This document shows positions 1-54,907 of a stretch of DNA of 54,907 nucleotides, in pieces. Below the pieces are notes generated by a model that had not been told where the DNA came from, made no database searches, and was given only the letters and a program-made list of their open reading frames with translations. Origin of the DNA: a virus; IMG/VR virus record IMGVR_UViG_3300042731_005307, positions 1 to 54,907 of that record. One strand, given 5' to 3'. Within the stretch, counting starts at the first letter, position 1; every line of letters starts with the position of its first letter. The position numbers were made by a program, and so were the translations under genes.

Positions 1-2341
1 TTTTGAATTTATATTTTCTTAGATACTTATTTATATAAATCATACTTAGTAATAAACAATGAAAAGCACTCCCCTGGATCGGATAATTAGAGGCGTCCTT
101 TCTGTCCATTTTTTTTATAAGTTCAAAATTAGATAATGTTTTTATTGTCCCGGTTTTTTGATATGCTTTCCAATTATCATTTCTCCACTGATTATAAACA
201 GGAAATTTTTCATTCCATAATTTTTTTTCAACTTTTTGGACATGTTTATAAAATCCAGTACAATCCAAGATCTTACCATTTTTTATAATCAGCCTTCCTA
301 AACCATTTACTCCATTTTTTTTCAAATGGATTTTTGTTTCATTGTCTAAATCTTTCCAGATTGCTTCCGCGCACGACTTCCACCAGTCCCCATAAAACTG
401 CGGAAACACAAATTTATTTTTAGAAAGTTGTCTATGTTCTTTTGTTATTTCATTTTCTTTTAACAAAAATAATTCCATTGCCTGATCACGGTGCATGTCT
501 GTAGACGTGTCTTTTATATATTTAATCATGGCCGGATCTTTGTGATAACAGGCACCAATACGAACTTCAATTTGAGAATAATCAACCTCAGCTAGCTGCC
601 TTCCCGGACTTGGAATAATCCCTTTACGGGTATATTTTTTTGCACGCTCCTCATGTTTTGGTATGTTAGCAAAATTTGGATTGGAACAACTAGGGCGGTA
701 GGTGACTGTTGTATTTAAATGAAATGACGGATACATTTTTCCATTTACATTTTCCCGAATATATCCTTGTAAATAGGTGTCCCGTATTTTTTTTAATTTT
801 CTCCACTTAACTATTTTTTTAACGAACGGATATTTTATTTTTTCCAGTGCTTCTCCTGATACAGATTTATTCCCTTTTTTTGTTTTTATAATCGATTGAA
901 TATTTAAAATATCAAATAGTAAGTGCGGCAGGTCTTTATTGGACGTAAATTTAAATTCTTTTCTTCCGTCCCATTTTCCAACTTCCTTACTATTCATTAT
1001 ATCTTTTTCTATTTTGTCCATTTTTTTAGTTACGTGATTAACTGCTTTATTATAATATTCAGTATTTACACAAATCCCGTTTTGTTCTATTTCACAAAAT
1101 TCCAAAACTCCCTGATGTAGTAAATCGTACGATACAAAATCAATTGCACTCATATTTTTTTCTTGTTCTTTATATAAACACAAAGAAAACAAACTATCTA
1201 ACCCACAATATATCATTAACTTTCTCAAATCACATTCTTTTATGCGGTTAAAAGCATGTGACGATTTATCGCCTGATTCAAAAAAAGGCGATATTTCATC
1301 ATCATATCCCCTTATCCCATAATTGATATATACCTGATCTTTCAAACCGGTTATTCCTCGTCTGTTGTCGGCAATATGTGCCCCGATCATTGTGTCCCAA
1401 TACCAGCCCTTTGTTTTTGTTTTTAAAATAACCCTATACCATTTGTCTTCAAACTTCATGTTATGCGCTATTTTTTTTATTTTTTTATTTTTCAAAAACT
1501 TTTTAAATTCCTTTCTAAATTCTTTGTCTTTGAAAAATGGAAAAACAACAACCCTGTTAACAGACACAGCAATAGAAACACATATTATTTCATGTCCTTT
1601 TTTGTACGGAGCTTTGCCGGTTGTTTCGATATCATTTGCAGTAATTGTTCCATCCAAAATTCCCTGCATAAAAATAATTGCCTCAAACGGACTGTTTAAA
1701 ACTTCTACAAATTCTTCTATATCAGAATATACAGGAAATTCTCTATCATCTTCTATAGCAAACTTTAGTCCGCTTTTAAATTGTTTTTTTAAAAGATCAT
1801 CATTTTTGTTGCGGATCAAAAAAGACGGGTGATTTAATGGATATATCCAACAGCCCAATTTCTGATCAGGTATAGCATATCCATTCCATTTTTCTATTCC
1901 GGTTTCCCCTGTAAGAGATTGAAAGGCCGTACCGCCCAAAGCTATTATTTTGTCCGGCTTTTTTTCTTTTATAAACTTCATCAAGTTTGGATTGCAACAT
2001 CTGATTTCTTTAATAGTCGGTTTCCTGTTTCCAGGCGGCCGGCATGTAACTGCATTGGTTTTCCAAAAATCCTCATCAAGGGAATATCCCAGATTTTTCA
2101 AATGCTTTCTTAACTCCTGCCCGGATTCTCCAACCAGCTGCGTTCCTGTTTGGTCTTCTTTTTTGCCAGGAGCTTCAGCAACTACTAATATATTCAGTTT
2201 CCCAGAACCGGATGGCTTCATTTTTGGAGATTCACATTGTTCATTTAATCCACAACTACTACAAGTATACTCCGTTATTTTATTATTTTTCTTTTTAAAC
2301 TTTTTCTTTTTTTCTTTTTCATCATAAAAAAATCCATTCAT
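1..2341 (-). CDS. UDG-exonuclease-family A DNA polymerase fusion (3' end beyond window)
   Basis: Replicative DNA polymerase read leftwards; about 780 residues are visible before the window edge. Residues ~25-205 form a family 4/5-type uracil-DNA glycosylase: EAPGKKEDQTG, the cysteines of CSSCGLNEQC, TCRPPGNR and CCNP that would hold an Fe-S cluster, and HPSFL near residue 170. Residues ~235-420 form a DnaQ-like 3'-5' exonuclease with DIETTG (Exo I), AHNMKFED (Exo II) and YCGLD (Exo III). The family A palm/fingers follow, with motif A DYSQIEVRIG near 587 and the O-helix RQLSKNKFVFPQFYG near 640. Motif C (HD) must lie off the window. An N-terminal UDG-like domain on a phage polymerase is known from SPO1. 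The ATG abuts the clamp stop codon, so the two genes are coupled. Confidence 0.93.
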   Translation of the reverse strand, partial: MNGFFYDEKEKKKKFKKKNNKITEYTCSSCGLNEQCESPKMKPSGSGKLNILVVAEAPGKKEDQTGTQLVGESGQELRKHLKNLGYSLDEDFWKTNAVTCRPPGNRKPTIKEIRCCNPNLMKFIKEKKPDKIIALGGTAFQSLTGETGIEKWNGYAIPDQKLGCWIYPLNHPSFLIRNKNDDLLKKQFKSGLKFAIEDDREFPVYSDIEEFVEVLNSPFEAIIFMQGILDGTITANDIETTGKAPYKKGHEIICVSIAVSVNRVVVFPFFKDKEFRKEFKKFLKNKKIKKIAHNMKFEDKWYRVILKTKTKGWYWDTMIGAHIADNRRGITGLKDQVYINYGIRGYDDEISPFFESGDKSSHAFNRIKECDLRKLMIYCGLDSLFSLCLYKEQEKNMSAIDFVSYDLLHQGVLEFCEIEQNGICVNTEYYNKAVNHVTKKMDKIEKDIMNSKEVGKWDGRKEFKFTSNKDLPHLLFDILNIQSIIKTKKGNKSVSGEALEKIKYPFVKKIVKWRKLKKIRDTYLQGYIRENVNGKMYPSFHLNTTVTYRPSCSNPNFANIPKHEERAKKYTRKGIIPSPGRQLAEVDYSQIEVRIGACYHKDPAMIKYIKDTSTDMHRDQAMELFLLKENEITKEHRQLSKNKFVFPQFYGDWWKSCAEAIWKDLDNETKIHLKKNGVNGLGRLIIKNGKILDCTGFYKHVQKVEKKLWNEKFPVYNQWRNDNWKAYQKTGTIKTLSNFELIKKMDRKDASNYPIQGSAFHCLLLSMIYINKYLRKYKFK

Positions 2342-3358
2342 TTATTTGCCTTCCATCAAATCCACCATAAATGAATGGAAAAAATTATCACTGATAAATA
2401 TAAACCTATCATCAATAATTGTAAACTTCATAGATAAATTTAAAATGTCTAACAAAAATACCGGGTTTATTTTAAATTCAAAATCAATTCCAATATCAAG
2501 CTTTATATCACTTTCAATCCACCCCTTTGTATTTTTTGCCTTACATTTCATACTATTATTTTGTATTTTTATTTCTATTCTTTTATCTACATCAAACTCC
2601 CCCTCTGCAAGAGTAGAAACAAGTTTAATTGTATTTTTAATATCATCAGGAAATGTATAAAAAATATTTTTTTTATCCAAAATAAAAAATTGATTTATAT
2701 CAGGAAAATCCCCAGACACAATTCTTGAATGAAAAATTGTTCCGTCATCATTTTTAAAGTGCACCATATTTTTTTCTAAAAAATATTTTTTTGTTTTGTG
2801 TTTACATAAAAATTTTGCAGAAATTAACGGAAGCAAAAATTCGTCCATTTTTTCTTCCAATAAAAATTTACTGATCCTTAAATTATCAGTACTGGTAATC
2901 ATATTATCATGTATGTGTATATTATTATACACATACATATAATCATCTTTTGCAGCAGAAAAAATACACAGACCAACTCCCATATTAAAATTATCCGGCA
3001 CTTTTTTCCATTTATAATTAACATCAATAAATTTTTTATTTTCTTCTTTTACTTCATTGCAAATTATCTTGGCCTTTGTATTGCCGGATTTTATCAACAA
3101 AAAATCATCTTTTATTTTCATATTTATTTTTTCAGCAGATATTCCGTTTATGATTTTAATCATTTCATCAACACCCAGCACAGCCGATAAATCAATATCA
3201 AACGGGATCTCAAATGCATATTCTTCATTCACAATAAATATTTTATCATTATCAAAAATAAATTTGCTAAACACATCACTCACTATATTATTTTTTTTCG
3301 ATACATAAGCAAACAGAGTATTTAATACATTTTTTAATTCATCAGTTTTAATTTCCAT
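2342..3358 (-). CDS. DNA polymerase sliding clamp (beta-clamp-like)
   Basis: 338 residues, close to the usual DnaN length, placed directly upstream of the polymerase. The segment FHSRIVSGDFPDINQFF matches the conserved beta-clamp stretch ending in FPDY, and the alternating charged/hydrophobic strands fit a three-domain clamp. It would encircle DNA and tether the phage polymerase. Start ATG has an AGGAG ribosome site. Identity is by motif and neighbourhood; overall similarity to DnaN looks weak, so this is a diverged phage clamp. Confidence 0.75.
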   Translation of the reverse strand: MEIKTDELKNVLNTLFAYVSKKNNIVSDVFSKFIFDNDKIFIVNEEYAFEIPFDIDLSAVLGVDEMIKIINGISAEKINMKIKDDFLLIKSGNTKAKIICNEVKEENKKFIDVNYKWKKVPDNFNMGVGLCIFSAAKDDYMYVYNNIHIHDNMITSTDNLRISKFLLEEKMDEFLLPLISAKFLCKHKTKKYFLEKNMVHFKNDDGTIFHSRIVSGDFPDINQFFILDKKNIFYTFPDDIKNTIKLVSTLAEGEFDVDKRIEIKIQNNSMKCKAKNTKGWIESDIKLDIGIDFEFKINPVFLLDILNLSMKFTIIDDRFIFISDNFFHSFMVDLMEGK

Positions 3359-3372
3359 ATATAATTTTCTCC

Positions 3373-3717
3373 TTAATTATAATCATTTTTTAAATCTTCC
3401 AAAGAATAATATATTTTTAATTTTAATTCCTTTGCCATTTCAATTTCTTTTTTGGTTCCAATACTATTTTCCCATCCTGGAACCAACAACACACAATCAG
3501 AAACTTCCAACCAAGCAAGGGAATAATTATAAAACATATCAACTGTATATTCAAAATCAGGATCATGTATAATAAAATCCTTATCATGCCACGGACAAAA
3601 CCCCGCTTTAAAAACCTCTAAAGACAATTTTTCTCCCTTTCCAATATTTTTTAATACATCTAAAACATTGCATGCACTATACGCTCCAGCAACATAAACC
3701 CTAATATTATTATACAT
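3373..3717 (-). CDS. DUF4406/nucleoside deoxyribosyltransferase-like protein
   Basis: 114 residues. It opens with VYVAGAYSA and carries LVPGWENSIGTKKEIEMA, the two hallmarks of the small phage DUF4406/nucleoside 2-deoxyribosyltransferase-like fold (nucleotide-binding loop, then a late acidic catalytic helix). It may act on nucleotides or bind them; the substrate cannot be read from sequence. It sits in the replication operon between clamp and helicase-methylase, which fits a nucleotide-metabolism role. Confidence 0.6.
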   Translation of the reverse strand: MYNNIRVYVAGAYSACNVLDVLKNIGKGEKLSLEVFKAGFCPWHDKDFIIHDPDFEYTVDMFYNYSLAWLEVSDCVLLVPGWENSIGTKKEIEMAKELKLKIYYSLEDLKNDYN

Positions 3718-3730
3718 ATATAATTTTCTC

Positions 3731-5980
3731 CTAAAAAAATTTTTTTCTCATTTTTTCATTTACCGCCAATTTAATATTTTTTTTTGCTTCTTCATAGTAA
3801 GAACTTTTTAGTTCTATCGCATATGCCAACCTATTTAGCAATAACGATTCATACGGCGTACTGCCAATCCCGGAAAACGGATCTAATACAATATCCCCTT
3901 CAATCGACCACAACTGTAATGCACGATGTATAACATCCAGCTGCAATGGACAGATATGTTTTTCATCATTTTCATCTTTTGCATTTCTAAACTGCAATGT
4001 ATTAGACGGGTTTATATCCATCCACACAGGACTGGCATACCGCTGCCAGATCTCAATAGACATATTTTTATTTCCGAAAAATTTATCTTCACCACAATAA
4101 TGATCAAACTCCCCGGCAACAGGTTTTTTATTTTCACCTGGTTTACGGAATGTGATTAAATAATCAGGAAGTCCCTGCCGGCACATAGTAGAATCTTTTT
4201 TTATTTGCTTGTGCAACAGCCCAAGCGCTTTTGTTCTTTGCATCGCAACAACAGGATTTTTCCAGATACAAACCTCTGAATGATAAATAAACCCTTTTTC
4301 TTTAAATAAATTAATAATATCTCCTCTGAAATCATACAAACCAATATATCCGTCAAATTGTTTTCTTGTGGGAATATTCATACAATGCACAGAAACATTG
4401 CGCCCGCTTTCAATCACCCGGTACAGTTCATCAACCAAAAAAGAAAAATGCTGAAAAAACTGTTTATAATTTTTACTGTTGCCCATATCTTCAATGTGAT
4501 CACTATATGTATACAAGCTGGCAAAAGGCGGACTGAAAATACTATAGCCAATACTTTCACTTTTTATGTCTTTAATTTTTTGAACACAATCACCCTTCAC
4601 CAAAATACAATCATCAATTGTAAATACATCAGTATCATTTGCCAACTTTATTTTTTTGTTCCTTTTTTTATTAACAACTTTTTTCATTTCGTCCCTCATC
4701 ATGTTAAATGTTTTTTCCTTTCTTTTTATTATTGCTATTACATTGTGCATTGTGTCTGTAGTTATAATATGTATATGTACTTTTTCTTTTTGACCAAACC
4801 GGTAACTACGCCGAACCGATTGATATAATTTTTCAAAACTAAAATCAAGCCCGGCATGTATTTGAATATGACAATGCGAATAATCTAAACCCATACCGGC
4901 AATACTTTCTTTTGTAATAAGTATTTTAAATTTTTTATTTAAAAATCCTATCAGATTTTTTTCTTTTTTTTGTATTGGATCACTGCCTCTGACCTCTCTA
5001 TAATCATAGCCATTCAAAATATTTTTTAAATAGTCAGCCTCAGCATTTTGTTTTACCCATACAATAATAAATTCATTTTTGTTGCCATCAATAATTTTTT
5101 TAACTTCATTCATTCTGATTTCAATTGTTCTTCGCAATTCCTTGTTAAACGAAGTTGCATTAACAGCAAAATCATTAAATAACAATCCATTATTTTTTTT
5201 CGGTGTTTTTATTTTTATTTCATTATATTGTATATCCGGCAATTCATACATTTTAGATTCATTTTTAAAACCCAAATCAGCCGGATTAGTATATACAACC
5301 GCCCATTCACCTACCCAGGAATAAAAATCATTTTTTGCATGATTTTTTAAAATCCAGTTTGATGTGTTCCCACCATCATGAACAAAAAACATTGCCAGCA
5401 TTTCACTATAAGACATTTCATTTAAAAATTCAGAATGATTTCCAAGTTCCATAAGATCATTCGGGGACGGTGTAGCCGTAAGTGCCAATTTGTATTTTAC
5501 ATCTTTACAAACATCAATTATTTTATTTCTCATTTTTCCACAAAAAGATTTTAAAATACTACTTTCATCTAATGCAATACCAACAAAATCATTAATATTT
5601 ATATTATCAATTTGCTCATAATTAGAAATATAAATTGCCGGAGCATTTATTTCATCAAAATGTTGTAATTTGTTGACAATAACATTAAATGTATTTTTTC
5701 CTTTTTGTATTGTTTGTGCATTAACTCCCAAAGGGGCAAATATCAAAACATTTTTTTTTGTTTTTTTAACAACCTCTTCTGCCCAGGATAATTGTATTGC
5801 TGTTTTGCCTGTCCCTGTTTCTCCAAACACAGCAAACTTGCCTTTTTTCAAAGACAAAGAAACAATGTATTTTTGAAATTTATATAAAACCGGGTTTATA
5901 TTTTCAACACCAATATCAAACCCACAATTATCAATTTTTTTAATTTTGCTTTTTAAAAAATCTATATATTCTTCAGCCAT
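3731..5980 (-). CDS. SNF2/SF2 helicase fused to N4/N6 DNA methyltransferase
   Basis: 749 residues in two parts. Residues ~30-440 are an SF2 helicase: Walker A GETGTGKT (53-60), DESS (138-141), TATPSP (168-173) and motif VI QSVRRSYRFGQ (~386-396). Residues ~460-745 are a class-beta amino-methyltransferase with the catalytic SPPF motif (~490) preceding the SAM-binding DPFSGIGST (~708). SPPF is typical of N4-cytosine or N6-adenine methylases. The protein probably translocates on DNA and methylates a base, protecting phage DNA. Its start overlaps the end of the C5-methylase by 19 bp. Target site is unknown. Confidence 0.88.
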   Translation of the reverse strand: MAEEYIDFLKSKIKKIDNCGFDIGVENINPVLYKFQKYIVSLSLKKGKFAVFGETGTGKTAIQLSWAEEVVKKTKKNVLIFAPLGVNAQTIQKGKNTFNVIVNKLQHFDEINAPAIYISNYEQIDNININDFVGIALDESSILKSFCGKMRNKIIDVCKDVKYKLALTATPSPNDLMELGNHSEFLNEMSYSEMLAMFFVHDGGNTSNWILKNHAKNDFYSWVGEWAVVYTNPADLGFKNESKMYELPDIQYNEIKIKTPKKNNGLLFNDFAVNATSFNKELRRTIEIRMNEVKKIIDGNKNEFIIVWVKQNAEADYLKNILNGYDYREVRGSDPIQKKEKNLIGFLNKKFKILITKESIAGMGLDYSHCHIQIHAGLDFSFEKLYQSVRRSYRFGQKEKVHIHIITTDTMHNVIAIIKRKEKTFNMMRDEMKKVVNKKRNKKIKLANDTDVFTIDDCILVKGDCVQKIKDIKSESIGYSIFSPPFASLYTYSDHIEDMGNSKNYKQFFQHFSFLVDELYRVIESGRNVSVHCMNIPTRKQFDGYIGLYDFRGDIINLFKEKGFIYHSEVCIWKNPVVAMQRTKALGLLHKQIKKDSTMCRQGLPDYLITFRKPGENKKPVAGEFDHYCGEDKFFGNKNMSIEIWQRYASPVWMDINPSNTLQFRNAKDENDEKHICPLQLDVIHRALQLWSIEGDIVLDPFSGIGSTPYESLLLNRLAYAIELKSSYYEEAKKNIKLAVNEKMRKKFF

Positions 5981-7026
5981 TGATCATAAATCCTTTTTGA
6001 TATATTTGCCATCATAACAGGTGGAACAGACATCCCACACACATAATTAATATTTGCATTGCAAAAATTATAATCTAATGGAAACGTTGATCCTTTTATA
6101 ATTTCAGTTTCACTAACCTTTAAAGGTTTATGAAACAAACACAATGCGTTTTTCCCGGTAGACGGTATAACTGGCATAACATTTTCTTTGTAAACATATT
6201 GCAATGGAAAATTACTTGCTTTCATTCCAATTCTTTTTTTAGTGCGAAACATAACCTTTTCCCCATATTTTCTATGTTTCCAAATATCATAATTATGTTT
6301 TGTTATTTTGTCTCCATTTTCATCCATTATTTTTTCAAAAAAAATCGTATCAAAATTAAAATCTAAATCCAGTACCGGTTTTTTTATATGCATGCCAGTA
6401 TGTTTAATATTTTTAATCAAATCTTTCCGTATTGCATAAAATATAACACGCCGCCGAACTTGAGGAACTCCCATCAAAGAAGAATCCAATAATTTAAAAT
6501 CAACAAAATAATTAGCTGCATCAAATGCATACAATATATTTTTCATATATTTTTTTGCCATGCCAAGCAAAATACCATGAACATTTTCAGCCACTACAAC
6601 TTTTGATTGTAATTTTTTTGCCAAGTCAATAAAATCAAAAAACAATGTATCAAGGATTTGCTTTTCCATTCCCTCTCTAAATTGTTTTTCTTTGCCCCAA
6701 TCCCTATGCCGATTGCCGGCAATAGAAAAAGAAGAGCATGGCGGACTGCCGTCTAATATATCAAGATCATATAAAGCATCAGGCAGATTATTTCTAATTT
6801 TAAATTTTTGTATTGGTTCTACATATGAATATTTTGGATTGTGATTTTGAATATAACATTCAGCCATTTTTTTATCCACTTCATTAAATCCAATAACATC
6901 AAACCCAGCTAGTTTATATCCCATTGTTGAACCGCCACCACCAGCAAAACCGGAAAAAACTTTTCCCTTATCTTTTTTAAAGTCAGCATTTTTTAAATGC
7001 CAAATATAATCATATTCACTTTTCAA
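5962..7026 (-). CDS. DNA cytosine-5 methyltransferase
   Basis: 354 residues with all the core C5-MTase motifs: FSGFAGGGG (motif I, ~24), GSPPCSSF with catalytic Cys97 (motif IV), AENVHG (motif VI, ~146) and GVPQVRRR (motif VIII, ~187). It transfers a methyl group from SAM to C5 of cytosine, probably for restriction evasion. The only in-frame start ahead of motif I is TTG at 7026, overlapping the upstream gene by 11 bp; this start is inferred. Recognition sequence is not predictable. Confidence 0.93.
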   Translation of the reverse strand: MKSEYDYIWHLKNADFKKDKGKVFSGFAGGGGSTMGYKLAGFDVIGFNEVDKKMAECYIQNHNPKYSYVEPIQKFKIRNNLPDALYDLDILDGSPPCSSFSIAGNRHRDWGKEKQFREGMEKQILDTLFFDFIDLAKKLQSKVVVAENVHGILLGMAKKYMKNILYAFDAANYFVDFKLLDSSLMGVPQVRRRVIFYAIRKDLIKNIKHTGMHIKKPVLDLDFNFDTIFFEKIMDENGDKITKHNYDIWKHRKYGEKVMFRTKKRIGMKASNFPLQYVYKENVMPVIPSTGKNALCLFHKPLKVSETEIIKGSTFPLDYNFCNANINYVCGMSVPPVMMANISKRIYDQWLKNI

Positions 7027-7615
7027 ATTTCATTATCCCATCATCATCAATAACAACCAAATTATCAAAAATATTATATTTAGGGTTTTTCACACAGGAA
7101 AGCAAATCAGAAATTCTTTTTTTTGGTATCTTTCCATCAAAACGATCAAACAACTCCTCCCTGATTTCTTTTTGTGTGTAATCTGCCTCTTCTAAAAGTT
7201 TTGCCAGTTCATTACTCAAATCACTGCTTTTTTTTCGGTATTTATTTTTTTGGGATTTTTTAATTTCTTTTTTATCTGTTTTTGGTTTTGCAGATTTTGG
7301 TTTTTCATTTTTTTTAGATTTTTTAATCGGTGCTTTTTTTTGCTTTTTAGATTTTTTATTGGAAACCGGTTTTTTGGTAACTGGTTTTTTAGACGGGACA
7401 ATTTTTATTCCTGCCGGTATATCAATTTCCAATTCTGTAAAAGTATCAACTGTAGATTTTTGTAATTTGTCGCCGTCTTCCAAAATGACAGCCGCCTCTT
7501 CCAATTCTGCAATCAAAACATCCTCGCCATATTTTTCAGCTTCATCCAGCGATATATCAAAATCCACTCCCAGCTCTGAAATATCCTTAATTGCTGCAAT
7601 TATTTGTTTTTTCAT
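7016..7615 (-). CDS. Lysine-rich protein with C-terminal helix-turn-helix-like domain
   Basis: 199 residues, not assigned to a named family. There is an acidic N-terminal part (1-60), a very basic low-complexity linker (~75-130, mostly Lys with Pro/Ser), and a compact C-terminal part with DYTQKEIREELFDRF then RISDLL, which reads like a winged-helix fold. The design (basic tail plus helix-turn-helix) suggests DNA binding or a nucleoid-like role. First gene after a promoter at 7645-7673, with an AGGAG ribosome site. Confidence 0.55.
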   Translation of the reverse strand: MKKQIIAAIKDISELGVDFDISLDEAEKYGEDVLIAELEEAAVILEDGDKLQKSTVDTFTELEIDIPAGIKIVPSKKPVTKKPVSNKKSKKQKKAPIKKSKKNEKPKSAKPKTDKKEIKKSQKNKYRKKSSDLSNELAKLLEEADYTQKEIREELFDRFDGKIPKKRISDLLSCVKNPKYNIFDNLVVIDDDGIMKFEK

Positions 7616-7644
7616 TTATTTCTCCTTTTGTTATTTATAATTAT

Positions 7645-7673
7645 ATTATACGTTTTTATGAAAAAAAAAGAAA
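7645..7673 (-). promoter_or_regulatory. Sigma70-like promoter, minus strand
   Basis: On the minus strand TTTCTT and TATAAT are separated by 17 bases. The segment ACGTATAATATAA is shared exactly with the promoter at 38677-38705. It would drive the lysine-rich protein, both methylases, clamp and polymerase. Confidence 0.6.
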
Positions 7674-7680
7674 ACTTTTT

Positions 7681-9075
7681 TTAAAAAAGAACATCTTTCT
7701 CCCACCGGCTATCCAGGTATGCCTTCCCTATCCCGTATTGGTATGCCACTAACACTTCCTCACCGACAAAAAATTCCTCTTCCCGGACAACTAGAGATCC
7801 CAAACGCATAACATTATTTTCTTTATTTTCTTTGCTCTGATTTAATGCTATCATATGTGTTACATGCGCCAACTTTCTAATATCTTCAGCAACTCCCTCT
7901 TCATCAATGTCTTTTTTAAATGTAGACCGGTTACCCTGGCTGGCAGTTACCACAATACAATTTATTTCTTGAGCAAGTCCCCTAGCAGTAGACCAGGTAT
8001 AATCAATTGCATGCCGTATTTCACGTGGGGAACTGGGTTCAGGTTTTAAAATATCCAAATAGTCTATAACAATTACATCAGGGTAAAATTTAGTATAGTG
8101 AGCTGCATTTTGTATTTCATTTTTTATCATATCTAAATTCACACTCCGGGACGGGTAACAAACAATATTTAATTGCCCCTGTCCAATCATCACCTCTAAT
8201 TTTTTTGCTTTCTCAATTACCTTTTTTACACTCAGCCCTTTTCTTTTTTCAAATGTATGCCGTAATTCATTTTTCTCTGTAAAAAACGGTATCTGTATTT
8301 CATGTCTTTCTTTTTTGCTTTGTCCATGCATTCCCTGGTGTATGCGCTGCAACAATTGTTTCTCCGGCATTTCCATACTCACAAATAAAACTTTAAGCTG
8401 CTTGAACAATGAGCGAACTGCAAAATCAATCAGCCACCAGGATTTTCCCCTTTTTGCAGGCGCAATAAAACTAAAAAAATCACCTCTACATACTGGGCCT
8501 ACCAACTCTCCCAACGCCCCGGGAAAACTAAATATTTCATTATCATCCTGCATCAAACTAGAAATTATTTTTTTATGGTCTTTTATGACATCTATATAAT
8601 TAGAATGTAATTTTTCTATCCTGCTATGAGACGATAACAACAACTCCGCTTTTCCAATTTCATTTTGAATCAAATACACATCCAAATCATCCCGCAATAA
8701 TTCCATGTTGCGTTTTTTTAAATAAAATTCCGCGGAATCAATTAAATATTTTTCATTAAAATTTTCTAATTCTGTATATCGCTTATTGAGCTGAATTAAA
8801 AAATCTTCTATCAACTCAATCATTTCATCTTTCAGTTTACCTTTTCGTTTTTCTTGTTTAAATATTTTTTCTATATCCTGAAAAGGTGCTTTATTATATT
8901 TTTTATAATATGCAACACACCACCCAGCTATTTTTTTAATATAACTGATTTGAATGTATGACAAATCCAATATAGGAAATATTTCCCGGATAAACCTGTC
9001 TGAAACAATCAGTCCTATTAACAAATCCTTTTCCGGCTCTGAATCAATTTTCTTTTTGATTATTTTCATATTCAT
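7681..9075 (-). CDS. DnaB-like replicative helicase
   Basis: 464 residues, the usual DnaB length. An N-terminal helical domain precedes the RecA-like ATPase. Walker A is APAKRGKSWW (~205-214, first glycine replaced by alanine as in many DnaB proteins). VLFVSMEMPEKQL follows, and Walker B VIVIDYLDIL lies near 345. It unwinds the fork with the primase at 11.4-12.3 kb. Its ATGA overlaps the YopX gene stop. Confidence 0.88.
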   Translation of the reverse strand: MNMKIIKKKIDSEPEKDLLIGLIVSDRFIREIFPILDLSYIQISYIKKIAGWCVAYYKKYNKAPFQDIEKIFKQEKRKGKLKDEMIELIEDFLIQLNKRYTELENFNEKYLIDSAEFYLKKRNMELLRDDLDVYLIQNEIGKAELLLSSHSRIEKLHSNYIDVIKDHKKIISSLMQDDNEIFSFPGALGELVGPVCRGDFFSFIAPAKRGKSWWLIDFAVRSLFKQLKVLFVSMEMPEKQLLQRIHQGMHGQSKKERHEIQIPFFTEKNELRHTFEKRKGLSVKKVIEKAKKLEVMIGQGQLNIVCYPSRSVNLDMIKNEIQNAAHYTKFYPDVIVIDYLDILKPEPSSPREIRHAIDYTWSTARGLAQEINCIVVTASQGNRSTFKKDIDEEGVAEDIRKLAHVTHMIALNQSKENKENNVMRLGSLVVREEEFFVGEEVLVAYQYGIGKAYLDSRWEKDVLF

Positions 9076-9512
9076 TTTTCCTCTTTTAACAATTCCGGAT
9101 TTTCATATATATTACCTATCACTTCACAATCAAAAAAATCACCAAACGAAGAATATCTATAATTTTCCATTTTTTCTTTTATAATTGCCCGATACTCAGA
9201 CACATCACAAGTAGTATCTATTACTAATTCAACAACAGCCTTAAATCTTTTAAATTTTGCGTTAACAGAATAAGGACGGGTAGAATAAGTTTGAGTAAGT
9301 ATAATATCCCCTTCATAAATTTTTTTACCGTTTTTATCTTTTAATCCGGTATATTGCAATATTTCATAATCGTTTGTTTCGTTCCAATCATTATTCTCAA
9401 AATCAAACTCATAAATTTTACTGTCACGAAAATCCATAAGCAAATCAGCCGGGCCTCCACGAAACATTTTTTTTGTTTTTTTATTCCAAGCTTTACATTT
9501 CAAGGTACTCAT
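9072..9512 (-). CDS. YopX family protein
   Basis: 146 residues. CKAWNKKTKKMF near the start, LQYTGLKDKNGKKIYEGDII in the middle and CEVIGNIYENPELL at the end are the conserved features of the YopX family, small phage proteins of unknown function first seen in SPbeta. It overlaps both neighbours in the replication operon. Confidence 0.85.
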   Translation of the reverse strand: MSTLKCKAWNKKTKKMFRGGPADLLMDFRDSKIYEFDFENNDWNETNDYEILQYTGLKDKNGKKIYEGDIILTQTYSTRPYSVNAKFKRFKAVVELVIDTTCDVSEYRAIIKEKMENYRYSSFGDFFDCEVIGNIYENPELLKEEK

Positions 9513-10689
9513 TTTTTTTTCTCCTTTTTGATCTTCTTTGAGACCGTTCCCAATCTCTAATTATTAATTTCATAATATCTGAATCCGGTTCTAAATAATA
9601 TCCATGTTCAGATAATACAAAATCTTTGAAATTTTCCCACGGACATCCTTTCAAAAGTCCGGGGAAAATGCTACTTTGTTTTTTTATCCATGCAATATGA
9701 AAATCCACAAATCTATGCATATGTTTTATATTTCCCAAATAGGAACCGAATGAAGTGTGTCGATAATACGGCTCAATTTCATTCATTATTTTTTCCACCC
9801 GTTCCCAATATTCATTAAATATTTTTACAAATTTGGATGGGGGAGTTTTGGGAAACAGCTCTAAAAATTTATTAAACATTTCTACATTTTTCGGTTTTTG
9901 TCTTTTTTCTTTATTTAATAACTGCGGCGGGTTTTTGAGACATAATAAAAAAAACGATTTGCCTGTTGATTGATTATAAAAAACGGTACTAAGATCACGG
10001 GGCAATTTAGTTTTATCATACGGCCAATATTCTGACCGGTATAAATTATTAACTCGTTTTAATATTTTTTCGATTTCCTGATCTGTCCATTTTTTAGACA
10101 AATATTTTTTAGATATTTTATTTGTTTTTAAAAACTCTTTGTCCCAAAAGTAATTAGAAAATTTACCATTTTTTAAATCTAATATTAGCTGATTTATTTT
10201 TTGATTTGTTTTTTTAGATGATTCCTTATGTTTTCTTGTATGGCTTAGACTATTCCAATATTTTGTTATTTTATTCATAGAAGATGTTTTTGACTCGCTA
10301 GAGTCATTTATTTCCTCTTTATTATTTACTATATTATTATTATTTACTACTTTCGGGTTTTCCGTTACGGACAAACCGTTACGGGTTTCCAGTAACGGTT
10401 CCTCATAAACCATATAATCATATCCACCAAATTTTCCTTTTTCTTTTGGTTTTGGTTTTCTTTTTATATATCCGTACGTAATAAGTTCTTTAATAATAGT
10501 ATTGGTAGAGTCCCTTCCATCTGTAGATCTGTTTTTTAAATCTTCTACCTTAATTTCCCAATTATCAGGCAAACTCAGCAAATAAGATAACAATCCCTTT
10601 GCTTTCCAAGAAAGATTTTTATTTTGTAAAAAATTTTTATTAATTATTACATATGGATTATTTTTGTTTTTTTGTACTCTAATTATCAT
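9493..10689 (-). CDS. Replication initiator with N-terminal winged helix
   Basis: 398 residues. The first ~100 (KAKGLLSYLLSLPDNWEI, then DGRDSTNTIIKELITYGYI) are the winged-helix domain of phage replisome organisers. A low-complexity Asn-rich linker follows at ~110-130, then a long basic helical domain of unknown family. It probably binds the origin and loads the adjacent DnaB-like helicase. DNA coding the linker contains three equally spaced repeats and an AT-rich tract that look like the origin. It starts at ATG with GGAGG upstream. Confidence 0.75.
   Translation of the reverse strand: MIIRVQKNKNNPYVIINKNFLQNKNLSWKAKGLLSYLLSLPDNWEIKVEDLKNRSTDGRDSTNTIIKELITYGYIKRKPKPKEKGKFGGYDYMVYEEPLLETRNGLSVTENPKVVNNNNIVNNKEEINDSSESKTSSMNKITKYWNSLSHTRKHKESSKKTNQKINQLILDLKNGKFSNYFWDKEFLKTNKISKKYLSKKWTDQEIEKILKRVNNLYRSEYWPYDKTKLPRDLSTVFYNQSTGKSFFLLCLKNPPQLLNKEKRQKPKNVEMFNKFLELFPKTPPSKFVKIFNEYWERVEKIMNEIEPYYRHTSFGSYLGNIKHMHRFVDFHIAWIKKQSSIFPGLLKGCPWENFKDFVLSEHGYYLEPDSDIMKLIIRDWERSQRRSKRRKKNEYLEM
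10321..10400. other. Candidate replication origin: three 14-bp-spaced iterons plus AT tract
   Basis: Inside the initiator gene. CCGTTACGG occurs at 10362-10370 and 10376-10384, and its near-match CAGTAACGG at 10390-10398, a strict 14-base period. Because 14 is not a multiple of 3, each copy is read in a different codon frame, so the repetition is not a protein repeat. On one side lies an almost pure AT stretch (10310-10352), a likely unwinding element. An origin within the initiator gene is the lambda O arrangement. Confidence 0.6.
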
Positions 10690-10714
10690 TTACAAGTACC
10701 TCCGGGGAATAAAA

Positions 10715-10771
10715 AAAGGGTAATCACCATATCCCCAAAAATGGGGGCCGAATATATGATAATTACCCTTT
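10715..10771 (-). terminator. Terminator-like hairpin in initiator leader
   Basis: A 10-bp stem AAAGGGTAAT/ATTACCCTTT encloses an inner CCCC/GGGG hairpin and is followed on the minus strand by seven Ts. It lies between the candidate promoter at 10851-10879 and the initiator start, so it would act as an attenuator. Confidence 0.6.
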
Positions 10772-10782
10772 AATAAACAAAA

Positions 10783-10815
10783 AGAAACAGGAAAATCCGG
10801 CTGTTTCCTGTTTCT
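10783..10815 (-). terminator. Second terminator-like hairpin upstream of the initiator
   Basis: A perfect 12-bp stem AGAAACAGGAAA/TTTCCTGTTTCT with a 9-base loop, followed on the minus strand by TTTTGTTT. The other side is also T-rich, so it could work in both directions. Confidence 0.6.
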
Positions 10816-10850
10816 TCTTTTATTTTATAAATTTTACTTTCATAAAGGAT

Positions 10851-10879
10851 TATATAAAATAATGCTAAATAAAAGTAAA
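10851..10879 (-). promoter_or_regulatory. Candidate promoter for the initiator gene
   Basis: On the minus strand TTTACT is followed after 17 bases by TATATA (or after 19 by TATAAT). The CTTTACTTT context matches the other promoters of this phage. Confidence 0.5.
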
Positions 10880-10905
10880 GGATTTTTTAAAAAAATTTAT
10901 ATAAA

Positions 10906-10940
10906 ACTGCCCTACGGCCGGTTGCCGGCTTTCGGGCAGT
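10906..10940 (-). terminator. GC-rich nested hairpin, probable terminator
   Basis: Outer stem ACTGCCC/GGGCAGT and inner stem GCCGG-TTG-CCGGC; on the minus strand T-rich sequence follows. It lies just after the open frame that continues beyond the 49-residue gene and probably ends that transcript. Confidence 0.55.
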
Positions 10941-10950
10941 TAATAAAGGC

Positions 10951-11100
10951 TTAATAAGATAATATACATCCGTATGCGCCAGCTTTCCAAGAAAATCCAA
11001 TAGAATTATATCCTACTCTTAAAACTGTACATCCTTTTCCCAAACTACTGCACCTGGCCGGATATGCAGTAATTAAAACTTGAGTTAATCTAGGTCTATT
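10951..11100 (-). other. Open frame without start codon, in frame after the 49-aa gene
   Basis: After the TAA of the 49-residue gene the same frame stays open for 49 more codons and looks protein-like (YPARCSSLGKGC, VGYNSIGFSWKAGAYGC). There is no ATG or GTG at its beginning; the only TTG is internal. It could be a gene remnant, or could be reached by stop-codon readthrough. Nothing visible decides between these. Confidence 0.35.
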
Positions 11101-11250
11101 TTAAAATTGTCTGTTAGCAAATTCTAAAACAGACAAAAAATGTTTAAACGAATGTTTTTTAATTTGTTTAGATATTTCTGATCTTAAAGAATTATCTTCA
11201 ATAACTTTGTTATAAAATCTATACGCTTTTTTAATTTGTTTTTTATTCAT
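11101..11250 (-). CDS. Small basic protein, unknown function
   Basis: 49 residues beginning MNKKQIKKAYRFYNKVI, Lys-rich and probably helical. ATG at 11250 follows a strong AGGAGA site and a complete copy of the phage regulatory module, so expression is well supported although the family is not recognised. Confidence 0.65.
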   Translation of the reverse strand: MNKKQIKKAYRFYNKVIEDNSLRSEISKQIKKHSFKHFLSVLEFANRQF

Positions 11251-11362
11251 TTTAAAATCTCCTTTATTAACTTTATGTATATAATATACAGAATAAAGTA
11301 AATAAAGTAAAGTACTTTTTTACTGCTTAATATATTTTTATATTTATAAGTACTGGTTTTAT
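11251..11362 (-). promoter_or_regulatory. Regulatory module copy A (promoter with AGTACT repeats)
   Basis: Minus strand: CAGTACTTATAAA, then AAAAAAGTACTTTACTTTA, with -35 TTTACT (11306-11311), 17 bases, -10 TATATT (11283-11288), and ACATAAAGTTAATAAAGGAG. The same ordered elements occur at 17505-17616 (plus) and 40378-40490 (minus). AGTACT is a palindrome present twice per module, a plausible operator. Confidence 0.7.
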
Positions 11363-11368
11363 GAGCAG

Positions 11369-12259
11369 TTATTTAGCATTATACCATTTTTTGATTGTAT
11401 GCTTTCTTAAATAGCTAACTTCTTTATTTGTCATATTTCCCGGATCAGAAAATTTTCCAGAAATTTTTAATAATTCGACATCGATAAAAGGACTTAATTG
11501 ATATGATAATTCTTTTGCCTTTTTTTGTGCTTTTTGTCCCTGATCGTATAAAATAAATATTCTATCAAAATGTTTTATTATAAATCGAACTTGCTGAATA
11601 GTAAAAGCAGTACCGAACGTACAAACAGCACCCGGCCCAATCTTCCAAACATCAATCAGGCCCTCAACTAATATCCCTGTTTTATTTTTTATTTTATCTA
11701 TTCCGTATACAATATGTTTATGTTGTATTATTTCATTATCTATTTTACAAGCCTTATAACGTAAACTAGATTTCCCGGTAATATCCCTTGCTTGATAAGA
11801 AACAATTCTTTTTTTATATTCGATCGGTGCTAATATTCTATAACTATACGGTCCAATGATATCTGTTCCTTTAATGTTCCATTCTATAACTAATTGTTCC
11901 GGGTTTAAATTTCTTTTTATTAAATAATCTTTATGCGGTTTTTGCAACGGAATAGTTTCTGCTGGCAGTTTAAGTTCTTTAACTTTCTTTTTTCTTTTTT
12001 TCTTTTGGATAAAAGGACGGGAGTATTGTTGTATAATTTTATTTGGATTAGAATTTGTTAATTCTAAAATTAAATCATATAACGGGTGCCATCCACATTT
12101 CCAGCAATAATAATATCCGCCGTCAATATTTATTCCGCCGTGATTTGTTCTATCATCGCAAAAAGGACAGCAAATATTTACCCAGCCCTCTTGTGTATTT
12201 TTTATTGTATCTGGAATAGTTATATCATAATCTTCGCAAAATGCTTTTGCATTAAACAT
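11369..12259 (-). CDS. DnaG-type primase (zinc finger + TOPRIM)
   Basis: 296 residues. The N-terminal zinc finger has C31-x2-C34 and C52-x2-C55 (CPFC, CWKC). The TOPRIM part has ILVEGLIDVW with Glu199 and ILYDQGQKAQ around Asp239. It makes RNA primers for the DnaB-like helicase complex. It is shorter than bacterial DnaG and has no clear helicase-binding domain. The usual DxD of TOPRIM is not intact: the second Asp appears replaced, which is odd for an active primase. Confidence 0.82.
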   Translation of the reverse strand: MFNAKAFCEDYDITIPDTIKNTQEGWVNICCPFCDDRTNHGGINIDGGYYYCWKCGWHPLYDLILELTNSNPNKIIQQYSRPFIQKKKRKKKVKELKLPAETIPLQKPHKDYLIKRNLNPEQLVIEWNIKGTDIIGPYSYRILAPIEYKKRIVSYQARDITGKSSLRYKACKIDNEIIQHKHIVYGIDKIKNKTGILVEGLIDVWKIGPGAVCTFGTAFTIQQVRFIIKHFDRIFILYDQGQKAQKKAKELSYQLSPFIDVELLKISGKFSDPGNMTNKEVSYLRKHTIKKWYNAK

Positions 12260-12280
12260 TGAATACCTCTTAAAATAAAA

Positions 12281-12306
12281 AACGGCCCCGAAACATAAGG
12301 GCCGTT
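12281..12306 (-). terminator. Rho-independent terminator
   Basis: Stem AACGGCCC/GGGCCGTT followed on the minus strand by TTTTTTATTTT. Nearly the same hairpin is found at 14635-14659. Confidence 0.7.
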
Positions 12307-12318
12307 AAAGTTTTATGT

Positions 12319-12435
12319 TTAGTCCAATTCTAAAAATTGGACATTACAATCATCATCAAACCTAGAGTGCACAGCCCCATAGCTGTCAATAATACCGACA
12401 ATAAAACCGATAGACAGGTCTTTAAATTTTTTCAT
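12319..12435 (-). CDS. Small protein, unknown function
   Basis: 38 residues (MKKFKDLSIGFIVGIIDSYG at the start, then an acidic tail). ATG at 12435 has GGAGAA upstream and the gene ends a few bases before a terminator, so it reads as the last gene of the 15.1-12.3 kb operon. No family recognised. Confidence 0.55.
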   Translation of the reverse strand: MKKFKDLSIGFIVGIIDSYGAVHSRFDDDCNVQFLELD

Positions 12436-12450
12436 AATAATTCTCCAAAA

Positions 12451-12729
12451 TTAACTATAAAATGATCGATACATAAATTCTTTTAATTTTTCTTTATCAT
12501 AAAAAATAAATTCGTTTTTTCTTAAATCTTCTAATAATAATATATTCATATTTTCAAATTTATGTAAATGCACATTTTGATTATGTTCCATTTTATTTTG
12601 CTTTTGTACTTCTTTTTCTAAATCTAAAAGTGTAGTAGAAGACATTAAAACATAATCAGGAAATTTATTTGTTTCTATAATAAATCTTTTTTTCTCTTGT
12701 GACAACAAATGAATAATACTAAGTATCAT
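12451..12729 (-). CDS. Hypothetical protein
   Basis: 92 residues, no recognised motif. The C-terminal half (MNILLLEDLRKNEFIFYDKE) alternates hydrophobic and charged residues as in a small alpha/beta fold. It overlaps the stop of the SF2 helicase upstream by 4 bp, so it is translationally coupled. Confidence 0.6.
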   Translation of the reverse strand: MILSIIHLLSQEKKRFIIETNKFPDYVLMSSTTLLDLEKEVQKQNKMEHNQNVHLHKFENMNILLLEDLRKNEFIFYDKEKLKEFMYRSFYS

Positions 12730-14033
12730 ATTAGCTCTCCAAAATCTCCGTCATTAATCATGTCAATATTACGGATTTTTCTTTTTAAATTTTTTGCGAC
12801 TTCTTCTTCTATGGTATTCCTGCAAAATATTATTTTTTGAGTTACATAATCTGCCTTTGTTCCCTCCCGGACAGTTCTTCCAAAAACCTGTTTTAGATTT
12901 TTAGCACTTTCAGGTGGACTTATTATACTTACTCTCGGGTGCCCTCCCTGAGTATCGTGCAGAGATATGGATTCACCGCCAGCCCTGGAATTCAATAATA
13001 TTATTTTGCTTTTATTATTTTGGAAATCCCTCATGTTTTTTATTCGATTTTTTCCGGCAACGCCCCCGTCTATAATGCAATTTGTTTTTAGTTTTTTTGA
13101 TAGTTCTGTTATTGTCTGCTTGAAATTCACAAACAAACAAACGCTATGCCCTTTTGCAAGCAAATCACTAGTCATTTCTATCATAGTAGATACTTTTAAT
13201 AATTCTATTTCCTGCCGGGCCTTTATCCGTTTTGTGATTTCTATGATTCCTTTTATGTCATCATATAGGTTTTGTATTTTTACGGCCGACTCCATATCAT
13301 ATGCTTCACTGATAATATTGTTTTTTGGAAAGCCTGGTATTTCACTTGCCTTCATTCTTGCCCCGTATTTTGGATATATATCATTATGTATTTTTATCAA
13401 ATTGGATTTGGACGCATTAAAATCAAATCCACCGAAATGCCCATCTGTAATTCCTCTATTATATCCCCATGTTTGGAATCCCATCCAATCAGAAAAAAGT
13501 CCCAGCACCAACCCAATATTATACATATCTGTTGCCTTATCTGTTATGGTTGCAGACAGGGACAATATTTTGCTATTTGTTTTTTTAGAAAATCTTAATA
13601 TTTTTCCATTCAATGTAGAATAACTCCCACACCGGTGGGCCTCATCAAAAACAATAAGATCATTTTTATCAGTCAGCCATTGAAATTTTACTACTCTTCT
13701 TTTTTTCCTTTTTCCTCTTCTGTCATAAAATGTTTGCATGTATTCTGTTCTACGTAAACATTCTATATTCCCTCTTTGATATTGTTCGTAGTTAAAAGCT
13801 ATTATGGGAACTTCAAATGCATCAGCAATTTCCTGCCATGTAGAAATACTATTTTTTGGGACTAAGGCGATTATTTTACATTTTAATAATTTTGCCAATG
13901 CTATTGATGTATATGTTTTACCGGTTCCGGTATCACTCCCATCCAGGGCTGCTCCCTGTTTTTGTAAAATATTAATCATTTTATTTATATGTATGTTTTG
14001 ATAGGGCCGTAAAAGTTTATGTTTATAATTCAT
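12726..14033 (-). CDS. SF2 DEAD/DEAH-type helicase
   Basis: 435 residues. Walker A GSDTGTGKT (~33-41), DEAH within VFDEAHRC, motif III LSATITDK and motif VI VFGRTVREG. It uses ATP to move on or remodel nucleic acid in phage replication or recombination. It is distinct from the helicase-methylase at 3.7-6.0 kb. It overlaps the sigma-like gene upstream by 11 bp. Confidence 0.87.
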   Translation of the reverse strand: MNYKHKLLRPYQNIHINKMINILQKQGAALDGSDTGTGKTYTSIALAKLLKCKIIALVPKNSISTWQEIADAFEVPIIAFNYEQYQRGNIECLRRTEYMQTFYDRRGKRKKRRVVKFQWLTDKNDLIVFDEAHRCGSYSTLNGKILRFSKKTNSKILSLSATITDKATDMYNIGLVLGLFSDWMGFQTWGYNRGITDGHFGGFDFNASKSNLIKIHNDIYPKYGARMKASEIPGFPKNNIISEAYDMESAVKIQNLYDDIKGIIEITKRIKARQEIELLKVSTMIEMTSDLLAKGHSVCLFVNFKQTITELSKKLKTNCIIDGGVAGKNRIKNMRDFQNNKSKIILLNSRAGGESISLHDTQGGHPRVSIISPPESAKNLKQVFGRTVREGTKADYVTQKIIFCRNTIEEEVAKNLKRKIRNIDMINDGDFGELI

Positions 14034-14607
14034 TTATTATTTCCTGCCTTATTTTTCTAAAGCAATTTTTTATGGTGGTAATTTTCCACCCTTTTTCTCT
14101 CAGATATTTTTGTATGGATTTCCGGCTCATTTTTCTGCTTTTATACGGGAACTCTCGTTTTTGTTTTTCCGTAGGATGCAAAATTAAACGTAATATATAT
14201 TTACACTCTTTTGCCAGATCCCCATTTAAATTATTTATTAAATCATTAAGTTCAATTGTTTGCACACAATAATCATCGTGTGCTAACGGATCAATGTAAT
14301 ATTCATTTCCATAATATTCAGCATCATCTATTTTTGTAACAATACTGATTTCTGATTTTCTTTTTTTTTCTTCTTTTTCCAAAAATCGTATAATTTCCCA
14401 TTCCAGGGAATTACATAAATGAGTAGAAAAAGAATGTTTTCTGTTTGGTATTTTTAAAAATGATGTGACACACTCCATAAAAATTAAATTTGCCTGGCCT
14501 TGTAATTCTTCCCGGTCTACCCCGGTTAAAATAAAATATTTATTTACTTTTTGGTGCAATAAATTATTATAACCATAATACATTTCTTCTACTACGGAAC
14601 AATTCAT
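14023..14607 (-). CDS. Sigma-factor-like transcription regulator
   Basis: 194 residues. DREELQGQANLIFMECVTSF and FSTHLCNSLEWEIIRFLEKE resemble sigma70 region 2 helices. The C-terminal MSRKSIQKYLREKGWKITTI with FRKIRQEI resembles a region 4 helix-turn-helix. It may redirect host RNA polymerase to phage promoters, or be a related late activator. Assignment rests on the pattern only. AGGAGA precedes the ATG. Confidence 0.6.
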   Translation of the reverse strand: MNCSVVEEMYYGYNNLLHQKVNKYFILTGVDREELQGQANLIFMECVTSFLKIPNRKHSFSTHLCNSLEWEIIRFLEKEEKKRKSEISIVTKIDDAEYYGNEYYIDPLAHDDYCVQTIELNDLINNLNGDLAKECKYILRLILHPTEKQKREFPYKSRKMSRKSIQKYLREKGWKITTIKNCFRKIRQEIINEL

Positions 14608-14634
14608 AATTTTCTCCTTTTTAGATTTTTAAAA

Positions 14635-14659
14635 AACGGCCCCGGAACATGGGGCCGTT
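14635..14659 (-). terminator. Rho-independent terminator
   Basis: Perfect stem AACGGCCCC/GGGGCCGTT with a 7-base loop followed on the minus strand by TTTTTT. It ends the single-gene transcript of 14682-15116 and is a near copy of the hairpin at 12281-12306. Confidence 0.8.
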
Positions 14660-14681
14660 AAAGCTAATTTTAACAAACCGC

Positions 14682-15116
14682 TTAATGCGGTTCGTTTTGT
14701 TTTTTTGCTATTGTGGACGTTTTAAATGAAATTTCAACGTGCATTCCATCTATCAACACAATTAAAATTTTTTGCACTTTTGAATATGTTTTAGAAACTT
14801 CAAAGGACACTTGTTCGTCTTCGTCCATTTCTATTTTAATAGCGTGTTCTTGATATAATGGAACAATAGATTCAATTTCCTCCGCTCCGATTATAAATTT
14901 GGAATTCACATCACGGACTTTAAAAATAAATATATTATTTTTAAAATCTTCGAACTGCATTTCATTCATTTTTACAACCGATACTTTATCTATTCCTCGT
15001 TTACGAATAGACAAAGGTAACGCTTTCCCTTTTAAAAAACATTCGATTGTAAGCGAATTACAACGTTTTAGCAATTCGTACAAAAATTGTACTTCTTGTT
15101 GTTTTTGTTCTTCCAT
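14682..15116 (-). CDS. Hypothetical protein, first early minus gene
   Basis: 144 residues from ATG 15116, which has GGAGG at the right distance; an upstream TTG in frame lies inside that ribosome site and is rejected. Predicted mixed alpha/beta with a strand-rich C-terminus (KILIVLIDGMHVEISFKTST). No family recognised. It has its own promoter and terminator, so it is separately expressed, possibly early. Confidence 0.65.
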   Translation of the reverse strand: MEEQKQQEVQFLYELLKRCNSLTIECFLKGKALPLSIRKRGIDKVSVVKMNEMQFEDFKNNIFIFKVRDVNSKFIIGAEEIESIVPLYQEHAIKIEMDEDEQVSFEVSKTYSKVQKILIVLIDGMHVEISFKTSTIAKKQNEPH

Positions 15117-15145
15117 TTTAACCTCCAATTTTTAACTTTAATACT

Positions 15146-15173
15146 AAAATAACAAAAACAGTGATCAAGTAAA
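15146..15173 (-). promoter_or_regulatory. Promoter for 14682-15116
   Basis: Minus strand AAGTACTTTACTT with -35 TTTACT, 16 bases, TATTTT. It shares the AAGTAC upstream extension of the regulatory modules and is divergent from the plus-strand promoter at 15223-15250. Confidence 0.55.
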
Positions 15174-15222
15174 GTACTTTTTAATTTTTTTTAAAAAAAT
15201 TTCACTTTTTGGAAAATAATTA

Positions 15223-15250
15223 TTTCTTTTTGTGTTTAAAATAGTATAAT
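15223..15250 (+). promoter_or_regulatory. Promoter for the plus-strand accessory operon
   Basis: TTTCTT, 16 bases, TATAAT at 15245-15250, 30 bases before the first ATG. Same -35 style as the promoter at 7645-7673. Confidence 0.5.
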
Positions 15251-15280
15251 ATAACTATTAACGGAAAAAAGGAGTGCAGC

Positions 15281-15454
15281 ATGAAATATACCTATAGAAT
15301 ATTTTTTAAAAAAACTTCAGATAGTGCTAAGGCAAAATCTTGTAAACAAATAGAACTTCCCGCGAACAATTTTAAATCTGCATCTAAAATGGCGCATAAT
15401 ATAGCATCTAAAGAAAAACTAAGAGTTGTGATGGTAGCAGAGTTGCCTCAGTGA
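15281..15454 (+). CDS. Small basic protein, unknown function
   Basis: 57 residues starting MKYTYRIFFKKTSDSAKAKS, basic, no recognised family. GGAG ribosome site. Its TGA overlaps the GTG start of the next gene (GTGA), so the two are translationally coupled. First gene of the plus-strand operon. Confidence 0.65.
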   Translation: MKYTYRIFFKKTSDSAKAKSCKQIELPANNFKSASKMAHNIASKEKLRVVMVAELPQ

Positions 15455-16554
15455 AAACAATTAAAGGAAAAATAAAAAGAATGAAAAAACCGGAACCTAA
15501 AACAATATCATTGAATGATATTGAAAAAATGAAAAAAATTTTAGAATATTATTTTAAAAAATACGGAAAAATTCCAAAACTTTCGTATATAAAGGAAGAA
15601 ACCGGATTGGATAAAAATTCTATTTACAAAATATTGTCCTATCTCAAAAACAAAAAGTTTCTTTTGGTTGAAAATAATAAACTCACGATCAGCCAACTGC
15701 CGGACAAAATAAAAAAACTCCCGGTTAAAAAAGTTGTAAATAAAATCAAACAAAAAAAAGACACTGTTAAATTAGATGTTACTCAATTTAAAAAACCGGT
15801 TATTAAATTTAATAACTGGATATCAATTTTGAAATATATATTATTAGTTATCGGTATAGGAGCCACGTACATGTCTGTGTATTATTCAGACAACTGGCTC
15901 CGGGAATTTTTGAGTCCGTTCCGGTCTTTGTTATTAGCAACCATAATGGTTGCTTTTGCTGTTAGTGCGTTTGAATTAATAGTACTGTTTTTTAAAAAGA
16001 AACAATATGCTTTAATTTTTGTTTTTTCTTTATTATGGATTATTGTTACTGTATTTTCTATGATCAGTACCGTGGCCGGACAGTATAATGCCCGCATAGA
16101 AAAACTTAATTTGCAATACAAACAGGAAAAATTGATTGCAGAAAATGATATAAAAAATATGGAATATGCGGAACAAAAACAGGAATACCAGGAACGGGCC
16201 AGGATACTTAAAGAGGATATAAAACAACTACAATCTGTGTTATCTCAATACACGACAAAAGAAAATATTGAAAAAAACAAAAAACAATATAATGCTTTTC
16301 GTTGGAGATACTACAGCGCAAAAAAAGAATTAAATAATGTATTAAAAAAATTAACTAATTTAAGAAAAAATAAAAACATAACAATTGTTAAAAAAAGTCC
16401 GCCTGATTTTTATTTGTGGATGAATTCTATTTTTAGATGGAAGCCGGAAATGATACAATTTTGGCTGAGTGTATTCCCGGCTATATTTATAGATTTAATT
16501 GCTCCAATTTCTTTTGCAATCGTTATGTTTGTAGGAAGAGAAAATGGAAAATAA
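15451..16554 (+). CDS. Membrane protein with N-terminal winged helix and coiled coil
   Basis: 367 residues from GTG. Residues ~20-80 read as a winged helix-turn-helix (YIKEETGLDKNSIYKILSYL, then KKFLLVENNKLTI). A basic linker leads to about three membrane segments (~114-200). A long charged coiled coil follows (~205-310), then a final membrane segment (~340-362). It would place a DNA-binding-like domain at the inner membrane. Possible roles are anchoring of DNA, membrane signalling or exclusion; none is shown. No family name recognised. Confidence 0.6.
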   Translation: MKTIKGKIKRMKKPEPKTISLNDIEKMKKILEYYFKKYGKIPKLSYIKEETGLDKNSIYKILSYLKNKKFLLVENNKLTISQLPDKIKKLPVKKVVNKIKQKKDTVKLDVTQFKKPVIKFNNWISILKYILLVIGIGATYMSVYYSDNWLREFLSPFRSLLLATIMVAFAVSAFELIVLFFKKKQYALIFVFSLLWIIVTVFSMISTVAGQYNARIEKLNLQYKQEKLIAENDIKNMEYAEQKQEYQERARILKEDIKQLQSVLSQYTTKENIEKNKKQYNAFRWRYYSAKKELNNVLKKLTNLRKNKNITIVKKSPPDFYLWMNSIFRWKPEMIQFWLSVFPAIFIDLIAPISFAIVMFVGRENGK

Positions 16555-16720
16555 ATATTTTATTCTTTTTAAAAGTTCATTCGACAATCAAATATATCCC
16601 CTATGCTGGGAGGGGACAAATCATTTAGTTGCTTTTAACAGCGAACAGGGAGCAAAAGACTATATGCAAAAACCGTATTTAAAAAATCTAAAATATAAAA
16701 TAGTGGGATTAGACATATGA
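16544..16720 (+). CDS. Hypothetical small protein
   Basis: 58 residues (MENKYFILFKSSFDNQIYPL at the start). The ATG lies inside the end of the membrane-protein gene and the TGA overlaps the next ATG, so it sits tightly in the plus-strand operon. The pattern fits a small beta-rich domain; no family recognised. Confidence 0.6.
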   Translation: MENKYFILFKSSFDNQIYPLCWEGTNHLVAFNSEQGAKDYMQKPYLKNLKYKIVGLDI

Positions 16721-17061
16721 TAAATGAGCAGAAAATTAAAGAAGCTAATTTTGATCTGATAGAAAAACGAACAGATGGGGCTATGTATCGGAAAGGAAAT
16801 TTACTTGTGATTTGTTCTTGCAACATAGAAAATGACGACAAAAGATGGTGGCATTTGTCTTTGTCGAGGCCAAATCGGTATCCGCCACACGAAGAAATAT
16901 TATATATTAAAAACTTATTTTTCGGAACAGATAAAAAAGTAATAATGATTTTTCCCAAAAAAGAAAATTATATAAATATTCATAAATATTGTTTTCATCT
17001 TTTTTACTGCGTAGACGGGGACAACATTCCAGAATTTTCTTTAAACGGGATAACTTTATAA
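16717..17061 (+). CDS. Small phage protein with conserved HLSLSRPNRYP motif
   Basis: 114 residues. The core WWHLSLSRPNRYPPHEEI followed by VIMIFPKKENYINIH resembles a widespread family of small uncharacterised phage proteins that carry HLSxSRxxRxP. Its function is unknown. Fourth gene of the plus-strand operon, overlapping its upstream neighbour by 4 bp. Confidence 0.6.
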   Translation: MINEQKIKEANFDLIEKRTDGAMYRKGNLLVICSCNIENDDKRWWHLSLSRPNRYPPHEEILYIKNLFFGTDKKVIMIFPKKENYINIHKYCFHLFYCVDGDNIPEFSLNGITL

Positions 17062-17073
17062 AAGGAGAAAACC

Positions 17074-17496
17074 ATGAAAAAATTATTTTTTAGAATTATA
17101 TCAAAGCAGGTTAAAAAAGCAAGAAGAGACGGAATAAAAAAAGGCCGGGAACAGGGCCGGCAGGAAACAAAAAAAGAATATCAAGAAAAAAATAAAAAAC
17201 AAATACAAGAAATTAAAAAAGAATTACAACAAATTATTGTACAAAAAAATAATGAAATTTCTAAATTAAAAAAACAAATTAGTTCTAATAGAGAAAAATA
17301 TAATTATCTACGCAAAAGAGAAAATGAATTAACTATATTGCAAGAAGACACAAATAATATAGTAGAAACAATGCTAATTAGAATCCACGAAGCAACCCAG
17401 CCATTTCTTAGACAAAGCGCAAAAATAGATGCTATGAAACGGAAATCTGATAAAAAAGATGCCCAAATTTCTAACATATTTGAAATGGTTAAATAA
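17074..17496 (+). CDS. Coiled-coil protein, unknown function
   Basis: 140 residues, almost entirely charged helix with Lys/Glu/Gln heptads from ~20 to 110, consistent with a long coiled coil. There is no signal peptide or membrane segment. AGGAGA precedes the ATG. Last gene of the first plus-strand cluster; the next gene has its own promoter module. Confidence 0.6.
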   Translation: MKKLFFRIISKQVKKARRDGIKKGREQGRQETKKEYQEKNKKQIQEIKKELQQIIVQKNNEISKLKKQISSNREKYNYLRKRENELTILQEDTNNIVETMLIRIHEATQPFLRQSAKIDAMKRKSDKKDAQISNIFEMVK

Positions 17497-17504
17497 CCAC
17501 TCAT

Positions 17505-17616
17505 AAAACCAGTACTTACGAATATATTTTTATTCTTATGCATAAAAAAGTACTTTACTTTATTATCTTTATTCCGTATATTATTAATATAACAAAGTTA
17601 ATAAAGGAGATCAGAA
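17505..17616 (+). promoter_or_regulatory. Regulatory module copy B (promoter with AGTACT repeats)
   Basis: CAGTACTTA near 17520, AAAAAAGTACTTTACTTTA, -35 TTTACT (17554-17559), 17 bases, -10 TATATT (17577-17582), then AAAGTTAATAAAGGAGA. It matches copies A and C, which lie on the other strand. Confidence 0.7.
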
Positions 17617-17781
17617 ATGTTAGAGTTAATGGAATATAACAAAGAAACAAACGAAAGATTTTTTGTCGGGGAGTTCCCATCAGTTCATGATTGCTACGAT
17701 GTGATTTTTGATTTGGGTTTAAAGAACTGGGAAATCTGGGATCAAGACGATGACGAATGTATAGAAAAGAAACATCATTAA
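17617..17781 (+). CDS. Small acidic protein, unknown function
   Basis: 54 residues (MLELMEYNKETNERFFVGEF at the start, an acidic DQDDDE near the end). It lies immediately after a complete regulatory module and AGGAGA, so it is probably strongly and separately regulated. No family recognised. Confidence 0.65.
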   Translation: MLELMEYNKETNERFFVGEFPSVHDCYDVIFDLGLKNWEIWDQDDDECIEKKHH

Positions 17782-17789
17782 AAGTCGAA

Positions 17790-17828
17790 ACGCCCTTATG
17801 GGCGTCTGCCGGAACTGTCCACCCGGCA
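17790..17828 (+). ncRNA. Two GC-rich hairpins in a 5' leader
   Basis: ACGCCC-TTAT-GGGCGT (17790-17805) and TGCCGG/CCGGCA (17807-17828), only one base apart, in an otherwise AT-rich region. No T-run follows, so they are not simple terminators. They lie 40 bases upstream of the 42-residue membrane peptide and could be a cis-regulatory RNA. Confidence 0.4.
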
Positions 17829-17867
17829 CTGAAGAGACAGGACAAAAATTAAAATTGGAGGTCTAAA

Positions 17868-17996
17868 ATGAAAAAAGGTGATAAAAAAAGCGTTAAAGTT
17901 GATATTAAAATATTTATCGCTTCTGTAGTTATCACCGCGCTGATAGCGTCTGTAATAATGGTTACCATTATTGCAATGTGTCACTTATCTTGTTAA
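17868..17996 (+). CDS. Single-pass membrane peptide
   Basis: 42 residues: a basic N-terminus (MKKGDKKSVK) followed by one long hydrophobic segment (~13-38) and a short Cys-containing tail. The good ribosome site GGAGG precedes the ATG. It could be a small holin-like, toxin-like or inner-membrane regulator; sequence alone does not decide. Flanked by RNA hairpins on both sides. Confidence 0.55.
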   Translation: MKKGDKKSVKVDIKIFIASVVITALIASVIMVTIIAMCHLSC

Positions 17997-18024
17997 CGGT
18001 TTTCCTCGGGCAACCGCAAAACCG
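17997..18024 (+). other. Hairpin directly after the membrane peptide gene
   Basis: CGGTTTT (17997-18003) pairs with AAAACCG (18018-18024) around a 14-base loop, starting at the base after the stop codon. There is no T-run, so it is probably a structured 3' UTR. Confidence 0.4.
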
Positions 18025-18071
18025 GGGAGTTTCAAAAATACACCTCAGAAAATGTTTTAAAAAGTGTGATG

Positions 18072-18100
18072 ATACCGGGGCTTAATGCCCCGGTATTTTT
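18072..18100 (+). terminator. Rho-independent terminator
   Basis: Perfect 10-bp stem ATACCGGGGC/GCCCCGGTAT with loop TTAAT and a T-run. It separates the membrane peptide from the exported-protein gene and shows that an in-frame ATG at 18066 is not the start of the latter. Confidence 0.85.
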
Positions 18101-18131
18101 AATCAAAGTTAAAAAAATTGGAGGATCAAAA

Positions 18132-18593
18132 ATGAAAAAAATAATATTTGTACTTTTATTATTTATTTCAACAAACGCATTTAGTTATCAGGGAGTTATT
18201 CCCGGATGGCTGGAATTTAATGCAGGATGCGGACGGTATTATGAAATGAATGATCATAATACTGTCGGTACAATCGATCTGAAAATAAAATACGGGACTG
18301 ATTTTAAATATTTTTCTCCGTATTTTTATGGCGGATTGAAGAGCTGGTTTTACCCGACTGACGGGGATTTTCTAAAAAACAGTCCCTATTACGAACAATA
18401 CACATATGGAATAGGTGTTACTTTTTTAGATTTCTTTTTTATAGAAGTAGAACACATGTGCGGACACATTGTTGTTTCTAGTATAGGGCAGTATTATGTT
18501 AGCAAACATGTGTATTATTTTGAATATGAAGAAAAGCCGGCACCGATCACCTACAATAAAATTATAGTAGGTATTCGGTATAAAATAGACTAA
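18132..18593 (+). CDS. Exported protein, outer-membrane beta-barrel-like
   Basis: 153 residues from ATG 18132 (GGAGG upstream). A classical signal peptide MKKIIFVLLLFISTNAFS (1-18) precedes a mature part with alternating aromatic/polar strands ending in IVGIRYKID, the style of small outer-membrane barrels. If exported to the outer membrane it could alter host surface properties, for instance blocking superinfection; that is inference. It suggests a diderm host. Convergent with the tail-fibre gene across a terminator. Confidence 0.65.
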   Translation: MKKIIFVLLLFISTNAFSYQGVIPGWLEFNAGCGRYYEMNDHNTVGTIDLKIKYGTDFKYFSPYFYGGLKSWFYPTDGDFLKNSPYYEQYTYGIGVTFLDFFFIEVEHMCGHIVVSSIGQYYVSKHVYYFEYEEKPAPITYNKIIVGIRYKID

Positions 18594-18601
18594 AACAATT
18601 A

Positions 18602-18629
18602 AGTCCGGGAGCAGTCCCGGACTTTTTTA
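18602..18629 (+). terminator. Rho-independent terminator
   Basis: AGTCCGGGA-GCAG-TCCCGGACT followed by TTTTTT. It ends the plus-strand block against the convergent structural operon. Confidence 0.9.
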
Positions 18630-20039
18630 TTATGTTGTAAAAATATCTTGTATTGAATTTTTATTTGTAACATTTGTGTCTGCAGTATCCATATAATCAT
18701 TGGCACTATTTGTTCCCACATCTGTTTCAAACGCTGCTCCTTCAGTACAATTATAATATCCATTAACTGTACCAGAAGTAGAACTCAATAATGTTGTGAT
18801 TAATGCTGCCATATCATGACATTCATAAAATCCATATACATTTCCAGAATTTGATTGAAAACTTGTAGCTTTGCAAGACGATAGTGCATAACATAGTCTA
18901 TATCCAAAAATAAGACCAGTTCCAGTACTGACAAAAGTACTTGCTTTACACGCAGAAATTTGATTACAACCCTGATATCCATAAATAGTTCCGTCTACTG
19001 TTTCTGCATCGTCTACAAAACAAGCAGATATTTGATCACATGCATAAAAACAGTAAATGGAACCAGAATATGCTTCTATTGTTTGTATTTGACAAGCAGA
19101 TATTTGATCACATTGATAAAATCCAGAAACATTTCCGCTGCCTGTTGAATTTATAATATTTTTTACATATGCTCCAGCAATAACAATATTATCATGATAA
19201 ACGAATATGTCACCATTTCCTGTTCCAGAAATATTTGTTGCTCTAGTATTATTTAAATATCCAGATTCTGCAAAAATCTCAAGCTGATAAGCACCAGTAG
19301 AAATAGTATCTGCCCAACAACCATTAACAGAAAAACAACGACTAAAAACAACTACACCAAAAACAGAGGCAGCATCACTATTAAAATTTTGAACAAAACA
19401 ATTTCTAAAAAGACAATTATCTTGCACGTTACCATGAAAAATTCTATAAATAGTGTCCGCTTCAACAAGCCGATTTTTTACTGAACATTGATCTAATACT
19501 ATACCACTATTTGCACAGAAAAAATGACTACTAGTATCAGTTGCAGAAAAAGCGGCTGAGCCTATCCCCTCACATGGAACTTTAAAGTAACCGCCCTCTT
19601 CTATATATAATTGAAATGGTTCGTCCCCGACTGCTAAATGCCCGCCGTCTTCTATTTCAAACCGGGTACAATTATTTGTCTGCAATACTCCCCAGGTATC
19701 GCCGTCCGATAAATAAGAAGTCCCGCCATAACACAAATAACCGCCAGACAAGTATTTTAATTTTATTGTAATTACTTCGTCTTTAAGTTTATATGTATTC
19801 GCGGCAGTTCGTTCTATCAGTTCATTAAATCCGGCCTGAGTAGAAACTGTATAATTGCCCGGCCCGTGAATCATTGTTCCGGTCAACGTTATGTCTGTGT
19901 TGATAAATTCTTTTAGTAGAGATAATGGAACTTGTTTGTCCCTGTCCGCTGCTACTCCCTGCATTGCCCATAAAATGTCAGTTAAATTTAAACTGGTTGC
20001 CGGATCAAAATCAGGCGGACTAATTGTTGTATATGCCAT
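18630..20039 (-). CDS. Tail-fibre/tailspike-like repeat protein
   Basis: 469 residues, last gene of the leftward tail operon. The N-terminus (~1-60) looks like a virion-attachment part. Residues ~110-420 contain repeating ~20-residue units of the form GxxYGFYxCxQISAC, rich in Cys, Gly and Tyr, consistent with a right-handed parallel beta-helix. It probably binds a host surface glycan. No catalytic residues can be assigned. Confidence 0.65.
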   Translation of the reverse strand: MAYTTISPPDFDPATSLNLTDILWAMQGVAADRDKQVPLSLLKEFINTDITLTGTMIHGPGNYTVSTQAGFNELIERTAANTYKLKDEVITIKLKYLSGGYLCYGGTSYLSDGDTWGVLQTNNCTRFEIEDGGHLAVGDEPFQLYIEEGGYFKVPCEGIGSAAFSATDTSSHFFCANSGIVLDQCSVKNRLVEADTIYRIFHGNVQDNCLFRNCFVQNFNSDAASVFGVVVFSRCFSVNGCWADTISTGAYQLEIFAESGYLNNTRATNISGTGNGDIFVYHDNIVIAGAYVKNIINSTGSGNVSGFYQCDQISACQIQTIEAYSGSIYCFYACDQISACFVDDAETVDGTIYGYQGCNQISACKASTFVSTGTGLIFGYRLCYALSSCKATSFQSNSGNVYGFYECHDMAALITTLLSSTSGTVNGYYNCTEGAAFETDVGTNSANDYMDTADTNVTNKNSIQDIFTT

Positions 20040-20051
20040 TTTATTTCTCCT

Positions 20052-20573
20052 TCACTTAATCACTGTTAAAATTTTTCCCTGTCCGTCTACAACATAATTT
20101 CCATTTCCGTCTGTAACATAATACGCCTCGACAAGTGGTTTTACTCCTGCCGGAGAAAACGGAACTAAATCCTCAGATGAAATATCAATATCTGTTGATA
20201 TATAATATTTTGCATCATAAAATGGTCGATAATGTACATATGTTGCTAAAAAAGTACTTGTTAAAATTGATATAATACTTTCCGGCTCCCCGGAAAATTG
20301 GTTAGCTCCTTTGCTTTTTATAGCTGTCCGGTAAACCGTATCTGTCCGGCCGTCCCGGTCTTCATTAAAAATACTGCCCAAAATATCCAACTGTACTCCC
20401 ACGGCAACATCTAAATCAAACTCACTTCTAATTTCAAAAACGGCTGTTTCTATATCGTCTGCCCGTGCATTGGCTGCATTTACAATACTTTTTAATTTAT
20501 CACTATCCGAAAACTGAGAAATTAAAAGTTCTGCATTCGTGTATGTTTTTTGTTCTATTGAATATCCGTCCAT
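20052..20573 (-). CDS. Baseplate protein, DUF2612-like
   Basis: 173 residues. VGVQLDILGSIFNEDRDGRTDTVYR matches the DUF2612 pattern LDxxGxxxxxxRxGxxDxxYR of simple myovirus baseplates, where the protein links the baseplate wedge to the fibres. Between baseplate J and the fibre gene, as expected. Confidence 0.75.
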   Translation of the reverse strand: MDGYSIEQKTYTNAELLISQFSDSDKLKSIVNAANARADDIETAVFEIRSEFDLDVAVGVQLDILGSIFNEDRDGRTDTVYRTAIKSKGANQFSGEPESIISILTSTFLATYVHYRPFYDAKYYISTDIDISSEDLVPFSPAGVKPLVEAYYVTDGNGNYVVDGQGKILTVIK

Positions 20574-20586
20574 TTTATTTTTCCTT

Positions 20587-22050
20587 TTACGGTGTTAAGT
20601 CTTGTACAACAATTCTATCTGTTGCAAAATCCCCATATTCTCTATTTGCAATTTCAATGATGTCTGTAGAATATGACGGAGCATCGCCGGGGCTGGCCGT
20701 CCCGTCTGTCTCAATTAAAATTTTTCCGACTCCGGGAACTTGATAAATTGGAGTACTTAATCTTTGCGGGATTACGTCCTTTCCGATTGTTTGATTTATC
20801 AAGGACCAATCCACAATATATTCTTTTATCAAATCATCCCCATTAGATGGGTAGGACTCTTCATCATATAAATCCCGGCTGACTCGGACATGTATATACA
20901 CCGGAGTAGGCCGGCTGAAATAGATTGTCTGAGTAATTCCCTGGGAATCGACAACCGTTTTTTCTGTGTTCCCGTAACTTCCTATCCCAGATGGTTGTGT
21001 CAACCAAATTTGCTGTGCAATGTCGTCTTCATCCCCCCCAACCACGACAACTTCATAACTATGTGGAGGTATGTCTTCACTGCTTGTTGTTTCTTCCCGA
21101 TTGCTCGTCATAGACACCGCAGTAATCCCGGAAACATTATTACTAATTGCCCGGATCATCGCATCATCTGTTGCATTTCCGGTAAATAATGTATTTGCAC
21201 GCCGAATACGAAACTCAGAATCAGTTTCTTTTTTTCTTCCTGTTATACCGGAATTCGGATTTATAACACTGTCCCAGCCGGACACCGGCGTAACAATTGT
21301 GTCTAAGCTGTTCGCGCTTAACGGAATTTCGCCGGCAAGAGAGGCCTCAAAAGTTCCCCCACTTGCTAACAAATCTAAATCAATATTTGCTGTCCAATCT
21401 ATGTTCATAGCGTCATTGGCGGTGTTAGTATCTGTTATTGTCAATGTTGCTCCGTTTTGCGCAACTGTTCCGGTAAATACTCCGGCCTCGATCGCTGTCT
21501 TTAATTGCCAAGCAACTTCCTCAGCGTCATCGCTTCCAACACTAGCAGCGTAACTATAATCTACACTATCTATTGTAATTGTAAATACTTCCAAATCCGC
21601 GGGAGTTTGTACAGTTAATTCAATTTCTCTTGCTGCCGTTTTTGTAATTGTTGTATTTTCTTGTAAAACATAGCTCATATCGGAATAGTCTCCGATACTT
21701 TGCCGGGCTTCTTTTCCAGCTTCAATTAATGTGCCTTCGGTTCCGTATAACAATACGACATATACTGAAGTCTCTGTGGCTTCCTGTCGTATAATACCGG
21801 TTTCGGCTGCTATTTTATCTAAAGACATTCCTTCAGCTGCGTTTGGATCTCTGCTATTGTAAATTTCTTCTACACCTTCCCAAATATCTGAATCCCTTTG
21901 AGCAAGTAACCCGACCAGTTCCCCAAACGGACCGGACGGATCAAGATCAATGTCATCCCCAAACGCTGCTTTAAATTCGTTTTCATATTCTGTTTTTAAT
22001 TCAGAATATGTTTTTTTATGGAATCCGGTAGAATCTATAAAATAACCCAT
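20587..22050 (-). CDS. Baseplate J-like wedge protein
   Basis: 487 residues. The N-terminus FHKKTYSELKTEYENEFKAA with GPFGELVGLLAQRDSDIWEG is typical of baseplate J (P2 gpJ/T4 gp6) proteins, which form the wedge ring. Residues ~150-235 hold an extra beta-domain resembling modules in the sheath and decoration proteins of this phage. Overlaps the gp25-like gene start by one base. Confidence 0.88.
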   Translation of the reverse strand: MGYFIDSTGFHKKTYSELKTEYENEFKAAFGDDIDLDPSGPFGELVGLLAQRDSDIWEGVEEIYNSRDPNAAEGMSLDKIAAETGIIRQEATETSVYVVLLYGTEGTLIEAGKEARQSIGDYSDMSYVLQENTTITKTAAREIELTVQTPADLEVFTITIDSVDYSYAASVGSDDAEEVAWQLKTAIEAGVFTGTVAQNGATLTITDTNTANDAMNIDWTANIDLDLLASGGTFEASLAGEIPLSANSLDTIVTPVSGWDSVINPNSGITGRKKETDSEFRIRRANTLFTGNATDDAMIRAISNNVSGITAVSMTSNREETTSSEDIPPHSYEVVVVGGDEDDIAQQIWLTQPSGIGSYGNTEKTVVDSQGITQTIYFSRPTPVYIHVRVSRDLYDEESYPSNGDDLIKEYIVDWSLINQTIGKDVIPQRLSTPIYQVPGVGKILIETDGTASPGDAPSYSTDIIEIANREYGDFATDRIVVQDLTP

Positions 22051-22412
22051 TACACTGTCACGCTCCCTTCAACTGTTTCATTTTCTTCACTTATAACCAC
22101 AAAATTAATTGTATATGTTCTTGTTTCACGAACATAATCAACCTCAAAGCTTTCAATAGAACTAACGCCTGTTATATTTTTAAGAAAATCATAATATAAT
22201 GCATATACCTGATCAACGTCGACTTGTTTTTTTAAAACTTTGCCAAAATGATCTAGGCCCCTTGTCTGCTCTGCGAACCACTCCCCATAAAAAAACTTAA
22301 ATTCGTTTTCGATTCTTTGTGAAAGCCACTCAGTATTATTTTCCGTTAATCTTAAATTAAAATTTTTTAATTCTAAATCACTTGTTTCTTTATTTAAATA
22401 TAAATTTTTCAT
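22050..22412 (-). CDS. Baseplate wedge protein, gp25/W-like
   Basis: 120 residues. WLSQRIENEFKFFYGEWF followed by DVDQVYALYYDFLKNITGV fits the gp25/GPW-like lysozyme-fold baseplate proteins that initiate sheath assembly. Position just upstream of baseplate J supports this. Confidence 0.7.
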   Translation of the reverse strand: MKNLYLNKETSDLELKNFNLRLTENNTEWLSQRIENEFKFFYGEWFAEQTRGLDHFGKVLKKQVDVDQVYALYYDFLKNITGVSSIESFEVDYVRETRTYTINFVVISEENETVEGSVTV

Positions 22413-22414
22413 AA

Positions 22415-23002
22415 TTACTCCAATAATGTTTCTATCCTGGTTGCTATATTTGTTAGAGATAATTGACTGGCCGGATTTACAGAATACCCTCCGGTAGTTG
22501 TTATATCTTTTATTGCTGTAATTAAATCTTGTAACAATGTATTTAAATTTTCTGTTTTATTTTCTATTTTTAATTTTGAATTTAATGTACTTTCAATTAT
22601 TACATTACTGTCCGGCACAGATGAAAACGGGAACAATCCCGGAATGCAAATTGCATCCGTAAGAGAGAAACGGGACATATCATCGGCTTCCACAACCTGC
22701 CCGGAACTATTTAAATAATTTCCTATCCCTGTTTCGGCAAACAAAATTAAACAACCATCTCCATTTTTAATATCCCATGTTAAAGAAAAATTTGAACCGC
22801 CGGGACAAATAACCGGAACTTCACTTATTGCCGGGACTTCTATTATTGCCCCGTTTTTATTTTTTATTTTTACAAGTGGTTTAACAACCGCTTTTCTTTT
22901 GTCTGCATCATATCTTGTTATTTTTCCCGGCAGACAAGTATGAATACACTCTTCGCGACTCTTAAAAAACTTTTCAAATATGTCTACTGTGCCTTCAATC
23001 AT
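22415..23002 (-). CDS. Baseplate spike, Gp138 N-terminal domain
   Basis: 195 residues. HTCLPGKITRYDADKRKAVV then VPVICPGG and GDGCLILFAE are the OB-fold Gp138-type spike N-terminus, which sits on the hub and punctures the outer membrane. A C-terminal helical part follows. Overlaps the hub gene by 4 bp. Confidence 0.8.
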   Translation of the reverse strand: MIEGTVDIFEKFFKSREECIHTCLPGKITRYDADKRKAVVKPLVKIKNKNGAIIEVPAISEVPVICPGGSNFSLTWDIKNGDGCLILFAETGIGNYLNSSGQVVEADDMSRFSLTDAICIPGLFPFSSVPDSNVIIESTLNSKLKIENKTENLNTLLQDLITAIKDITTTGGYSVNPASQLSLTNIATRIETLLE

Positions 23003-23856
23003 TGTTCTATTACCTCACCTTCACAATTAAAATCACCGCCGTAATTATTTCCAAAAAATCTTAATTTTTCTACAATATAAGTAGCATTTAAATTTTCTGT
23101 TCTAAATGTTACCGGACAATTTATTTGTAATTGAGATATTAACAAAGAATCAAATTTTAATTTTTTTTTAACTTCTTTGCTTTTATTTTTAGAAGTGGAT
23201 GATTGATTTTCTGCTTCCGTAATATCTTCTATTTTTAATAATCCACCTTCATAGGATAATAAAACAATATTAAAACGGCTTGTCCCGGTAACATTATGTA
23301 TCACTAATTCATTATTATCTATATACATATTTATACCGGAAGAACTAAGCACATCATGTATATATCTTAAAGCACCATTTACACTTCCGGCAAAAACCCA
23401 CCCATTAGGTAGTTTAATGTTTGCCGTTTCTATTCCGTGTATAACAAGCCCCATAAGCGCTGCAATGTCCCGGATAGGTCTACTCAGAAATGTTCCAGCC
23501 GAATAAGAAATACTAATATCAATATTTTTTAAACTTATGTTTGATCCCCTTCCAGCAACTGCTTTTATTTCTGTAATAACATCATTTCCGTTTTTATACG
23601 AATTGCTTTTTGTAATACTCCCGGCAAAGATAGTAGCCACTGATTCATCTTTATATCCGGCTTCAAATACTATAGTAGCTCCTTTTTTTAAAACCTGTTT
23701 CCGGGTAGTTTCTTGAGCATTGTATACGGTCAATTCTGCCGTGTTTTCTGCCAGCGTTATAGACCGGTTAATATCAAAATCTATATCAAGATCACTAATA
23801 ACCAGTCCGGTACCTTCATTTGTAACTGTTATTTTTGTATACCTATCCCACGCCAT
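22999..23856 (-). CDS. Baseplate hub protein, gp27/gpD-like
   Basis: 285 residues from ATG 23856; an upstream TTG in frame is less likely. IDFDINRSITLAENTAELTV and FAGSITKSNSYKNG are the hub pattern of phage late control D/gp27 proteins, which form the trimeric hub holding the spike. Placed between plug and spike genes. Confidence 0.7.
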   Translation of the reverse strand: MAWDRYTKITVTNEGTGLVISDLDIDFDINRSITLAENTAELTVYNAQETTRKQVLKKGATIVFEAGYKDESVATIFAGSITKSNSYKNGNDVITEIKAVAGRGSNISLKNIDISISYSAGTFLSRPIRDIAALMGLVIHGIETANIKLPNGWVFAGSVNGALRYIHDVLSSSGINMYIDNNELVIHNVTGTSRFNIVLLSYEGGLLKIEDITEAENQSSTSKNKSKEVKKKLKFDSLLISQLQINCPVTFRTENLNATYIVEKLRFFGNNYGGDFNCEGEVIEQ

Positions 23857-24202
23857 TATAATCTTCCCATTGCTCAAGTTCTTCAGCTGTTATATAGTTT
23901 AGTTCATACCCGTCATTTAGATTTTCATATGTAATTCGTTCGTCCACATCCGTATCTATAGCAATTACCATTATGTCACCGTCAAAATCCGGGATATAGG
24001 CCCGGTACTGTCTTAAAACCGGCCAATCAGGAATAAGTTTTACACCGCTTACGCTGTCCCCGGTTTCATTGTCTTCTATATCCATGTACCACGCTCCACT
24101 TCGAGAGTTCCAAAACAATGTTATAATCATCAAGCGATCGCCTAAAATAATTTCTTGTTCAAAGCTGCTCGAAGTGTCTTGATATGTCGGTATATTATCC
24201 AT
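23843..24202 (-). CDS. Baseplate plug protein
   Basis: 119 residues. QEIILGDRLMIITLFWNSRSGAWYMDIED is the conserved start of the phage baseplate plug family, known from simple contractile baseplates such as cyanophage Pam3. It seals the central channel. Overlaps both neighbours. Confidence 0.8.
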   Translation of the reverse strand: MDNIPTYQDTSSSFEQEIILGDRLMIITLFWNSRSGAWYMDIEDNETGDSVSGVKLIPDWPVLRQYRAYIPDFDGDIMVIAIDTDVDERITYENLNDGYELNYITAEELEQWEDYNGVG

Positions 24203-24759
24203 TATCCTGCCCAGTACGGGTTTGCCGTTGTATTTTGTTTTGTTGTCCGGCCTACTTCCGTTTTTTTTGCTACCTGTCTGTTTTTATTACTTTTTAAATC
24301 CTGAACTTTTACATCTAATTCCAAAGTAACTTCTTGTAATTTTACTGTTTTTACTTGCTTAAAAGAAACTTGAATAGTAATGCTCTCCCCGGAATCTGTA
24401 TCACGTGCAATAGGAATACTAACAATTGCTACATTTTCATACACCCGTAAAACAGTAGTTATTGTCACTAATGTTTTTTCTTTCCAGAGAGCTACTAACG
24501 CATCAAATGCATCTTGTGCCCTGTTAGAATATAGACCGGGTGTGTTAATACTAAAATTTGAAATAATTCCGGTAAGCGTTCCGTTTTCTAGTCTGTTTTG
24601 TATGTGGTCTGTTATATTAGAACCATCTTCAACCGGGTGGTCCGTAACGTCAGATTCAAAATTATGATCTTCGCTCATTATTAAATCAAATTTTATATTG
24701 CCTACTCCGTAAGCTCTGTTATATTTAAAAAATAAATTAAAAGGCAAATCAGCCATCAT
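24202..24759 (-). CDS. Dit-like baseplate protein
   Basis: 185 residues. DVTDHPVEDGSNITDHIQNR is the signature of the Dit-like N-terminal domain of contractile phages, which joins the tail tube to the hub. The gene adjoins the tape measure gene by a shared base. Confidence 0.78.
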   Translation of the reverse strand: MMADLPFNLFFKYNRAYGVGNIKFDLIMSEDHNFESDVTDHPVEDGSNITDHIQNRLENGTLTGIISNFSINTPGLYSNRAQDAFDALVALWKEKTLVTITTVLRVYENVAIVSIPIARDTDSGESITIQVSFKQVKTVKLQEVTLELDVKVQDLKSNKNRQVAKKTEVGRTTKQNTTANPYWAG

Positions 24760-26375
24760 TAGTACCCGGAATTAATTAATATTTTTTGTAACTCTACTGT
24801 AAATACAGATTTAGCAGCCTCTTTCATTACACGTTCGGCCCCGGCCTTACTGCCAATATTTCCCTGGGCATTTACTCCAACATTATTTGTCATATTTACA
24901 TTTGCAACATTTCCGCCCTTCATTCCACCTTTCATATTACTTGCTAAGGATGAAGCTTTCATTTTTAAAGTAGTTGGTTTTAGAGATTTCTTTTTTTCGT
25001 CTTCTTCTTTTTTCTTTTTGTCTTCGTCTTCCCCCATAATCCAATCAACCAAATCTTTTATTCTATCCACGACCCATTTAATACCTTCAACAATTATTTT
25101 AATCGGCCACAAAAGAACTCCCAAAATTTTAGCAACCCAGGATAAAACTTTTCCGAACAAAACAAATAAAGGCATCAACGGTTCAAGAATACTAAATATA
25201 ATGCTTAAAAGATCCGCAAAAATAGCAAATATCGGTGTCAAGATATCTGCAACAATTCCTATAATCCATCCTATCACTTCTATGAGAGGCATAAGAACTT
25301 GTAACATCAAAACAACAATATTAACAACAAAAAATATAATTTGTCCCAGTGCCTGAAATAACGGAACTAAGTGAGTTAAAATCTCTCCGATTATTAAAAA
25401 CACTTCGGAAAATACTTGAAATAACGGGACAACGGCTTGAAGTACCGGTAATAATATACCTGTTAGTATTTCTATAAACGGTTTAATAACTGCATTTAAT
25501 GCCATAAAAACCGGAATTAATGCTTCAAACAACGGGCCTAGCAGCTGTCCAAGCATTTGTAAAACAGGTGTTAAATTATTTACAATTACTGCTATTAATT
25601 CACCAAGCGGACCTTGTACAAGCTTTGTAATAATTTCTACAACTTCTTTCATAACAGGAAGTAACGCTGATCCGACCTCAGCTAATAAGTCTTTAAAATT
25701 ATCCTTCATTGTAGAAACAAGTCCAAGAAATGTTTTTGATTGTTTTTCCATTCCTTGAAAAAACATTCCGCCTTCACTTGTCATCCGTTCAAACGACGCT
25801 TTAACATCTGCGGCAGATATTTGTCCGGCCGATACCATTTTTCTTAATTGTACAACAGTTGTTCCTTTCATTTCAGCTAATTCTGAATAAATTCCAATGC
25901 CCCTTTCCTGAATCATATTTAATGTTTCTCCAGTAGCTTTACCGTCAGCGGTAATTCTGCCGAATGCAGTAGACAAAGTTTTTAAATTTTCAGAATTTCC
26001 CTGGGCAGTATCGCCAAGCATTCGCATAACGCCTAACACATCTTCAGAACTAACTTTATATGATAATAATGTTTGTGTGCCTTTTGCTAAATCTTCTAAC
26101 GCAAACGGAGTTGATGCAGCAAAACTTCTTAATTGCTGCATCATATCATTCGCTGCTTCCGTACTTCCCAACATAACTTCAAATTGTGTTGTTAGCATTT
26201 CCATGTCCGCTGCGGCACTAATTGCAGATTTACCAATCCAAAGCACTCCGGCAACAACGCTACCGATTGCAAGCTTCATTTTAGTAGACATTTTTTTGAC
26301 AGACTTTTCTGCCTTTTTTGCCTGTCCTTGGTCTACTTTAAAACCAATTTTATTTATAAGTTCCCGTACTGTCAT
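24759..26375 (-). CDS. Tape measure protein
   Basis: 538 residues. The N-terminus LINKIGFKVDQGQAKKAEKS and the segment MLTTQFEVMLGSTEAANDMM are typical of tape measure proteins. Long hydrophobic segments (~240-430) and a basic tail follow. Length sets the tail length, suggesting a rather short tail. ATGA overlap with the frameshift extension of the tail chaperone. Confidence 0.9.
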   Translation of the reverse strand: MTVRELINKIGFKVDQGQAKKAEKSVKKMSTKMKLAIGSVVAGVLWIGKSAISAAADMEMLTTQFEVMLGSTEAANDMMQQLRSFAASTPFALEDLAKGTQTLLSYKVSSEDVLGVMRMLGDTAQGNSENLKTLSTAFGRITADGKATGETLNMIQERGIGIYSELAEMKGTTVVQLRKMVSAGQISAADVKASFERMTSEGGMFFQGMEKQSKTFLGLVSTMKDNFKDLLAEVGSALLPVMKEVVEIITKLVQGPLGELIAVIVNNLTPVLQMLGQLLGPLFEALIPVFMALNAVIKPFIEILTGILLPVLQAVVPLFQVFSEVFLIIGEILTHLVPLFQALGQIIFFVVNIVVLMLQVLMPLIEVIGWIIGIVADILTPIFAIFADLLSIIFSILEPLMPLFVLFGKVLSWVAKILGVLLWPIKIIVEGIKWVVDRIKDLVDWIMGEDEDKKKKEEDEKKKSLKPTTLKMKASSLASNMKGGMKGGNVANVNMTNNVGVNAQGNIGSKAGAERVMKEAAKSVFTVELQKILINSGY

Positions 26376-26571
26376 TTTTTCTTTATTCTGTCTTCAAAAA
26401 ATGCATGGGAAGCCGTTTCATAATCGTTTTGCATTTCTAAAAAATCAAGAGCCTTTTGCACATCCTTTAAGGTCCAGTGATTTTTTATTTCAGATAAAGG
26501 AATATTATTTAATAAACATAATTTCCATACCGGCCATTCCCATTCTAACTCCCCGGTTAGATCGCCTATTT
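26372..26571 (-). CDS. Tail assembly chaperone, -1 frameshift extension
   Basis: An open frame with no start codon. It overlaps the end of the chaperone gene in the -1 frame, runs about 64 codons (ELEWEWPVWKLCLLNNIPLS, then HWTLKDVQKALDFLEMQN) and stops exactly at the tape-measure ATGA. This is the G/GT or E/E' layout: a fraction of ribosomes shift and make a fusion of about 220 residues. The exact slip site is unclear; A-AAA directly before the TAG stop allows perfect single-tRNA re-pairing. Confidence 0.75.
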
Positions 26572-27045
26572 TGCCGATCCTTTTCCACTTTGCATTTTCT
26601 GCTGACCTGCCTTTCTTGAGATAATTGTTTGAATCATTCCTGTTCCACCATCCGCCACCACGAAAGGGGAGAAATTGTTAAACTTCATCACCTCCCATAG
26701 CAATTTATAAATTGTTACAATTGATCCTTTAAACACTGTATTTATTTCCGACTCAGATTGAATTTGAGTTGGAGCCTGTCCGGGGACTTCTACAACTATT
26801 GTAGACAACATTTCTTTTACAAAAGAAATAAAATCTTCATCTTTCATATTTGCAAGGCTGGTACTAAACGCCGACATGGCTTTTCCAAGATCTATTTCAG
26901 CGTCTAAATCAAAATCATCCACTCCCGACAAAACCGGTAGTAATAAAGATACTACCTTTTTATCCAGCTTAAGAGCAGTCATTACATTGAGCGGGTACAA
27001 CTGAAACTTAATCCCATCAATGATTAATTCTTTTTGTTCTTCCAT
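26566..27045 (-). CDS. Tail assembly chaperone (unshifted product)
   Basis: 159 residues between tube and tape measure genes, the invariant place of the tail chaperone. A tail-chaperone-like composition (acidic, hydrophobic helices) and a basic end MQSGKGSAK just before the frameshift window. It coats the tape measure before tube assembly. GGAACC ribosome site upstream. Confidence 0.75.
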   Translation of the reverse strand: MEEQKELIIDGIKFQLYPLNVMTALKLDKKVVSLLLPVLSGVDDFDLDAEIDLGKAMSAFSTSLANMKDEDFISFVKEMLSTIVVEVPGQAPTQIQSESEINTVFKGSIVTIYKLLWEVMKFNNFSPFVVADGGTGMIQTIISRKAGQQKMQSGKGSAK

Positions 27046-27068
27046 TTGGTTCCTCCACTTTTTTTAAA

Positions 27069-27506
27069 TTACGCAATATTTCCACCGGTGAATTTTTCTG
27101 CCGGACCTGTGTCGAATCTCCATTCCCTGCCTACTAAAGAATCAGAATGTTCATCATCCGGATCTTTTCCTATCCACGCTTGACTGGCAAAAAATAAAGT
27201 TGTGCCGCCCACGTCTGCAACAGTTAGCGGGTAAATACTTGTATTGCTTTCTATGTCAATTTTCATTGCTGCCGACAATAAATCATTTGTAATAGATGTT
27301 TGTTTTAACGTTACGGTAACCGCAAAATCGACCGCGTTTTTGTTAATACGGTCAATTGTTCCGTCACTGCCCTTATCCTTTTCAAATATATCTCCACTAC
27401 GTGCAATTGTAATAAATGTGCCGGACATATATCCTGTAAAAATTATTGTGCCCCAAGTAATTACAACTTTTTTGGGATCGTATGTTCTAACTTGTGGATC
27501 TCTCAT
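27069..27506 (-). CDS. Tail tube protein, DUF3277-like
   Basis: 145 residues. YDPKKVVITWGTIIFTGYMS with DGTIDRINKNAVDFAVTVTL is the DUF3277 tail-tube pattern. It polymerises inside the sheath. Placed between sheath and chaperone genes; GGAGG ribosome site. Confidence 0.82.
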   Translation of the reverse strand: MRDPQVRTYDPKKVVITWGTIIFTGYMSGTFITIARSGDIFEKDKGSDGTIDRINKNAVDFAVTVTLKQTSITNDLLSAAMKIDIESNTSIYPLTVADVGGTTLFFASQAWIGKDPDDEHSDSLVGREWRFDTGPAEKFTGGNIA

Positions 27507-27520
27507 TTTTCTTCCTCCAT

Positions 27521-28873
27521 TTATATTGTCACAATTCCTTCAATTTCTACTTTGTGAATTGCTCCCTGCAAAGTAGCTGAAAAATTTATGTCCGGTAATG
27601 TTCGTGCTGTTCTACTTGCTGTTGGAATATCCGCAACGGCCGGAGCAGATATTTCAATGCTTTCTAAAACTAAAAGTCCGGCCCGTGCTGCCTCTTCTAA
27701 TACTCCCCGAATAGTTCCGGTAACCATTGTAACGCCTTCGTCAGTGTATGGGATTTTCCGTTCACTTGCAAGATCGGACCAAACAGCCTCTTGTAATCTA
27801 GCTTCAAGCCAATCCAGTCCCCGCATAACATCTATAAATTCACCGCTTGCAACTTTTCCTTGTTCGGTATTATTTATACCGCCGGTTGTTGTATAGATAT
27901 TACAATTTTTTGCAAGTATAGCAGTTCTTTCAGAAGACTTCAAACTATACGGGGACAATCCGGTAATAGTTTTGTAGCACCATGTTTGTGAACCAGGATC
28001 ATACGGAAGAGTTTCACCAATCCATCCTGTTTCAAAAAATGCCGGATCTGCATCTCCTTGCGCATCGGTATGGTAACAACTTATTGTCCGTTCATACCCG
28101 AGATTTTTTACAAAGTAGGCAATATCACTGGTACTACTCGGATTTTTTATAGCCGAAGAGCTTGAACAATAAATAAATAATTTTTTTTGTGTCTCTGCCC
28201 AAGCTGCCGCTTCTTTATAATCATCTTCATTTATATAAGTGATCGCCGCGGCCGGTTGTGATACTCCACCGGTAACTGCAACAGAAACGCTATCAACTCC
28301 ACTTTGTCCAAACACCTCAATTATTAAAGTCCGATTATCCGGGTCACTGGAATCTATTGTCACGGATGATCCGGTTACATCGCTTTCGATTTGTGCTTTA
28401 ATAGCGGACATTGTGGTTGCCTGATCTGTAGTAAAATTAACAGTAGTAACTACTGTATCATTAATTGTAAAATCAATCGCATTAGAAGCGACAAAGTCAG
28501 CATCAAAAACAACTGTTCCTGCATGACTTGCGATAATACAAAAAACATACCAGTCGTTAGACGATAAACTTATTGTTGTTAATGCTTCGTCCCAGTCAGC
28601 ATCACCGGAATCTTTGCGACCAACCATTACTTTATCTACTTTTGGATTTTGGCTGAAAATTAAACTAGCCGCCTGATAAACTTCATCGTCTGTGCCCCAT
28701 CCATCTTCTGACATTTCTGTCAGTGAAGCATATTCCCGATATCTATCAAATTCAACTGTTGTTTTTGTAGTAGAAAATTCAGCTATTATTCCCGGAGTCC
28801 CGAACGCTGCCTGAGTGACTGATTGTGTTTCTCTACTAATAGAAACACTTACGACATTATTTAAACTACTCAT
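27521..28873 (-). CDS. Tail sheath protein, DUF3383-like
   Basis: 450 residues from ATG 28873, which has GGAGG; the longer in-frame start has no ribosome site. VVSVSISRETQSVTQAAFGT is the DUF3383 N-terminus. An inserted beta-domain at ~100-190 (DADFVASNAIDFTIN through SQPAAAITY) closely resembles a segment of the decoration protein at 34755-35504. It contracts to drive the tube through the envelope. Confidence 0.87.
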   Translation of the reverse strand: MSSLNNVVSVSISRETQSVTQAAFGTPGIIAEFSTTKTTVEFDRYREYASLTEMSEDGWGTDDEVYQAASLIFSQNPKVDKVMVGRKDSGDADWDEALTTISLSSNDWYVFCIIASHAGTVVFDADFVASNAIDFTINDTVVTTVNFTTDQATTMSAIKAQIESDVTGSSVTIDSSDPDNRTLIIEVFGQSGVDSVSVAVTGGVSQPAAAITYINEDDYKEAAAWAETQKKLFIYCSSSSAIKNPSSTSDIAYFVKNLGYERTISCYHTDAQGDADPAFFETGWIGETLPYDPGSQTWCYKTITGLSPYSLKSSERTAILAKNCNIYTTTGGINNTEQGKVASGEFIDVMRGLDWLEARLQEAVWSDLASERKIPYTDEGVTMVTGTIRGVLEEAARAGLLVLESIEISAPAVADIPTASRTARTLPDINFSATLQGAIHKVEIEGIVTI

Positions 28874-29684
28874 TTTGTAAACCTCCAATAGTTGCAGTGT
28901 AGTTAATTTCATCTATCCAACCTTCACCCATATCTTTAAGATATGTCGGAAGACCTATTTCAATTTCAACAACTGCTTGTTTTTTCCAAAACGTATCATC
29001 AAGTCGCGGGACATTTTGAATATCCCCTGACCGTAAAAAAGAAACTTTATTTTCAAAAAATAATTGCTGTGTATCGTGCGTTTCAATACTATCAACAATA
29101 TATTTTAAATAATCTCCACATCCATTTTCTTCACGTAACTCTACTACGTAAGAATAGTCTTCAATTATATAGACCAGTCCCTCTTCCATGTCTCCGGGAT
29201 TTTCCGGGGCCGGGGCCGGATCTGTTTTTGTTGCTCTACCTGTTTTTGTTCTACGTGGACTATAGTCTATAACAATATGTTGCGCTTTTAATGCCGGAGC
29301 ATTTTGATGTGATTTAATAATTTGTACAGACAATCCCCGGTCTTCATTTAGTATTTTATTTATCCACGTTCTTAAAAATTTAAAAAATTCCTGACAAGTT
29401 TCTATTTTTGGCAAATCGTCGGACAAAAAACTTGCTGCTGCGGTACTTTCGCTTAATCCGAATCCAAATAAATTTCCTATTGCAAAAATAGAAGACAGGC
29501 TATCAGAAACACTTGTTTCATTTCCATTCAAACTACCTGTTCCGGTTAATGTACTTTCTTCGTTGCTTTCACTTAATCCAAATCCAGATAAGTTTGTACT
29601 TTCTACAACATATAGCAAAAGAGCAAGACCATTAATATATGCCCTGTTATCATAAATAAATAAAGATAATCCGTTCACATACAT
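28866..29684 (-). CDS. Neck/tail terminator protein with repeat extension
   Basis: 272 residues. The C-terminal ~170 residues (QEFFKFLRTWINKILNEDRG onward) fit the LIC_12616-type phage neck terminator family, which caps the tail below the head. The N-terminal ~90 are low complexity with GFGLSES repeated, an unusual extension. Placed directly upstream of the sheath gene. Confidence 0.6.
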   Translation of the reverse strand: MYVNGLSLFIYDNRAYINGLALLLYVVESTNLSGFGLSESNEESTLTGTGSLNGNETSVSDSLSSIFAIGNLFGFGLSESTAAASFLSDDLPKIETCQEFFKFLRTWINKILNEDRGLSVQIIKSHQNAPALKAQHIVIDYSPRRTKTGRATKTDPAPAPENPGDMEEGLVYIIEDYSYVVELREENGCGDYLKYIVDSIETHDTQQLFFENKVSFLRSGDIQNVPRLDDTFWKKQAVVEIEIGLPTYLKDMGEGWIDEINYTATIGGLQNE

Positions 29685-31129
29685 TAGCTTACTCCATAGT
29701 CTGTAGAATCATCAGCAAGATAAACAGTTCCGGCCGTTCCTCTTGCGCGCAGCCTTAATTCCACATGTCCGTCTTTGTCTATATCTATAGCATTAGCAAC
29801 AATTGTATATTGTGCAAAATCTGTTGTTAATGTCTTTTCTGTCCAATCGGTTATTTTAATTCCTTCAAACCAGACACTTGCTTCAAAATTTCCGTTAAAA
29901 CTCACGTCATTTTTTGCATAAAAAGACAATGTAGCAGAAACACCGGAATTAACCGGAAAATATTTACAACATTCTATTATGTATTCCGTTGCAGAGGTAG
30001 CCTCAAATTTTCTGCTGTTTGTTGTCCTAACCTCAGTAGTCTCTGCAATAATAGTTCCGTTTTTAAAATAGCTTCTATTATCACCGGCAACAAGATTAAA
30101 ATTTTGTATCGCTAAGCCAGGACGCTCCGAACTAACATCATAACTACCACCAAAAGTTATATTATTAGTATTTCCATCAAATTCAACATTTATTAACGTA
30201 TGATCACCGGAATTAAATATATCAATTCCATGCGTATTATTTTTTAGATGTACGTTTGTTGCAAAAAAATCATTTTCATTACACCATATTCCATAAGTAT
30301 TATAGTAACAATAAACGCTGCAAAAATAAGGTCGGTTCCCGCTAAACAAAATTCCATCATCGTTTGCGTGGCAATGCACATTAAAAAATTCTGTATCTTT
30401 AATTCCATACCCCATATATATTCCCTGGTCGTCACTTCCACAAGACCAGATATTTTCAAAATAAGATTTTATTGTTGTTTGTATATACATACTTTCGTCG
30501 GCAGCACTAAGAGCATAAAAATTTATAATAGTAATTATATATATTCCATATACTTCTAAATTTCTGTCATATCTAAATGCGCCAGCCCGATACAAAGACA
30601 CACCATTTGCAGCAATATCAATTCCAGTGCCAGTTTTAGTTCCGGTTTTTCTTAAAAATGTCCAGCCTGTTGCCTCTGTAGTATCTGTGCTTTTCCATCC
30701 ACAACTAACCGGAATAGATGCAACATTTAAGGACCAGTTTAAATCGTCGAACGTAGAAATTTTTATATTTCCACTTATTGTTTCCGTTGCGCCCACATAC
30801 ACTTTTGTGAGTGTTATGACTGAACTAGTAATAGACGCAATTTCATGCGGAGTTTCATTGTCGTCTGTATCAAAATCCGACTTAGCGATAAAATCACCAG
30901 CGGTCAAACTTCCGGTAAGATCTTCACTGGTGTTTATTGTTATACTTCCCTCTACCCATGCAAGTGTGCCAGGCAAAACGGCACCGTCTCCACTATCAGC
31001 TACACGAATGCCATCAGTTGTATTTAAATTTCCGTCTATAAGAGCGTCAGCCATGTAGACCCAACCTGTCGCCCTTGTTATTCCGTCCTCTGTTCCTACA
31101 TTAGCAGGATTACACCAAACAACTGCCAT
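29684..31129 (-). CDS. Beta-helix virion protein, unknown function
   Basis: 481 residues. Residues ~170-340 contain short repeated turns rich in Asn, Gly and aromatics (HANDDGILFSGN, YYNTYGIWCNEND, LKNNTHGIDIFN), typical of a right-handed parallel beta-helix. The C-terminal ~130 resemble a beta-sandwich carbohydrate-binding domain. Located among neck genes, so it may decorate the neck or be a whisker-like fibre. No family assigned. Confidence 0.55.
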   Translation of the reverse strand: MAVVWCNPANVGTEDGITRATGWVYMADALIDGNLNTTDGIRVADSGDGAVLPGTLAWVEGSITINTSEDLTGSLTAGDFIAKSDFDTDDNETPHEIASITSSVITLTKVYVGATETISGNIKISTFDDLNWSLNVASIPVSCGWKSTDTTEATGWTFLRKTGTKTGTGIDIAANGVSLYRAGAFRYDRNLEVYGIYIITIINFYALSAADESMYIQTTIKSYFENIWSCGSDDQGIYMGYGIKDTEFFNVHCHANDDGILFSGNRPYFCSVYCYYNTYGIWCNENDFFATNVHLKNNTHGIDIFNSGDHTLINVEFDGNTNNITFGGSYDVSSERPGLAIQNFNLVAGDNRSYFKNGTIIAETTEVRTTNSRKFEATSATEYIIECCKYFPVNSGVSATLSFYAKNDVSFNGNFEASVWFEGIKITDWTEKTLTTDFAQYTIVANAIDIDKDGHVELRLRARGTAGTVYLADDSTDYGVS

Positions 31130-31139
31130 TATATTATCC

Positions 31140-31529
31140 TTAATCCAGCCTTAATTCCAAATCTTCATCCCCGATAATCGGAGTAATGCCGTTACTAACT
31201 TCTAAACTACTTGTAAACGAACCAACAAATTGTACTGTCCCACCTGAAAGAGCATTTACAATTGCCCAGCCGACTATTGTATTAGATCCTGCAGTGCATT
31301 GAGGAAAATTAATTTGTTCGTTATTTGATTTAACTGACGGATCGGCAAGGGTTGCGCTATTCCAATTCGTTATTTGCTGTCTTGCATATCCGGTATAATC
31401 CGCTTCCGTTCCGCCTGTTCCATCCTCTCCGGGAACAACAGTATATAATGCCAAATAACAATTAGTACTTAAATCAGAAATAAAAGCATTTAGCGTAGCC
31501 GCTGCAACTGCATTTGTAAATCCTGCCAT
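31140..31529 (-). CDS. Small virion decoration/fibre-like protein
   Basis: 129 residues. YLALYTVVPGEDGTGGTEAD with YARQQITNW and a Gly/Ser-rich beta half resembles small phage fibre/decoration proteins that begin with an ALYTxxPGEDG segment. Precise role unknown. Lies between neck genes. Confidence 0.5.
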   Translation of the reverse strand: MAGFTNAVAAATLNAFISDLSTNCYLALYTVVPGEDGTGGTEADYTGYARQQITNWNSATLADPSVKSNNEQINFPQCTAGSNTIVGWAIVNALSGGTVQFVGSFTSSLEVSNGITPIIGDEDLELRLD

Positions 31530-31530
31530 T

Positions 31531-31785
31531 TTAATTCTCCTTTATTGCATATTGCTTTAGTTCGTCACACAATTGTTGTGCGAATCCGTCTTCAAATCGC
31601 TGTAACCAGTCTTTATTAAGTTGTCCCCGGCCATTTTTATTTCCAAATATTCCCTTGATCGCCTCTGAGGAACATTCAGCAACGATTGCCCCCATTTTTT
31701 CAGGCGCCAGCCATAACTCATTAATAAGAAAAACAAGTGATGTTTCCAAGTAGGCCGTATATTTTTGTAATTTAGTTTCATGCAT
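31531..31785 (-). CDS. Hypothetical small protein
   Basis: 84 residues, helical (LVFLINELWLAPEKMGAIVA). No recognised family. ATG at 31785 with GGAG. Its position between head-closure and fibre-like genes suggests a structural or assembly role. Confidence 0.55.
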   Translation of the reverse strand: MHETKLQKYTAYLETSLVFLINELWLAPEKMGAIVAECSSEAIKGIFGNKNGRGQLNKDWLQRFEDGFAQQLCDELKQYAIKEN

Positions 31786-31794
31786 TCTATCTCC

Positions 31795-32160
31795 TTATGT
31801 TTCCACTGGTCCGCGATATTCTGCTATAAATTTATAGTGAGAAATAATCCCCATTTGATATGAAACCTGTTTTATTACTTCCCATAATTTTCCTTGCCAG
31901 GTAATTATTGCTCCACTTGTTTTTTCCATTTCTTCTTGTCCAACTTCTATTTCACTTCCTATCGGCAATTCAATATCAGAATATATTTTTATTTTTCCCT
32001 TATCTTCCCGGCCTATTTGTAATGCATTGAGTTCTTTATAATTTAATGGTTGAATACTTCCATTAAATGTTCCAGGCTCTGCCGGACTTTCCGTCCATTC
32101 TCCCTCAACATATTTTCCAACAGAATAATTATACATTTGTGTGCCGGAAATCAATGTCAT
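31795..32160 (-). CDS. Head-closure-like neck protein
   Basis: 121 residues. The beta-rich sequence (GSIQPLNYKELNALQIGRED, IGSEIEVGQEEMEKTSGAII, WQGKLWEVI) fits phage head-closure proteins, and the position after DUF4054 and the gp10-like gene supports this. Assignment is by context and general pattern. Confidence 0.55.
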   Translation of the reverse strand: MTLISGTQMYNYSVGKYVEGEWTESPAEPGTFNGSIQPLNYKELNALQIGREDKGKIKIYSDIELPIGSEIEVGQEEMEKTSGAIITWQGKLWEVIKQVSYQMGIISHYKFIAEYRGPVET

Positions 32161-32678
32161 TTCATAAACTCCTTATGCTGAACAGCATTAAACATTTCGC
32201 CATCTTTAATTAAAGGCCGGGAACTTCCTTTTTGTTTTATTGTGAAAGATGAATTTTTTTTCCAGTTCCCTGTTCGTATAGATAGTTTGATAAATCCAAC
32301 CCATGCTTCTCCAATCCTACTCAATGCTTGTTTAGCTTTATGTCTTCCATATAACACATTGTCATACGCCCGATCTAATTGTTTATTAATTTTATTTTTA
32401 TGATCATCATATGCTTCAGACATAAAAGGCCGTTTTGGTATTCGTAATATACTTTTTTTTAGCATAAATCCAAACTTATAAAGAAAATAAAAACGCATTT
32501 TAGTTGTTACTTTTATTGTTGCACCAAGTTCTTGCACAGCGGCACGGGCTGCAATATCGTCACCGGGAGTTCCGCCATGTCCAAAAAAACCAACAGCCGT
32601 ATAACTGTTGTTTAATTTTCGTAGCTCTCTTAAAATTCTTATCCAGCCCCGGTCTATTTCTTCAACTTTAACAGACAT
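32157..32678 (-). CDS. HK97 gp10-like neck protein
   Basis: 173 residues. AVGFFGHGGTPGDDIAARAA followed by VQELGAT, IPKRPFMSEAYD and later GEMFNAV matches the neck/minor tail protein family (HK97 gp10-like). Probably a neck component. Overlaps both neighbours. Confidence 0.7.
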   Translation of the reverse strand: MSVKVEEIDRGWIRILRELRKLNNSYTAVGFFGHGGTPGDDIAARAAVQELGATIKVTTKMRFYFLYKFGFMLKKSILRIPKRPFMSEAYDDHKNKINKQLDRAYDNVLYGRHKAKQALSRIGEAWVGFIKLSIRTGNWKKNSSFTIKQKGSSRPLIKDGEMFNAVQHKEFMK

Positions 32679-33036
32679 TATTTAAAATACCTCCACCGGT
32701 ACATCCTATAAAAAACCCTCCGCTTTTCATTAAAGACTGAAATTGTTTTCCATAAGATGTTTGATTTAGATCGGAATTTCCATTTACCGATTGTGCAAAA
32801 GAAAGCGCCAAATCCCCCTCCCGTTTGCTCGTAACTGATCCACCTGTTCCATCCTGTCTATAAGAAGACGTGAAAACAGAAATCATGTGAGCTGTCATTA
32901 ACGCAACTGCCAAATCTGCCTTGTTTCGGAACCAGCAACGGTTCACTTGTGTTTCAGCTAAAGAAATAAATTCACTTCTGGAAACAAGTGAATCATATTG
33001 CGGGGCTATAGTTGATAGTATTGTACTAACACTCAT
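32668..33036 (-). CDS. Head-tail adaptor, DUF4054
   Basis: 122 residues. The helical start (FISLAETQVNRCWFRNKADL), LMTAHMISV and the C-terminal GGILN are the DUF4054 pattern, an adaptor below the portal. Placed first among neck genes. Confidence 0.8.
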   Translation of the reverse strand: MSVSTILSTIAPQYDSLVSRSEFISLAETQVNRCWFRNKADLAVALMTAHMISVFTSSYRQDGTGGSVTSKREGDLALSFAQSVNGNSDLNQTSYGKQFQSLMKSGGFFIGCTGGGILNNVC

Positions 33037-33339
33037 TTATAATTCCTTGATGTTAATTTCTTCATCGTCTTCTTTTACTTTTTTAGTAGTTTTCTTTTTG
33101 CTTTCTGTTTTGTTTTCTTCAACATCTGTTTTGTTTTCTTCAACATCTATTTTGTTTTCTTCAACAATAATATTTCCATTAGAAATGTCATCAGACAATT
33201 TCTTTTTTACTTCTTCGCCGATAGAATCCGGCACGTGTACAATTTGATCTTTATGCATAAAGCAAAGGGTAGCAGTACCGCCCTTTGCTTTAATTTCAAC
33301 CGGCTTTCTTATTCTGTCTACTGTCCATTTTAAAATCAT
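33037..33339 (-). CDS. Hypothetical protein with heptad repeats
   Basis: 100 residues. The N-terminal ~50 form a compact part (MILKWTVDRIRKPVEIKAKG). An acidic tail with three 7-residue repeats (VEENKTD type) and a Lys-rich stretch follows. It resembles structural-operon companion proteins, but no family is recognised. Confidence 0.6.
   Translation of the reverse strand: MILKWTVDRIRKPVEIKAKGGTATLCFMHKDQIVHVPDSIGEEVKKKLSDDISNGNIIVEENKIDVEENKTDVEENKTESKKKTTKKVKEDDEEINIKEL
33104..33166. repeat. Three tandem 21-bp coding repeats
   Basis: TCTGTTTTGTTTTCTTCAACA twice, then the same with one change (TCTATTTTG). 21 bp codes seven residues, so the repeat is in frame and explains the VEENKTD tail. 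Confidence 0.85.
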
Positions 33340-33364
33340 TTCAAAACTCCTTTGAAATTAATTT

Positions 33365-33769
33365 TTATTTTTTTTTCGGGTTGTTAATTTGTTCCAATTG
33401 TTCCGCGATTGCTGCCCGGATTTCGTCCCTGTTTTCTTTTACTTTCCATTTCATTAAAGTTTTTCTATCCCACGTGTCCTTAACAATTTCAAGTGCCTTT
33501 TCTGCCGGTAAATCTTTAAACTCTGTTACTGAATTTCTACGTGTACGGACTTTTCCATTTACCTCGATTTCCTGTTTTACTTCTTCATTAATAATTTCGA
33601 TTGTTCCATTATCAATTTTACTTTGTAGTTGGGGTTTAATGCTTTCCCAGTCGTCGTCCGGTATCTCATTAAAACCGGGCAATAGTTGTTTTGTCTTAAC
33701 AATTTTACCCGATTTTAATCTGGATATAATTAATAAACCGGCTCCCTTTTTATTCCAATTAACAATCAT
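33365..33769 (-). CDS. Hypothetical protein in capsid operon
   Basis: 134 residues. The N-terminal 45 residues resemble a small beta-domain (GAGLLIISRLKSGKIVKTKQ, then GFNEIPDDDWESIK), and a helical part with WDRKTLMKWKVKENRDEIRA follows. Similar two-part proteins sit next to capsid genes in other phages. The function is unknown. GGAGG ribosome site. Confidence 0.6.
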   Translation of the reverse strand: MIVNWNKKGAGLLIISRLKSGKIVKTKQLLPGFNEIPDDDWESIKPQLQSKIDNGTIEIINEEVKQEIEVNGKVRTRRNSVTEFKDLPAEKALEIVKDTWDRKTLMKWKVKENRDEIRAAIAEQLEQINNPKKK

Positions 33770-33793
33770 TTGGTTCCTCCACCTTTTTAATTT

Positions 33794-34732
33794 TTATATT
33801 CCGTCACCAAAGGCAACTGACTGGGGATAATAAATAATTACTCCCCCACATTCTGCATGACAAGGAATTTCATATTCCATTCCTTTTTTGTCATATTCAA
33901 GCTGCTCGAACGGTTGCGGAATTTCCAAAGTTAGATGTTCCGGGTCACGAACATATCCAACCATCCTATCAAGTCCACCATCTCCGGCCCCGTCAAGTTC
34001 GTCAAGAATATCAACAGACACTCCCGGATTAGTTTCCAAAAAGAATTTTAAAATAGTATAATCTGATCCGGCAGACATTTCAGTTGTTTTAATCAAATTG
34101 TATTGTTCGCGTGGAAGTAAAATTTGATCAATTTCTTCTTTTCCGTAAGTCGGAACAGAAACCGAATTTAATAATCCTGTCATGTCTCGAATAATTAACG
34201 CCGCAGTTTTAGACGACCATAAAGTACTTGAACCGGTTCCGTCGTTCGGGACTGTATACTCTGTTATTCCGGGATAATTTAAAAAACCTTGAAGATTGAA
34301 ATCTTCATTTCCATTCCAGGCAATGTCATCAATTTCCTCTTCAATTGCCCGGCGCGCGGTATTTGCTCTACGGGTATTTAGTTTGTTTCCGGCTTTTGCA
34401 GCTCTTCGAATTTCTTTTGTAGAATATCCGTAACTAGCCCCGATTGATTTAATTTTGCTTTGATTTTCCTCTGCGTAAACGTCTACGCGCGGAAAGTCGT
34501 GAGCATAATCAGAGATAATTTTTGCTTTGCCGGCTTTTGAAAAACTATACCATACGATATAATCATCCCCTGGGTTTGCTTCCGTGGAAACCGGAAGAAA
34601 CATCATTGCTTTCAGATTTTTATATTTTGTATCGTACGTTTTACTTTTTACAAACTCCAATTGTCGTTTAAAAAACGCAGTTTCGCCGGCATCTAGATGC
34701 TGAACGTCCGCTCTTGTTTTAAATTTTGCCAT
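33794..34732 (-). CDS. Major capsid protein, DUF2184-like
   Basis: 312 residues from ATG 34732 (GGAGGAAA upstream); an in-frame ATG at 34774 lies inside the previous gene and lacks a ribosome site. SIGASYGYSTKEIRRAAKAG and AIEEEIDDIAWNGNEDFNLQ, then QGFLNYPG, are the DUF2184 capsid pattern (HK97 fold). It follows protease-scaffold and decoration genes, as expected. Confidence 0.85.
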   Translation of the reverse strand: MAKFKTRADVQHLDAGETAFFKRQLEFVKSKTYDTKYKNLKAMMFLPVSTEANPGDDYIVWYSFSKAGKAKIISDYAHDFPRVDVYAEENQSKIKSIGASYGYSTKEIRRAAKAGNKLNTRRANTARRAIEEEIDDIAWNGNEDFNLQGFLNYPGITEYTVPNDGTGSSTLWSSKTAALIIRDMTGLLNSVSVPTYGKEEIDQILLPREQYNLIKTTEMSAGSDYTILKFFLETNPGVSVDILDELDGAGDGGLDRMVGYVRDPEHLTLEIPQPFEQLEYDKKGMEYEIPCHAECGGVIIYYPQSVAFGDGI

Positions 34733-34754
34733 TTTTATTTTTCCTCCATTTCCA

Positions 34755-35504
34755 TTATACGAATAGACCGGCATAGGTCATTTGTTTTTGTCCAAGGACA
34801 CGTAACCGGGCCAAATTTCCTGAAGTCGCATTGCTTCTATATGTTCCGTTTATTTCAACACCGGCATTTGAAAATTCTCCAATGTCTGTAGCTGCATTAT
34901 CGACATATCCGGCTTGTCCTGCGTAAACAGTCGCGACTGGCTCCACCCAAAGTTCGCCATCAGCCATAACATTAACAGCATCATACTGTTCGTATAACTT
35001 TGGTTGGTTTTGAGAGAAAAGAGCAACGCCCAAAAATACTTGAGAAGAACCATAAGTAATAGTCCCGTCCGGTTGTCCGCTTCCGCCGGTAACCGCTTCA
35101 GCAACTACCGCAGTTTGTCCTTTGGTCTGAATCAAAAAAGTCCGGTTGTCAGTGTCTGTAGAATCTAAAACGGCTTTTACTCCTGTGAGTGCATTTATTG
35201 CATCTACAACTAGTCCGGCTGTCGTGTCGTGGTCTGTAGTAAATGTTACATCTGCAGCTGCCACACTGTTTACTGTTATAGTAATTACATTACTCGCTTC
35301 AAAGTCCGCATCAAAAACAATTTTACCAACATCATTTTTGAATTTATAACATGATATATTGTCCCCGACATATCCAAAAACAGGATCACCAAATTCAATC
35401 CCGTCTGCTTCTTTGCAGGCCCAACCACCTTCAATTCTACCGTCCGGGCCTAGACCATATTTTAATCCCCGGATAGCTTCGTCTATTGTTCCATACGCTG
35501 CCAT
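34755..35504 (-). CDS. Capsid decoration/cement-like protein
   Basis: 249 residues directly upstream of the capsid gene. The flanks (FGDPVFGYVGDNISCYKF, then FLGVALFSQNQPKLYEQYDA and VNVMADGELWV) fit structural cement proteins of DUF2184 phages. An internal module at ~64-150 (DADFEASNVITITVN to GQPDGTITY) resembles the insert in the tail sheath. Probably stabilises the capsid shell. Confidence 0.68.
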   Translation of the reverse strand: MAAYGTIDEAIRGLKYGLGPDGRIEGGWACKEADGIEFGDPVFGYVGDNISCYKFKNDVGKIVFDADFEASNVITITVNSVAAADVTFTTDHDTTAGLVVDAINALTGVKAVLDSTDTDNRTFLIQTKGQTAVVAEAVTGGSGQPDGTITYGSSQVFLGVALFSQNQPKLYEQYDAVNVMADGELWVEPVATVYAGQAGYVDNAATDIGEFSNAGVEINGTYRSNATSGNLARLRVLGQKQMTYAGLFV

Positions 35505-35505
35505 A

Positions 35506-36849
35506 TTAATTTACCTCCCTTTCCCAGGCACTTGTCATTCTGTTTACCATTTTATCGTAAGCGGCATCAGAATTATGTTCCAGTTTTTTATTACTAACAT
35601 GAGAAATGGAATCCACCCGAATGTCCTCAACGTCTTCGGAATCTTCGTTTTCTTGTCCTTCCAAATATTCCAACGCAGCATCAAACCGGGCATTAATATA
35701 TGCCTCTTTGGCTTTATCAATTTTTTCTTTTGAATTCGGAAACAATTTTACAATTATTTCTTTTTTCAAATCCATTTCTTTTGAATCTTTTCTGATTTCA
35801 ACATCTGCCCGTTTAGCAGCATCCCAAATAACAAGGCGTTGTTGTACAGCATTTTCAATGTCTTCATCATTATTTTGATTCTCTTCACTTTCTTTTAATT
35901 GTTTTTTAAGCTCAGTGAGTTCATCTTCTTTTTGATCTTTTTCCCCTTCAAGGGTAAGTTTGTCTTTTTTAAGTTGTTCTATTTCTTTTTCAAGATTATC
36001 AACTTTTTTTTCTGACGTATTTAAGGCACGAATAACTTCTGGTTCGGCCTCATATTCCACACCATCAATTTTAAATTTTTTTAATTGTGCCATCGGCTCT
36101 ACTCCTTTGATTTTATTTTCGTCTGTTTGAATTCCGATATTTTCAGCGGAATCCAATCTTAAAATTGCAGCATCCCCGGCCCGGCCCCTGTCCACTAATG
36201 CAATGTGGTTGCCACGGATATTTCTTTGTATGCCGTCATACGGAATCCCCATCCATACTCCCGGCGTCTCTTCAACATCGCAGGTATAGCCGTTACTAAT
36301 AGCCCGCTTTCCTTCCTGAATATCCATTATTGTTTCTCTGTCTGTAAAAATTAACGGAGTAGTAACGTGGTATTCATCATGATCTATTCTATCACCAGAA
36401 TATCCTACCTGGTATTGTTTTATATTATCTATTGTTATTCTTTCGCGCGGATGTTCATTGGTTAATGGAAGCATTTTAAAAGAATCTAAACTATCCTGAT
36501 CAAAAACTTCTTCAGGTGGTCTTAATTCCCAAAAAACAGTCCCGTCTTTTAACTGGTAAGGAAAAACACCAACATTTGTAATAACAGCTTTTCCTTTCAA
36601 GTACCCTTCAGAAGTAAGTTCAAATTTTTCTGTAATCCATTCTTTGTTTGTATCGGAACTAATATAATCAATACGAATTTGATCGCTTTTAAAATTTACA
36701 TCTGCTTTATCTCGTTTATTATATTCTGTTGCGCATATGGCACTACGTTGTTTTTGATCCGGAAATTCTTTAACCATGATCGGATCTCCCATACATCTGG
36801 ACATGAATTCTTTTTGTGTTTCTCCCTTTTTTGGTTTTGGCAATGGCAT
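35506..36849 (-). CDS. Prohead protease-scaffold fusion, DUF2213-like
   Basis: 447 residues. Residues ~60-235 are a DUF2213-type protease (TNEHPRE, AISNGYTCDVEETPG, IRGNHIALVDRGRAGDA). After ~275 comes a long acidic coiled coil (~278-335) and a tail, which is the scaffold. Fusion of protease and scaffold is common in such heads. First gene of the head-tail operon, preceded by its own promoter and a leader hairpin. Confidence 0.82.
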   Translation of the reverse strand: MPLPKPKKGETQKEFMSRCMGDPIMVKEFPDQKQRSAICATEYNKRDKADVNFKSDQIRIDYISSDTNKEWITEKFELTSEGYLKGKAVITNVGVFPYQLKDGTVFWELRPPEEVFDQDSLDSFKMLPLTNEHPRERITIDNIKQYQVGYSGDRIDHDEYHVTTPLIFTDRETIMDIQEGKRAISNGYTCDVEETPGVWMGIPYDGIQRNIRGNHIALVDRGRAGDAAILRLDSAENIGIQTDENKIKGVEPMAQLKKFKIDGVEYEAEPEVIRALNTSEKKVDNLEKEIEQLKKDKLTLEGEKDQKEDELTELKKQLKESEENQNNDEDIENAVQQRLVIWDAAKRADVEIRKDSKEMDLKKEIIVKLFPNSKEKIDKAKEAYINARFDAALEYLEGQENEDSEDVEDIRVDSISHVSNKKLEHNSDAAYDKMVNRMTSAWEREVN

Positions 36850-36868
36850 TTAATTTCTCCAATAAAAA

Positions 36869-36915
36869 AGGCCAGCTAAAACAAAAGATGGATTTCTCTT
36901 GTTTTTAACTGGCCT
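36869..36915 (-). terminator. Terminator-like hairpin in head operon leader
   Basis: AGGCCAG (36869-36875) pairs with CTGGCCT (36909-36915), extended by TAAAACAA with TTGTTTTTA. On the minus strand TTTTTT follows immediately. It lies between the promoter at 36952-36980 and the ribosome site of the first head gene. Confidence 0.7.
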
Positions 36916-36951
36916 GCATTTTTTGCTCAACCGAATGTTTTACTTATATAT

Positions 36952-36980
36952 AGTATAAAAAAATAACACTTAAAAGTAAA
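36952..36980 (-). promoter_or_regulatory. Head-tail operon promoter
   Basis: Minus strand TTTACT (36975-36980), 17 bases, TATACT (36952-36957). It sits between a terminator and the protease-scaffold gene, so it starts the structural operon. Confidence 0.65.
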
Positions 36981-37007
36981 GACTTTTTTTATTATTTCTC
37001 AAAAAAA

Positions 37008-37032
37008 GTCCCCGATAAAAATTACCGGGGAC
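37008..37032 (-). terminator. Rho-independent terminator
   Basis: Stem GTCCCCG/CGGGGAC with an 11-base loop, followed on the minus strand by seven Ts. It ends the accessory transcript that includes 37064-37396. Confidence 0.85.
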
Positions 37033-37063
37033 AGACATTAAAGTGACTAGAGATTTAATGAAG

Positions 37064-37396
37064 CTATGAATTTTTTATGTCTTCTTCAAACAGCCGTTTA
37101 TATTCTTTTTCTACAATAATCAGCTGTTCTTCAAGGTCTTTGATTTGTAATTCTTTTTCTACAACAGACTGGACTTTGTACTCTTTAAGATTCATTCGCA
37201 TTTCATCCAGTTCCTGTTTAGAATTGTCTATTTCCTGACCGTACTGATCATAAATTTGTTGAAAATCTCGTTTCCATGATCGCTTCATCCTGTCTTTGCT
37301 TACCTGCTTAAGCTCTCCCTGAATTTCTTCTTCAGATGCATCATACATTTCATCGAATGTACAAAGTGAAGAAATTACTTTTTTTGATTCTTCCAT
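37064..37396 (-). CDS. Coiled-coil protein, unknown function
   Basis: 110 residues, highly charged. The N-terminus (SLCTFDEMYDASEEEIQGEL) is followed by long heptad-like helices to the end. No family recognised. Last gene before the terminator at 37008-37032; AGGAG upstream. Confidence 0.6.
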   Translation of the reverse strand: MEESKKVISSLCTFDEMYDASEEEIQGELKQVSKDRMKRSWKRDFQQIYDQYGQEIDNSKQELDEMRMNLKEYKVQSVVEKELQIKDLEEQLIIVEKEYKRLFEEDIKNS

Positions 37397-37408
37397 TTTA
37401 TTTCTCCT

Positions 37409-38134
37409 TTATTTTAATTTTATATTAGGAATATTAATAATATTATCCTGTCTAATTTTTTTTCTGTCTATTAATAAAGATTCTTCTATTTCTTCAATTT
37501 CGTAAACCTCTTCAATTTTTTTAGATTTTGGCAAAATATCGATCATCCAATTTGCATAACTATATGAATAATTTTTATCGCCAGATGTATTTTCTATACC
37601 CCAATGACCTAAATAAAAATGAATATAATCAAATTCAATATCCGCACATTCAAATATTTTTTTGAATATATCTAAATAATATGCAAATGGAATTACCTTT
37701 CCAAATAATGGGCGCATTTCTACTACCCAATTAGGACTTTTGTCTTCCCAATCATCTCCATATTCTTTTTCGAATTGTTTTTCTTTTTTAAAAGCAATAT
37801 AACTATTTTTTGCTAAGTAAGAACAAATTTGCTCAGAGTTAAAATTAAAATGTATTAAATCAAAAGTATGCGGAAAAAAAATATATTTTCGGCTTTGCAA
37901 AGTGCGTTTATTAGCATAACTATGCATCATTGTTTTATTTGTAAAATCTAGACAAATATAACAAGGATAACAAGGATAAAACCCGACATCCTGTATAAAC
38001 CTATCTTTAAAATCCTGGCTCACTTGCGTAGCCAGTTTATTTGAATACCACTGAAATGTTTTACTCCATTTAAAAATATTTTCTTGTACTTTTTGAAATT
38101 CTTCTTTATTGTTAACTTTTATTGCTAGCTTCAT
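37409..38134 (-). CDS. Hypothetical accessory protein
   Basis: 241 residues, aromatic-rich (many Tyr, Phe, Trp), with FYPCYPCYICLDF near residue 52 and a Lys/Glu-rich C-terminal tail. No signal peptide or recognised domain. It lies directly downstream of the structured RNA locus at 38.16-38.64 kb and could share its transcript. Confidence 0.6.
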   Translation of the reverse strand: MKLAIKVNNKEEFQKVQENIFKWSKTFQWYSNKLATQVSQDFKDRFIQDVGFYPCYPCYICLDFTNKTMMHSYANKRTLQSRKYIFFPHTFDLIHFNFNSEQICSYLAKNSYIAFKKEKQFEKEYGDDWEDKSPNWVVEMRPLFGKVIPFAYYLDIFKKIFECADIEFDYIHFYLGHWGIENTSGDKNYSYSYANWMIDILPKSKKIEEVYEIEEIEESLLIDRKKIRQDNIINIPNIKLK

Positions 38135-38161
38135 TTATTTATCCTTTATTATTTTTAAGTG

Positions 38162-38247
38162 TGTGTCTCCCGGTCAGTAGAAATTTGAAAATGTTTTTGA
38201 TCGGAACTTACTAGGGTTAGTGTGTGCAGAACTAACCGGGAGACACA
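38162..38247 (-). ncRNA. Long-stem RNA element with alternative pairing
   Basis: A 16-bp stem: 38162-38177 pairs with 38232-38247 (core GTGTCTCCCGG/CCGGGAGACAC). The single non-Watson-Crick pair is a G-U in the minus-strand RNA but C-A in the plus-strand RNA, which favours a minus transcript. CTAACC at 38232-38237 can instead pair with GGTTAG at 38215-38220, so two exclusive folds exist. It lies 28 bases upstream of the 241-residue gene. Confidence 0.5.
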
Positions 38248-38269
38248 AAAAACAAAGTTAAAATTGGAG

Positions 38270-38347
38270 ACTTTCGCCTCATTTGTTGCTGCCGGACTCG
38301 AACCGGCAAGAACACCCTCTGCAACAACACTGGTTTAAATCGAAAGT
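38270..38347 (-). ncRNA. tRNA acceptor/T-arm minihelix inside an outer stem
   Basis: Minus strand: TGTTGTT (38323-38329) pairs with AGCAACA (38284-38290). Between them lie a 15-base linker and a perfect T-arm, GCCGG-TTCGAGT-CCGGC (38291-38307). D-arm and anticodon arm are missing. An outer 7-bp stem ACTTTCG/CGAAAGT (38341-38347 and 38270-38276) encloses it. It is either a degenerate tRNA or a purposeful tRNA mimic. Confidence 0.5.
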
Positions 38348-38451
38348 AAAAAGCGGGTCTAGGTTTTTATTTTCTTACTAGCAACTTGTTCCGGACAAGT
38401 ACCGGTACTAATAGCCATATCCGCAATGACCAGCTACGGTTGGACTTTTCT

Positions 38452-38545
38452 TTGCCGGGGCAGGAATCGAACCTGCACGGAGTTATTTGTTATTACCCCC
38501 ACCAAGGCAATCCCTTGGCGCGTCTTCCACTTCCGCCACCCGGCT
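38452..38545 (-). tRNA. Class II (Leu-type) tRNA-like gene with abnormal anticodon loop
   Basis: Minus strand: acceptor AGCCGGG with CCCGGCA (6 pairs, A1-A72 mismatch), T8, D-arm GCG/CGC with GG in the loop, anticodon stem CCAAG/CTTGG, long variable arm, and T-arm GCAGG-TTCGATT-CCTGC. The body is that of tRNA-Leu. The anticodon loop is GGATTGC: U33 is absent and the nominal anticodon ATT is not Leu. The region can also form 6 bp with a 5-base loop. No CCA is encoded. It is a tRNA relic or a non-decoding mimic. Confidence 0.65.
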
Positions 38546-38617
38546 ATCTGCATAGAGTCATCAAGTACTAAAATCTTAAAATCTTATACACAAAGTGTTA
38601 GTATGTAATTTATAGTT

Positions 38618-38638
38618 TTATTTTAATCCAATAGACAT
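38618..38638 (-). other. Six-residue leader mini-ORF (MSIGLK)
   Basis: ATG at 38638 has a near-perfect TTGGAGGTG ribosome site and stops after six codons. It is the first translatable element after the promoter at 38677-38705 and lies ahead of the tRNA-like gene. It may be a leader peptide or the stump of a lost gene. Confidence 0.4.
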
Positions 38639-38676
38639 CACCTCCAATTTTAATTTCACAGTTGCCATTTACTTAT

Positions 38677-38705
38677 ATTATACGTTTTTAAATTGAAAAA
38701 GGAAA
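38677..38705 (-). promoter_or_regulatory. Promoter for the structured RNA locus
   Basis: Minus strand TTTCCT, 17 bases, TATAAT; ACGTATAATATAA is identical to the promoter at 7645-7673. Confidence 0.65.
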
Positions 38706-38711
38706 CTTTTT

Positions 38712-39053
38712 TTATTGCTCATCAAAAAAATTTTTTTTCAATCTTTTTTTGATAATTATTTTTAATACCACGTTATTAAACGCAGACCAGTATTTATATT
38801 TTTGAATATACACTTCAAAAACAACAGGAACATCAGATACAATCTGAGTTCCATTTATTCTTATAGATTTTTTTACCATTACCTCCTTAATTATTTTATA
38901 TTTGTTATTTGTCATAGTGACATAAGTTCCAAAAATAGTTATGACACAAGCCAAAGATAAAATTATTTTAGAACCATATCCCATTTCTGCTAAAAAACAC
39001 AATATTAAAAATCCAGTAAATGCCATAGCTAAAAGTAAAAATAATATCTCCAT
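38712..39053 (-). CDS. Membrane protein with two N-terminal segments
   Basis: 113 residues. Two hydrophobic helices (~3-22 and ~29-48) are followed by a basic soluble part. No family recognised. AGGAG ribosome site. Part of the accessory block between head genes. Confidence 0.55.
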   Translation of the reverse strand: MEILFLLLAMAFTGFLILCFLAEMGYGSKIILSLACVITIFGTYVTMTNNKYKIIKEVMVKKSIRINGTQIVSDVPVVFEVYIQKYKYWSAFNNVVLKIIIKKRLKKNFFDEQ

Positions 39054-39083
39054 TTTTTTCTCCTTTTGTAACGTACTATATAA

Positions 39084-39542
39084 TTATTTAACATAATCAA
39101 AACAAACTGAAAAACAATTATTAAATTTAACTAATCTCTGTATATCTTTTTTAGTATATTGTTTCGGTTTTGCCTGTATTTTTTGCAACAACAATTCAAT
39201 ACACTCTAAAAGATATTTTTGATTGTGTTCCGGGTAAACAATCGGTAATTTTTTAATACCGGAATAAAAATGATCCGTTGTCAAACTATCAGCCGGACAA
39301 TTTTTCCCGCGATATCGGGGATTAAGCCAATTAAGATCATATTCGTATTCCCGAATTTCTCTTAAAATTAAATATCTTCTATGATATTCGTATAAAGATA
39401 ATCTAGAGTAATTATGAATATATTCTACGGTAGAATGCTTTTTATCCCACCCGTTTCCGCGTAATGCGCAGCATTCCCGGTGCTGTCCGTTAAATTGCAA
39501 TGTGGGAAGGTGCGGCAATAATGTTTCGTGCCATAATCTCAT
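39084..39542 (-). CDS. Pyrimidine dimer DNA glycosylase family protein (PF03013-like)
   Basis: 152 residues. MRLWHETLLPHLP, then GQHRECCALRGNGWDKKHST is the diagnostic N-terminus of the Pyr_excise/TIGR02328 family, relatives of T4 endonuclease V (DenV). WLNPRYRGKNCP follows. It may excise UV-damaged bases from phage DNA. The catalytic role of this subfamily is less well established than for DenV. Confidence 0.8.
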   Translation of the reverse strand: MRLWHETLLPHLPTLQFNGQHRECCALRGNGWDKKHSTVEYIHNYSRLSLYEYHRRYLILREIREYEYDLNWLNPRYRGKNCPADSLTTDHFYSGIKKLPIVYPEHNQKYLLECIELLLQKIQAKPKQYTKKDIQRLVKFNNCFSVCFDYVK

Positions 39543-39556
39543 TTAAATTTCCTTAT

Positions 39557-39751
39557 TTAAAAAAAATAAATATCAATAAATTCATCCAATTTTTTAGAAC
39601 CTGGATCTGAGAAAAAAACCTCAAAACGACAATCATCCAACCCATAATCCAATTTAGACACAGAACCACAATAATGGACAACCTCGTTAAAAGTTTTTAA
39701 CTTGATCTCATCAAAAAATATATGATTTCTAAAAAATTTGATTTTGTACAT
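39557..39751 (-). CDS. Hypothetical small protein
   Basis: 64 residues (MYKIKFFRNHIFFDEIKLKT at the start). A short alpha/beta pattern with no recognised family. GAAGG ribosome site; one of a run of small accessory genes. Confidence 0.5.
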   Translation of the reverse strand: MYKIKFFRNHIFFDEIKLKTFNEVVHYCGSVSKLDYGLDDCRFEVFFSDPGSKKLDEFIDIYFF

Positions 39752-39772
39752 AATAAAACCTTCAAGTTATTT

Positions 39773-40078
39773 TTAATCTTTTTCAATTCGTATGCACCAG
39801 CCCAAATAACGCACACTTTTTTTTCTTCCTGGAAAGCCCTCCCCTATAATTAAAAATTGTCCGTTTAAATATAAACTGGATTTTACAAATTGAATAGAAA
39901 CACGGAGGGAATGAGTATATGCTGAATCCCCTGTTCCGATAATACAAAAATCAAAACCGTCTTTTAGTAGTTCGTCCATATGGTCATTTTTAAGAGCGAC
40001 CATATTTTTGTAACAACTAGCAACGTATTTCCATTTTCTACGGAGCTTGACAGCCTCTTCAATTGTTATTGTTTTCAT
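39773..40078 (-). CDS. Small phage protein, paralogue of 54392-54694
   Basis: 101 residues. HMDELLKDGFDFCIIGTGDS, FLIIGEGFPGR and LGWCIRIE are shared with the protein at 54392-54694 (DELLKDGFEHCVIGTG, YLIIGEGTPGR, TGWCIKV). A beta-rich small domain of unknown function, present twice in this phage. Confidence 0.65.
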   Translation of the reverse strand: MKTITIEEAVKLRRKWKYVASCYKNMVALKNDHMDELLKDGFDFCIIGTGDSAYTHSLRVSIQFVKSSLYLNGQFLIIGEGFPGRKKSVRYLGWCIRIEKD

Positions 40079-40235
40079 TTAAATATTTTTCTACCTCCGA
40101 TTGAATAGAATCAGGTTGCTCGTCTCTATCTGCTCCGCATTTAAGACACCATCTAACATTTTTAGAATGAATATAATTGCTTTCACATAAGCAATCCCAG
40201 TATTTTTTATTTGTATATCCATGTTCCTTTATCAT
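40059..40235 (-). CDS. Small zinc-ribbon-like protein
   Basis: 58 residues from ATG 40235. C15-x-C17 and C30-x2-C33 (DCLCES, WCLKCGAD) suggest a small zinc ribbon. It overlaps both neighbours, so it belongs to the operon driven by regulatory module C. Confidence 0.5.
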   Translation of the reverse strand: MIKEHGYTNKKYWDCLCESNYIHSKNVRWCLKCGADRDEQPDSIQSEVEKYLNENNNN

Positions 40236-40377
40236 TTAATATTACCTCTTTTCCAGTTGTGTCACATGCTTTACCGTTTTTCACGAAAATTTGTCCAACG
40301 GTTTGTATTTTTTCTCCTGTAATTGGGTCCTGATTGTTTTCAATTCTTTCTATCATTTTTTCATAAACTTTATTCAT
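40207..40377 (-). CDS. Small protein under regulatory module C
   Basis: 56 residues (MNKVYEKMIERIENNQDPIT at the start; VGQIFVKNGKACDTTGKEVI later). The beta-rich C-terminal half resembles a tiny SH3-like domain. It has a strong AGGAGA site directly after the complete regulatory module. No family recognised. Confidence 0.6.
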   Translation of the reverse strand: MNKVYEKMIERIENNQDPITGEKIQTVGQIFVKNGKACDTTGKEVILNDKGTWIYK

Positions 40378-40490
40378 TTCAAATCTCCTTTATTAACTTT
40401 ATGTACATAAAATAGCAATAAAGGTAAATAAAGTAAAGTACTTTTTATTGTTTGATATATTTTTATGTTTATAAGTACTGATAATATGAG
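40378..40490 (-). promoter_or_regulatory. Regulatory module copy C (promoter with AGTACT repeats)
   Basis: Minus strand: CAGTACTTATAAA, then AAAAAGTACTTTACTTTA, -35 TTTACT (40432-40437), 17 bases, -10 TATTTT (40409-40414), ACATAAAGTTAATAAAGGAG. Same order and spacing as copies at 11.3 and 17.5 kb. Confidence 0.7.
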
Positions 40491-40497
40491 GGATTAT

Positions 40498-40662
40498 TTA
40501 ATGCGGCTTTTTATTTTTTGTAAATCTTTCCCGGACTTCCGAAACAATATCTATTTTATCACTGTTTTCTTGTAATTCAATTACAATTTTTCCATATTTA
40601 ATTTCCTTGATTAATTCTTCCACCCTTTCTAATACTTTATAAATCACTATTTCGTCGTGCAT
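40498..40662 (-). CDS. Hypothetical small protein
   Basis: 54 residues (MHDEIVIYKVLERVEELIKE at the start), an amphipathic helical protein that may dimerise. GGGGAG ribosome site. It follows the F-like head gene and ends just before regulatory module C. Confidence 0.55.
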   Translation of the reverse strand: MHDEIVIYKVLERVEELIKEIKYGKIVIELQENSDKIDIVSEVRERFTKNKKPH

Positions 40663-40671
40663 TTTCTCCCC

Positions 40672-41697
40672 TTATGCTGCTTTTTCATTTTCAATTAATT
40701 TATCAACTTGTTCGACTAGATCTATCATATTTGGAATAGCGGAACAACGACACTGTATTTCTTGTCCCGGATGTGCTTTCGGCATTTTCGCCTTTCTTTT
40801 TTTCCACGTCTTCCCGTTATTTTCAGAATACAACGTAACATTATCCCAACGACACAATACACCGCTCATAATGTAGTGGGACGGAACAGCATTTTTCCAC
40901 GGGCCGGCCGGATTTCCCCGGACTCGTTCATCCCCGGCAGTTACCCAAAAATAAGAATCTATTCCGGCGTCTTCCTGCCTGCGCTGGGTAAACTGTCCTT
41001 GTAATTTTCCTACTTGATCCCGTGCAATAAGTCTTGTCCGGTATTCCGCATAATTCTTATTCCATTTTTTAAGCTTTCTAAAAACTCCTTGTTCTATTTC
41101 TTTGAATGTCGGCTGTTTAACTAAATACCCAGCTGTCCGGCCTGTCGTTACTGCTTCAGAAACTATTGTATTAACTTTTTTTATATATTCCTGTGATAAG
41201 GATTTTACCAATGTGAAATTATCTTCCGCCCAGGCTTTTATTATTTCAATTTCCCAGGGCTCTGTTATTACAAACTCCACTCCCAAAACTTTTTTTGTAA
41301 ATTTTTTCCATTGTTGTATATTTTGCCCGGATACCTGAAATCCAAAATCTGCAATCAGTGTTCGGACTTCTTCGCCCCTCTCTTCATATATCTGCTTTAG
41401 CGTTTTTTCAATATCTTCAATATTGACTCTTAAATCACCGGGATAGGCGTCTGCCGTCATTTCTGCATATTCCTTTATCCAGTTTCCGACATTCGCCCGG
41501 ACAAATTCTGTAGCCGGTTCAATAATCTGTTGCATCATAGACTGTAGCCATTTTGCATATTTGCGCTCAACAGAAAACGGATAAATCCAATTAATTCCTT
41601 TTACGGGATTTTTGGACCTTGCCCTGTTTCCGGGCCCCATTTCTTTTCTTTTTAATTTTAATAATTCTAAAAATAATTTTTTATTTATGTCTGTCAT
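40672..41697 (-). CDS. Minor head protein, Mu F/SPP1 gp7-like
   Basis: 341 residues. The C-terminal block (ARDQVGKLQGQFTQRRQEDA, DSYFWVTAGDERVR, SGVLCRWDN, AHPGQEIQCRC) is the Phage_Mu_F signature. The protein binds the portal and may be injected with DNA. It lies directly downstream of the portal gene, but is separated from the protease-scaffold gene by accessory genes. Confidence 0.9.
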   Translation of the reverse strand: MTDINKKLFLELLKLKRKEMGPGNRARSKNPVKGINWIYPFSVERKYAKWLQSMMQQIIEPATEFVRANVGNWIKEYAEMTADAYPGDLRVNIEDIEKTLKQIYEERGEEVRTLIADFGFQVSGQNIQQWKKFTKKVLGVEFVITEPWEIEIIKAWAEDNFTLVKSLSQEYIKKVNTIVSEAVTTGRTAGYLVKQPTFKEIEQGVFRKLKKWNKNYAEYRTRLIARDQVGKLQGQFTQRRQEDAGIDSYFWVTAGDERVRGNPAGPWKNAVPSHYIMSGVLCRWDNVTLYSENNGKTWKKRKAKMPKAHPGQEIQCRCSAIPNMIDLVEQVDKLIENEKAA

Positions 41698-41902
41698 TTT
41701 TGTCCTTTTTAAGTTTCTCTTTCAAGTATTCTGTATTCGCATTTAAAGACGAAACATCCACGGGCCCATGTGCCATAATTTCCATTGATTCTCTTATTGC
41801 CTTATGAATTTGAACTACTTCTTTTTCTAATAATAAGCATTTTCTAATAGACCACAATAGACCTATTCCCAAAAGAAAAATCATAAATAAAACAGTAAAC
41901 AT
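41681..41902 (-). CDS. Small membrane protein
   Basis: 73 residues: one hydrophobic segment (FTVLFMIFLLGIGLLWSI), then a charged helical tail. It sits between portal and F-like genes and overlaps the latter. No family recognised; a spanin-like or structural helper role cannot be decided. Confidence 0.55.
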   Translation of the reverse strand: MFTVLFMIFLLGIGLLWSIRKCLLLEKEVVQIHKAIRESMEIMAHGPVDVSSLNANTEYLKEKLKKDKNDRHK

Positions 41903-41903
41903 G

Positions 41904-43145
41904 CTATACCTCCAAATCTGGATACCTTATTTTACGAGACTCTTCCGCATCTATAACTTGATTTGCAATATCAGTTGAATGTGTTTCCGCATTTAATTTT
42001 TTTGTTTCGGCTTTTTCTTTTTCAGTCGGCTCCCACAAAGAATTAAAAGTAATTGTATATTTATTTTCTTTGTTGCTGCCATAAACAGCTTTTCCGATTA
42101 CATTAATTAATTTTTGCAGTTCCGGTTCAAGTTTTTGTGTCTGTTGTGTACTCACATCATCATAATAGTTAGTTATATCGCTTTCGCCTGTCGCATTCAT
42201 TCCCGCAGGAGATCGCCGAAATAATTTAGTTGCCGGGATCTTTGCAACACCGGTTAAATTAATCATCATTCTATCTATAATGTCCGCTAAACCGGACAGG
42301 TTCGCAGAGTCCCTTGTAAAAGACTCCCCTTCACCGATCATAACAGCGTTTAACATAGACTTGCATGCGTTTATAGCTTCTAACCGTGTGTATACAGCAC
42401 TCATCATTTCTTCTTTATTCATAGCTAATATTTCAGCTAAATTAGAAAATTCATATATCCCCAAATTAAACTCCAAAAGCAAATTTGCAACAGCCCTTTC
42501 CACTGCTCCGTAATTTTTTAACCGGGCCCATATTCTTTGCATTGTAGACAGTCCCCAATATTGATAGGTAAGATCTAATTCAAAATCATCAGATACAAGT
42601 TCGCCTCCAAACCACAAACAACGCGATCTATGTATATCTAGCATTTTCCCGGAACGGGTTAAAACATGAAATATTTCAACGTCATCAAAATATTCTGAAT
42701 TCGGATCTTCTACAATATCAGTTGATGTTAATATTATTCTTTTTGCAGAATATACACGCAGGCGTTTTACATTTCCAGGATTAGCCGGTATAGGCTTGTC
42801 TAATTCTCCCCGCTCTGTAATCATAACAACAATAGCCCCACGATATAGACGGGCATATTTTAATGCCTTGTTTAAATAATATACCGCTTTAATCCTTTTC
42901 ATTTCATTTTGTATTTTTTCTTTTTCGTCATTTGCTATTGTCCACCCGGCCCGTGTCATATCATCCGGTACAGCATCAATTATATTTGCCGCCAGTCCTT
43001 CTCCATCATACAACGCGGACAAGTCTTCATCTTCCAAAATATAATCTTCAACAAAATATGTATTTTCTGTTTTATCTTTTTTCTTTACACCGATACCGGC
43101 AATTAAATTTGACCAGCCGTCTGTGCGCAGTGCTTCCATTACCAT
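41904..43145 (-). CDS. Portal protein, DUF1073-like
   Basis: 413 residues from ATG 43145, which has GGAGGAA; the TTG five codons upstream is rejected because it falls in that ribosome site. DDMTRAGWTIANDEKEKIQN, then ALKYARLYRGAIVVM is the DUF1073 portal pattern. It forms the dodecameric ring for DNA packaging. Its ribosome site lies within the end of the cysH gene, so translation is linked to the CRISPR cassette. Confidence 0.88.
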   Translation of the reverse strand: MVMEALRTDGWSNLIAGIGVKKKDKTENTYFVEDYILEDEDLSALYDGEGLAANIIDAVPDDMTRAGWTIANDEKEKIQNEMKRIKAVYYLNKALKYARLYRGAIVVMITERGELDKPIPANPGNVKRLRVYSAKRIILTSTDIVEDPNSEYFDDVEIFHVLTRSGKMLDIHRSRCLWFGGELVSDDFELDLTYQYWGLSTMQRIWARLKNYGAVERAVANLLLEFNLGIYEFSNLAEILAMNKEEMMSAVYTRLEAINACKSMLNAVMIGEGESFTRDSANLSGLADIIDRMMINLTGVAKIPATKLFRRSPAGMNATGESDITNYYDDVSTQQTQKLEPELQKLINVIGKAVYGSNKENKYTITFNSLWEPTEKEKAETKKLNAETHSTDIANQVIDAEESRKIRYPDLEV

Positions 43146-43146
43146 T

Positions 43147-43860
43147 TTATATTCCTCCAATTTTGTTTAATTCATTTTGATAGTATTCTTTTTCCCATAG
43201 CAATTTATCAAAAGCATCGCCTCTTTTAATGCCCAATGAAGCAACCCGTATATGTTCACGGTTATATCTCCCACCACCCAACATCCCGTAATTTGGATGA
43301 ACCGGCAATTGATAATGAGCCAAATAGGCAAAAATATCTGATTGTTTCCAATATGCCAACGGACGGCAGGTTTTTTCTGTCTTTACACCATAAATTTTTG
43401 TTAACATTTTTCTTATTCCAGACTCTTCAGCACGTACACCGGATATATATTTTTTTCCAAATTGTTTAACTGCTTTTTTAAAACCATTTTCTAAAACACC
43501 TGTGGCCCTATAGCGATTACCATCATACCACCTGCTTTCGGTTATCTCATAATAATTAACATTATAAGTTTTTAAAAAATAATTTCTAACATCAAAACAA
43601 TAAGGATTTACAATATCTTTAACAATAATCCACACCAATGGTATTTTAATTTGTGCCCTATAACACAAATGCACCAAAACAGTTGAGTCCTTGCCCCATG
43701 AAGTACTAACATAATCACTATCAAAATTGATAATAGTATCAATAGCTTTTTGTTCTTTTTCCACCATATTATGATTATTATAATAAATCAAATCGGCTTC
43801 CTCATAACTATCCCAAATTTCTAAATCCTGTTGTGTATGCTTGTCACACTGTATTAACAT
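43147..43860 (-). CDS. cysH: CysH-like PP-loop ATPase of type IV-B CRISPR cassette
   Basis: 237 residues from ATG 43860 (GGAG upstream). STSWGKDSTVLVHL (~53-66) is the PP-loop; GVRAEESGIRKM and CRPLAYWKQSDIFAYLAH are the conserved middle and late blocks of the PAPS reductase family. The C-terminus (LNKIGGI) lacks the ECGxH redox motif of true PAPS reductases, so sulfate reduction is unlikely. A cysH-like gene is the known marker of type IV-B CRISPR-Cas loci, where its role is unresolved. Last gene of the cassette, joined to the portal gene. Confidence 0.85.
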   Translation of the reverse strand: MLIQCDKHTQQDLEIWDSYEEADLIYYNNHNMVEKEQKAIDTIINFDSDYVSTSWGKDSTVLVHLCYRAQIKIPLVWIIVKDIVNPYCFDVRNYFLKTYNVNYYEITESRWYDGNRYRATGVLENGFKKAVKQFGKKYISGVRAEESGIRKMLTKIYGVKTEKTCRPLAYWKQSDIFAYLAHYQLPVHPNYGMLGGGRYNREHIRVASLGIKRGDAFDKLLWEKEYYQNELNKIGGI

Positions 43861-44257
43861 TTCGTCTCCATTCCGACAGGGCAATTGCTAATGATGCCTC
43901 TACTGTCAAACAAAAATTATTGATTGTTGGTATTGTTGCTTTCTGGCAACTAATCAATTTAGGGAGCCCTTTCGTTTCTCCACCTATCAGTATAGTATCA
44001 AGATTGTTCCATGTGATATTATATATAGATTGTTTATAATAATTTTCGAGTGCAATTGTATGCATATCAATCAATGGCATCATGTTAGTTTCTATTATTT
44101 TAACTTTATTTTTTGCTTCAAACAGATTTCCTTTCAATTCCCATTTTATACTTATATCCTGTGAATTTACTAAAATTAATTTTTCAATTCCAAAACTAAA
44201 ACAAGTACGATATGCACGATTTAAATTACGTCCAACATTATATAAAACCACTCTCAT
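43844..44257 (-). CDS. SpoU/TrmH-type (SPOUT) RNA 2'-O-methyltransferase
   Basis: 137 residues. The three SPOUT motifs are present: NVGRNLNRAYRTCFSFGI (motif 1), ILIGGETKGLP (motif 2) and IPTINNFCLTVEASLAIALS (motif 3). The minimal length and the GGETKGLP form recall TrmL, which methylates position 34 of tRNA-Leu, but the substrate is unproven. It overlaps the zinc-ribbon gene by 4 bp and cysH by 17 bp. I do not know of it as a standard type IV-B component. Confidence 0.78.
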   Translation of the reverse strand: MRVVLYNVGRNLNRAYRTCFSFGIEKLILVNSQDISIKWELKGNLFEAKNKVKIIETNMMPLIDMHTIALENYYKQSIYNITWNNLDTILIGGETKGLPKLISCQKATIPTINNFCLTVEASLAIALSEWRRNVNTV

Positions 44258-44799
44258 TTTTTTTTTTTCCTTCTATACATTTCTTTTTGATAGCAGCTCA
44301 TACAAACTTTTTTTCCAGGAAAAACACTTGTATATAATCCTGTTCTTGTTTCTTTTCCACATAATTCACATGTTTTTATCAGACGCCCATAATATTTATT
44401 CACATACTTGCGCTTATGCTGCATATAACAATAATTACAAACTTTTTTTCCAGGAAATAATGATTTAGTCATATATTCTAATTTATCTTTTCCACAAATA
44501 TCGCAATGATTTTTATGTTTTGGTATACTCCTTTTTTGTTTGCATTTATTTTTCTTTTTTAAATGAAAAGTACAAACAATTTTATTATAAAAATAATAAA
44601 GTTCTCTTTGTAAAAAATTATATTTTTCATTTAGAGTTCCAGGAGACAGGCAAACAAGTGCTATAATTTGCAACACGTCCCACCTATAGTGTGGATAAAT
44701 ATACTTCCATAATTTATTTTTTTTAGCAAAAGTAAAAAACAATGGATAATCCTGAATCACATTTGCGTATTGTTGTATTATATAATAACCATTTAACAT
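44254..44799 (-). CDS. Double zinc-ribbon protein in CRISPR cassette
   Basis: 181 residues. A helical N-terminal half (~1-95) ends in a basic stretch. Two similar ~26-residue ribbons follow: C99xxC102...C121xxC124 and C144xxC147...C166xxC169, both containing FPGKKVC. The basic C-terminus suggests nucleic-acid binding. It overlaps csf3 by 7 bp and the SPOUT gene by 4 bp. No family recognised; possibly an RNA-binding partner of the cassette. Confidence 0.65.
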   Translation of the reverse strand: MLNGYYIIQQYANVIQDYPLFFTFAKKNKLWKYIYPHYRWDVLQIIALVCLSPGTLNEKYNFLQRELYYFYNKIVCTFHLKKKNKCKQKRSIPKHKNHCDICGKDKLEYMTKSLFPGKKVCNYCYMQHKRKYVNKYYGRLIKTCELCGKETRTGLYTSVFPGKKVCMSCYQKEMYRRKKKK

Positions 44800-45473
44800 G
44801 GAACCACAACCTCACACTGATTTTCTGGATGCCAGTAGGGTGGTTTGTATGCACCAAATCCATAACGAATACCGTCCATGTTTCGAGTAGCATCACAAAC
44901 AGGCAGAGTCTTCATCAATATTTTTTTCCCGGAGCACCGCGCGGATATTGAAAAATTTTCCTTTATTATTTCAACATTCCATTTATTTACAATACCATAT
45001 CCTATTTTTCTAAAATAACCAAGCGAGTTAACATATTTCAATAATCGTAATGCCTGCTCAGAGTCCCCCCTAGCAAACCAAACCACCCTACTAATTATTT
45101 TAGCATGCAGCGTCTGAAATCTTGAACGTAAATACCCACCCCCTATATTAATGGTTTTTCTCTTTAGTGGATCTATGATTGTGCTAAGCATATCTGTTTC
45201 AAATCTTTTTGCCAATTTATCATGCCATTCTGTTTCAATTATATAAACCGGATCAGAACAACAGTTAACTTTATCTCCTCCAACATCATATTCAGTAAGC
45301 GGTATCGGCAAACGTTCAAATTCAGTTATAGGTGTTGCTTTTGTATATTTTTTTGATTTGAATGTATTCATATAAAATGCAAGCTGATAAGTCAACAATG
45401 AGTCCAGTGGTGGTATTTCCCCCACCACTGGTGCAACCAAATAAGCCGTTACTTTAAAATTTTCTATTGCCAT
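44793..45473 (-). CDS. csf3: Type IV Cas5-like protein Csf3
   Basis: 226 residues from ATG 45473 (GAGG upstream; a GTG at 45485 is the alternative). The N-terminal RAMP strand NFKVTAYLVAPVVGEIPPLD, the NIGGGYLRSRFQ block and the C-terminal glycine-rich loop FRKIGYGIVNKW fit Csf3, the Cas5-like subunit that would cap the 5' end of a guide RNA in the type IV complex. Follows csf2 with a short overlap or gap, depending on start. Confidence 0.8.
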   Translation of the reverse strand: MAIENFKVTAYLVAPVVGEIPPLDSLLTYQLAFYMNTFKSKKYTKATPITEFERLPIPLTEYDVGGDKVNCCSDPVYIIETEWHDKLAKRFETDMLSTIIDPLKRKTINIGGGYLRSRFQTLHAKIISRVVWFARGDSEQALRLLKYVNSLGYFRKIGYGIVNKWNVEIIKENFSISARCSGKKILMKTLPVCDATRNMDGIRYGFGAYKPPYWHPENQCEVVVPC

Positions 45474-45481
45474 AAACGACC

Positions 45482-46426
45482 TCACTTAAAATTTTTATCA
45501 AGCCATTCGATACACTTGGCTTTATTAACCTCAACATGATTAATGTATTCGTCAATGCAGTCGTCAATATCGCTGGCGGAAATAAAATCCTTGCTGTCTT
45601 CGATCATGACGTTCAATTTCAATTTACCATGTCCAATTCTTGAATAGCCACCAAGAAACGCACCGGATTCCTGCCATGTTTCCAAAGATAAAAAAAAGGC
45701 ACCGACCTCTTTACGCGATATTCTATTCAAGATAAAGCCGTGATAAAATAATGATCCGGTAATAATGCATTGTCCGTTATAAATCATTAAACCGGTTTTT
45801 TTATCCGATGCTAATTCATCTTGAGAAACGATCTCAACAACATCCTTATGTCGAGTAATATCGCCTCTTGTATATTGATATGCGTGAATAAAATCTTCAC
45901 TTGATTTCAGTTGACAATTCAAATCAATATCAAATTTTTCGGGCAATAACTCATAAATAAAATGTTTATTTTCTTCACAAATTAATTTCCCGCGAAACAC
46001 AATGAGACTTCCTGCAACTATTTGCCACGGAAGACTTGCCCCTAATAGCCTCACAAGTGGAAACAATTCATACATTTCGGCAATTTCTTTCATTTTCTCA
46101 GAGTTGCTGCTTTCAGTTAATCCACCGCCATAAAACAAAAAATTAGCCTGTTTAATGTCAATTTTCTTTCTCATGCTACATGCATTAAGAAGATAATGCA
46201 TACCGGAATCACGAATTAATTTATGACGAATTGAATTTCCAGACAAAACAGGTATCCATTTTTCCATACCATTATGGATAACCTTTTCCCTATTGATTAT
46301 TGACTCATTTCCAGCTGTCTCCATCATGTGCGTTAATGGGGACAAAGTCTCAGACACACAATGAACTTTAACTGTTCCTATATCTTTTTTTCTACGTTTT
46401 ACTTTTGGTCTTACTGTTTTATTCAT
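45482..46426 (-). CDS. csf2: Type IV Cas7-like backbone protein Csf2
   Basis: 314 residues. PVLSGNSIRHKLIRDSGMHY (~59-78), the LFYGGGL block, FPLVRLLGASLPWQ and the late glycine-rich SGAFLGGYSRIGHGKL are the Cas7/RAMP features of Csf2. It would polymerise along RNA to form the crescent backbone. Order csf1-cas11-csf2-csf3 with overlapping ends is that of type IV loci. Very basic N-terminus. Confidence 0.85.
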   Translation of the reverse strand: MNKTVRPKVKRRKKDIGTVKVHCVSETLSPLTHMMETAGNESIINREKVIHNGMEKWIPVLSGNSIRHKLIRDSGMHYLLNACSMRKKIDIKQANFLFYGGGLTESSNSEKMKEIAEMYELFPLVRLLGASLPWQIVAGSLIVFRGKLICEENKHFIYELLPEKFDIDLNCQLKSSEDFIHAYQYTRGDITRHKDVVEIVSQDELASDKKTGLMIYNGQCIITGSLFYHGFILNRISRKEVGAFFLSLETWQESGAFLGGYSRIGHGKLKLNVMIEDSKDFISASDIDDCIDEYINHVEVNKAKCIEWLDKNFK

Positions 46427-46863
46427 TTCGTGCCTCCCTTTTTATTTTTATTCCAAGTATCACGGGATTTAACAATAATAAGATAATGTTTTTTTTCAAT
46501 TGTACGTAGAAATTGTTGTTTCCATTCTTTATCTCTTGTTGATAATGTCGAAATAAAATAATGTAAATTTTCATTTGCTGCAGCTTTACCACTATCTGCT
46601 TTAACATAATCCAAACAATGATTAACAAAAAGTTCAACATCACCACCGGCTTTTGCCAATGAAGAAACAAGTCCATTGCCAATTCGTTCCCATAGTGTTT
46701 TGCGGTCCAAATTATCACCAAACACTTCAGGCAATATTGATACAAATCTTATAACCTCATCTTCCATTGATTTTTTACCCAAATCATCCATTTGTCCCAG
46801 CGGGTCCAATAGCCCTGCTATTTTTAAACGGAACTCTTCAGGTGTTAACTGATTGATATTCAT
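46423..46863 (-). CDS. cas11: Type IV small subunit Cas11-like
   Basis: 146 residues, predicted all-helical (LTPEEFRLKIAGLLDPLGQM, then ENLHYFISTLSTRDKEWKQQ), with a basic C-terminus. It lies between csf1 and csf2, where type IV-B loci carry the small Cas11 subunit. Its assignment depends mainly on position, size and helical content, since Cas11 proteins diverge strongly. Overlaps csf1 by 26 bp and csf2 by 4 bp. Confidence 0.7.
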   Translation of the reverse strand: MNINQLTPEEFRLKIAGLLDPLGQMDDLGKKSMEDEVIRFVSILPEVFGDNLDRKTLWERIGNGLVSSLAKAGGDVELFVNHCLDYVKADSGKAAANENLHYFISTLSTRDKEWKQQFLRTIEKKHYLIIVKSRDTWNKNKKGGTK

Positions 46864-47485
46864 TTTGAGCCTCCTGTTTATTTTTTGCTAACCATACCGC
46901 CAACTGTGACAATGGTTGCATATGTATTTTGAGCCATTTCTCATACTCAATTAAATCATTCCAGTATTTTTGAACAGCTATTGCATATTGTACTTTATCA
47001 GGATTCAATATTGCTACTTTTCCTATAGCAGCACTTAGTCTATTACATATAAATATTCGTTTTGCCAATTCCTTCAAATCAACTATAATTTGTTGTTCCT
47101 CAAACTGCAATATAAAATTATTTTTATCAAAGTTCCATGGAGCTCTAAATAATAAATGCTTTTGTCCAGAATCTGCAATAACTAATTTGAATGGTTTTTT
47201 TTTGATATGAAATAATAAATATTTTATTTCCTCAATATGCTTTTTAGTAAATGCTATTTTTTTATTTTTTGTTATAAACCAGGAATAATTACGGGGACTT
47301 CCATTTCTAATTTCTCCATCTATCATTTGTATTTCAGAATTGCTGCCAAATGCCCAAACACAATCATCACAGACATATTGAGAATCAGGACAAGCCACTA
47401 TATCATAATTTGTAAACGTTTTTTTTACATATTCTTTTATTGAATATTTTTTATCACAATTTGATCCACAATAAAAACATTTCAT
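46838..47485 (-). CDS. csf1: Type IV signature protein Csf1 (Cas8-like)
   Basis: 215 residues, usual for Csf1. A cysteine-rich N-terminus with CFYCGSNC (C3, C6, C10) and PDSQYVCDDCVWAF (C39, C42) forms the Csf1 zinc finger, with TFTNYDIVACP between. The helical C-terminal part would contact the small subunits. It is the type IV marker gene and the first gene of the cassette. AGGAG ribosome site; no separate promoter seen upstream. Confidence 0.85.
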   Translation of the reverse strand: MKCFYCGSNCDKKYSIKEYVKKTFTNYDIVACPDSQYVCDDCVWAFGSNSEIQMIDGEIRNGSPRNYSWFITKNKKIAFTKKHIEEIKYLLFHIKKKPFKLVIADSGQKHLLFRAPWNFDKNNFILQFEEQQIIVDLKELAKRIFICNRLSAAIGKVAILNPDKVQYAIAVQKYWNDLIEYEKWLKIHMQPLSQLAVWLAKNKQEAQNEYQSVNT

Positions 47486-47496
47486 TATTTTCTCCT

Positions 47497-47679
47497 TTAT
47501 TTTATCTTTGTAATTGTACCGTTTTTCTTATCAACCCAAACTTTAATTTTAGCTAACGGTTTTCCTACCATCCAACGCGCTATAGGGGGCGCATCTACGA
47601 TAATATTATCTTTTACATTTACTACAATTCCGAATACTGCATAATATAATTCTATTCTATATAGTTTTTCATTTTCCAT
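47497..47679 (-). CDS. Small phage protein with VDAPPIARWMVGK motif
   Basis: 60 residues from ATG 47679 (GGAGAAA upstream). IIVDAPPIARWMVGKPLAKI is a motif I recall from many small phage proteins of unknown function. It lies between terminase and csf1, two bases after the terminase stop. Confidence 0.65.
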   Translation of the reverse strand: MENEKLYRIELYYAVFGIVVNVKDNIIVDAPPIARWMVGKPLAKIKVWVDKKNGTITKIK

Positions 47680-47681
47680 TT

Positions 47682-49187
47682 TTATTTTCTCCACAATGAT
47701 TTTGTATCAATTGGAGCCAACCCGCTTTTTTCATAAACTCCTGTTAAAGCGTCCGGTGCATCATCATGTGAATTTGCTTTAAAATTTCTTTTAAATCGTA
47801 ATATGTCCCTTGCAAATTCTGGCCACCGCGTAGTCCAGTTTATGGGAAATAAAATTTTTCTTTGTATAGCTGCTGAATTAGAAATAATCCGGCTTTCCTT
47901 ATTGTCTCCCTGATAAAATGTTTCCAACACATGCCGGCCCTTTGTAAACCCGTCTACATTTCTTGCAAAGGCCCGGCCACCGGCATTACTTTCTACATAT
48001 GCAATATTAACTTTGTTCCGGTCTAATAATTCGGCCGTTTCAATTTCTGTTTTATCCTGCGGTTCGTCTGTATAATAAATATCAGTAATATATATCATGT
48101 CGTCTACTCCGACTTCATAGCAAATACTACACAAATAATCTTTTCCCGTGTCGGCAACGTCTGTATAATTTTTTCTCCACTTAAAGGCCGGCTTAGTTAT
48201 GTAAATATTAAATCCTTTATATAATAATCCTTTAGAAGGCTTCGGATCTCCTTGATGTAGGGACTCAAATTTTTCTTCGTCTAAGTTTCTATCGTTTATT
48301 AATTTTTTTTGGCTATGTCTTTCCGGCCATAACGGTTCACCCTCTTTTCTTCCATCAAATTCATTTAATTCCGATTCTTTTGTTGCAAGAGCAGGGAAAT
48401 TAATTTTATACCAGGCATCAATGTCAATATTATTTAATTGTGTTTTTTCGGTAAGTAAAATAACCTTTTCGTCGTCCGACCTTTCTATAAATCCAATTAA
48501 ATCTTCTTCGTTCCACCGGGTAAAAACAATTAATTGCTGACTATTGTTATGCAGTCTTGTACGAACAACCGCAGTATACCAATCAATTACCGTTTCCCGA
48601 ACAACAGGACTATTCCCTTCCGCATAATCTTTGTATAAATCATCCATAAGGATTAAATCCACCGGGTCACCGGTAAGGGCTCCCCCTCTTCCCACCGCTT
48701 TACAACTACCCTGATAATTTATTATTTCAAATTCTTCTTGTTTTCTTTGAAACTTCATTCCCGTTTTAGACTTTTGGCTAAAAGGAGTACTACTGATAGT
48801 TGTTTCCGGGAACAAATTAAAATATAATGGATCTGCAATGATCCGTTGCAGCTTTGTATTAAATCCCCGTGCCTTTGTTGCGTTATAACTAGCAATTGCA
48901 GCTTTTAAATTTGGATTCTGTCCAAACATAAATGCCGGAAGTCGCAAAGTAGACAATTCTGATTTACCATGCTGAGGCGGCATTGAAATAATTAATTTTT
49001 TTATTTCTCCCCGCGCAAACAATGTTAATATTTGTGCATACTCTTTATGTATCCCTGTTAGTTGATACATGGGGAACAGGTACTGCGTAAAGGGAGCTAA
49101 ATGAGACCGTGCTAATTGTCTCATTTCTAACTCTCTATACATTTGTGCCGCAAAATCTCCGGCAATCATAGAATTTACACTTGTCAT
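47682..49187 (-). CDS. terL: Terminase large subunit
   Basis: 501 residues. The ATPase has Walker A-like PPQHGKSE (~83-90), then LKAAIASYNATKARGFN, and Walker B LILMDD (~180). The C-terminal RNase H-like nuclease has VADTGKDYLCSIC with the acidic residues DIYYTDEP and AYVESNAGG. It packages DNA into the prohead with the small subunit encoded at 52435-53187. Overlaps the GNAT gene by 4 bp. Confidence 0.93.
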   Translation of the reverse strand: MTSVNSMIAGDFAAQMYRELEMRQLARSHLAPFTQYLFPMYQLTGIHKEYAQILTLFARGEIKKLIISMPPQHGKSELSTLRLPAFMFGQNPNLKAAIASYNATKARGFNTKLQRIIADPLYFNLFPETTISSTPFSQKSKTGMKFQRKQEEFEIINYQGSCKAVGRGGALTGDPVDLILMDDLYKDYAEGNSPVVRETVIDWYTAVVRTRLHNNSQQLIVFTRWNEEDLIGFIERSDDEKVILLTEKTQLNNIDIDAWYKINFPALATKESELNEFDGRKEGEPLWPERHSQKKLINDRNLDEEKFESLHQGDPKPSKGLLYKGFNIYITKPAFKWRKNYTDVADTGKDYLCSICYEVGVDDMIYITDIYYTDEPQDKTEIETAELLDRNKVNIAYVESNAGGRAFARNVDGFTKGRHVLETFYQGDNKESRIISNSAAIQRKILFPINWTTRWPEFARDILRFKRNFKANSHDDAPDALTGVYEKSGLAPIDTKSLWRK

Positions 49188-49705
49188 ATTATTCTAACAT
49201 CGCTTAATTTAATTTTATGTTTTTCTAATAATTCTTCAAACTCAAACAAACGTAAACCAAAGAGACTTTGATCATAAAACTTTCTTTGATAATACAATGA
49301 CTGTATTTGTGTTCCTTCCTTTTTCATATAGGAATCCTGAAACACATAACTGGGACTATTATGTTCGATTGTAGATGATTCTATTTTATTATATCCTAAA
49401 AAATTAAAAATATAAACACAAACACATAACATTGCCATTAATGCAATATGTGCGGTTCTATATTCAGGAATAATATATATTCCATTAATAACAGCTTTAC
49501 GGTGTTCCACTTGCTTATTGATATACACAAAACCAACCGGAATAGTCTCTAGATAAATTTCAAACATTTCTTCCCATATCGTGCTTTCAATTTTATATTC
49601 ATTCTCCCGAATAAATAAATATGATTTATCTTTTATCGACATATTTTTTAAATAATGTGTTAAATCATAAACTGATTTTAATTGTATGTTTTTATATTTA
49701 ATCAT
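49184..49705 (-). CDS. GNAT-like acetyltransferase
   Basis: 173 residues. GFVYINKQVEHRKAVINGIY with IIPEYRTAHIALMAM has the layout of GNAT beta-4/5 and the CoA-binding turn; KIESSTIEHNSPSYVFQDSY follows. Phage GNAT proteins next to terminase are common; substrate unknown. Confidence 0.65.
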   Translation of the reverse strand: MIKYKNIQLKSVYDLTHYLKNMSIKDKSYLFIRENEYKIESTIWEEMFEIYLETIPVGFVYINKQVEHRKAVINGIYIIPEYRTAHIALMAMLCVCVYIFNFLGYNKIESSTIEHNSPSYVFQDSYMKKEGTQIQSLYYQRKFYDQSLFGLRLFEFEELLEKHKIKLSDVRII

Positions 49706-49714
49706 TTTGTCCCC

Positions 49715-50047
49715 TTATTGTATATATTTATTAAAATCGTCAAACGTCATTATTTCTTCACCGGTTTTTCTATAAATAATCGGGAGGGCATCCGTATTCT
49801 TTAATGTGTTATATAACAGGATCATATTTACTTTTTGGTTCCTGTCTTTTATGTTGTCGCACTTCAAATCTATTTTGCTAAATTGTTGCGCATAACAGCA
49901 CATATCATATTCATACTGCATCTTTTTTTCTGTAACCGTAAAACCGGTATAATCTTTGTCAATATCCGGCTTTTTCATAGACGCACACCCGACAAATAAT
50001 ATAGTACCATACAAAAAAATTAAAAGTATTAAAAATATTTTTTTCAT
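49715..50047 (-). CDS. Lipoprotein
   Basis: 110 residues. A signal peptide with lipobox LFVGCA (Cys at ~21) would give a lipid-anchored periplasmic protein. It follows the endolysin gene, so an outer-membrane spanin or exclusion role is possible. No family recognised. AGGAG upstream. Confidence 0.65.
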   Translation of the reverse strand: MKKIFLILLIFLYGTILFVGCASMKKPDIDKDYTGFTVTEKKMQYEYDMCCYAQQFSKIDLKCDNIKDRNQKVNMILLYNTLKNTDALPIIYRKTGEEIMTFDDFNKYIQ

Positions 50048-50058
50048 TTTATTTCTCC

Positions 50059-50931
50059 TTAAATTTCCTCTGTAGGATTTTTTGCAACGTCTAATATCTG
50101 CATCTGGTCCCAGATATTCCTTGTCCGTATATCAAAAATACCATTAGAAAATAAGCCCAGTTCCTCTTGTTTTTTTCTTAATGCAAAAAACGTCACTGGA
50201 CCAAAGTCCCCATCCGGTTTAATCCTCAGGCCGGATTGCAACATTGCTACCCTTTCTCCGTAGCTACCGGGCATCAATTTCCAATTGTTCCTGTTTCGGG
50301 AACTTATATCAGAATAATTAAATATTCCCGTATTAAAAAATGTTTGTGATTTATTTATGTTATAAATCCAGTCATGCGTTTCTGCCCAGTCTCCTGTTCT
50401 TATTTCTTCACCTGTTTTTTCATTTATTATCATATCGCCGGCAATAGTAATACACCCGGCAGAATAGGGAGCATTGCCATGCAGGTTATCAGCCACAAAT
50501 CCGTCCGGATCAGCATAATCGTCTTCATTACCAAAAATCATATCGGCAGAACGAAAAATTATATATGCCTTGTTTTGGACTAATGCCTCTTTTCCTCTAT
50601 GATGTCCTTTTCGTAATGCAAACGGGTATAGTCCAGGCGAAATATAATTTGCCCGTGCTGTTCCCTCTACCATTCTTTTTTGATATTTTCTATGCGGGAT
50701 AGTCCGGCCTTCAACAATATTATATTCCCCGTTTACTGGAGAATATAATATAATCGAATCACAAATATTGTCCCCGGTATCTTTTGCATACGTGAAATCT
50801 GTTCCATTTTGACCTATACAACAATTACGAATAACAAACACGCTTGGTCGTGCCTGCATTGTTCTTATATCAAAATTATTTAATTCAAATAAATCTTCAA
50901 AAAGTCTTTGTCCGTATGTTAGTTGTTTCAT
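50059..50931 (-). CDS. Endolysin-like protein: YkuD-like domain + peptidoglycan-binding domain
   Basis: 290 residues. The middle NLHGNAPYSAGCITIAGD has the His...SxGC arrangement of L,D-transpeptidase-type (YkuD) catalytic sites. The C-terminal ~65 residues (PGSYGERVAMLQSGL, PDGDFGPVT, FALRKKQEELGL) are a PG_binding_1 domain. It probably acts on host murein at lysis. There is no signal peptide, so it needs the holin. Confidence 0.75.
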   Translation of the reverse strand: MKQLTYGQRLFEDLFELNNFDIRTMQARPSVFVIRNCCIGQNGTDFTYAKDTGDNICDSIILYSPVNGEYNIVEGRTIPHRKYQKRMVEGTARANYISPGLYPFALRKGHHRGKEALVQNKAYIIFRSADMIFGNEDDYADPDGFVADNLHGNAPYSAGCITIAGDMIINEKTGEEIRTGDWAETHDWIYNINKSQTFFNTGIFNYSDISSRNRNNWKLMPGSYGERVAMLQSGLRIKPDGDFGPVTFFALRKKQEELGLFSNGIFDIRTRNIWDQMQILDVAKNPTEEI

Positions 50932-50943
50932 AAATTTTCTCCT

Positions 50944-51186
50944 TTATGCATATTGTGTATTTTGAAACACAATTTCATCTTTTCCGAAATATTGCACTTC
51001 ATCAGGAAAATCTGTATTAAAGGGGAGACTAACTAATATATCCCCAATCCGGTTACAACGTTGTATAGCCTTTCCCCTGTTCTCTATACCGTATATTCCC
51101 AAAATTTCCCAGTCAGTTACTTTTTTATCACTTCCCTGAATAATACAATGTCCTTTAACCCGAATAGCTACTAATACTTTATCCAT
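50944..51186 (-). CDS. Hypothetical small protein
   Basis: 80 residues from ATG 51186, with GAGGAG upstream; the in-frame ATG six codons earlier has no site. No recognised motif. It overlaps the upstream gene and lies within the lysis block. Confidence 0.55.
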   Translation of the reverse strand: MDKVLVAIRVKGHCIIQGSDKKVTDWEILGIYGIENRGKAIQRCNRIGDILVSLPFNTDFPDEVQYFGKDEIVFQNTQYA

Positions 51187-51319
51187 TCCGCACTCCTCTT
51201 TCATATTGATCTTCTTTTTTTGTTTTATCTATTTTGTTATTCATAGAATCCTTTTTTTCTTGTTCTTCGATATCCGGGTCAGTATTAAATTTTTGTGATA
51301 TAGGATATTCTAAAATCAT
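51179..51319 (-). CDS. Hypothetical small charged protein
   Basis: 46 residues from ATG 51319 (GGAGGAAA upstream; a longer in-frame start lacks a site and overlaps the holin-like gene). Charged and probably disordered (EEQEKKDSMNNKIDKTKKED). No family recognised. Confidence 0.55.
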   Translation of the reverse strand: MILEYPISQKFNTDPDIEEQEKKDSMNNKIDKTKKEDQYERGVRNG

Positions 51320-51320
51320 T

Positions 51321-51557
51321 TTAATTTCCTCCAGGTAATGTACTGTCTTTGTTAATCTGTTTACGAAAATTCTTTGTTGCCACACATCCCCAGACACTTC
51401 CGTGTAGGGCCAGTGTTGTTCCCAGGACCAATTGCCAGCTTTCTATAGACATTCCAAACAGTACAAAAGGCTTTATTAGCTCCGTAACAACAAAGACAAT
51501 AATCAAGGAAAACAATAAATAAAAAGAATGTTTTCCCAGTCTTTTGCCTATTTTCAT
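51321..51557 (-). CDS. Holin-like membrane protein
   Basis: 78 residues with two hydrophobic segments (SFYLLFSLIIVFVVTELI and SWQLVLGTTLALHGSVWGCV) and short charged ends, the size and topology of a class II holin. Position next to the endolysin supports this; the role is inferred. Confidence 0.55.
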   Translation of the reverse strand: MKIGKRLGKHSFYLLFSLIIVFVVTELIKPFVLFGMSIESWQLVLGTTLALHGSVWGCVATKNFRKQINKDSTLPGGN

Positions 51558-51847
51558 TTTGATGTTCCTTTTCTTTTATAAGTGATTATATGTATTCTGA
51601 ATTTTAAAACTTTTAATTCAAAAACAGATAAACAACAATCCCATTCTACCTGGAACATAGATACAGAAAACAAGGCCCATTTGTCCCGGACCAACCAGCC
51701 AAATACAACTGTAACATTTCTGTTTGTAAAAGGGATTGTTATTGTTTTAGATAAATTTAATTTATCTTTATTATAAAGCCTTTTTATTATTTTAAATACT
51801 GATACTACTTTTGTAACTAAATACTGTAAACCTGAAATTATTTTCAT
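51554..51847 (-). CDS. Hypothetical protein in lysis block
   Basis: 97 residues, basic N-terminus and aromatic/hydrophobic middle (VTVVFGWLVRDKWALFSVSM). No recognised family or clear membrane segment. GGAGG ribosome site and 4-bp overlap with the holin-like gene. Confidence 0.5.
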   Translation of the reverse strand: MKIISGLQYLVTKVVSVFKIIKRLYNKDKLNLSKTITIPFTNRNVTVVFGWLVRDKWALFSVSMFQVEWDCCLSVFELKVLKFRIHIITYKRKGTSK

Positions 51848-51867
51848 TTGGTTCCTCCACTTATATT

Positions 51868-52100
51868 TTAATTTTCCCGCTTTTTGATAGTGGGTTTTAT
51901 ATTTTCTTTACCAGTTTTCCACGTCTCTCTTTGCTTTGCTTTTTATTTACCTGGTGCAAATCCCCTTCAGCCTTTTTTCTGTACTGGAAAAACCTTTAAT
52001 ATTGGGATTTGGATGAAACAATGGATTTCCCTTGTACCCTTTAAAATTTCCTTTGTCGTCCCGGATTATTCTTTTTTTTTAAATTTTGCAATGCGTTCAT
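51868..52100 (-). pseudogene. Frameshifted small gene
   Basis: ATG 52100 overlaps the stop of the upstream gene (ATGA) but the frame ends after 19 codons. Skipping one A in a run of nine joins a clearly protein-like frame (DDKGNFKGYKGNPLFHPNPN, then GFSSTEK). Two further changes of frame would join KAEGDLHQVNKKQSKE and then WKTGKENIKPTIKKREN, which ends at 51868. Probably a recently decayed gene, or homopolymer sequencing errors. Family unknown. Confidence 0.55.
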
Positions 52101-52432
52101 TTTCTCTCTCCCTGATTAAATATATGATTTTCTATTCTGTCCATTCTCTTTTCTGTACTCTCTGTTTTAATAATGATAACATCAAGCTTAGCAGATATTT
52201 CATTTTCAAGCTTATTTATTTTATTCTTTGTTATCATATTATCTTTTTCAGCTTCTAATAATCTCTTACCATAACCGTTCACGTCTTTAATAATTTCACA
52301 AAACTGTTCTTCTTTGCGTCCTTCCTCTTTTGCTTTTTTATGTATCATGCTAAACACCTTCATTATTGTTAATATCCCGCCCAGCATAGTAAAGCCGGAT
52401 GTAATCAACGCCACAATGCTGCCTGTTTCCAT
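52097..52432 (-). CDS. Membrane-anchored coiled-coil protein
   Basis: 111 residues. An N-terminal membrane segment (IVALITSGFTMLGGILTIM) is followed by a long charged coiled coil. Similar proteins near lysis genes are called haemolysin XhlA-like or phage structural helpers. The role here is unknown. GGGAG ribosome site. Confidence 0.55.
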   Translation of the reverse strand: METGSIVALITSGFTMLGGILTIMKVFSMIHKKAKEEGRKEEQFCEIIKDVNGYGKRLLEAEKDNMITKNKINKLENEISAKLDVIIIKTESTEKRMDRIENHIFNQGERK

Positions 52433-52434
52433 GT

Positions 52435-53187
52435 TTATTTCTCCCTGTTCTTCAGTTCCTGATATTTTTGAATTAACTCTGCATCCGTAAGTTTTTTTAC
52501 GTCCATTCCAACAACTGCTCCGTTTTCATCTATTGTCTTATGTATTATTTCATGTTTTTCAGCTTCTAACAGGCCGGGGCAAATTTGTAGTAAATATTTC
52601 CGGGCCTTGTCCCTATCAACTAATTTTATTGTAGATATTCTTACATTTCCATCTTTTCCATATGCCCTTGTTTCTATTCCTTCAACACAACACCGGTATT
52701 TTTCCGGTATTTCTTCCCAGGTTTTAAAGGCCACTCTTCCACGCGGAGTAAAAAACATAGATGGATCGTAGGTGGCATGTATAACTAATTGTTCTAACAT
52801 ACTTTGCGGTAAGGTTTTTTTTATTTTTTTTATGTGGTCTTTTTCAATAAGTTCTACACATTGCTGGATATAAGGGTAAGAATGCAGCTCATTTGCCTTA
52901 ACTGAAATACGAACATTTCTGGCCTTCGCTTCTTTTTTTGTCAAATCACCTCTAATTATTTCTTCTAATTTTCCGGTTTCAGGATTATATCTACTATGGT
53001 AGGCCCGTCTATAAGCATCTGCCTTAATATTATTATTAAAAACATAATACCAGGCATAGGCACGGGCTTTGTTTCTTAACGGTCTTCCGTTTTTGTCTTT
53101 TATATCATCAAGGTAAGGAGTTATTTTTTTAATAAAACAAATATCATAGTTTATTTCAGCATACGTATAATCAGTTATGTTGTTCAT
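52435..53187 (-). CDS. Terminase small subunit-like protein
   Basis: 250 residues. A helix-turn-helix N-terminal part (RAYAWYYVFNNNIKADAYRR, AYHSRY) precedes a long helical region, and the C-terminal half has DRDKARKYLLQICPGLLEAE with a tail DAELIQKYQELKNREK. This matches phage TerS proteins that recognise the pac or cos site. First gene after the promoter at 53206-53234. Confidence 0.75.
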   Translation of the reverse strand: MNNITDYTYAEINYDICFIKKITPYLDDIKDKNGRPLRNKARAYAWYYVFNNNIKADAYRRAYHSRYNPETGKLEEIIRGDLTKKEAKARNVRISVKANELHSYPYIQQCVELIEKDHIKKIKKTLPQSMLEQLVIHATYDPSMFFTPRGRVAFKTWEEIPEKYRCCVEGIETRAYGKDGNVRISTIKLVDRDKARKYLLQICPGLLEAEKHEIIHKTIDENGAVVGMDVKKLTDAELIQKYQELKNREK

Positions 53188-53205
53188 TTTTGCCTCTTTA
53201 TAGTT

Positions 53206-53234
53206 AAAATACTATTAAAAGACATTTTAGTAAA
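53206..53234 (-). promoter_or_regulatory. Promoter upstream of small terminase
   Basis: Minus strand TTTACT (53229-53234), 17 bases, TATTTT (53206-53211); the ATACTTTACT context resembles the other phage promoters. Confidence 0.6.
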
Positions 53235-53244
53235 GTATTTTTTT

Positions 53245-53445
53245 TTATTTTTTCCTTTGCAACAACATTTGATCAGCAATGATATAAGCATTTTTAACAA
53301 GATTTTCAACGCTATAACCAACCATTTCTGTTTCTGATGCTTTCATTCCTTGCATTGCTTTTGCAGCAAAATAATCACGTAATGTCATATCAGGCGTAAT
53401 TGTTCCATAGCAAACTTCAGTAAATACTGGTTTATTTTTATTCAT
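53245..53445 (-). CDS. Small phage protein with RDYFAAKAMQG motif
   Basis: 66 residues. TLRDYFAAKAMQGMKASETE then AYIIADQML is a pattern I recall from many small phage proteins of unknown function. GAGGTG ribosome site. Last gene before the terminase promoter. Confidence 0.65.
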   Translation of the reverse strand: MNKNKPVFTEVCYGTITPDMTLRDYFAAKAMQGMKASETEMVGYSVENLVKNAYIIADQMLLQRKK

Positions 53446-53522
53446 TTATTTTCACCTCTTCTTTTTTTAAATTCCCATGTATTATTAACAAATCTTGAAA
53501 ATAAAAATCCTTTACTTACCAT
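53442..53522 (-). CDS. Possible tiny basic ORF
   Basis: 26 residues (MVSKGFLFSRFVNNTWEFKK, then RRGENK), with a TGA overlapping the next ATG. The overlap favours a real gene, but there is no clear ribosome site. Confidence 0.35.
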   Translation of the reverse strand: MVSKGFLFSRFVNNTWEFKKRRGENK

Positions 53523-53539
53523 TTTATGACATTGACTGT

Positions 53540-53662
53540 TTACATTTTTTTTTCATTTTCTTTTAAAACAATCTTTTTATCATATGTACTTGGTATTTCT
53601 TTTTCTACATACTCAAATTTATCAAATTGCTTTGTAAAATAAATCAAAGTAAAACATTTCAT
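53540..53662 (-). CDS. Hypothetical small protein
   Basis: 40 residues (MKCFTLIYFTKQFDKFEYVE at the start, Lys/Glu-rich end). The ATG has GGAAG upstream. No family recognised. Confidence 0.45.
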   Translation of the reverse strand: MKCFTLIYFTKQFDKFEYVEKEIPSTYDKKIVLKENEKKM

Positions 53663-53675
53663 AAAAATACTTCCT

Positions 53676-54086
53676 TTAATGTAGGCTTTCAAATAATTTG
53701 TCCATCCGGTTTTCGTATTCTTCCGGTGTTAGTCCTAGTTGCTGTGCTGTTTTCTCATGCAAGTGCAACATCATTTTTATTTGTTTTTCTACAATTTCTA
53801 AATCACGTAATTCATGGTTTTGTCCAATATTCCCATGAATAACATTTTTACATCCATTTATGGTGTATGTCTTCATTGCAGTGCTCACAATTTCAGCAGC
53901 CTGTTGTTCTTCGCTTGTCGGGCCGTGTAAACTGAAAGCCAAGTCAACTTCAGGATCAGAATTATCTTTTATAATTAGTCTGCTTTCTAATCCCTTGTCT
54001 TGAAACAAGTTATTAACAATTTCAACAAATTGTTTTTCTGTCCTGTCTAAATTTTTAATATTTTCTATAAACTCTTTTTCGTCCAT
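53676..54086 (-). CDS. Hypothetical protein
   Basis: 136 residues, acidic. Middle part DPEVDLAFSLHGPTSEEQQA with VIHGNIGQNHELRDLEIV and a helical end LGLTPEEYENRMDKLF. No recognised family. AGGAG ribosome site. Confidence 0.6.
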   Translation of the reverse strand: MDEKEFIENIKNLDRTEKQFVEIVNNLFQDKGLESRLIIKDNSDPEVDLAFSLHGPTSEEQQAAEIVSTAMKTYTINGCKNVIHGNIGQNHELRDLEIVEKQIKMMLHLHEKTAQQLGLTPEEYENRMDKLFESLH

Positions 54087-54104
54087 TTTATTTCTCCTTT
54101 TTAC

Positions 54105-54389
54105 TTACCAAACATTTGTAATAAAAAATATTTCTCTCCTCGCTACTTCGTCAATTAGTGCCTGCGCCATATATCTAATTTCTTCAGGACCATAAAGCAA
54201 CACAAATCCAATTACCCTATATATTGCTTGATATTGTTCGGGAGTTGTTTTTCTATTTCCAAATAACTCTCTCGCCTCCCTCATTTGCTCTAAACAAAAA
54301 TCCTTGTCTTTAAAATAATTTTCCAAAGACATAGGTCTCTTTTTTATTTCTTCTTTTACAGACAATTCTTTTTCTGTTATTACACCCAT
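54105..54389 (-). CDS. Hypothetical protein
   Basis: 94 residues from ATG 54389 (GGAGG upstream; a GTG two codons earlier lies at the edge of the site). Helical, with KTTPEQYQAIYRVIGFVLLY and EIRYMAQALIDEVARREI. No family recognised. Follows the paralogue gene by two bases. Confidence 0.55.
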   Translation of the reverse strand: MGVITEKELSVKEEIKKRPMSLENYFKDKDFCLEQMREARELFGNRKTTPEQYQAIYRVIGFVLLYGPEEIRYMAQALIDEVARREIFFITNVW

Positions 54390-54391
54390 TA

Positions 54392-54694
54392 TCACACCTC
54401 CAAATCAACCTTTATACACCAACCAGTATACTTTTTTCTTCTTCCCGGTGTTCCCTCACCTATAATAAGATACCAGCCATTCAAAAATTTGATTGATTGA
54501 ACCGGTTGTAAATATACACAGCGATCATGTGTATACGCAGTAACACCGGTACCAATTACACAATGCTCAAAACCGTCTTTTAATAATTCGTCCTTGTGAT
54601 CCCTTACAACCTGCCGCATAGTAGGATATACATCAACAACCATTCTCCACTTACGTTTTAAGTTTTTTGCTTTTTTTAATGATATTGTTTTCAT
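54392..54694 (-). CDS. Small phage protein, paralogue of 39773-40078
   Basis: 100 residues sharing HKDELLKDGFEHCVIGTG, YLIIGEGTPGR and YTGWCIKV with the protein at 39773-40078, at equivalent positions. The function is unknown. First gene after a terminator; no clear promoter recognised. Confidence 0.65.
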   Translation of the reverse strand: MKTISLKKAKNLKRKWRMVVDVYPTMRQVVRDHKDELLKDGFEHCVIGTGVTAYTHDRCVYLQPVQSIKFLNGWYLIIGEGTPGRRKKYTGWCIKVDLEV

Positions 54695-54713
54695 GTGTTA
54701 CCTTCCTTACAAA

Positions 54714-54750
54714 AACAGCCCCACAAAGACAAAATCCTATTGGGGCTGTT
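54714..54750 (-). terminator. Rho-independent terminator
   Basis: Stem AACAGCCCC/GGGGCTGTT followed on the minus strand by TTTTTG. It ends the partial gene at the right edge. Confidence 0.75.
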
Positions 54751-54763
54751 AGAGAGTTATCAA

Positions 54764-54907
54764 TTATTTGAAATATTTACAGTCTTCAATACGTTGCATA
54801 AATATATCATCAATTATTCTGATTATATCGTCAGGACTTTTTTCATATGAAATTTCATCAATAATGAATTCATCAACAGGTCGATTAGTTCCAGTTCTAT
54901 CAGTGTA
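54764..54907 (-). CDS. C-terminal part of a gene entering from the right
   Basis: 47 codons then TAA. The end is acidic and helical (RPVDEFIIDEISYEKSPDDI, then FMQRIEDCKYFK). Too short to assign. It precedes the terminator at 54714-54750. Confidence 0.55.
   Translation of the reverse strand, partial: YTDRTGTNRPVDEFIIDEISYEKSPDDIIRIIDDIFMQRIEDCKYFK

Follow-up and report, generated by a model that had tools for sequence, protein, structure and literature searches.

A viral tRNA-Leu-like RNA with an intact body and no decoding anticodon loop, and similar elements in many viral contigs

The window analysed here is the whole of a 54,907-base virus record (IMGVR_UViG_3300042731_005307, positions 1 to 54,907). 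A 400-nt GC-rich non-coding stretch, visible as a rise in GC at 38.2-38.6 kb within low-GC surroundings, lies in the head-gene module, flanked by two small genes that share a strand, and carries a non-decoding class II (Leu-type) tRNA-like RNA at 38452-38545 on the minus strand (A1 = 38545, A73 = 38452), recognised from its sequence, by ARAGORN and as a minimum-energy cloverleaf. This module reads portal, Mu-F-like gene, accessory genes, the protein at 35506-36849 (putative 'duf2213') and capsid protein. A scan of the whole 54.9-kb window for complete T-arms gave two only, both on the minus strand and 150 nt apart. One belongs to the window element; the other (GCCGG-TTCGAGT-CCGGC followed by AGCAACA and A; 38283-38307, minus strand) marks a second tRNA-derived 3' half 150 nt downstream, so that the initial annotation can be extended: the window element is not alone. 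Candidate 5' halves for the second element are AGTTGCT at about 38386 or TGTTGC at 38321-38326, and the candidate 104-nt element folded no better than shuffled sequences. The same GC-rich stretch holds a strong long-range hairpin (GTGTCTCCCGGTTAGT / ACTGACCGGGAGACAC; 38161-38246, minus strand; z -6.4, 0 of 200 shuffles), which adjoins both tRNA-derived elements and has no U-run.

Type IV-B-like CRISPR genes are found between terminase and portal (43147-47485, all on the minus strand), namely csf1 (46838-47485), csf2 (45482-46426; PADLOC type IV Cas7, E 8e-84) and csf3 (44793-45485), and the region includes a SpoU-type methylase (43844-44257) and a cysH-like PAPS reductase (43147-43884). No CRISPR array was seen near the csf genes. 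Virus-encoded type IV-B systems with CysH are described for Bathyarchaeia viruses (PMC10848311). Rfam RF02276 identified a type II hammerhead ribozyme at 17783-17846 on the plus strand (40.7 bits, above threshold), most genes being on the other strand.

Read from 38545 to 38452 on the minus strand, the window element is AGCCGGG-U-G-GCGGAAGTGGAAGACGC-GCCAAGGGATTGCCTTGGT-GGGGGTAATAACAAATAACTCCGT-GCAGGTTCGATTCCTGC-CCCGGCA-A. The acceptor 5' strand AGCCGGG (38539-38545) pairs at six of its seven positions with the 3' strand CCCGGCA (38453-38459), the exception being an A1.A72 mismatch, so that a full 7-bp acceptor is lacking; the 3' strand is followed by A73 at 38452 with no encoded CCA. The D-arm GCG-GAAGTGGAAGA-CGC (38520-38536) retains A14, A15, G18G19 and A20a, the long variable arm GGGGT...ACTCC (38479-38499) is followed by U48 at 38477, and the T-arm, located by the motif scan, is GCAGG-TTCGATT-CCTGC (38460-38476). 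With U8, A14, A15-U48, G18G19, a TTCRA T-loop and A73 all kept, the body is that of a class II tRNA. At the position of the anticodon arm lies the hairpin GCCAAGG-GATTG-CCTTGGT (38501-38519), whose loop region reads GGATTGC (G32, G33, A34 T35 T36, G37, C38); G32 and C38 are able to pair, which leaves a loop of 5 nt without U33 in place of the 5-bp stem and 7-nt loop with U33 of a decoding tRNA-Leu.

The minimum-energy fold of the window element is the full cloverleaf (-39.7 kcal/mol, z -2.3) with a 6-bp acceptor, D-arm, 5-nt-loop anticodon hairpin, variable arm and T-arm, and in this fold the anticodon stem is stronger than usual. When the 43-nt middle was dinucleotide-shuffled 2000 times, about 4 of the shuffles matched the combined score of anticodon hairpin and variable arm; a pseudoknot was also sought in the middle and none was significant (p 0.55), leaving hairpin plus variable arm as its structure. 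One pair among about 26 is broken, and the mutations across all arms that characterise tRNA pseudogenes are absent. Since sequence, fold, shuffle test and T-arm scan agree, the initial annotation described the element correctly in giving it a class II body, a GGATTGC loop without U33 and extendable to a 5-nt loop, and an A-A first pair. ARAGORN made a single tRNA call in the window, 'tRNA-Asn(att)' at 38451-38546, and the best Rfam match of the element within the tRNA clan was tRNA-Sec at 23.4 bits, below the family threshold of 47. A tmRNA was rejected: ARAGORN -m returned nothing at default stringency and only chance folds at relaxed thresholds, and no Rfam tmRNA match was present in the window.

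Searches with single neighbouring proteins found no relatives of the phage, and 80 relatives were gathered by alignment of the capsid protein (36-53% identity). Among them the Mu-F-like gene was present in 42 and a homologue of the 35506-36849 protein in 70, in the same order in nearly all. No T-arm was found in the gap corresponding to the window element in any relative checked (about 40 carrying both flanking genes), and the element is therefore accessory in this lineage.

Relatives of the tRNA-like body were found elsewhere. A search with the acceptor led to L353 (87.9-kb contig), whose body AGCCGGGTGGCGGAAGTGGCAGACGC ... GCAGGTTCAAGTCCTGCCCCGGCGA shares 47 of 51 nt with the window element; it has an unpaired A1.G72 and A73, and its middle differs from that of the window element and again lacks a canonical arm. 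As the closest chassis relative, with an intact body and a non-canonical anticodon region, L353 fits the selective loss that had been proposed. L351, L354 and L356 have the acceptor AGCCGGG/CCCGGCT, as in the window except that A1 pairs with U72, and their non-decoding middle is longer. The exact D-arm pattern gave five matches, four within unrelated sequence and one a real relative, L004. Its D-arm is identical to that of the window element, all seven acceptor pairs are formed, A73 is present, and a 4-nt loop replaces the anticodon loop. A pattern based on the GGATTG loop gave no match in genomes and three in viral contigs, all of them other tRNA-likes sharing the loop by chance. The 51-nt body of the window element agrees at 41 of 51 positions with the consensus of a viral group named here after its AGTCAGG acceptor, compared with no more than 40 of 51 (median 33) for ordinary phage tRNA-Leu, in a comparison biased towards elements that were detected through their D-arm. 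Against AGTCAGG/CCTGACT, the acceptor of the window element shows two compensated pairs (3-70 and 5-68) and a change of U72 to A. The A1.A72 mismatch could reflect loss of U72 from the A1-U72 pair common in related elements; descent from a tRNA-Leu of the GCCGGGG/CCCCGGC type that lost one pair is equally possible.

At least 120 viral contigs matched a pattern that combined a Leu-type D-arm with a T-arm and excluded U at position 33. Because the D-arm, part of the T-arm and the non-U33 were fixed by this pattern, the informative features are limited to the acceptor, U8, U48 and A73. A minority of the matches are tRNA-Leu whose anticodon arm is normal apart from C33, and the rest have no normal anticodon arm. 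The former were observed in viral contigs L030, L045, L104, L109, L114, L120 and L122, with GAG/AAG anticodons. At least 115 distinct non-decoding Leu-type elements were obtained from the viral contigs and 17 genome contigs; these contigs, like those behind all other counts given here, are not phylogenetically independent. Among the 115 listed, acceptor pairing was 7/7 in 83 and 6/7 in 14, and 63 different acceptor 5' strands were found (among the matches listed). In the 97 well-paired elements among the matches listed, U8 was present in 97, U48 in 92 and A73 in 79, and the first pair was A-U in 55, compared with a G in first position in 49 of 55 canonical tRNA-Leu from the fetched loci. A stricter pattern with a purine at 33 and a longer middle is satisfied by 84 of 120 viral loci (among the matches listed) and matched only 17 contigs across 84,980 genomes of bacteria and archaea, several of these contigs being from Bacteroidota.

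The window element shares with this set the intact D-arm and T-arm with A73 and U48, with six of seven acceptor pairs, and the absence of a canonical anticodon arm; it lacks the pseudoknotted or long structured insert typical of many, though not all, members. Arrays also occur, with eight elements among more than 20 normal tRNAs in L121, four in L113 and five including variants in L126. No protein gene constantly linked to the tRNA-like loci was found among their neighbours. In isolate phage records three whole elements had no full-length match, and a chassis query gave partial matches only. A tmRNA lies near non-decoding elements at L136:6050-6295 and L010:5468-5866 (each within about 1 kb) and at L300:5724-6218 (a few kb away), one of the three being permuted. 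Just upstream of the portal gene, two capsid-related contigs (L193:4663 and L195:1785) carry a partial tRNA 3' half that has A33 in its 7-nt loop and includes an encoded CCA.

For the AGTCAGG group, the conserved 3' half ACAGGTTCGANTCCTGTCCTGACTAC was searched without any D-arm or anticodon condition, requiring AGTCAGGT upstream. At least 215 distinct AGTCAGG/CCTGACT elements were recovered, mostly 65 to 180 nt long and one to eight per locus; this set partly includes loci from the D-arm pattern search and is not wholly free of its bias, and A73, partly fixed by the search pattern, was excluded as evidence. A strict canonical anticodon arm was present in 1 of 215 (among the matches listed), against 0.9% of shuffled middles and 415 of 575 ordinary tRNAs of the same loci. 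With one mismatch allowed the corresponding values were 20 of 215 (again among the matches listed), 9.6% and 505 of 575. In the 107 elements with a Leu-type D-arm (among the matches listed) U33 was found in 21 (20%) and U48 in 94 (88%), and the AGTCAGG acceptor occurs in none of the 52 canonical tRNA-Leu genes from the same loci. With the canonical arm at chance level, U33 mostly lost and the acceptor absent from canonical tRNA-Leu, we conclude that the AGTCAGG chassis serves non-decoding RNAs. ARAGORN detects 51 of the 215 elements (among the matches listed), with scattered anticodons.

Analysis of 115 non-canonical middles (among the matches listed) indicated an H-type pseudoknot in 25 and a hairpin plus variable arm in 26 at p <= 0.05, about 6 being expected for each. 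The five elements L133, L017, L142, L143 and L138, which come from genomes of Bacteroides and Phocaeicola or from a related viral contig, align well, and 97.9% of the cells pair on the proposed structure, a paired-cell count reached by none of 500 shuffles and by no slid control. Two-sided changes were found in six pairs, three in the acceptor, two in one insert helix and one in the pseudoknot helix; judged from this alignment, the changes in the acceptor and pseudoknot of the Bacteroides-prophage set are compensatory. When 210 inserts (among the matches listed) were compared, 28 clusters of related inserts and 146 unique ones were obtained; the insert of L075 is identical to one in L121. Rfam searches of 12 such loci gave matches limited to the general tRNA family or tmRNA. 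Two insert families, in L241, L269 and L111 and in L240, L262 and L300, have the conserved cores GCTRGGTAA (between covarying stems) and GATAC...GAACAGATA, respectively, and look like independent structured RNAs housed in the tRNA-like chassis. Additional tRNA-family matches, 100-160 nt in length and in small clusters, were also observed in the Bacteroides contigs L142:7121-7247, L143:6827-6985 and L138:2320-3460, some with a class I D-arm and a long insert.

Taken on the nucleotide evidence, the body has been kept and decoding lost both in the window element and in a large viral set. We regard the window element as a maintained, non-decoding mimic of tRNA-Leu in the broad sense, a reading held at about even confidence. 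E. coli LeuRS is reported to need A73 and the D/T elbow (A15-U48, G18G19, A20a), the anticodon and variable arm being dispensable to the extent that variants without both are still charged (PMC9976931). A73, A15-U48, G18G19 and A20a are all present in the window RNA. Host tRNA 5' and 3' processing enzymes would cut the RNA from the late transcript, CCA would then be added, and leucyl-tRNA synthetase would probably charge the product, which would persist as a stable tRNA-shaped molecule unable to enter decoding. Its acceptor/elbow half would most likely serve as a decoy or sponge, occupying a host factor that recognises this part of a tRNA, candidate targets being a tRNA-targeting defence, a tail nuclease or a processing or charging enzyme; this decoy step, taken alone, is rather doubtful, although acceptor/elbow decoys have a conceivable target. 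In the long-insert relatives the chassis would more likely be a protective scaffold for the insert. Counting against a maintained mimic are the A1.A72 mismatch, which weakens the acceptor end, the absence of the element from the corresponding gap in about 40 phage relatives, and the finding of one reasonably close chassis relative and, among the matches listed, none with the middle of the window element.

The same observations bear on the view that the element is a decaying phage tRNA-Leu, once useful, which has lost its anticodon loop and first pair. Besides the missing U33 and the A1.A72 mismatch, it is the sole ARAGORN-called tRNA-like element of the genome, sits in an accessory slot that is empty in relatives, and has as neighbour a second element just half recognisable. 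Every stem of the body is nevertheless intact, the anticodon stem is unusually strong, the body of L353 is nearly identical, and more than 200 distinct elements are non-decoding as a rule with conserved bodies and compensatory acceptor changes. We therefore consider decay unlikely, if still a serious contender. The initial annotation had argued for selective loss of decoding rather than general decay, and this was borne out: in many unrelated elements of viruses the acceptor, D- and T-arms persist although no canonical anticodon arm is present, and the relatives checked showed neither decay in all arms nor a canonical loop.

Its further suggestion of a mimic or decoy, for instance against anticodon nucleases, stood in part. 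A non-decoding mimic is favoured; a decoy that binds a nuclease recognising tRNA-Leu and offers it no cleavable loop is without specific support, since the loop cut by such enzymes is closed or replaced. Phage tRNAs with altered anticodon loops do evade tRNA-targeting defences, but they are described as working tRNAs (PMC10264068). The recognised loop is absent here, in relatives pseudoknots or long inserts take its place, and no link to a nuclease system was seen, so that this role appears improbable; a decoy for factors binding the acceptor/elbow half is possible.

A comparably small probability is given to a processing or stability element, in which the two tRNA-likes and the long hairpin would form a structured spacer of the late transcript, with host tRNA-processing enzymes cutting between genes. 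The clustering of two T-arms and the z -6.4 hairpin in one 400-nt non-coding stretch, among same-strand genes and low-GC surroundings, is consistent with it. A minimal tRNA-like would be enough for such a spacer, however, and the Leu identity elements and the arrays of up to eight elsewhere would be unexplained.

It is very improbable that the element is a guide or scaffold RNA for the type IV-B Csf complex encoded by the same phage. The csf1, csf2, csf3 and cysH-like genes lie 5-9 kb upstream on the same strand with no CRISPR array nearby, but no sequence or positional link to them was found, no csf-type gene was seen among the common neighbours of tRNA-like loci, and a type IV-B complex reportedly assembles mainly on non-CRISPR RNA with no apparent sequence specificity, as cited in PMC10848311. 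Continued decoding by the element, whether by way of a spliced intron or with an unusual loop, is scarcely credible: an anticodon (att) or a 2-nt intron can be forced onto it with ARAGORN, but a normal U-turn is excluded by G33, the G32-C38 pair and the 5-nt loop, and an intron 3' of the anticodon would keep U33, which is found in 20% of the AGTCAGG set (among the matches listed).

Beyond the single mimic of tRNA-Leu in the window, we tentatively propose, at somewhat less than even confidence, that phages have a tRNA-Leu-shaped chassis dedicated to use as a natural 'tRNA scaffold', in which the acceptor/D/T half is conserved and recognised by tRNA enzymes of the host and the anticodon half is swapped for exchangeable structured RNAs, sometimes in arrays of up to eight. 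Many of these phages are apparently phages of Bacteroidota, and the window element would be a minimal member with its loop sealed. The elements would then form an undescribed class of viral non-coding RNA. No description of such RNAs was found in the open-access literature (subscription papers and preprints lay outside the scope of this search) and no Rfam family exists; the class of chassis with insert is possibly new altogether, and the window element itself is a kind of tRNA-like RNA.

What phage tRNAs do has long been debated, mostly in terms of decoding or of escape from tRNA cleavage. Non-decoding look-alikes separate the halves of the tRNA, and their function must depend on either the insert or the acceptor/elbow half. 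These elements are missed by standard annotation or are assigned false anticodons, and published phage tRNA inventories may for this reason include some of them as tRNAs. They are possibly useful as natural examples of tRNA-scaffolded RNA.

Comparison with known systems places the window element close to bacterial and phage tRNA-Leu, with which it shares the body, the long variable arm, U8:A14, A15-U48, G18G19, A73 and the T-arm, and from which it differs by the absence of a decoding-capable loop, by G33, the closed 32-38 pair and A1.A72. The nearest precedents, along with phage tRNAs whose anticodon loop is altered, are the T4 species 1 and 2 RNAs (rnaC and rnaD). These are likewise small stable phage RNAs annotated beside tRNA genes, and rnaC (L130:1109-1247) has at its 3' terminus a perfect T-arm with an acceptor-like end, ACCGGGTTCGAATCCCGGCGTTTCGTA; however, no Leu-type D-arm chassis was recognised in them, and rnaC is 139 nt long and lies in a tRNA cluster. 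To our knowledge no function has been assigned to rnaC or rnaD. A tRNA-like body without an anticodon is also found in tmRNA, whereas the window element has a complete Leu-type D-arm and a 43-nt middle. The altered-loop phage tRNAs of van den Berg 2023 (PMC10264068) are similarly phage-encoded with a changed anticodon loop but are described as working tRNAs that escape cleavage, and the window element cannot decode. The anticodon-less minimal E. coli tRNA-Leu (PMC9976931) lacks the anticodon and variable arms and is still leucylated; it was engineered in the laboratory, unlike the natural element described here.

Follow-up and report, generated by a model that had tools for sequence, protein, structure and literature searches.

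The type IV-B complex of Mycobacterium is an RNA-bound filamentous ribonucleoprotein (RNP; PMC7937560). The Csf complex of Mycobacterium sp. JS623 (PDB 7jhy) and the locus of the cultured Skermania phage SPI1 (orf40-44) share the order csf1, cas11, csf2, csf3 and a CysH-like PP-loop protein, and array, Cas6 and DinG are absent from them. The IV-B locus of Fuxivirus, in which CysH adjoins csf3, is likewise carried by a virus; it differs in belonging to an archaeal (Bathyarchaeia) virus and in having a mini-array, and the part of the published description considered here mentions neither a SPOUT protein nor a phosphatase (PMC10848311). About two dozen further phage IV-B loci were found in this work, several of them adjoining terminase genes. 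The initial annotation had regarded IV-B among virion genes as unusual, a view contradicted by the viral cases above: phage-borne IV-B itself is already known, and the new part of the locus described here is its SPOUT gene.

The window (the whole stretch of phage DNA analysed, 54,907 nt) contains a seven-gene operon on the minus strand at positions 43147-47485, with tightly overlapping genes and all frames intact, in the order csf1, cas11, csf2, csf3, zinc-knuckle gene, SPOUT/SpoU-family methyltransferase gene and CysH-like gene (Table 1). It shares the csf1-cas11-csf2-csf3 order, the CysH-like protein and the missing array, Cas6 and DinG with the JS623 and SPI1 systems, and differs from them by the zinc-knuckle and SPOUT genes added between csf3 and cysH. 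The five proteins Csf1, Cas11-like, Csf2, Csf3 and CysH-like had been named in this relative order by the initial annotation, and PADLOC, NCBIfam and Pfam profiles matched all of them; its placement of CysH after Csf3 is right as to order, but two intact genes intervene. That annotation missed the added pair, which is the most informative feature of the locus. The zinc-knuckle gene contains a 22-nt exact DNA repeat, and a better start for the CysH-like gene is the ATG at 43860, preceded by GGAG. A promoter scan of the window was uninformative, with 73 hits where AT-rich shuffles gave an expectation of 55, and five terminators were found against 5.8 expected.

Table 1. Genes of the IV-B cassette and its two neighbours in the window, with the matches or motifs on which each assignment is based.
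Feature	Length (aa)	Coordinates	Strand	Match or motif
terL, upstream neighbour of cassette		47682-49187	-	phrog_38 3.6e-87
csf1, type IV Cas8-like subunit, N-terminal Cys motifs	215	46838-47485	-	PADLOC typeIV_Cas8 9.9e-63; NCBIfam TIGR03114 (Csf1) 3.6e-12
cas11 small subunit	146	46423-46863	-	PADLOC typeIV_Cas11 2.7e-44
csf2 / Cas7 backbone	314	45482-46426	-	PADLOC typeIV_Cas7 8e-84; NCBIfam Csf2 7e-11; phrog_22746 2e-72
csf3 / Cas5	230	44793-45485	-	PADLOC typeIV_Cas5 1e-32; NCBIfam TIGR03116 6.7e-8
Zinc-knuckle protein	181	44254-44799	-	two near-repeated CxxC...FPGKKVCxxC knuckles
Predicted SPOUT/SpoU-family RNA 2'-O-methyltransferase, catalytic domain only	137	43844-44257	-	Pfam PF00588 1.8e-7
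CysH-like PP-loop ATPase (CasCysH)		43147-43884	-	Pfam PF01507 (PAPS_reduct) 6.4e-11
Portal, downstream neighbour of cassette		41904-43160	-	PF06381 1.6e-85

On its gene content the locus is classified as type IV-B CRISPR-Cas. PADLOC recognised csf1, csf2 (Cas7) and csf3 (Cas5), which define type IV, and the cas11-like small subunit and cysH-like gene that mark subtype B lie in the same locus. As the initial annotation had stated, the 54,907-nt record yielded no profile match to Cas6 or to a helicase of the DinG type and contained no CRISPR array, which rejects subtype IV-A; subtype IV-C was rejected because Csf1 is present and the operon has no other large subunit (Cas10-like HD). A mini-array in the window was also discarded, the only candidate being an exact repeat near position 19020, short and with its copies spaced by 72 nt. 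The single relevant phmmer match of Csf2 in the PDB was the IV-B Csf2 of 7jhy (E 0.0013), and its identity to the plasmid and SPI1 versions is about 23-28%. On the Csf2 tree the window protein falls tentatively on the side of 7jhy and the plasmid IV-B proteins, with the IV-A protein 8rc2 outside, but the fork has support of 80/87 and 8rc2 is long-branched. Together the csf genes, cas11, cysH and the phage virion genes support the earlier assignment to a phage-borne IV-B system, and the lack of an array in the record agrees with it.

The phage is contractile-tailed, as shown by its baseplate and by a match to a tail sheath (phrog_205, 5e-95), and the G+C content of the record is 33%, both in agreement with the initial annotation. 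Its proposal that related phages be searched for the same locus was borne out by a 51-kb relative (L047/L009) with all seven genes at 44-62% identity to the window (Csf1 50%, Cas11 49%, and the zinc-knuckle protein 52% over aligned columns, the L047 copy having one knuckle). The insertion site differs between the two phages, being terL-cassette-portal in the window and portal-cassette-muF in L047/L009. Three relatives (L008, L010 and L011) have no cassette, and in L008 terL and portal are separated by 24 nt with no cassette between. The cassette, a phage-borne type IV-B operon, is probably mobile; its seven genes have been kept together at either place of insertion. Its patchy distribution and the close relatives without it would suit a decaying cargo with no present function, but we consider this very improbable: seven intact overlapping frames are kept in two phages at different insertion sites, and at 44-62% identity random decay would break frames.

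To our knowledge, CysH is strictly conserved in IV-B, and we know of no partner that had hinted at its substrate. The window protein has the PP-motif SWGKDS and lacks an ECGLH-type catalytic Cys, and the motif is degraded (SFGKQS) in some SPOUT loci. Its AlphaFold2 model (pLDDT 91.8) is nearest in Foldseek to PAPS reductases and the tRNA thiolases TtuA/NcsA. The neighbouring SPOUT protein had no sequence match in the PDB; its PF00588 match exceeds the curated cut-off, and the best Foldseek matches of its high-confidence AlphaFold2 model (pLDDT 90.9) were TrmH (2.5e-8) and TrmL/YibK, with a probability of 1.00 to TrmH/TrmL. As modelled, the protein has a SPOUT/SpoU 2'-O-methyltransferase fold with the SAM-site motifs present. 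It shares with TrmL/TrmH the motif-1 Arg and motif-2 Glu, which are invariant across 13 sequences of the subfamily, and is a minimal catalytic domain as in TrmL, at 12-24% identity in the structure alignment. The subfamily differs from both enzymes by LTVEAALAI in place of the usual motif 3 and by its tie to csf loci. The TrmH-type motif-3 position, which we take to be usually Asn, appears as Thr in the whole subfamily, so the predicted activity is not assured.

Single-protein scans of IMG/VR with Csf2 or SPOUT gave no matches, nor did Csf2 in the phage collection, after which two-sequence alignments (window and L047) served as queries; a broad alignment of Csf2 (A1) was so divergent that it could not be used for scanning. 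Pattern searches with SPOUT, run twice on IMG/VR and once on GTDB contigs, returned only IV-B loci, and each of the 14 distinct members of the subfamily from these sources is part of a IV-B csf locus. When 767 genomes were searched with a profile, four members scored above 60 bits, every one of them in IV-B (three already known, one new, L118), and chromosomal SpoU genes scored 41 bits or less; eight chromosomal SpoU genes examined (L119-L126) had no csf genes nearby. The association of SPOUT with IV-B, exclusive in what was searched, is well supported, and in every SPOUT locus the gene has cysH as its neighbour, with at most one phosphatase gene between them. We rejected the view of SPOUT as general phage cargo: among 50 phage records ten have PF00588 matches, of which eight are the IV-B SPOUTs, and besides these there are just a 69-aa fragment (G014) and, in the record of L094, a SpoU gene distinct from SPOUT. 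Strict co-inheritance with Csf2 was rejected as well, given about nine changes on the Csf2 tree and a weak distance correlation (Mantel r of 0.27 for SPOUT and csf2, against 0.84 for csf2 and csf3); this poor tracking implies that SPOUT passes from one IV-B lineage to another without leaving IV-B. The literature covered, which excluded the surveys PMC7038947 and PMC8658065, held no paper linking SPOUT, SpoU, TrmH or an RNA methyltransferase to type IV CRISPR.

SPOUT is present in no more than about one in seven phage IV-B loci and cannot therefore be essential to IV-B function. The role put forward in the initial annotation, a tool for the phage against rival elements or host defences, is a hypothesis. 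The locus might be an ordinary IV-B RNA sponge or crRNA scavenger acting against host RNA-guided defences, the current hypothesis for IV-B (PMC7937560, PMC8175902), with SPOUT a passenger that methylates phage or host tRNA independently of the RNP. Loose modification genes are numerous in phages, DNA methyltransferases, cupin or HTH genes fill the same slot in other IV-B loci, and the SPOUT fold is close to that of TrmL, a tRNA-34 enzyme. However, a free tRNA-modification gene would be expected away from csf too, which was seen in none of the 14 cases, and the csf3-SPOUT-cysH order and gene overlaps argue for joint use, making a passenger rather unlikely.

A phosphatase precedes or is fused to SPOUT in seven of the 14 loci and belongs to three unrelated folds: PTP (L066, L115, L099 and L106), HAD (L101 and L108) and metallophosphatase (L112); in L066 the PTP is fused to SPOUT. 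Among the 50 phage records PTP occurs solely beside or fused to SPOUT (3/3), and metallophosphatase in just two, one of them with SPOUT. The Chloroflexota locus L106 combines Cas6 and an array with PTP-SPOUT-CysH. These enzymes could serve guide-RNA maturation, the phosphatase healing and SPOUT 2'-O-methylating the end of a Csf-packaged small RNA in a Hen1-like protection. In favour of this, the RNAs bound by the IV-B RNP are of regular length even with no Cas6 (PMC7937560), the content of L106 fits, and phosphatase and 2'-O-methyltransferase recur together although the phosphatase folds are unrelated, which is also seen in the two classes of Pnkp/Hen1 (PMC4411300). We nevertheless judge maturation unlikely, as SPOUT enzymes normally act on internal riboses of folded RNA and not on 3' ends, and a recognised phosphatase is missing from the loci of L102, L094, L107 and the window.

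We give roughly even chances to the reading that this is an RNA-modifying IV-B variant with a dedicated RNA 2'-O-methyltransferase, where RNA handled by the Csf RNP is the substrate of both SPOUT and CysH. RNA modification is pointed to because a second enzyme family, SPOUT, is confined to IV-B in what was searched, beside cysH or one phosphatase away from it, and because phosphatases of unrelated folds recur with it, which offers a possible answer to the question of IV-B function; the catalytic activity, the RNA substrate and the benefit are inferred. Csf2, Cas11, Csf3 and Csf1 would assemble an RNA-bound filamentous RNP like that of Mycobacterium (PMC7937560). The CysH-like ATPase may then modify the RNA bound or targeted by this RNP through adenylation-type activation, and SPOUT would 2'-O-methylate it; in the sister loci the phosphatase would first take a phosphate off the same RNA. 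The likely pay-off for the phage would be a protected guide RNA, or tRNA or mRNA resistant to host ribonuclease defences. The phosphatases could also act on proteins or nucleotides, a point against RNA modification, as are the apparent Thr at motif 3, the small share of IV-B phage loci with SPOUT, the degraded PP-motif of CysH in some SPOUT loci and the lack of a recognisable phosphatase near the cassette in the window.

A bolder version, which we hold tentatively and think improbable, is that SPOUT-carrying IV-B RNPs work as RNA-guided modifiers of RNA, in which the Csf filament, bearing a small RNA from phage or host, directs SPOUT, the CysH-like ATPase and, in some lineages, the phosphatase to RNA. 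If true, it would be a bacterial counterpart of the C/D-box snoRNPs, by which phages would immunise tRNA or their own transcripts against host ribonuclease defences. For the RNA-modifying variant in general, the closest functional analogy would be the phosphatase-then-2'-O-methyltransferase machine of bacterial Pnkp/Hen1 RNA repair (PMC4411300). The SPOUT loci differ from it in that SPOUT replaces Hen1, a Csf RNP stands alongside and kinase and ligase are absent, no such Pfam match having been found among the cassette proteins. What the two have in common, by analogy and not homology, is that a 2'-O-methyltransferase and an adenylating enzyme are teamed with a phosphatase drawn from more than one superfamily.

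Seven intact, overlapping genes occupy the minus strand of the window between terL, upstream, and the portal gene, downstream; the window is the entire virus record, possibly only part of a longer phage genome. Curated profiles name csf1, cas11, csf2, csf3 and a PAPS-reductase-like CysH in this operon. The coordinates and gene order of the initial annotation are correct, except that cysH does not directly follow csf3, as genes for a zinc-knuckle protein and a predicted SpoU/SPOUT methyltransferase (SPOUT) intervene. The contractile tail it had proposed is borne out by sheath and baseplate genes and, as it had stated, the window record yielded neither a CRISPR array nor a profile match to Cas6 or a DinG-type helicase. 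Since the window carries the signature set defined for subtype IV-B (csf1, cas11, csf2, csf3 and cysH, without dinG or array; PMC8175902), the locus is firmly IV-B by gene content, in agreement with the annotation. In the Csf2 phylogeny that the annotation had suggested, calculated without the phage contig L047 (de-duplicated under L009), the window lies within a group of eight phage sequences (support 100/100) that falls on the same side as plasmid IV-B and PDB 7jhy; the IV-A sequence falls outside with moderate support and a long branch, and the tree by itself is not decisive for the subtype.

The seven-gene cassette is a mobile unit. Scanning with TerL brought up 56 related phage contigs, and the comparison with related phages envisaged initially did recover the locus: L047 (51 kb) and L009, of the same phage type, share it, L047 having the full set of seven, in unchanged order, at 44-62% identity to the window, placed between portal and muF instead of between terL and portal. 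The site is empty in L008 (TerL 71% identical), where the terL-portal gap is 24 nt, and L102, a more distant relative, carries csf1-cas11-csf2-csf3-SPOUT-cysH between portal and muF. Among the loci compared, only the window and L047 have the zinc-knuckle gene; because the L047 protein has a single knuckle, the doubled one of the window protein looks like a recent duplication.

The view that a IV-B locus among virion genes of a phage is unusual did not hold. In the cultured Skermania phage SPI1, orf40-44 correspond to csf1-cas11-csf2-csf3-cysH, although its record leaves them unannotated; cas11 was assigned from its position and size. PMC10848311 describes a IV-B locus in Fuxivirus and cites several lytic phages, and scanning IMG/VR with CysH and with Csf2 turned up about 25 more phage loci, several adjoining apparent terminase genes. 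Phage-borne IV-B is already known and hence not new here. Because these terminase-side cassettes occur in unrelated phages, they suggest that the terminase region is a favoured insertion zone.

Coordinates of features in the window and in the compared virus and genome contigs (L-handles)
Feature	Record	Position	Strand	Remarks
Seven-gene csf operon	window	43147-47485	minus	
SPOUT gene	window	43844-44257	minus	PF00588 1.8e-7; between csf3 and cysH
Zinc-knuckle protein gene	window	44254-44799	minus	between csf3 and cysH
Exact 22-nt repeat	window	44301-44322; 44436-44457		codes for part of doubled zinc knuckle
Type II hammerhead ribozyme match	window	17783-17846	plus	40.7 bits, E 6e-5; exceeds Rfam gathering score
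tRNA-Asn (ARAGORN), 96 nt	window	38451-38546	minus	anticodon ATT, odd for Asn; may be a miscall
Single protein matching DNA helicase (phrog_16) and DNA methyltransferase (phrog_67) families	window	3731-5980	minus	
IV-B cassette near apparent terminase gene	L101; L071; L079; L082; L096	1294-3995; 590-6451; 10818-11312; 11025-12682; 5292-7525		terminases judged from sequence; unrelated phages
CRISPR array and Cas6 gene	L106 (Chloroflexota MAG)	4357-4897; 5012-5680		IV-B-like locus, beside PTP-SPOUT-CysH
DNA methyltransferase (D12 or N6/N4 type)	L072; L082; L083	9219-10016; 9124-10041; 9076-10020		in csf3-cysH slot of phage IV-B loci; L083 identified by sequence resemblance to L082
Cas6-family protein	L079; L066	8331-9176; 9582-9998		in phage IV-B loci; PF08798 5e-8; PF10040 weak
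ParB-like and second PAPS-reductase-like genes	L096; L065	2658-5289; 1-1869		adjoin IV-B type CysH
DUF559/Vsr-like endonuclease gene	L099	7072-7884		between probable cas11 and csf2 of IV-B locus

We file the SPOUT-bearing variant of IV-B as the new part: no SPOUT enzyme in type IV loci is described in the searchable literature, which does not cover two main type IV surveys, or in the accessible part of the 2025 classification (PMC12669027). Pattern scans built from SPOUT alignments were run on IMG/VR and 84,980 GTDB species genomes, and every locus returned has csf genes. The subfamily has 14 distinct members: the window, the virus contigs L047, L102, L094, L066, L099, L101, L103, L112 and L115, the Chloroflexota (L106), Hydrogenedentota (L107) and Bacillus (L108) MAGs, and L118, from a profile search in genomes of the phylum of L108. 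Three such searches, together covering 767 genomes, gave four members at 61-185 bits, all adjoining csf genes (short contigs restrict some loci, L118 showing csf3 and cysH only and L107 no csf1); ordinary chromosomal SpoU genes scored at most 41 bits, with no csf genes nearby at the eight loci checked (L119-L126). Searching 50,697 phage records and 72,556 plasmids with the L066 SPOUT domain gave no match. Within these scans, which start from patterns of known members and could miss remote relatives elsewhere, the SPOUT gene belongs to IV-B loci. Distance agreement (Mantel r) was 0.84 for csf2-csf3, 0.62 for csf2-cysH, 0.27 for csf2-SPOUT and 0.13 for cysH-SPOUT. Given the weak csf2-SPOUT correlation and the roughly nine changes that SPOUT presence requires on the Csf2 tree, SPOUT switches between IV-B lineages, yet none was seen outside IV-B, a pattern as expected of a functional accessory.

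The AlphaFold2 model of SPOUT (13 sequences, pLDDT 90.9) matched TrmH, YibK/TrmL and RlmB, all 2'-O-methyltransferases, in Foldseek against the PDB (probability 1.00). The Arg of motif 1 (RNLNRAxRT) and the Glu of motif 2 (GGE) do not vary; motif 3, LT(V/T)EAALAI, appears to depart from the usual Asn-containing form by comparison with TrmH. For the CysH model (pLDDT 91.8) the closest solved folds are PAPS reductases, followed by the tRNA thiolases TtuA/NcsA and TilS. Window CysH retains the PP-motif SWGKDS and lacks the ECGLH-type cysteine, as PMC8175902 records for CasCysH.

Most IV-B loci have neither array nor Cas6, whereas L106 has both, with at least 8 copies of a repeat of about 37 nt; no array was seen at the Cas6-bearing phage loci L079 and L066. 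Phosphatases adjoin SPOUT in several lineages. A PTP domain with an HCx5R site is fused to it in L066 and L115 and encoded separately, directly 5' of it, in L099 and L106; the same 5' position holds a HAD protein in L101 and L108 (DxDGT and DD motifs; identity motif-based, with no significant Pfam match) and a calcineurin-like metallophosphatase in L112. Among 50 phage records, all three PTP domains are at SPOUT, the HAD type is confined to the two SPOUT loci, and one of two metallophosphatases is at SPOUT; none lies near the window cassette. The independent recruitment of three folds argues for a phosphatase step coupled to SPOUT in the phosphatase-bearing lineages.

The IV-B Csf complex forms on regular-length RNA and does not need crRNA (PMC7937560). 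We propose that phosphatases, where present, would act first, healing RNA ends, and that SPOUT would methylate and CysH activate RNA connected with this complex. The phage could thereby gain a protected guide RNA, or RNA withstanding host ribonucleases. In the Pnkp/Hen1 system a phosphatase is followed by a 2'-O-methyltransferase and a ligase, and its two classes employ phosphatases from different superfamilies (PMC4411300); the SPOUT-phosphatase loci would closely parallel it in logic, without being homologous.
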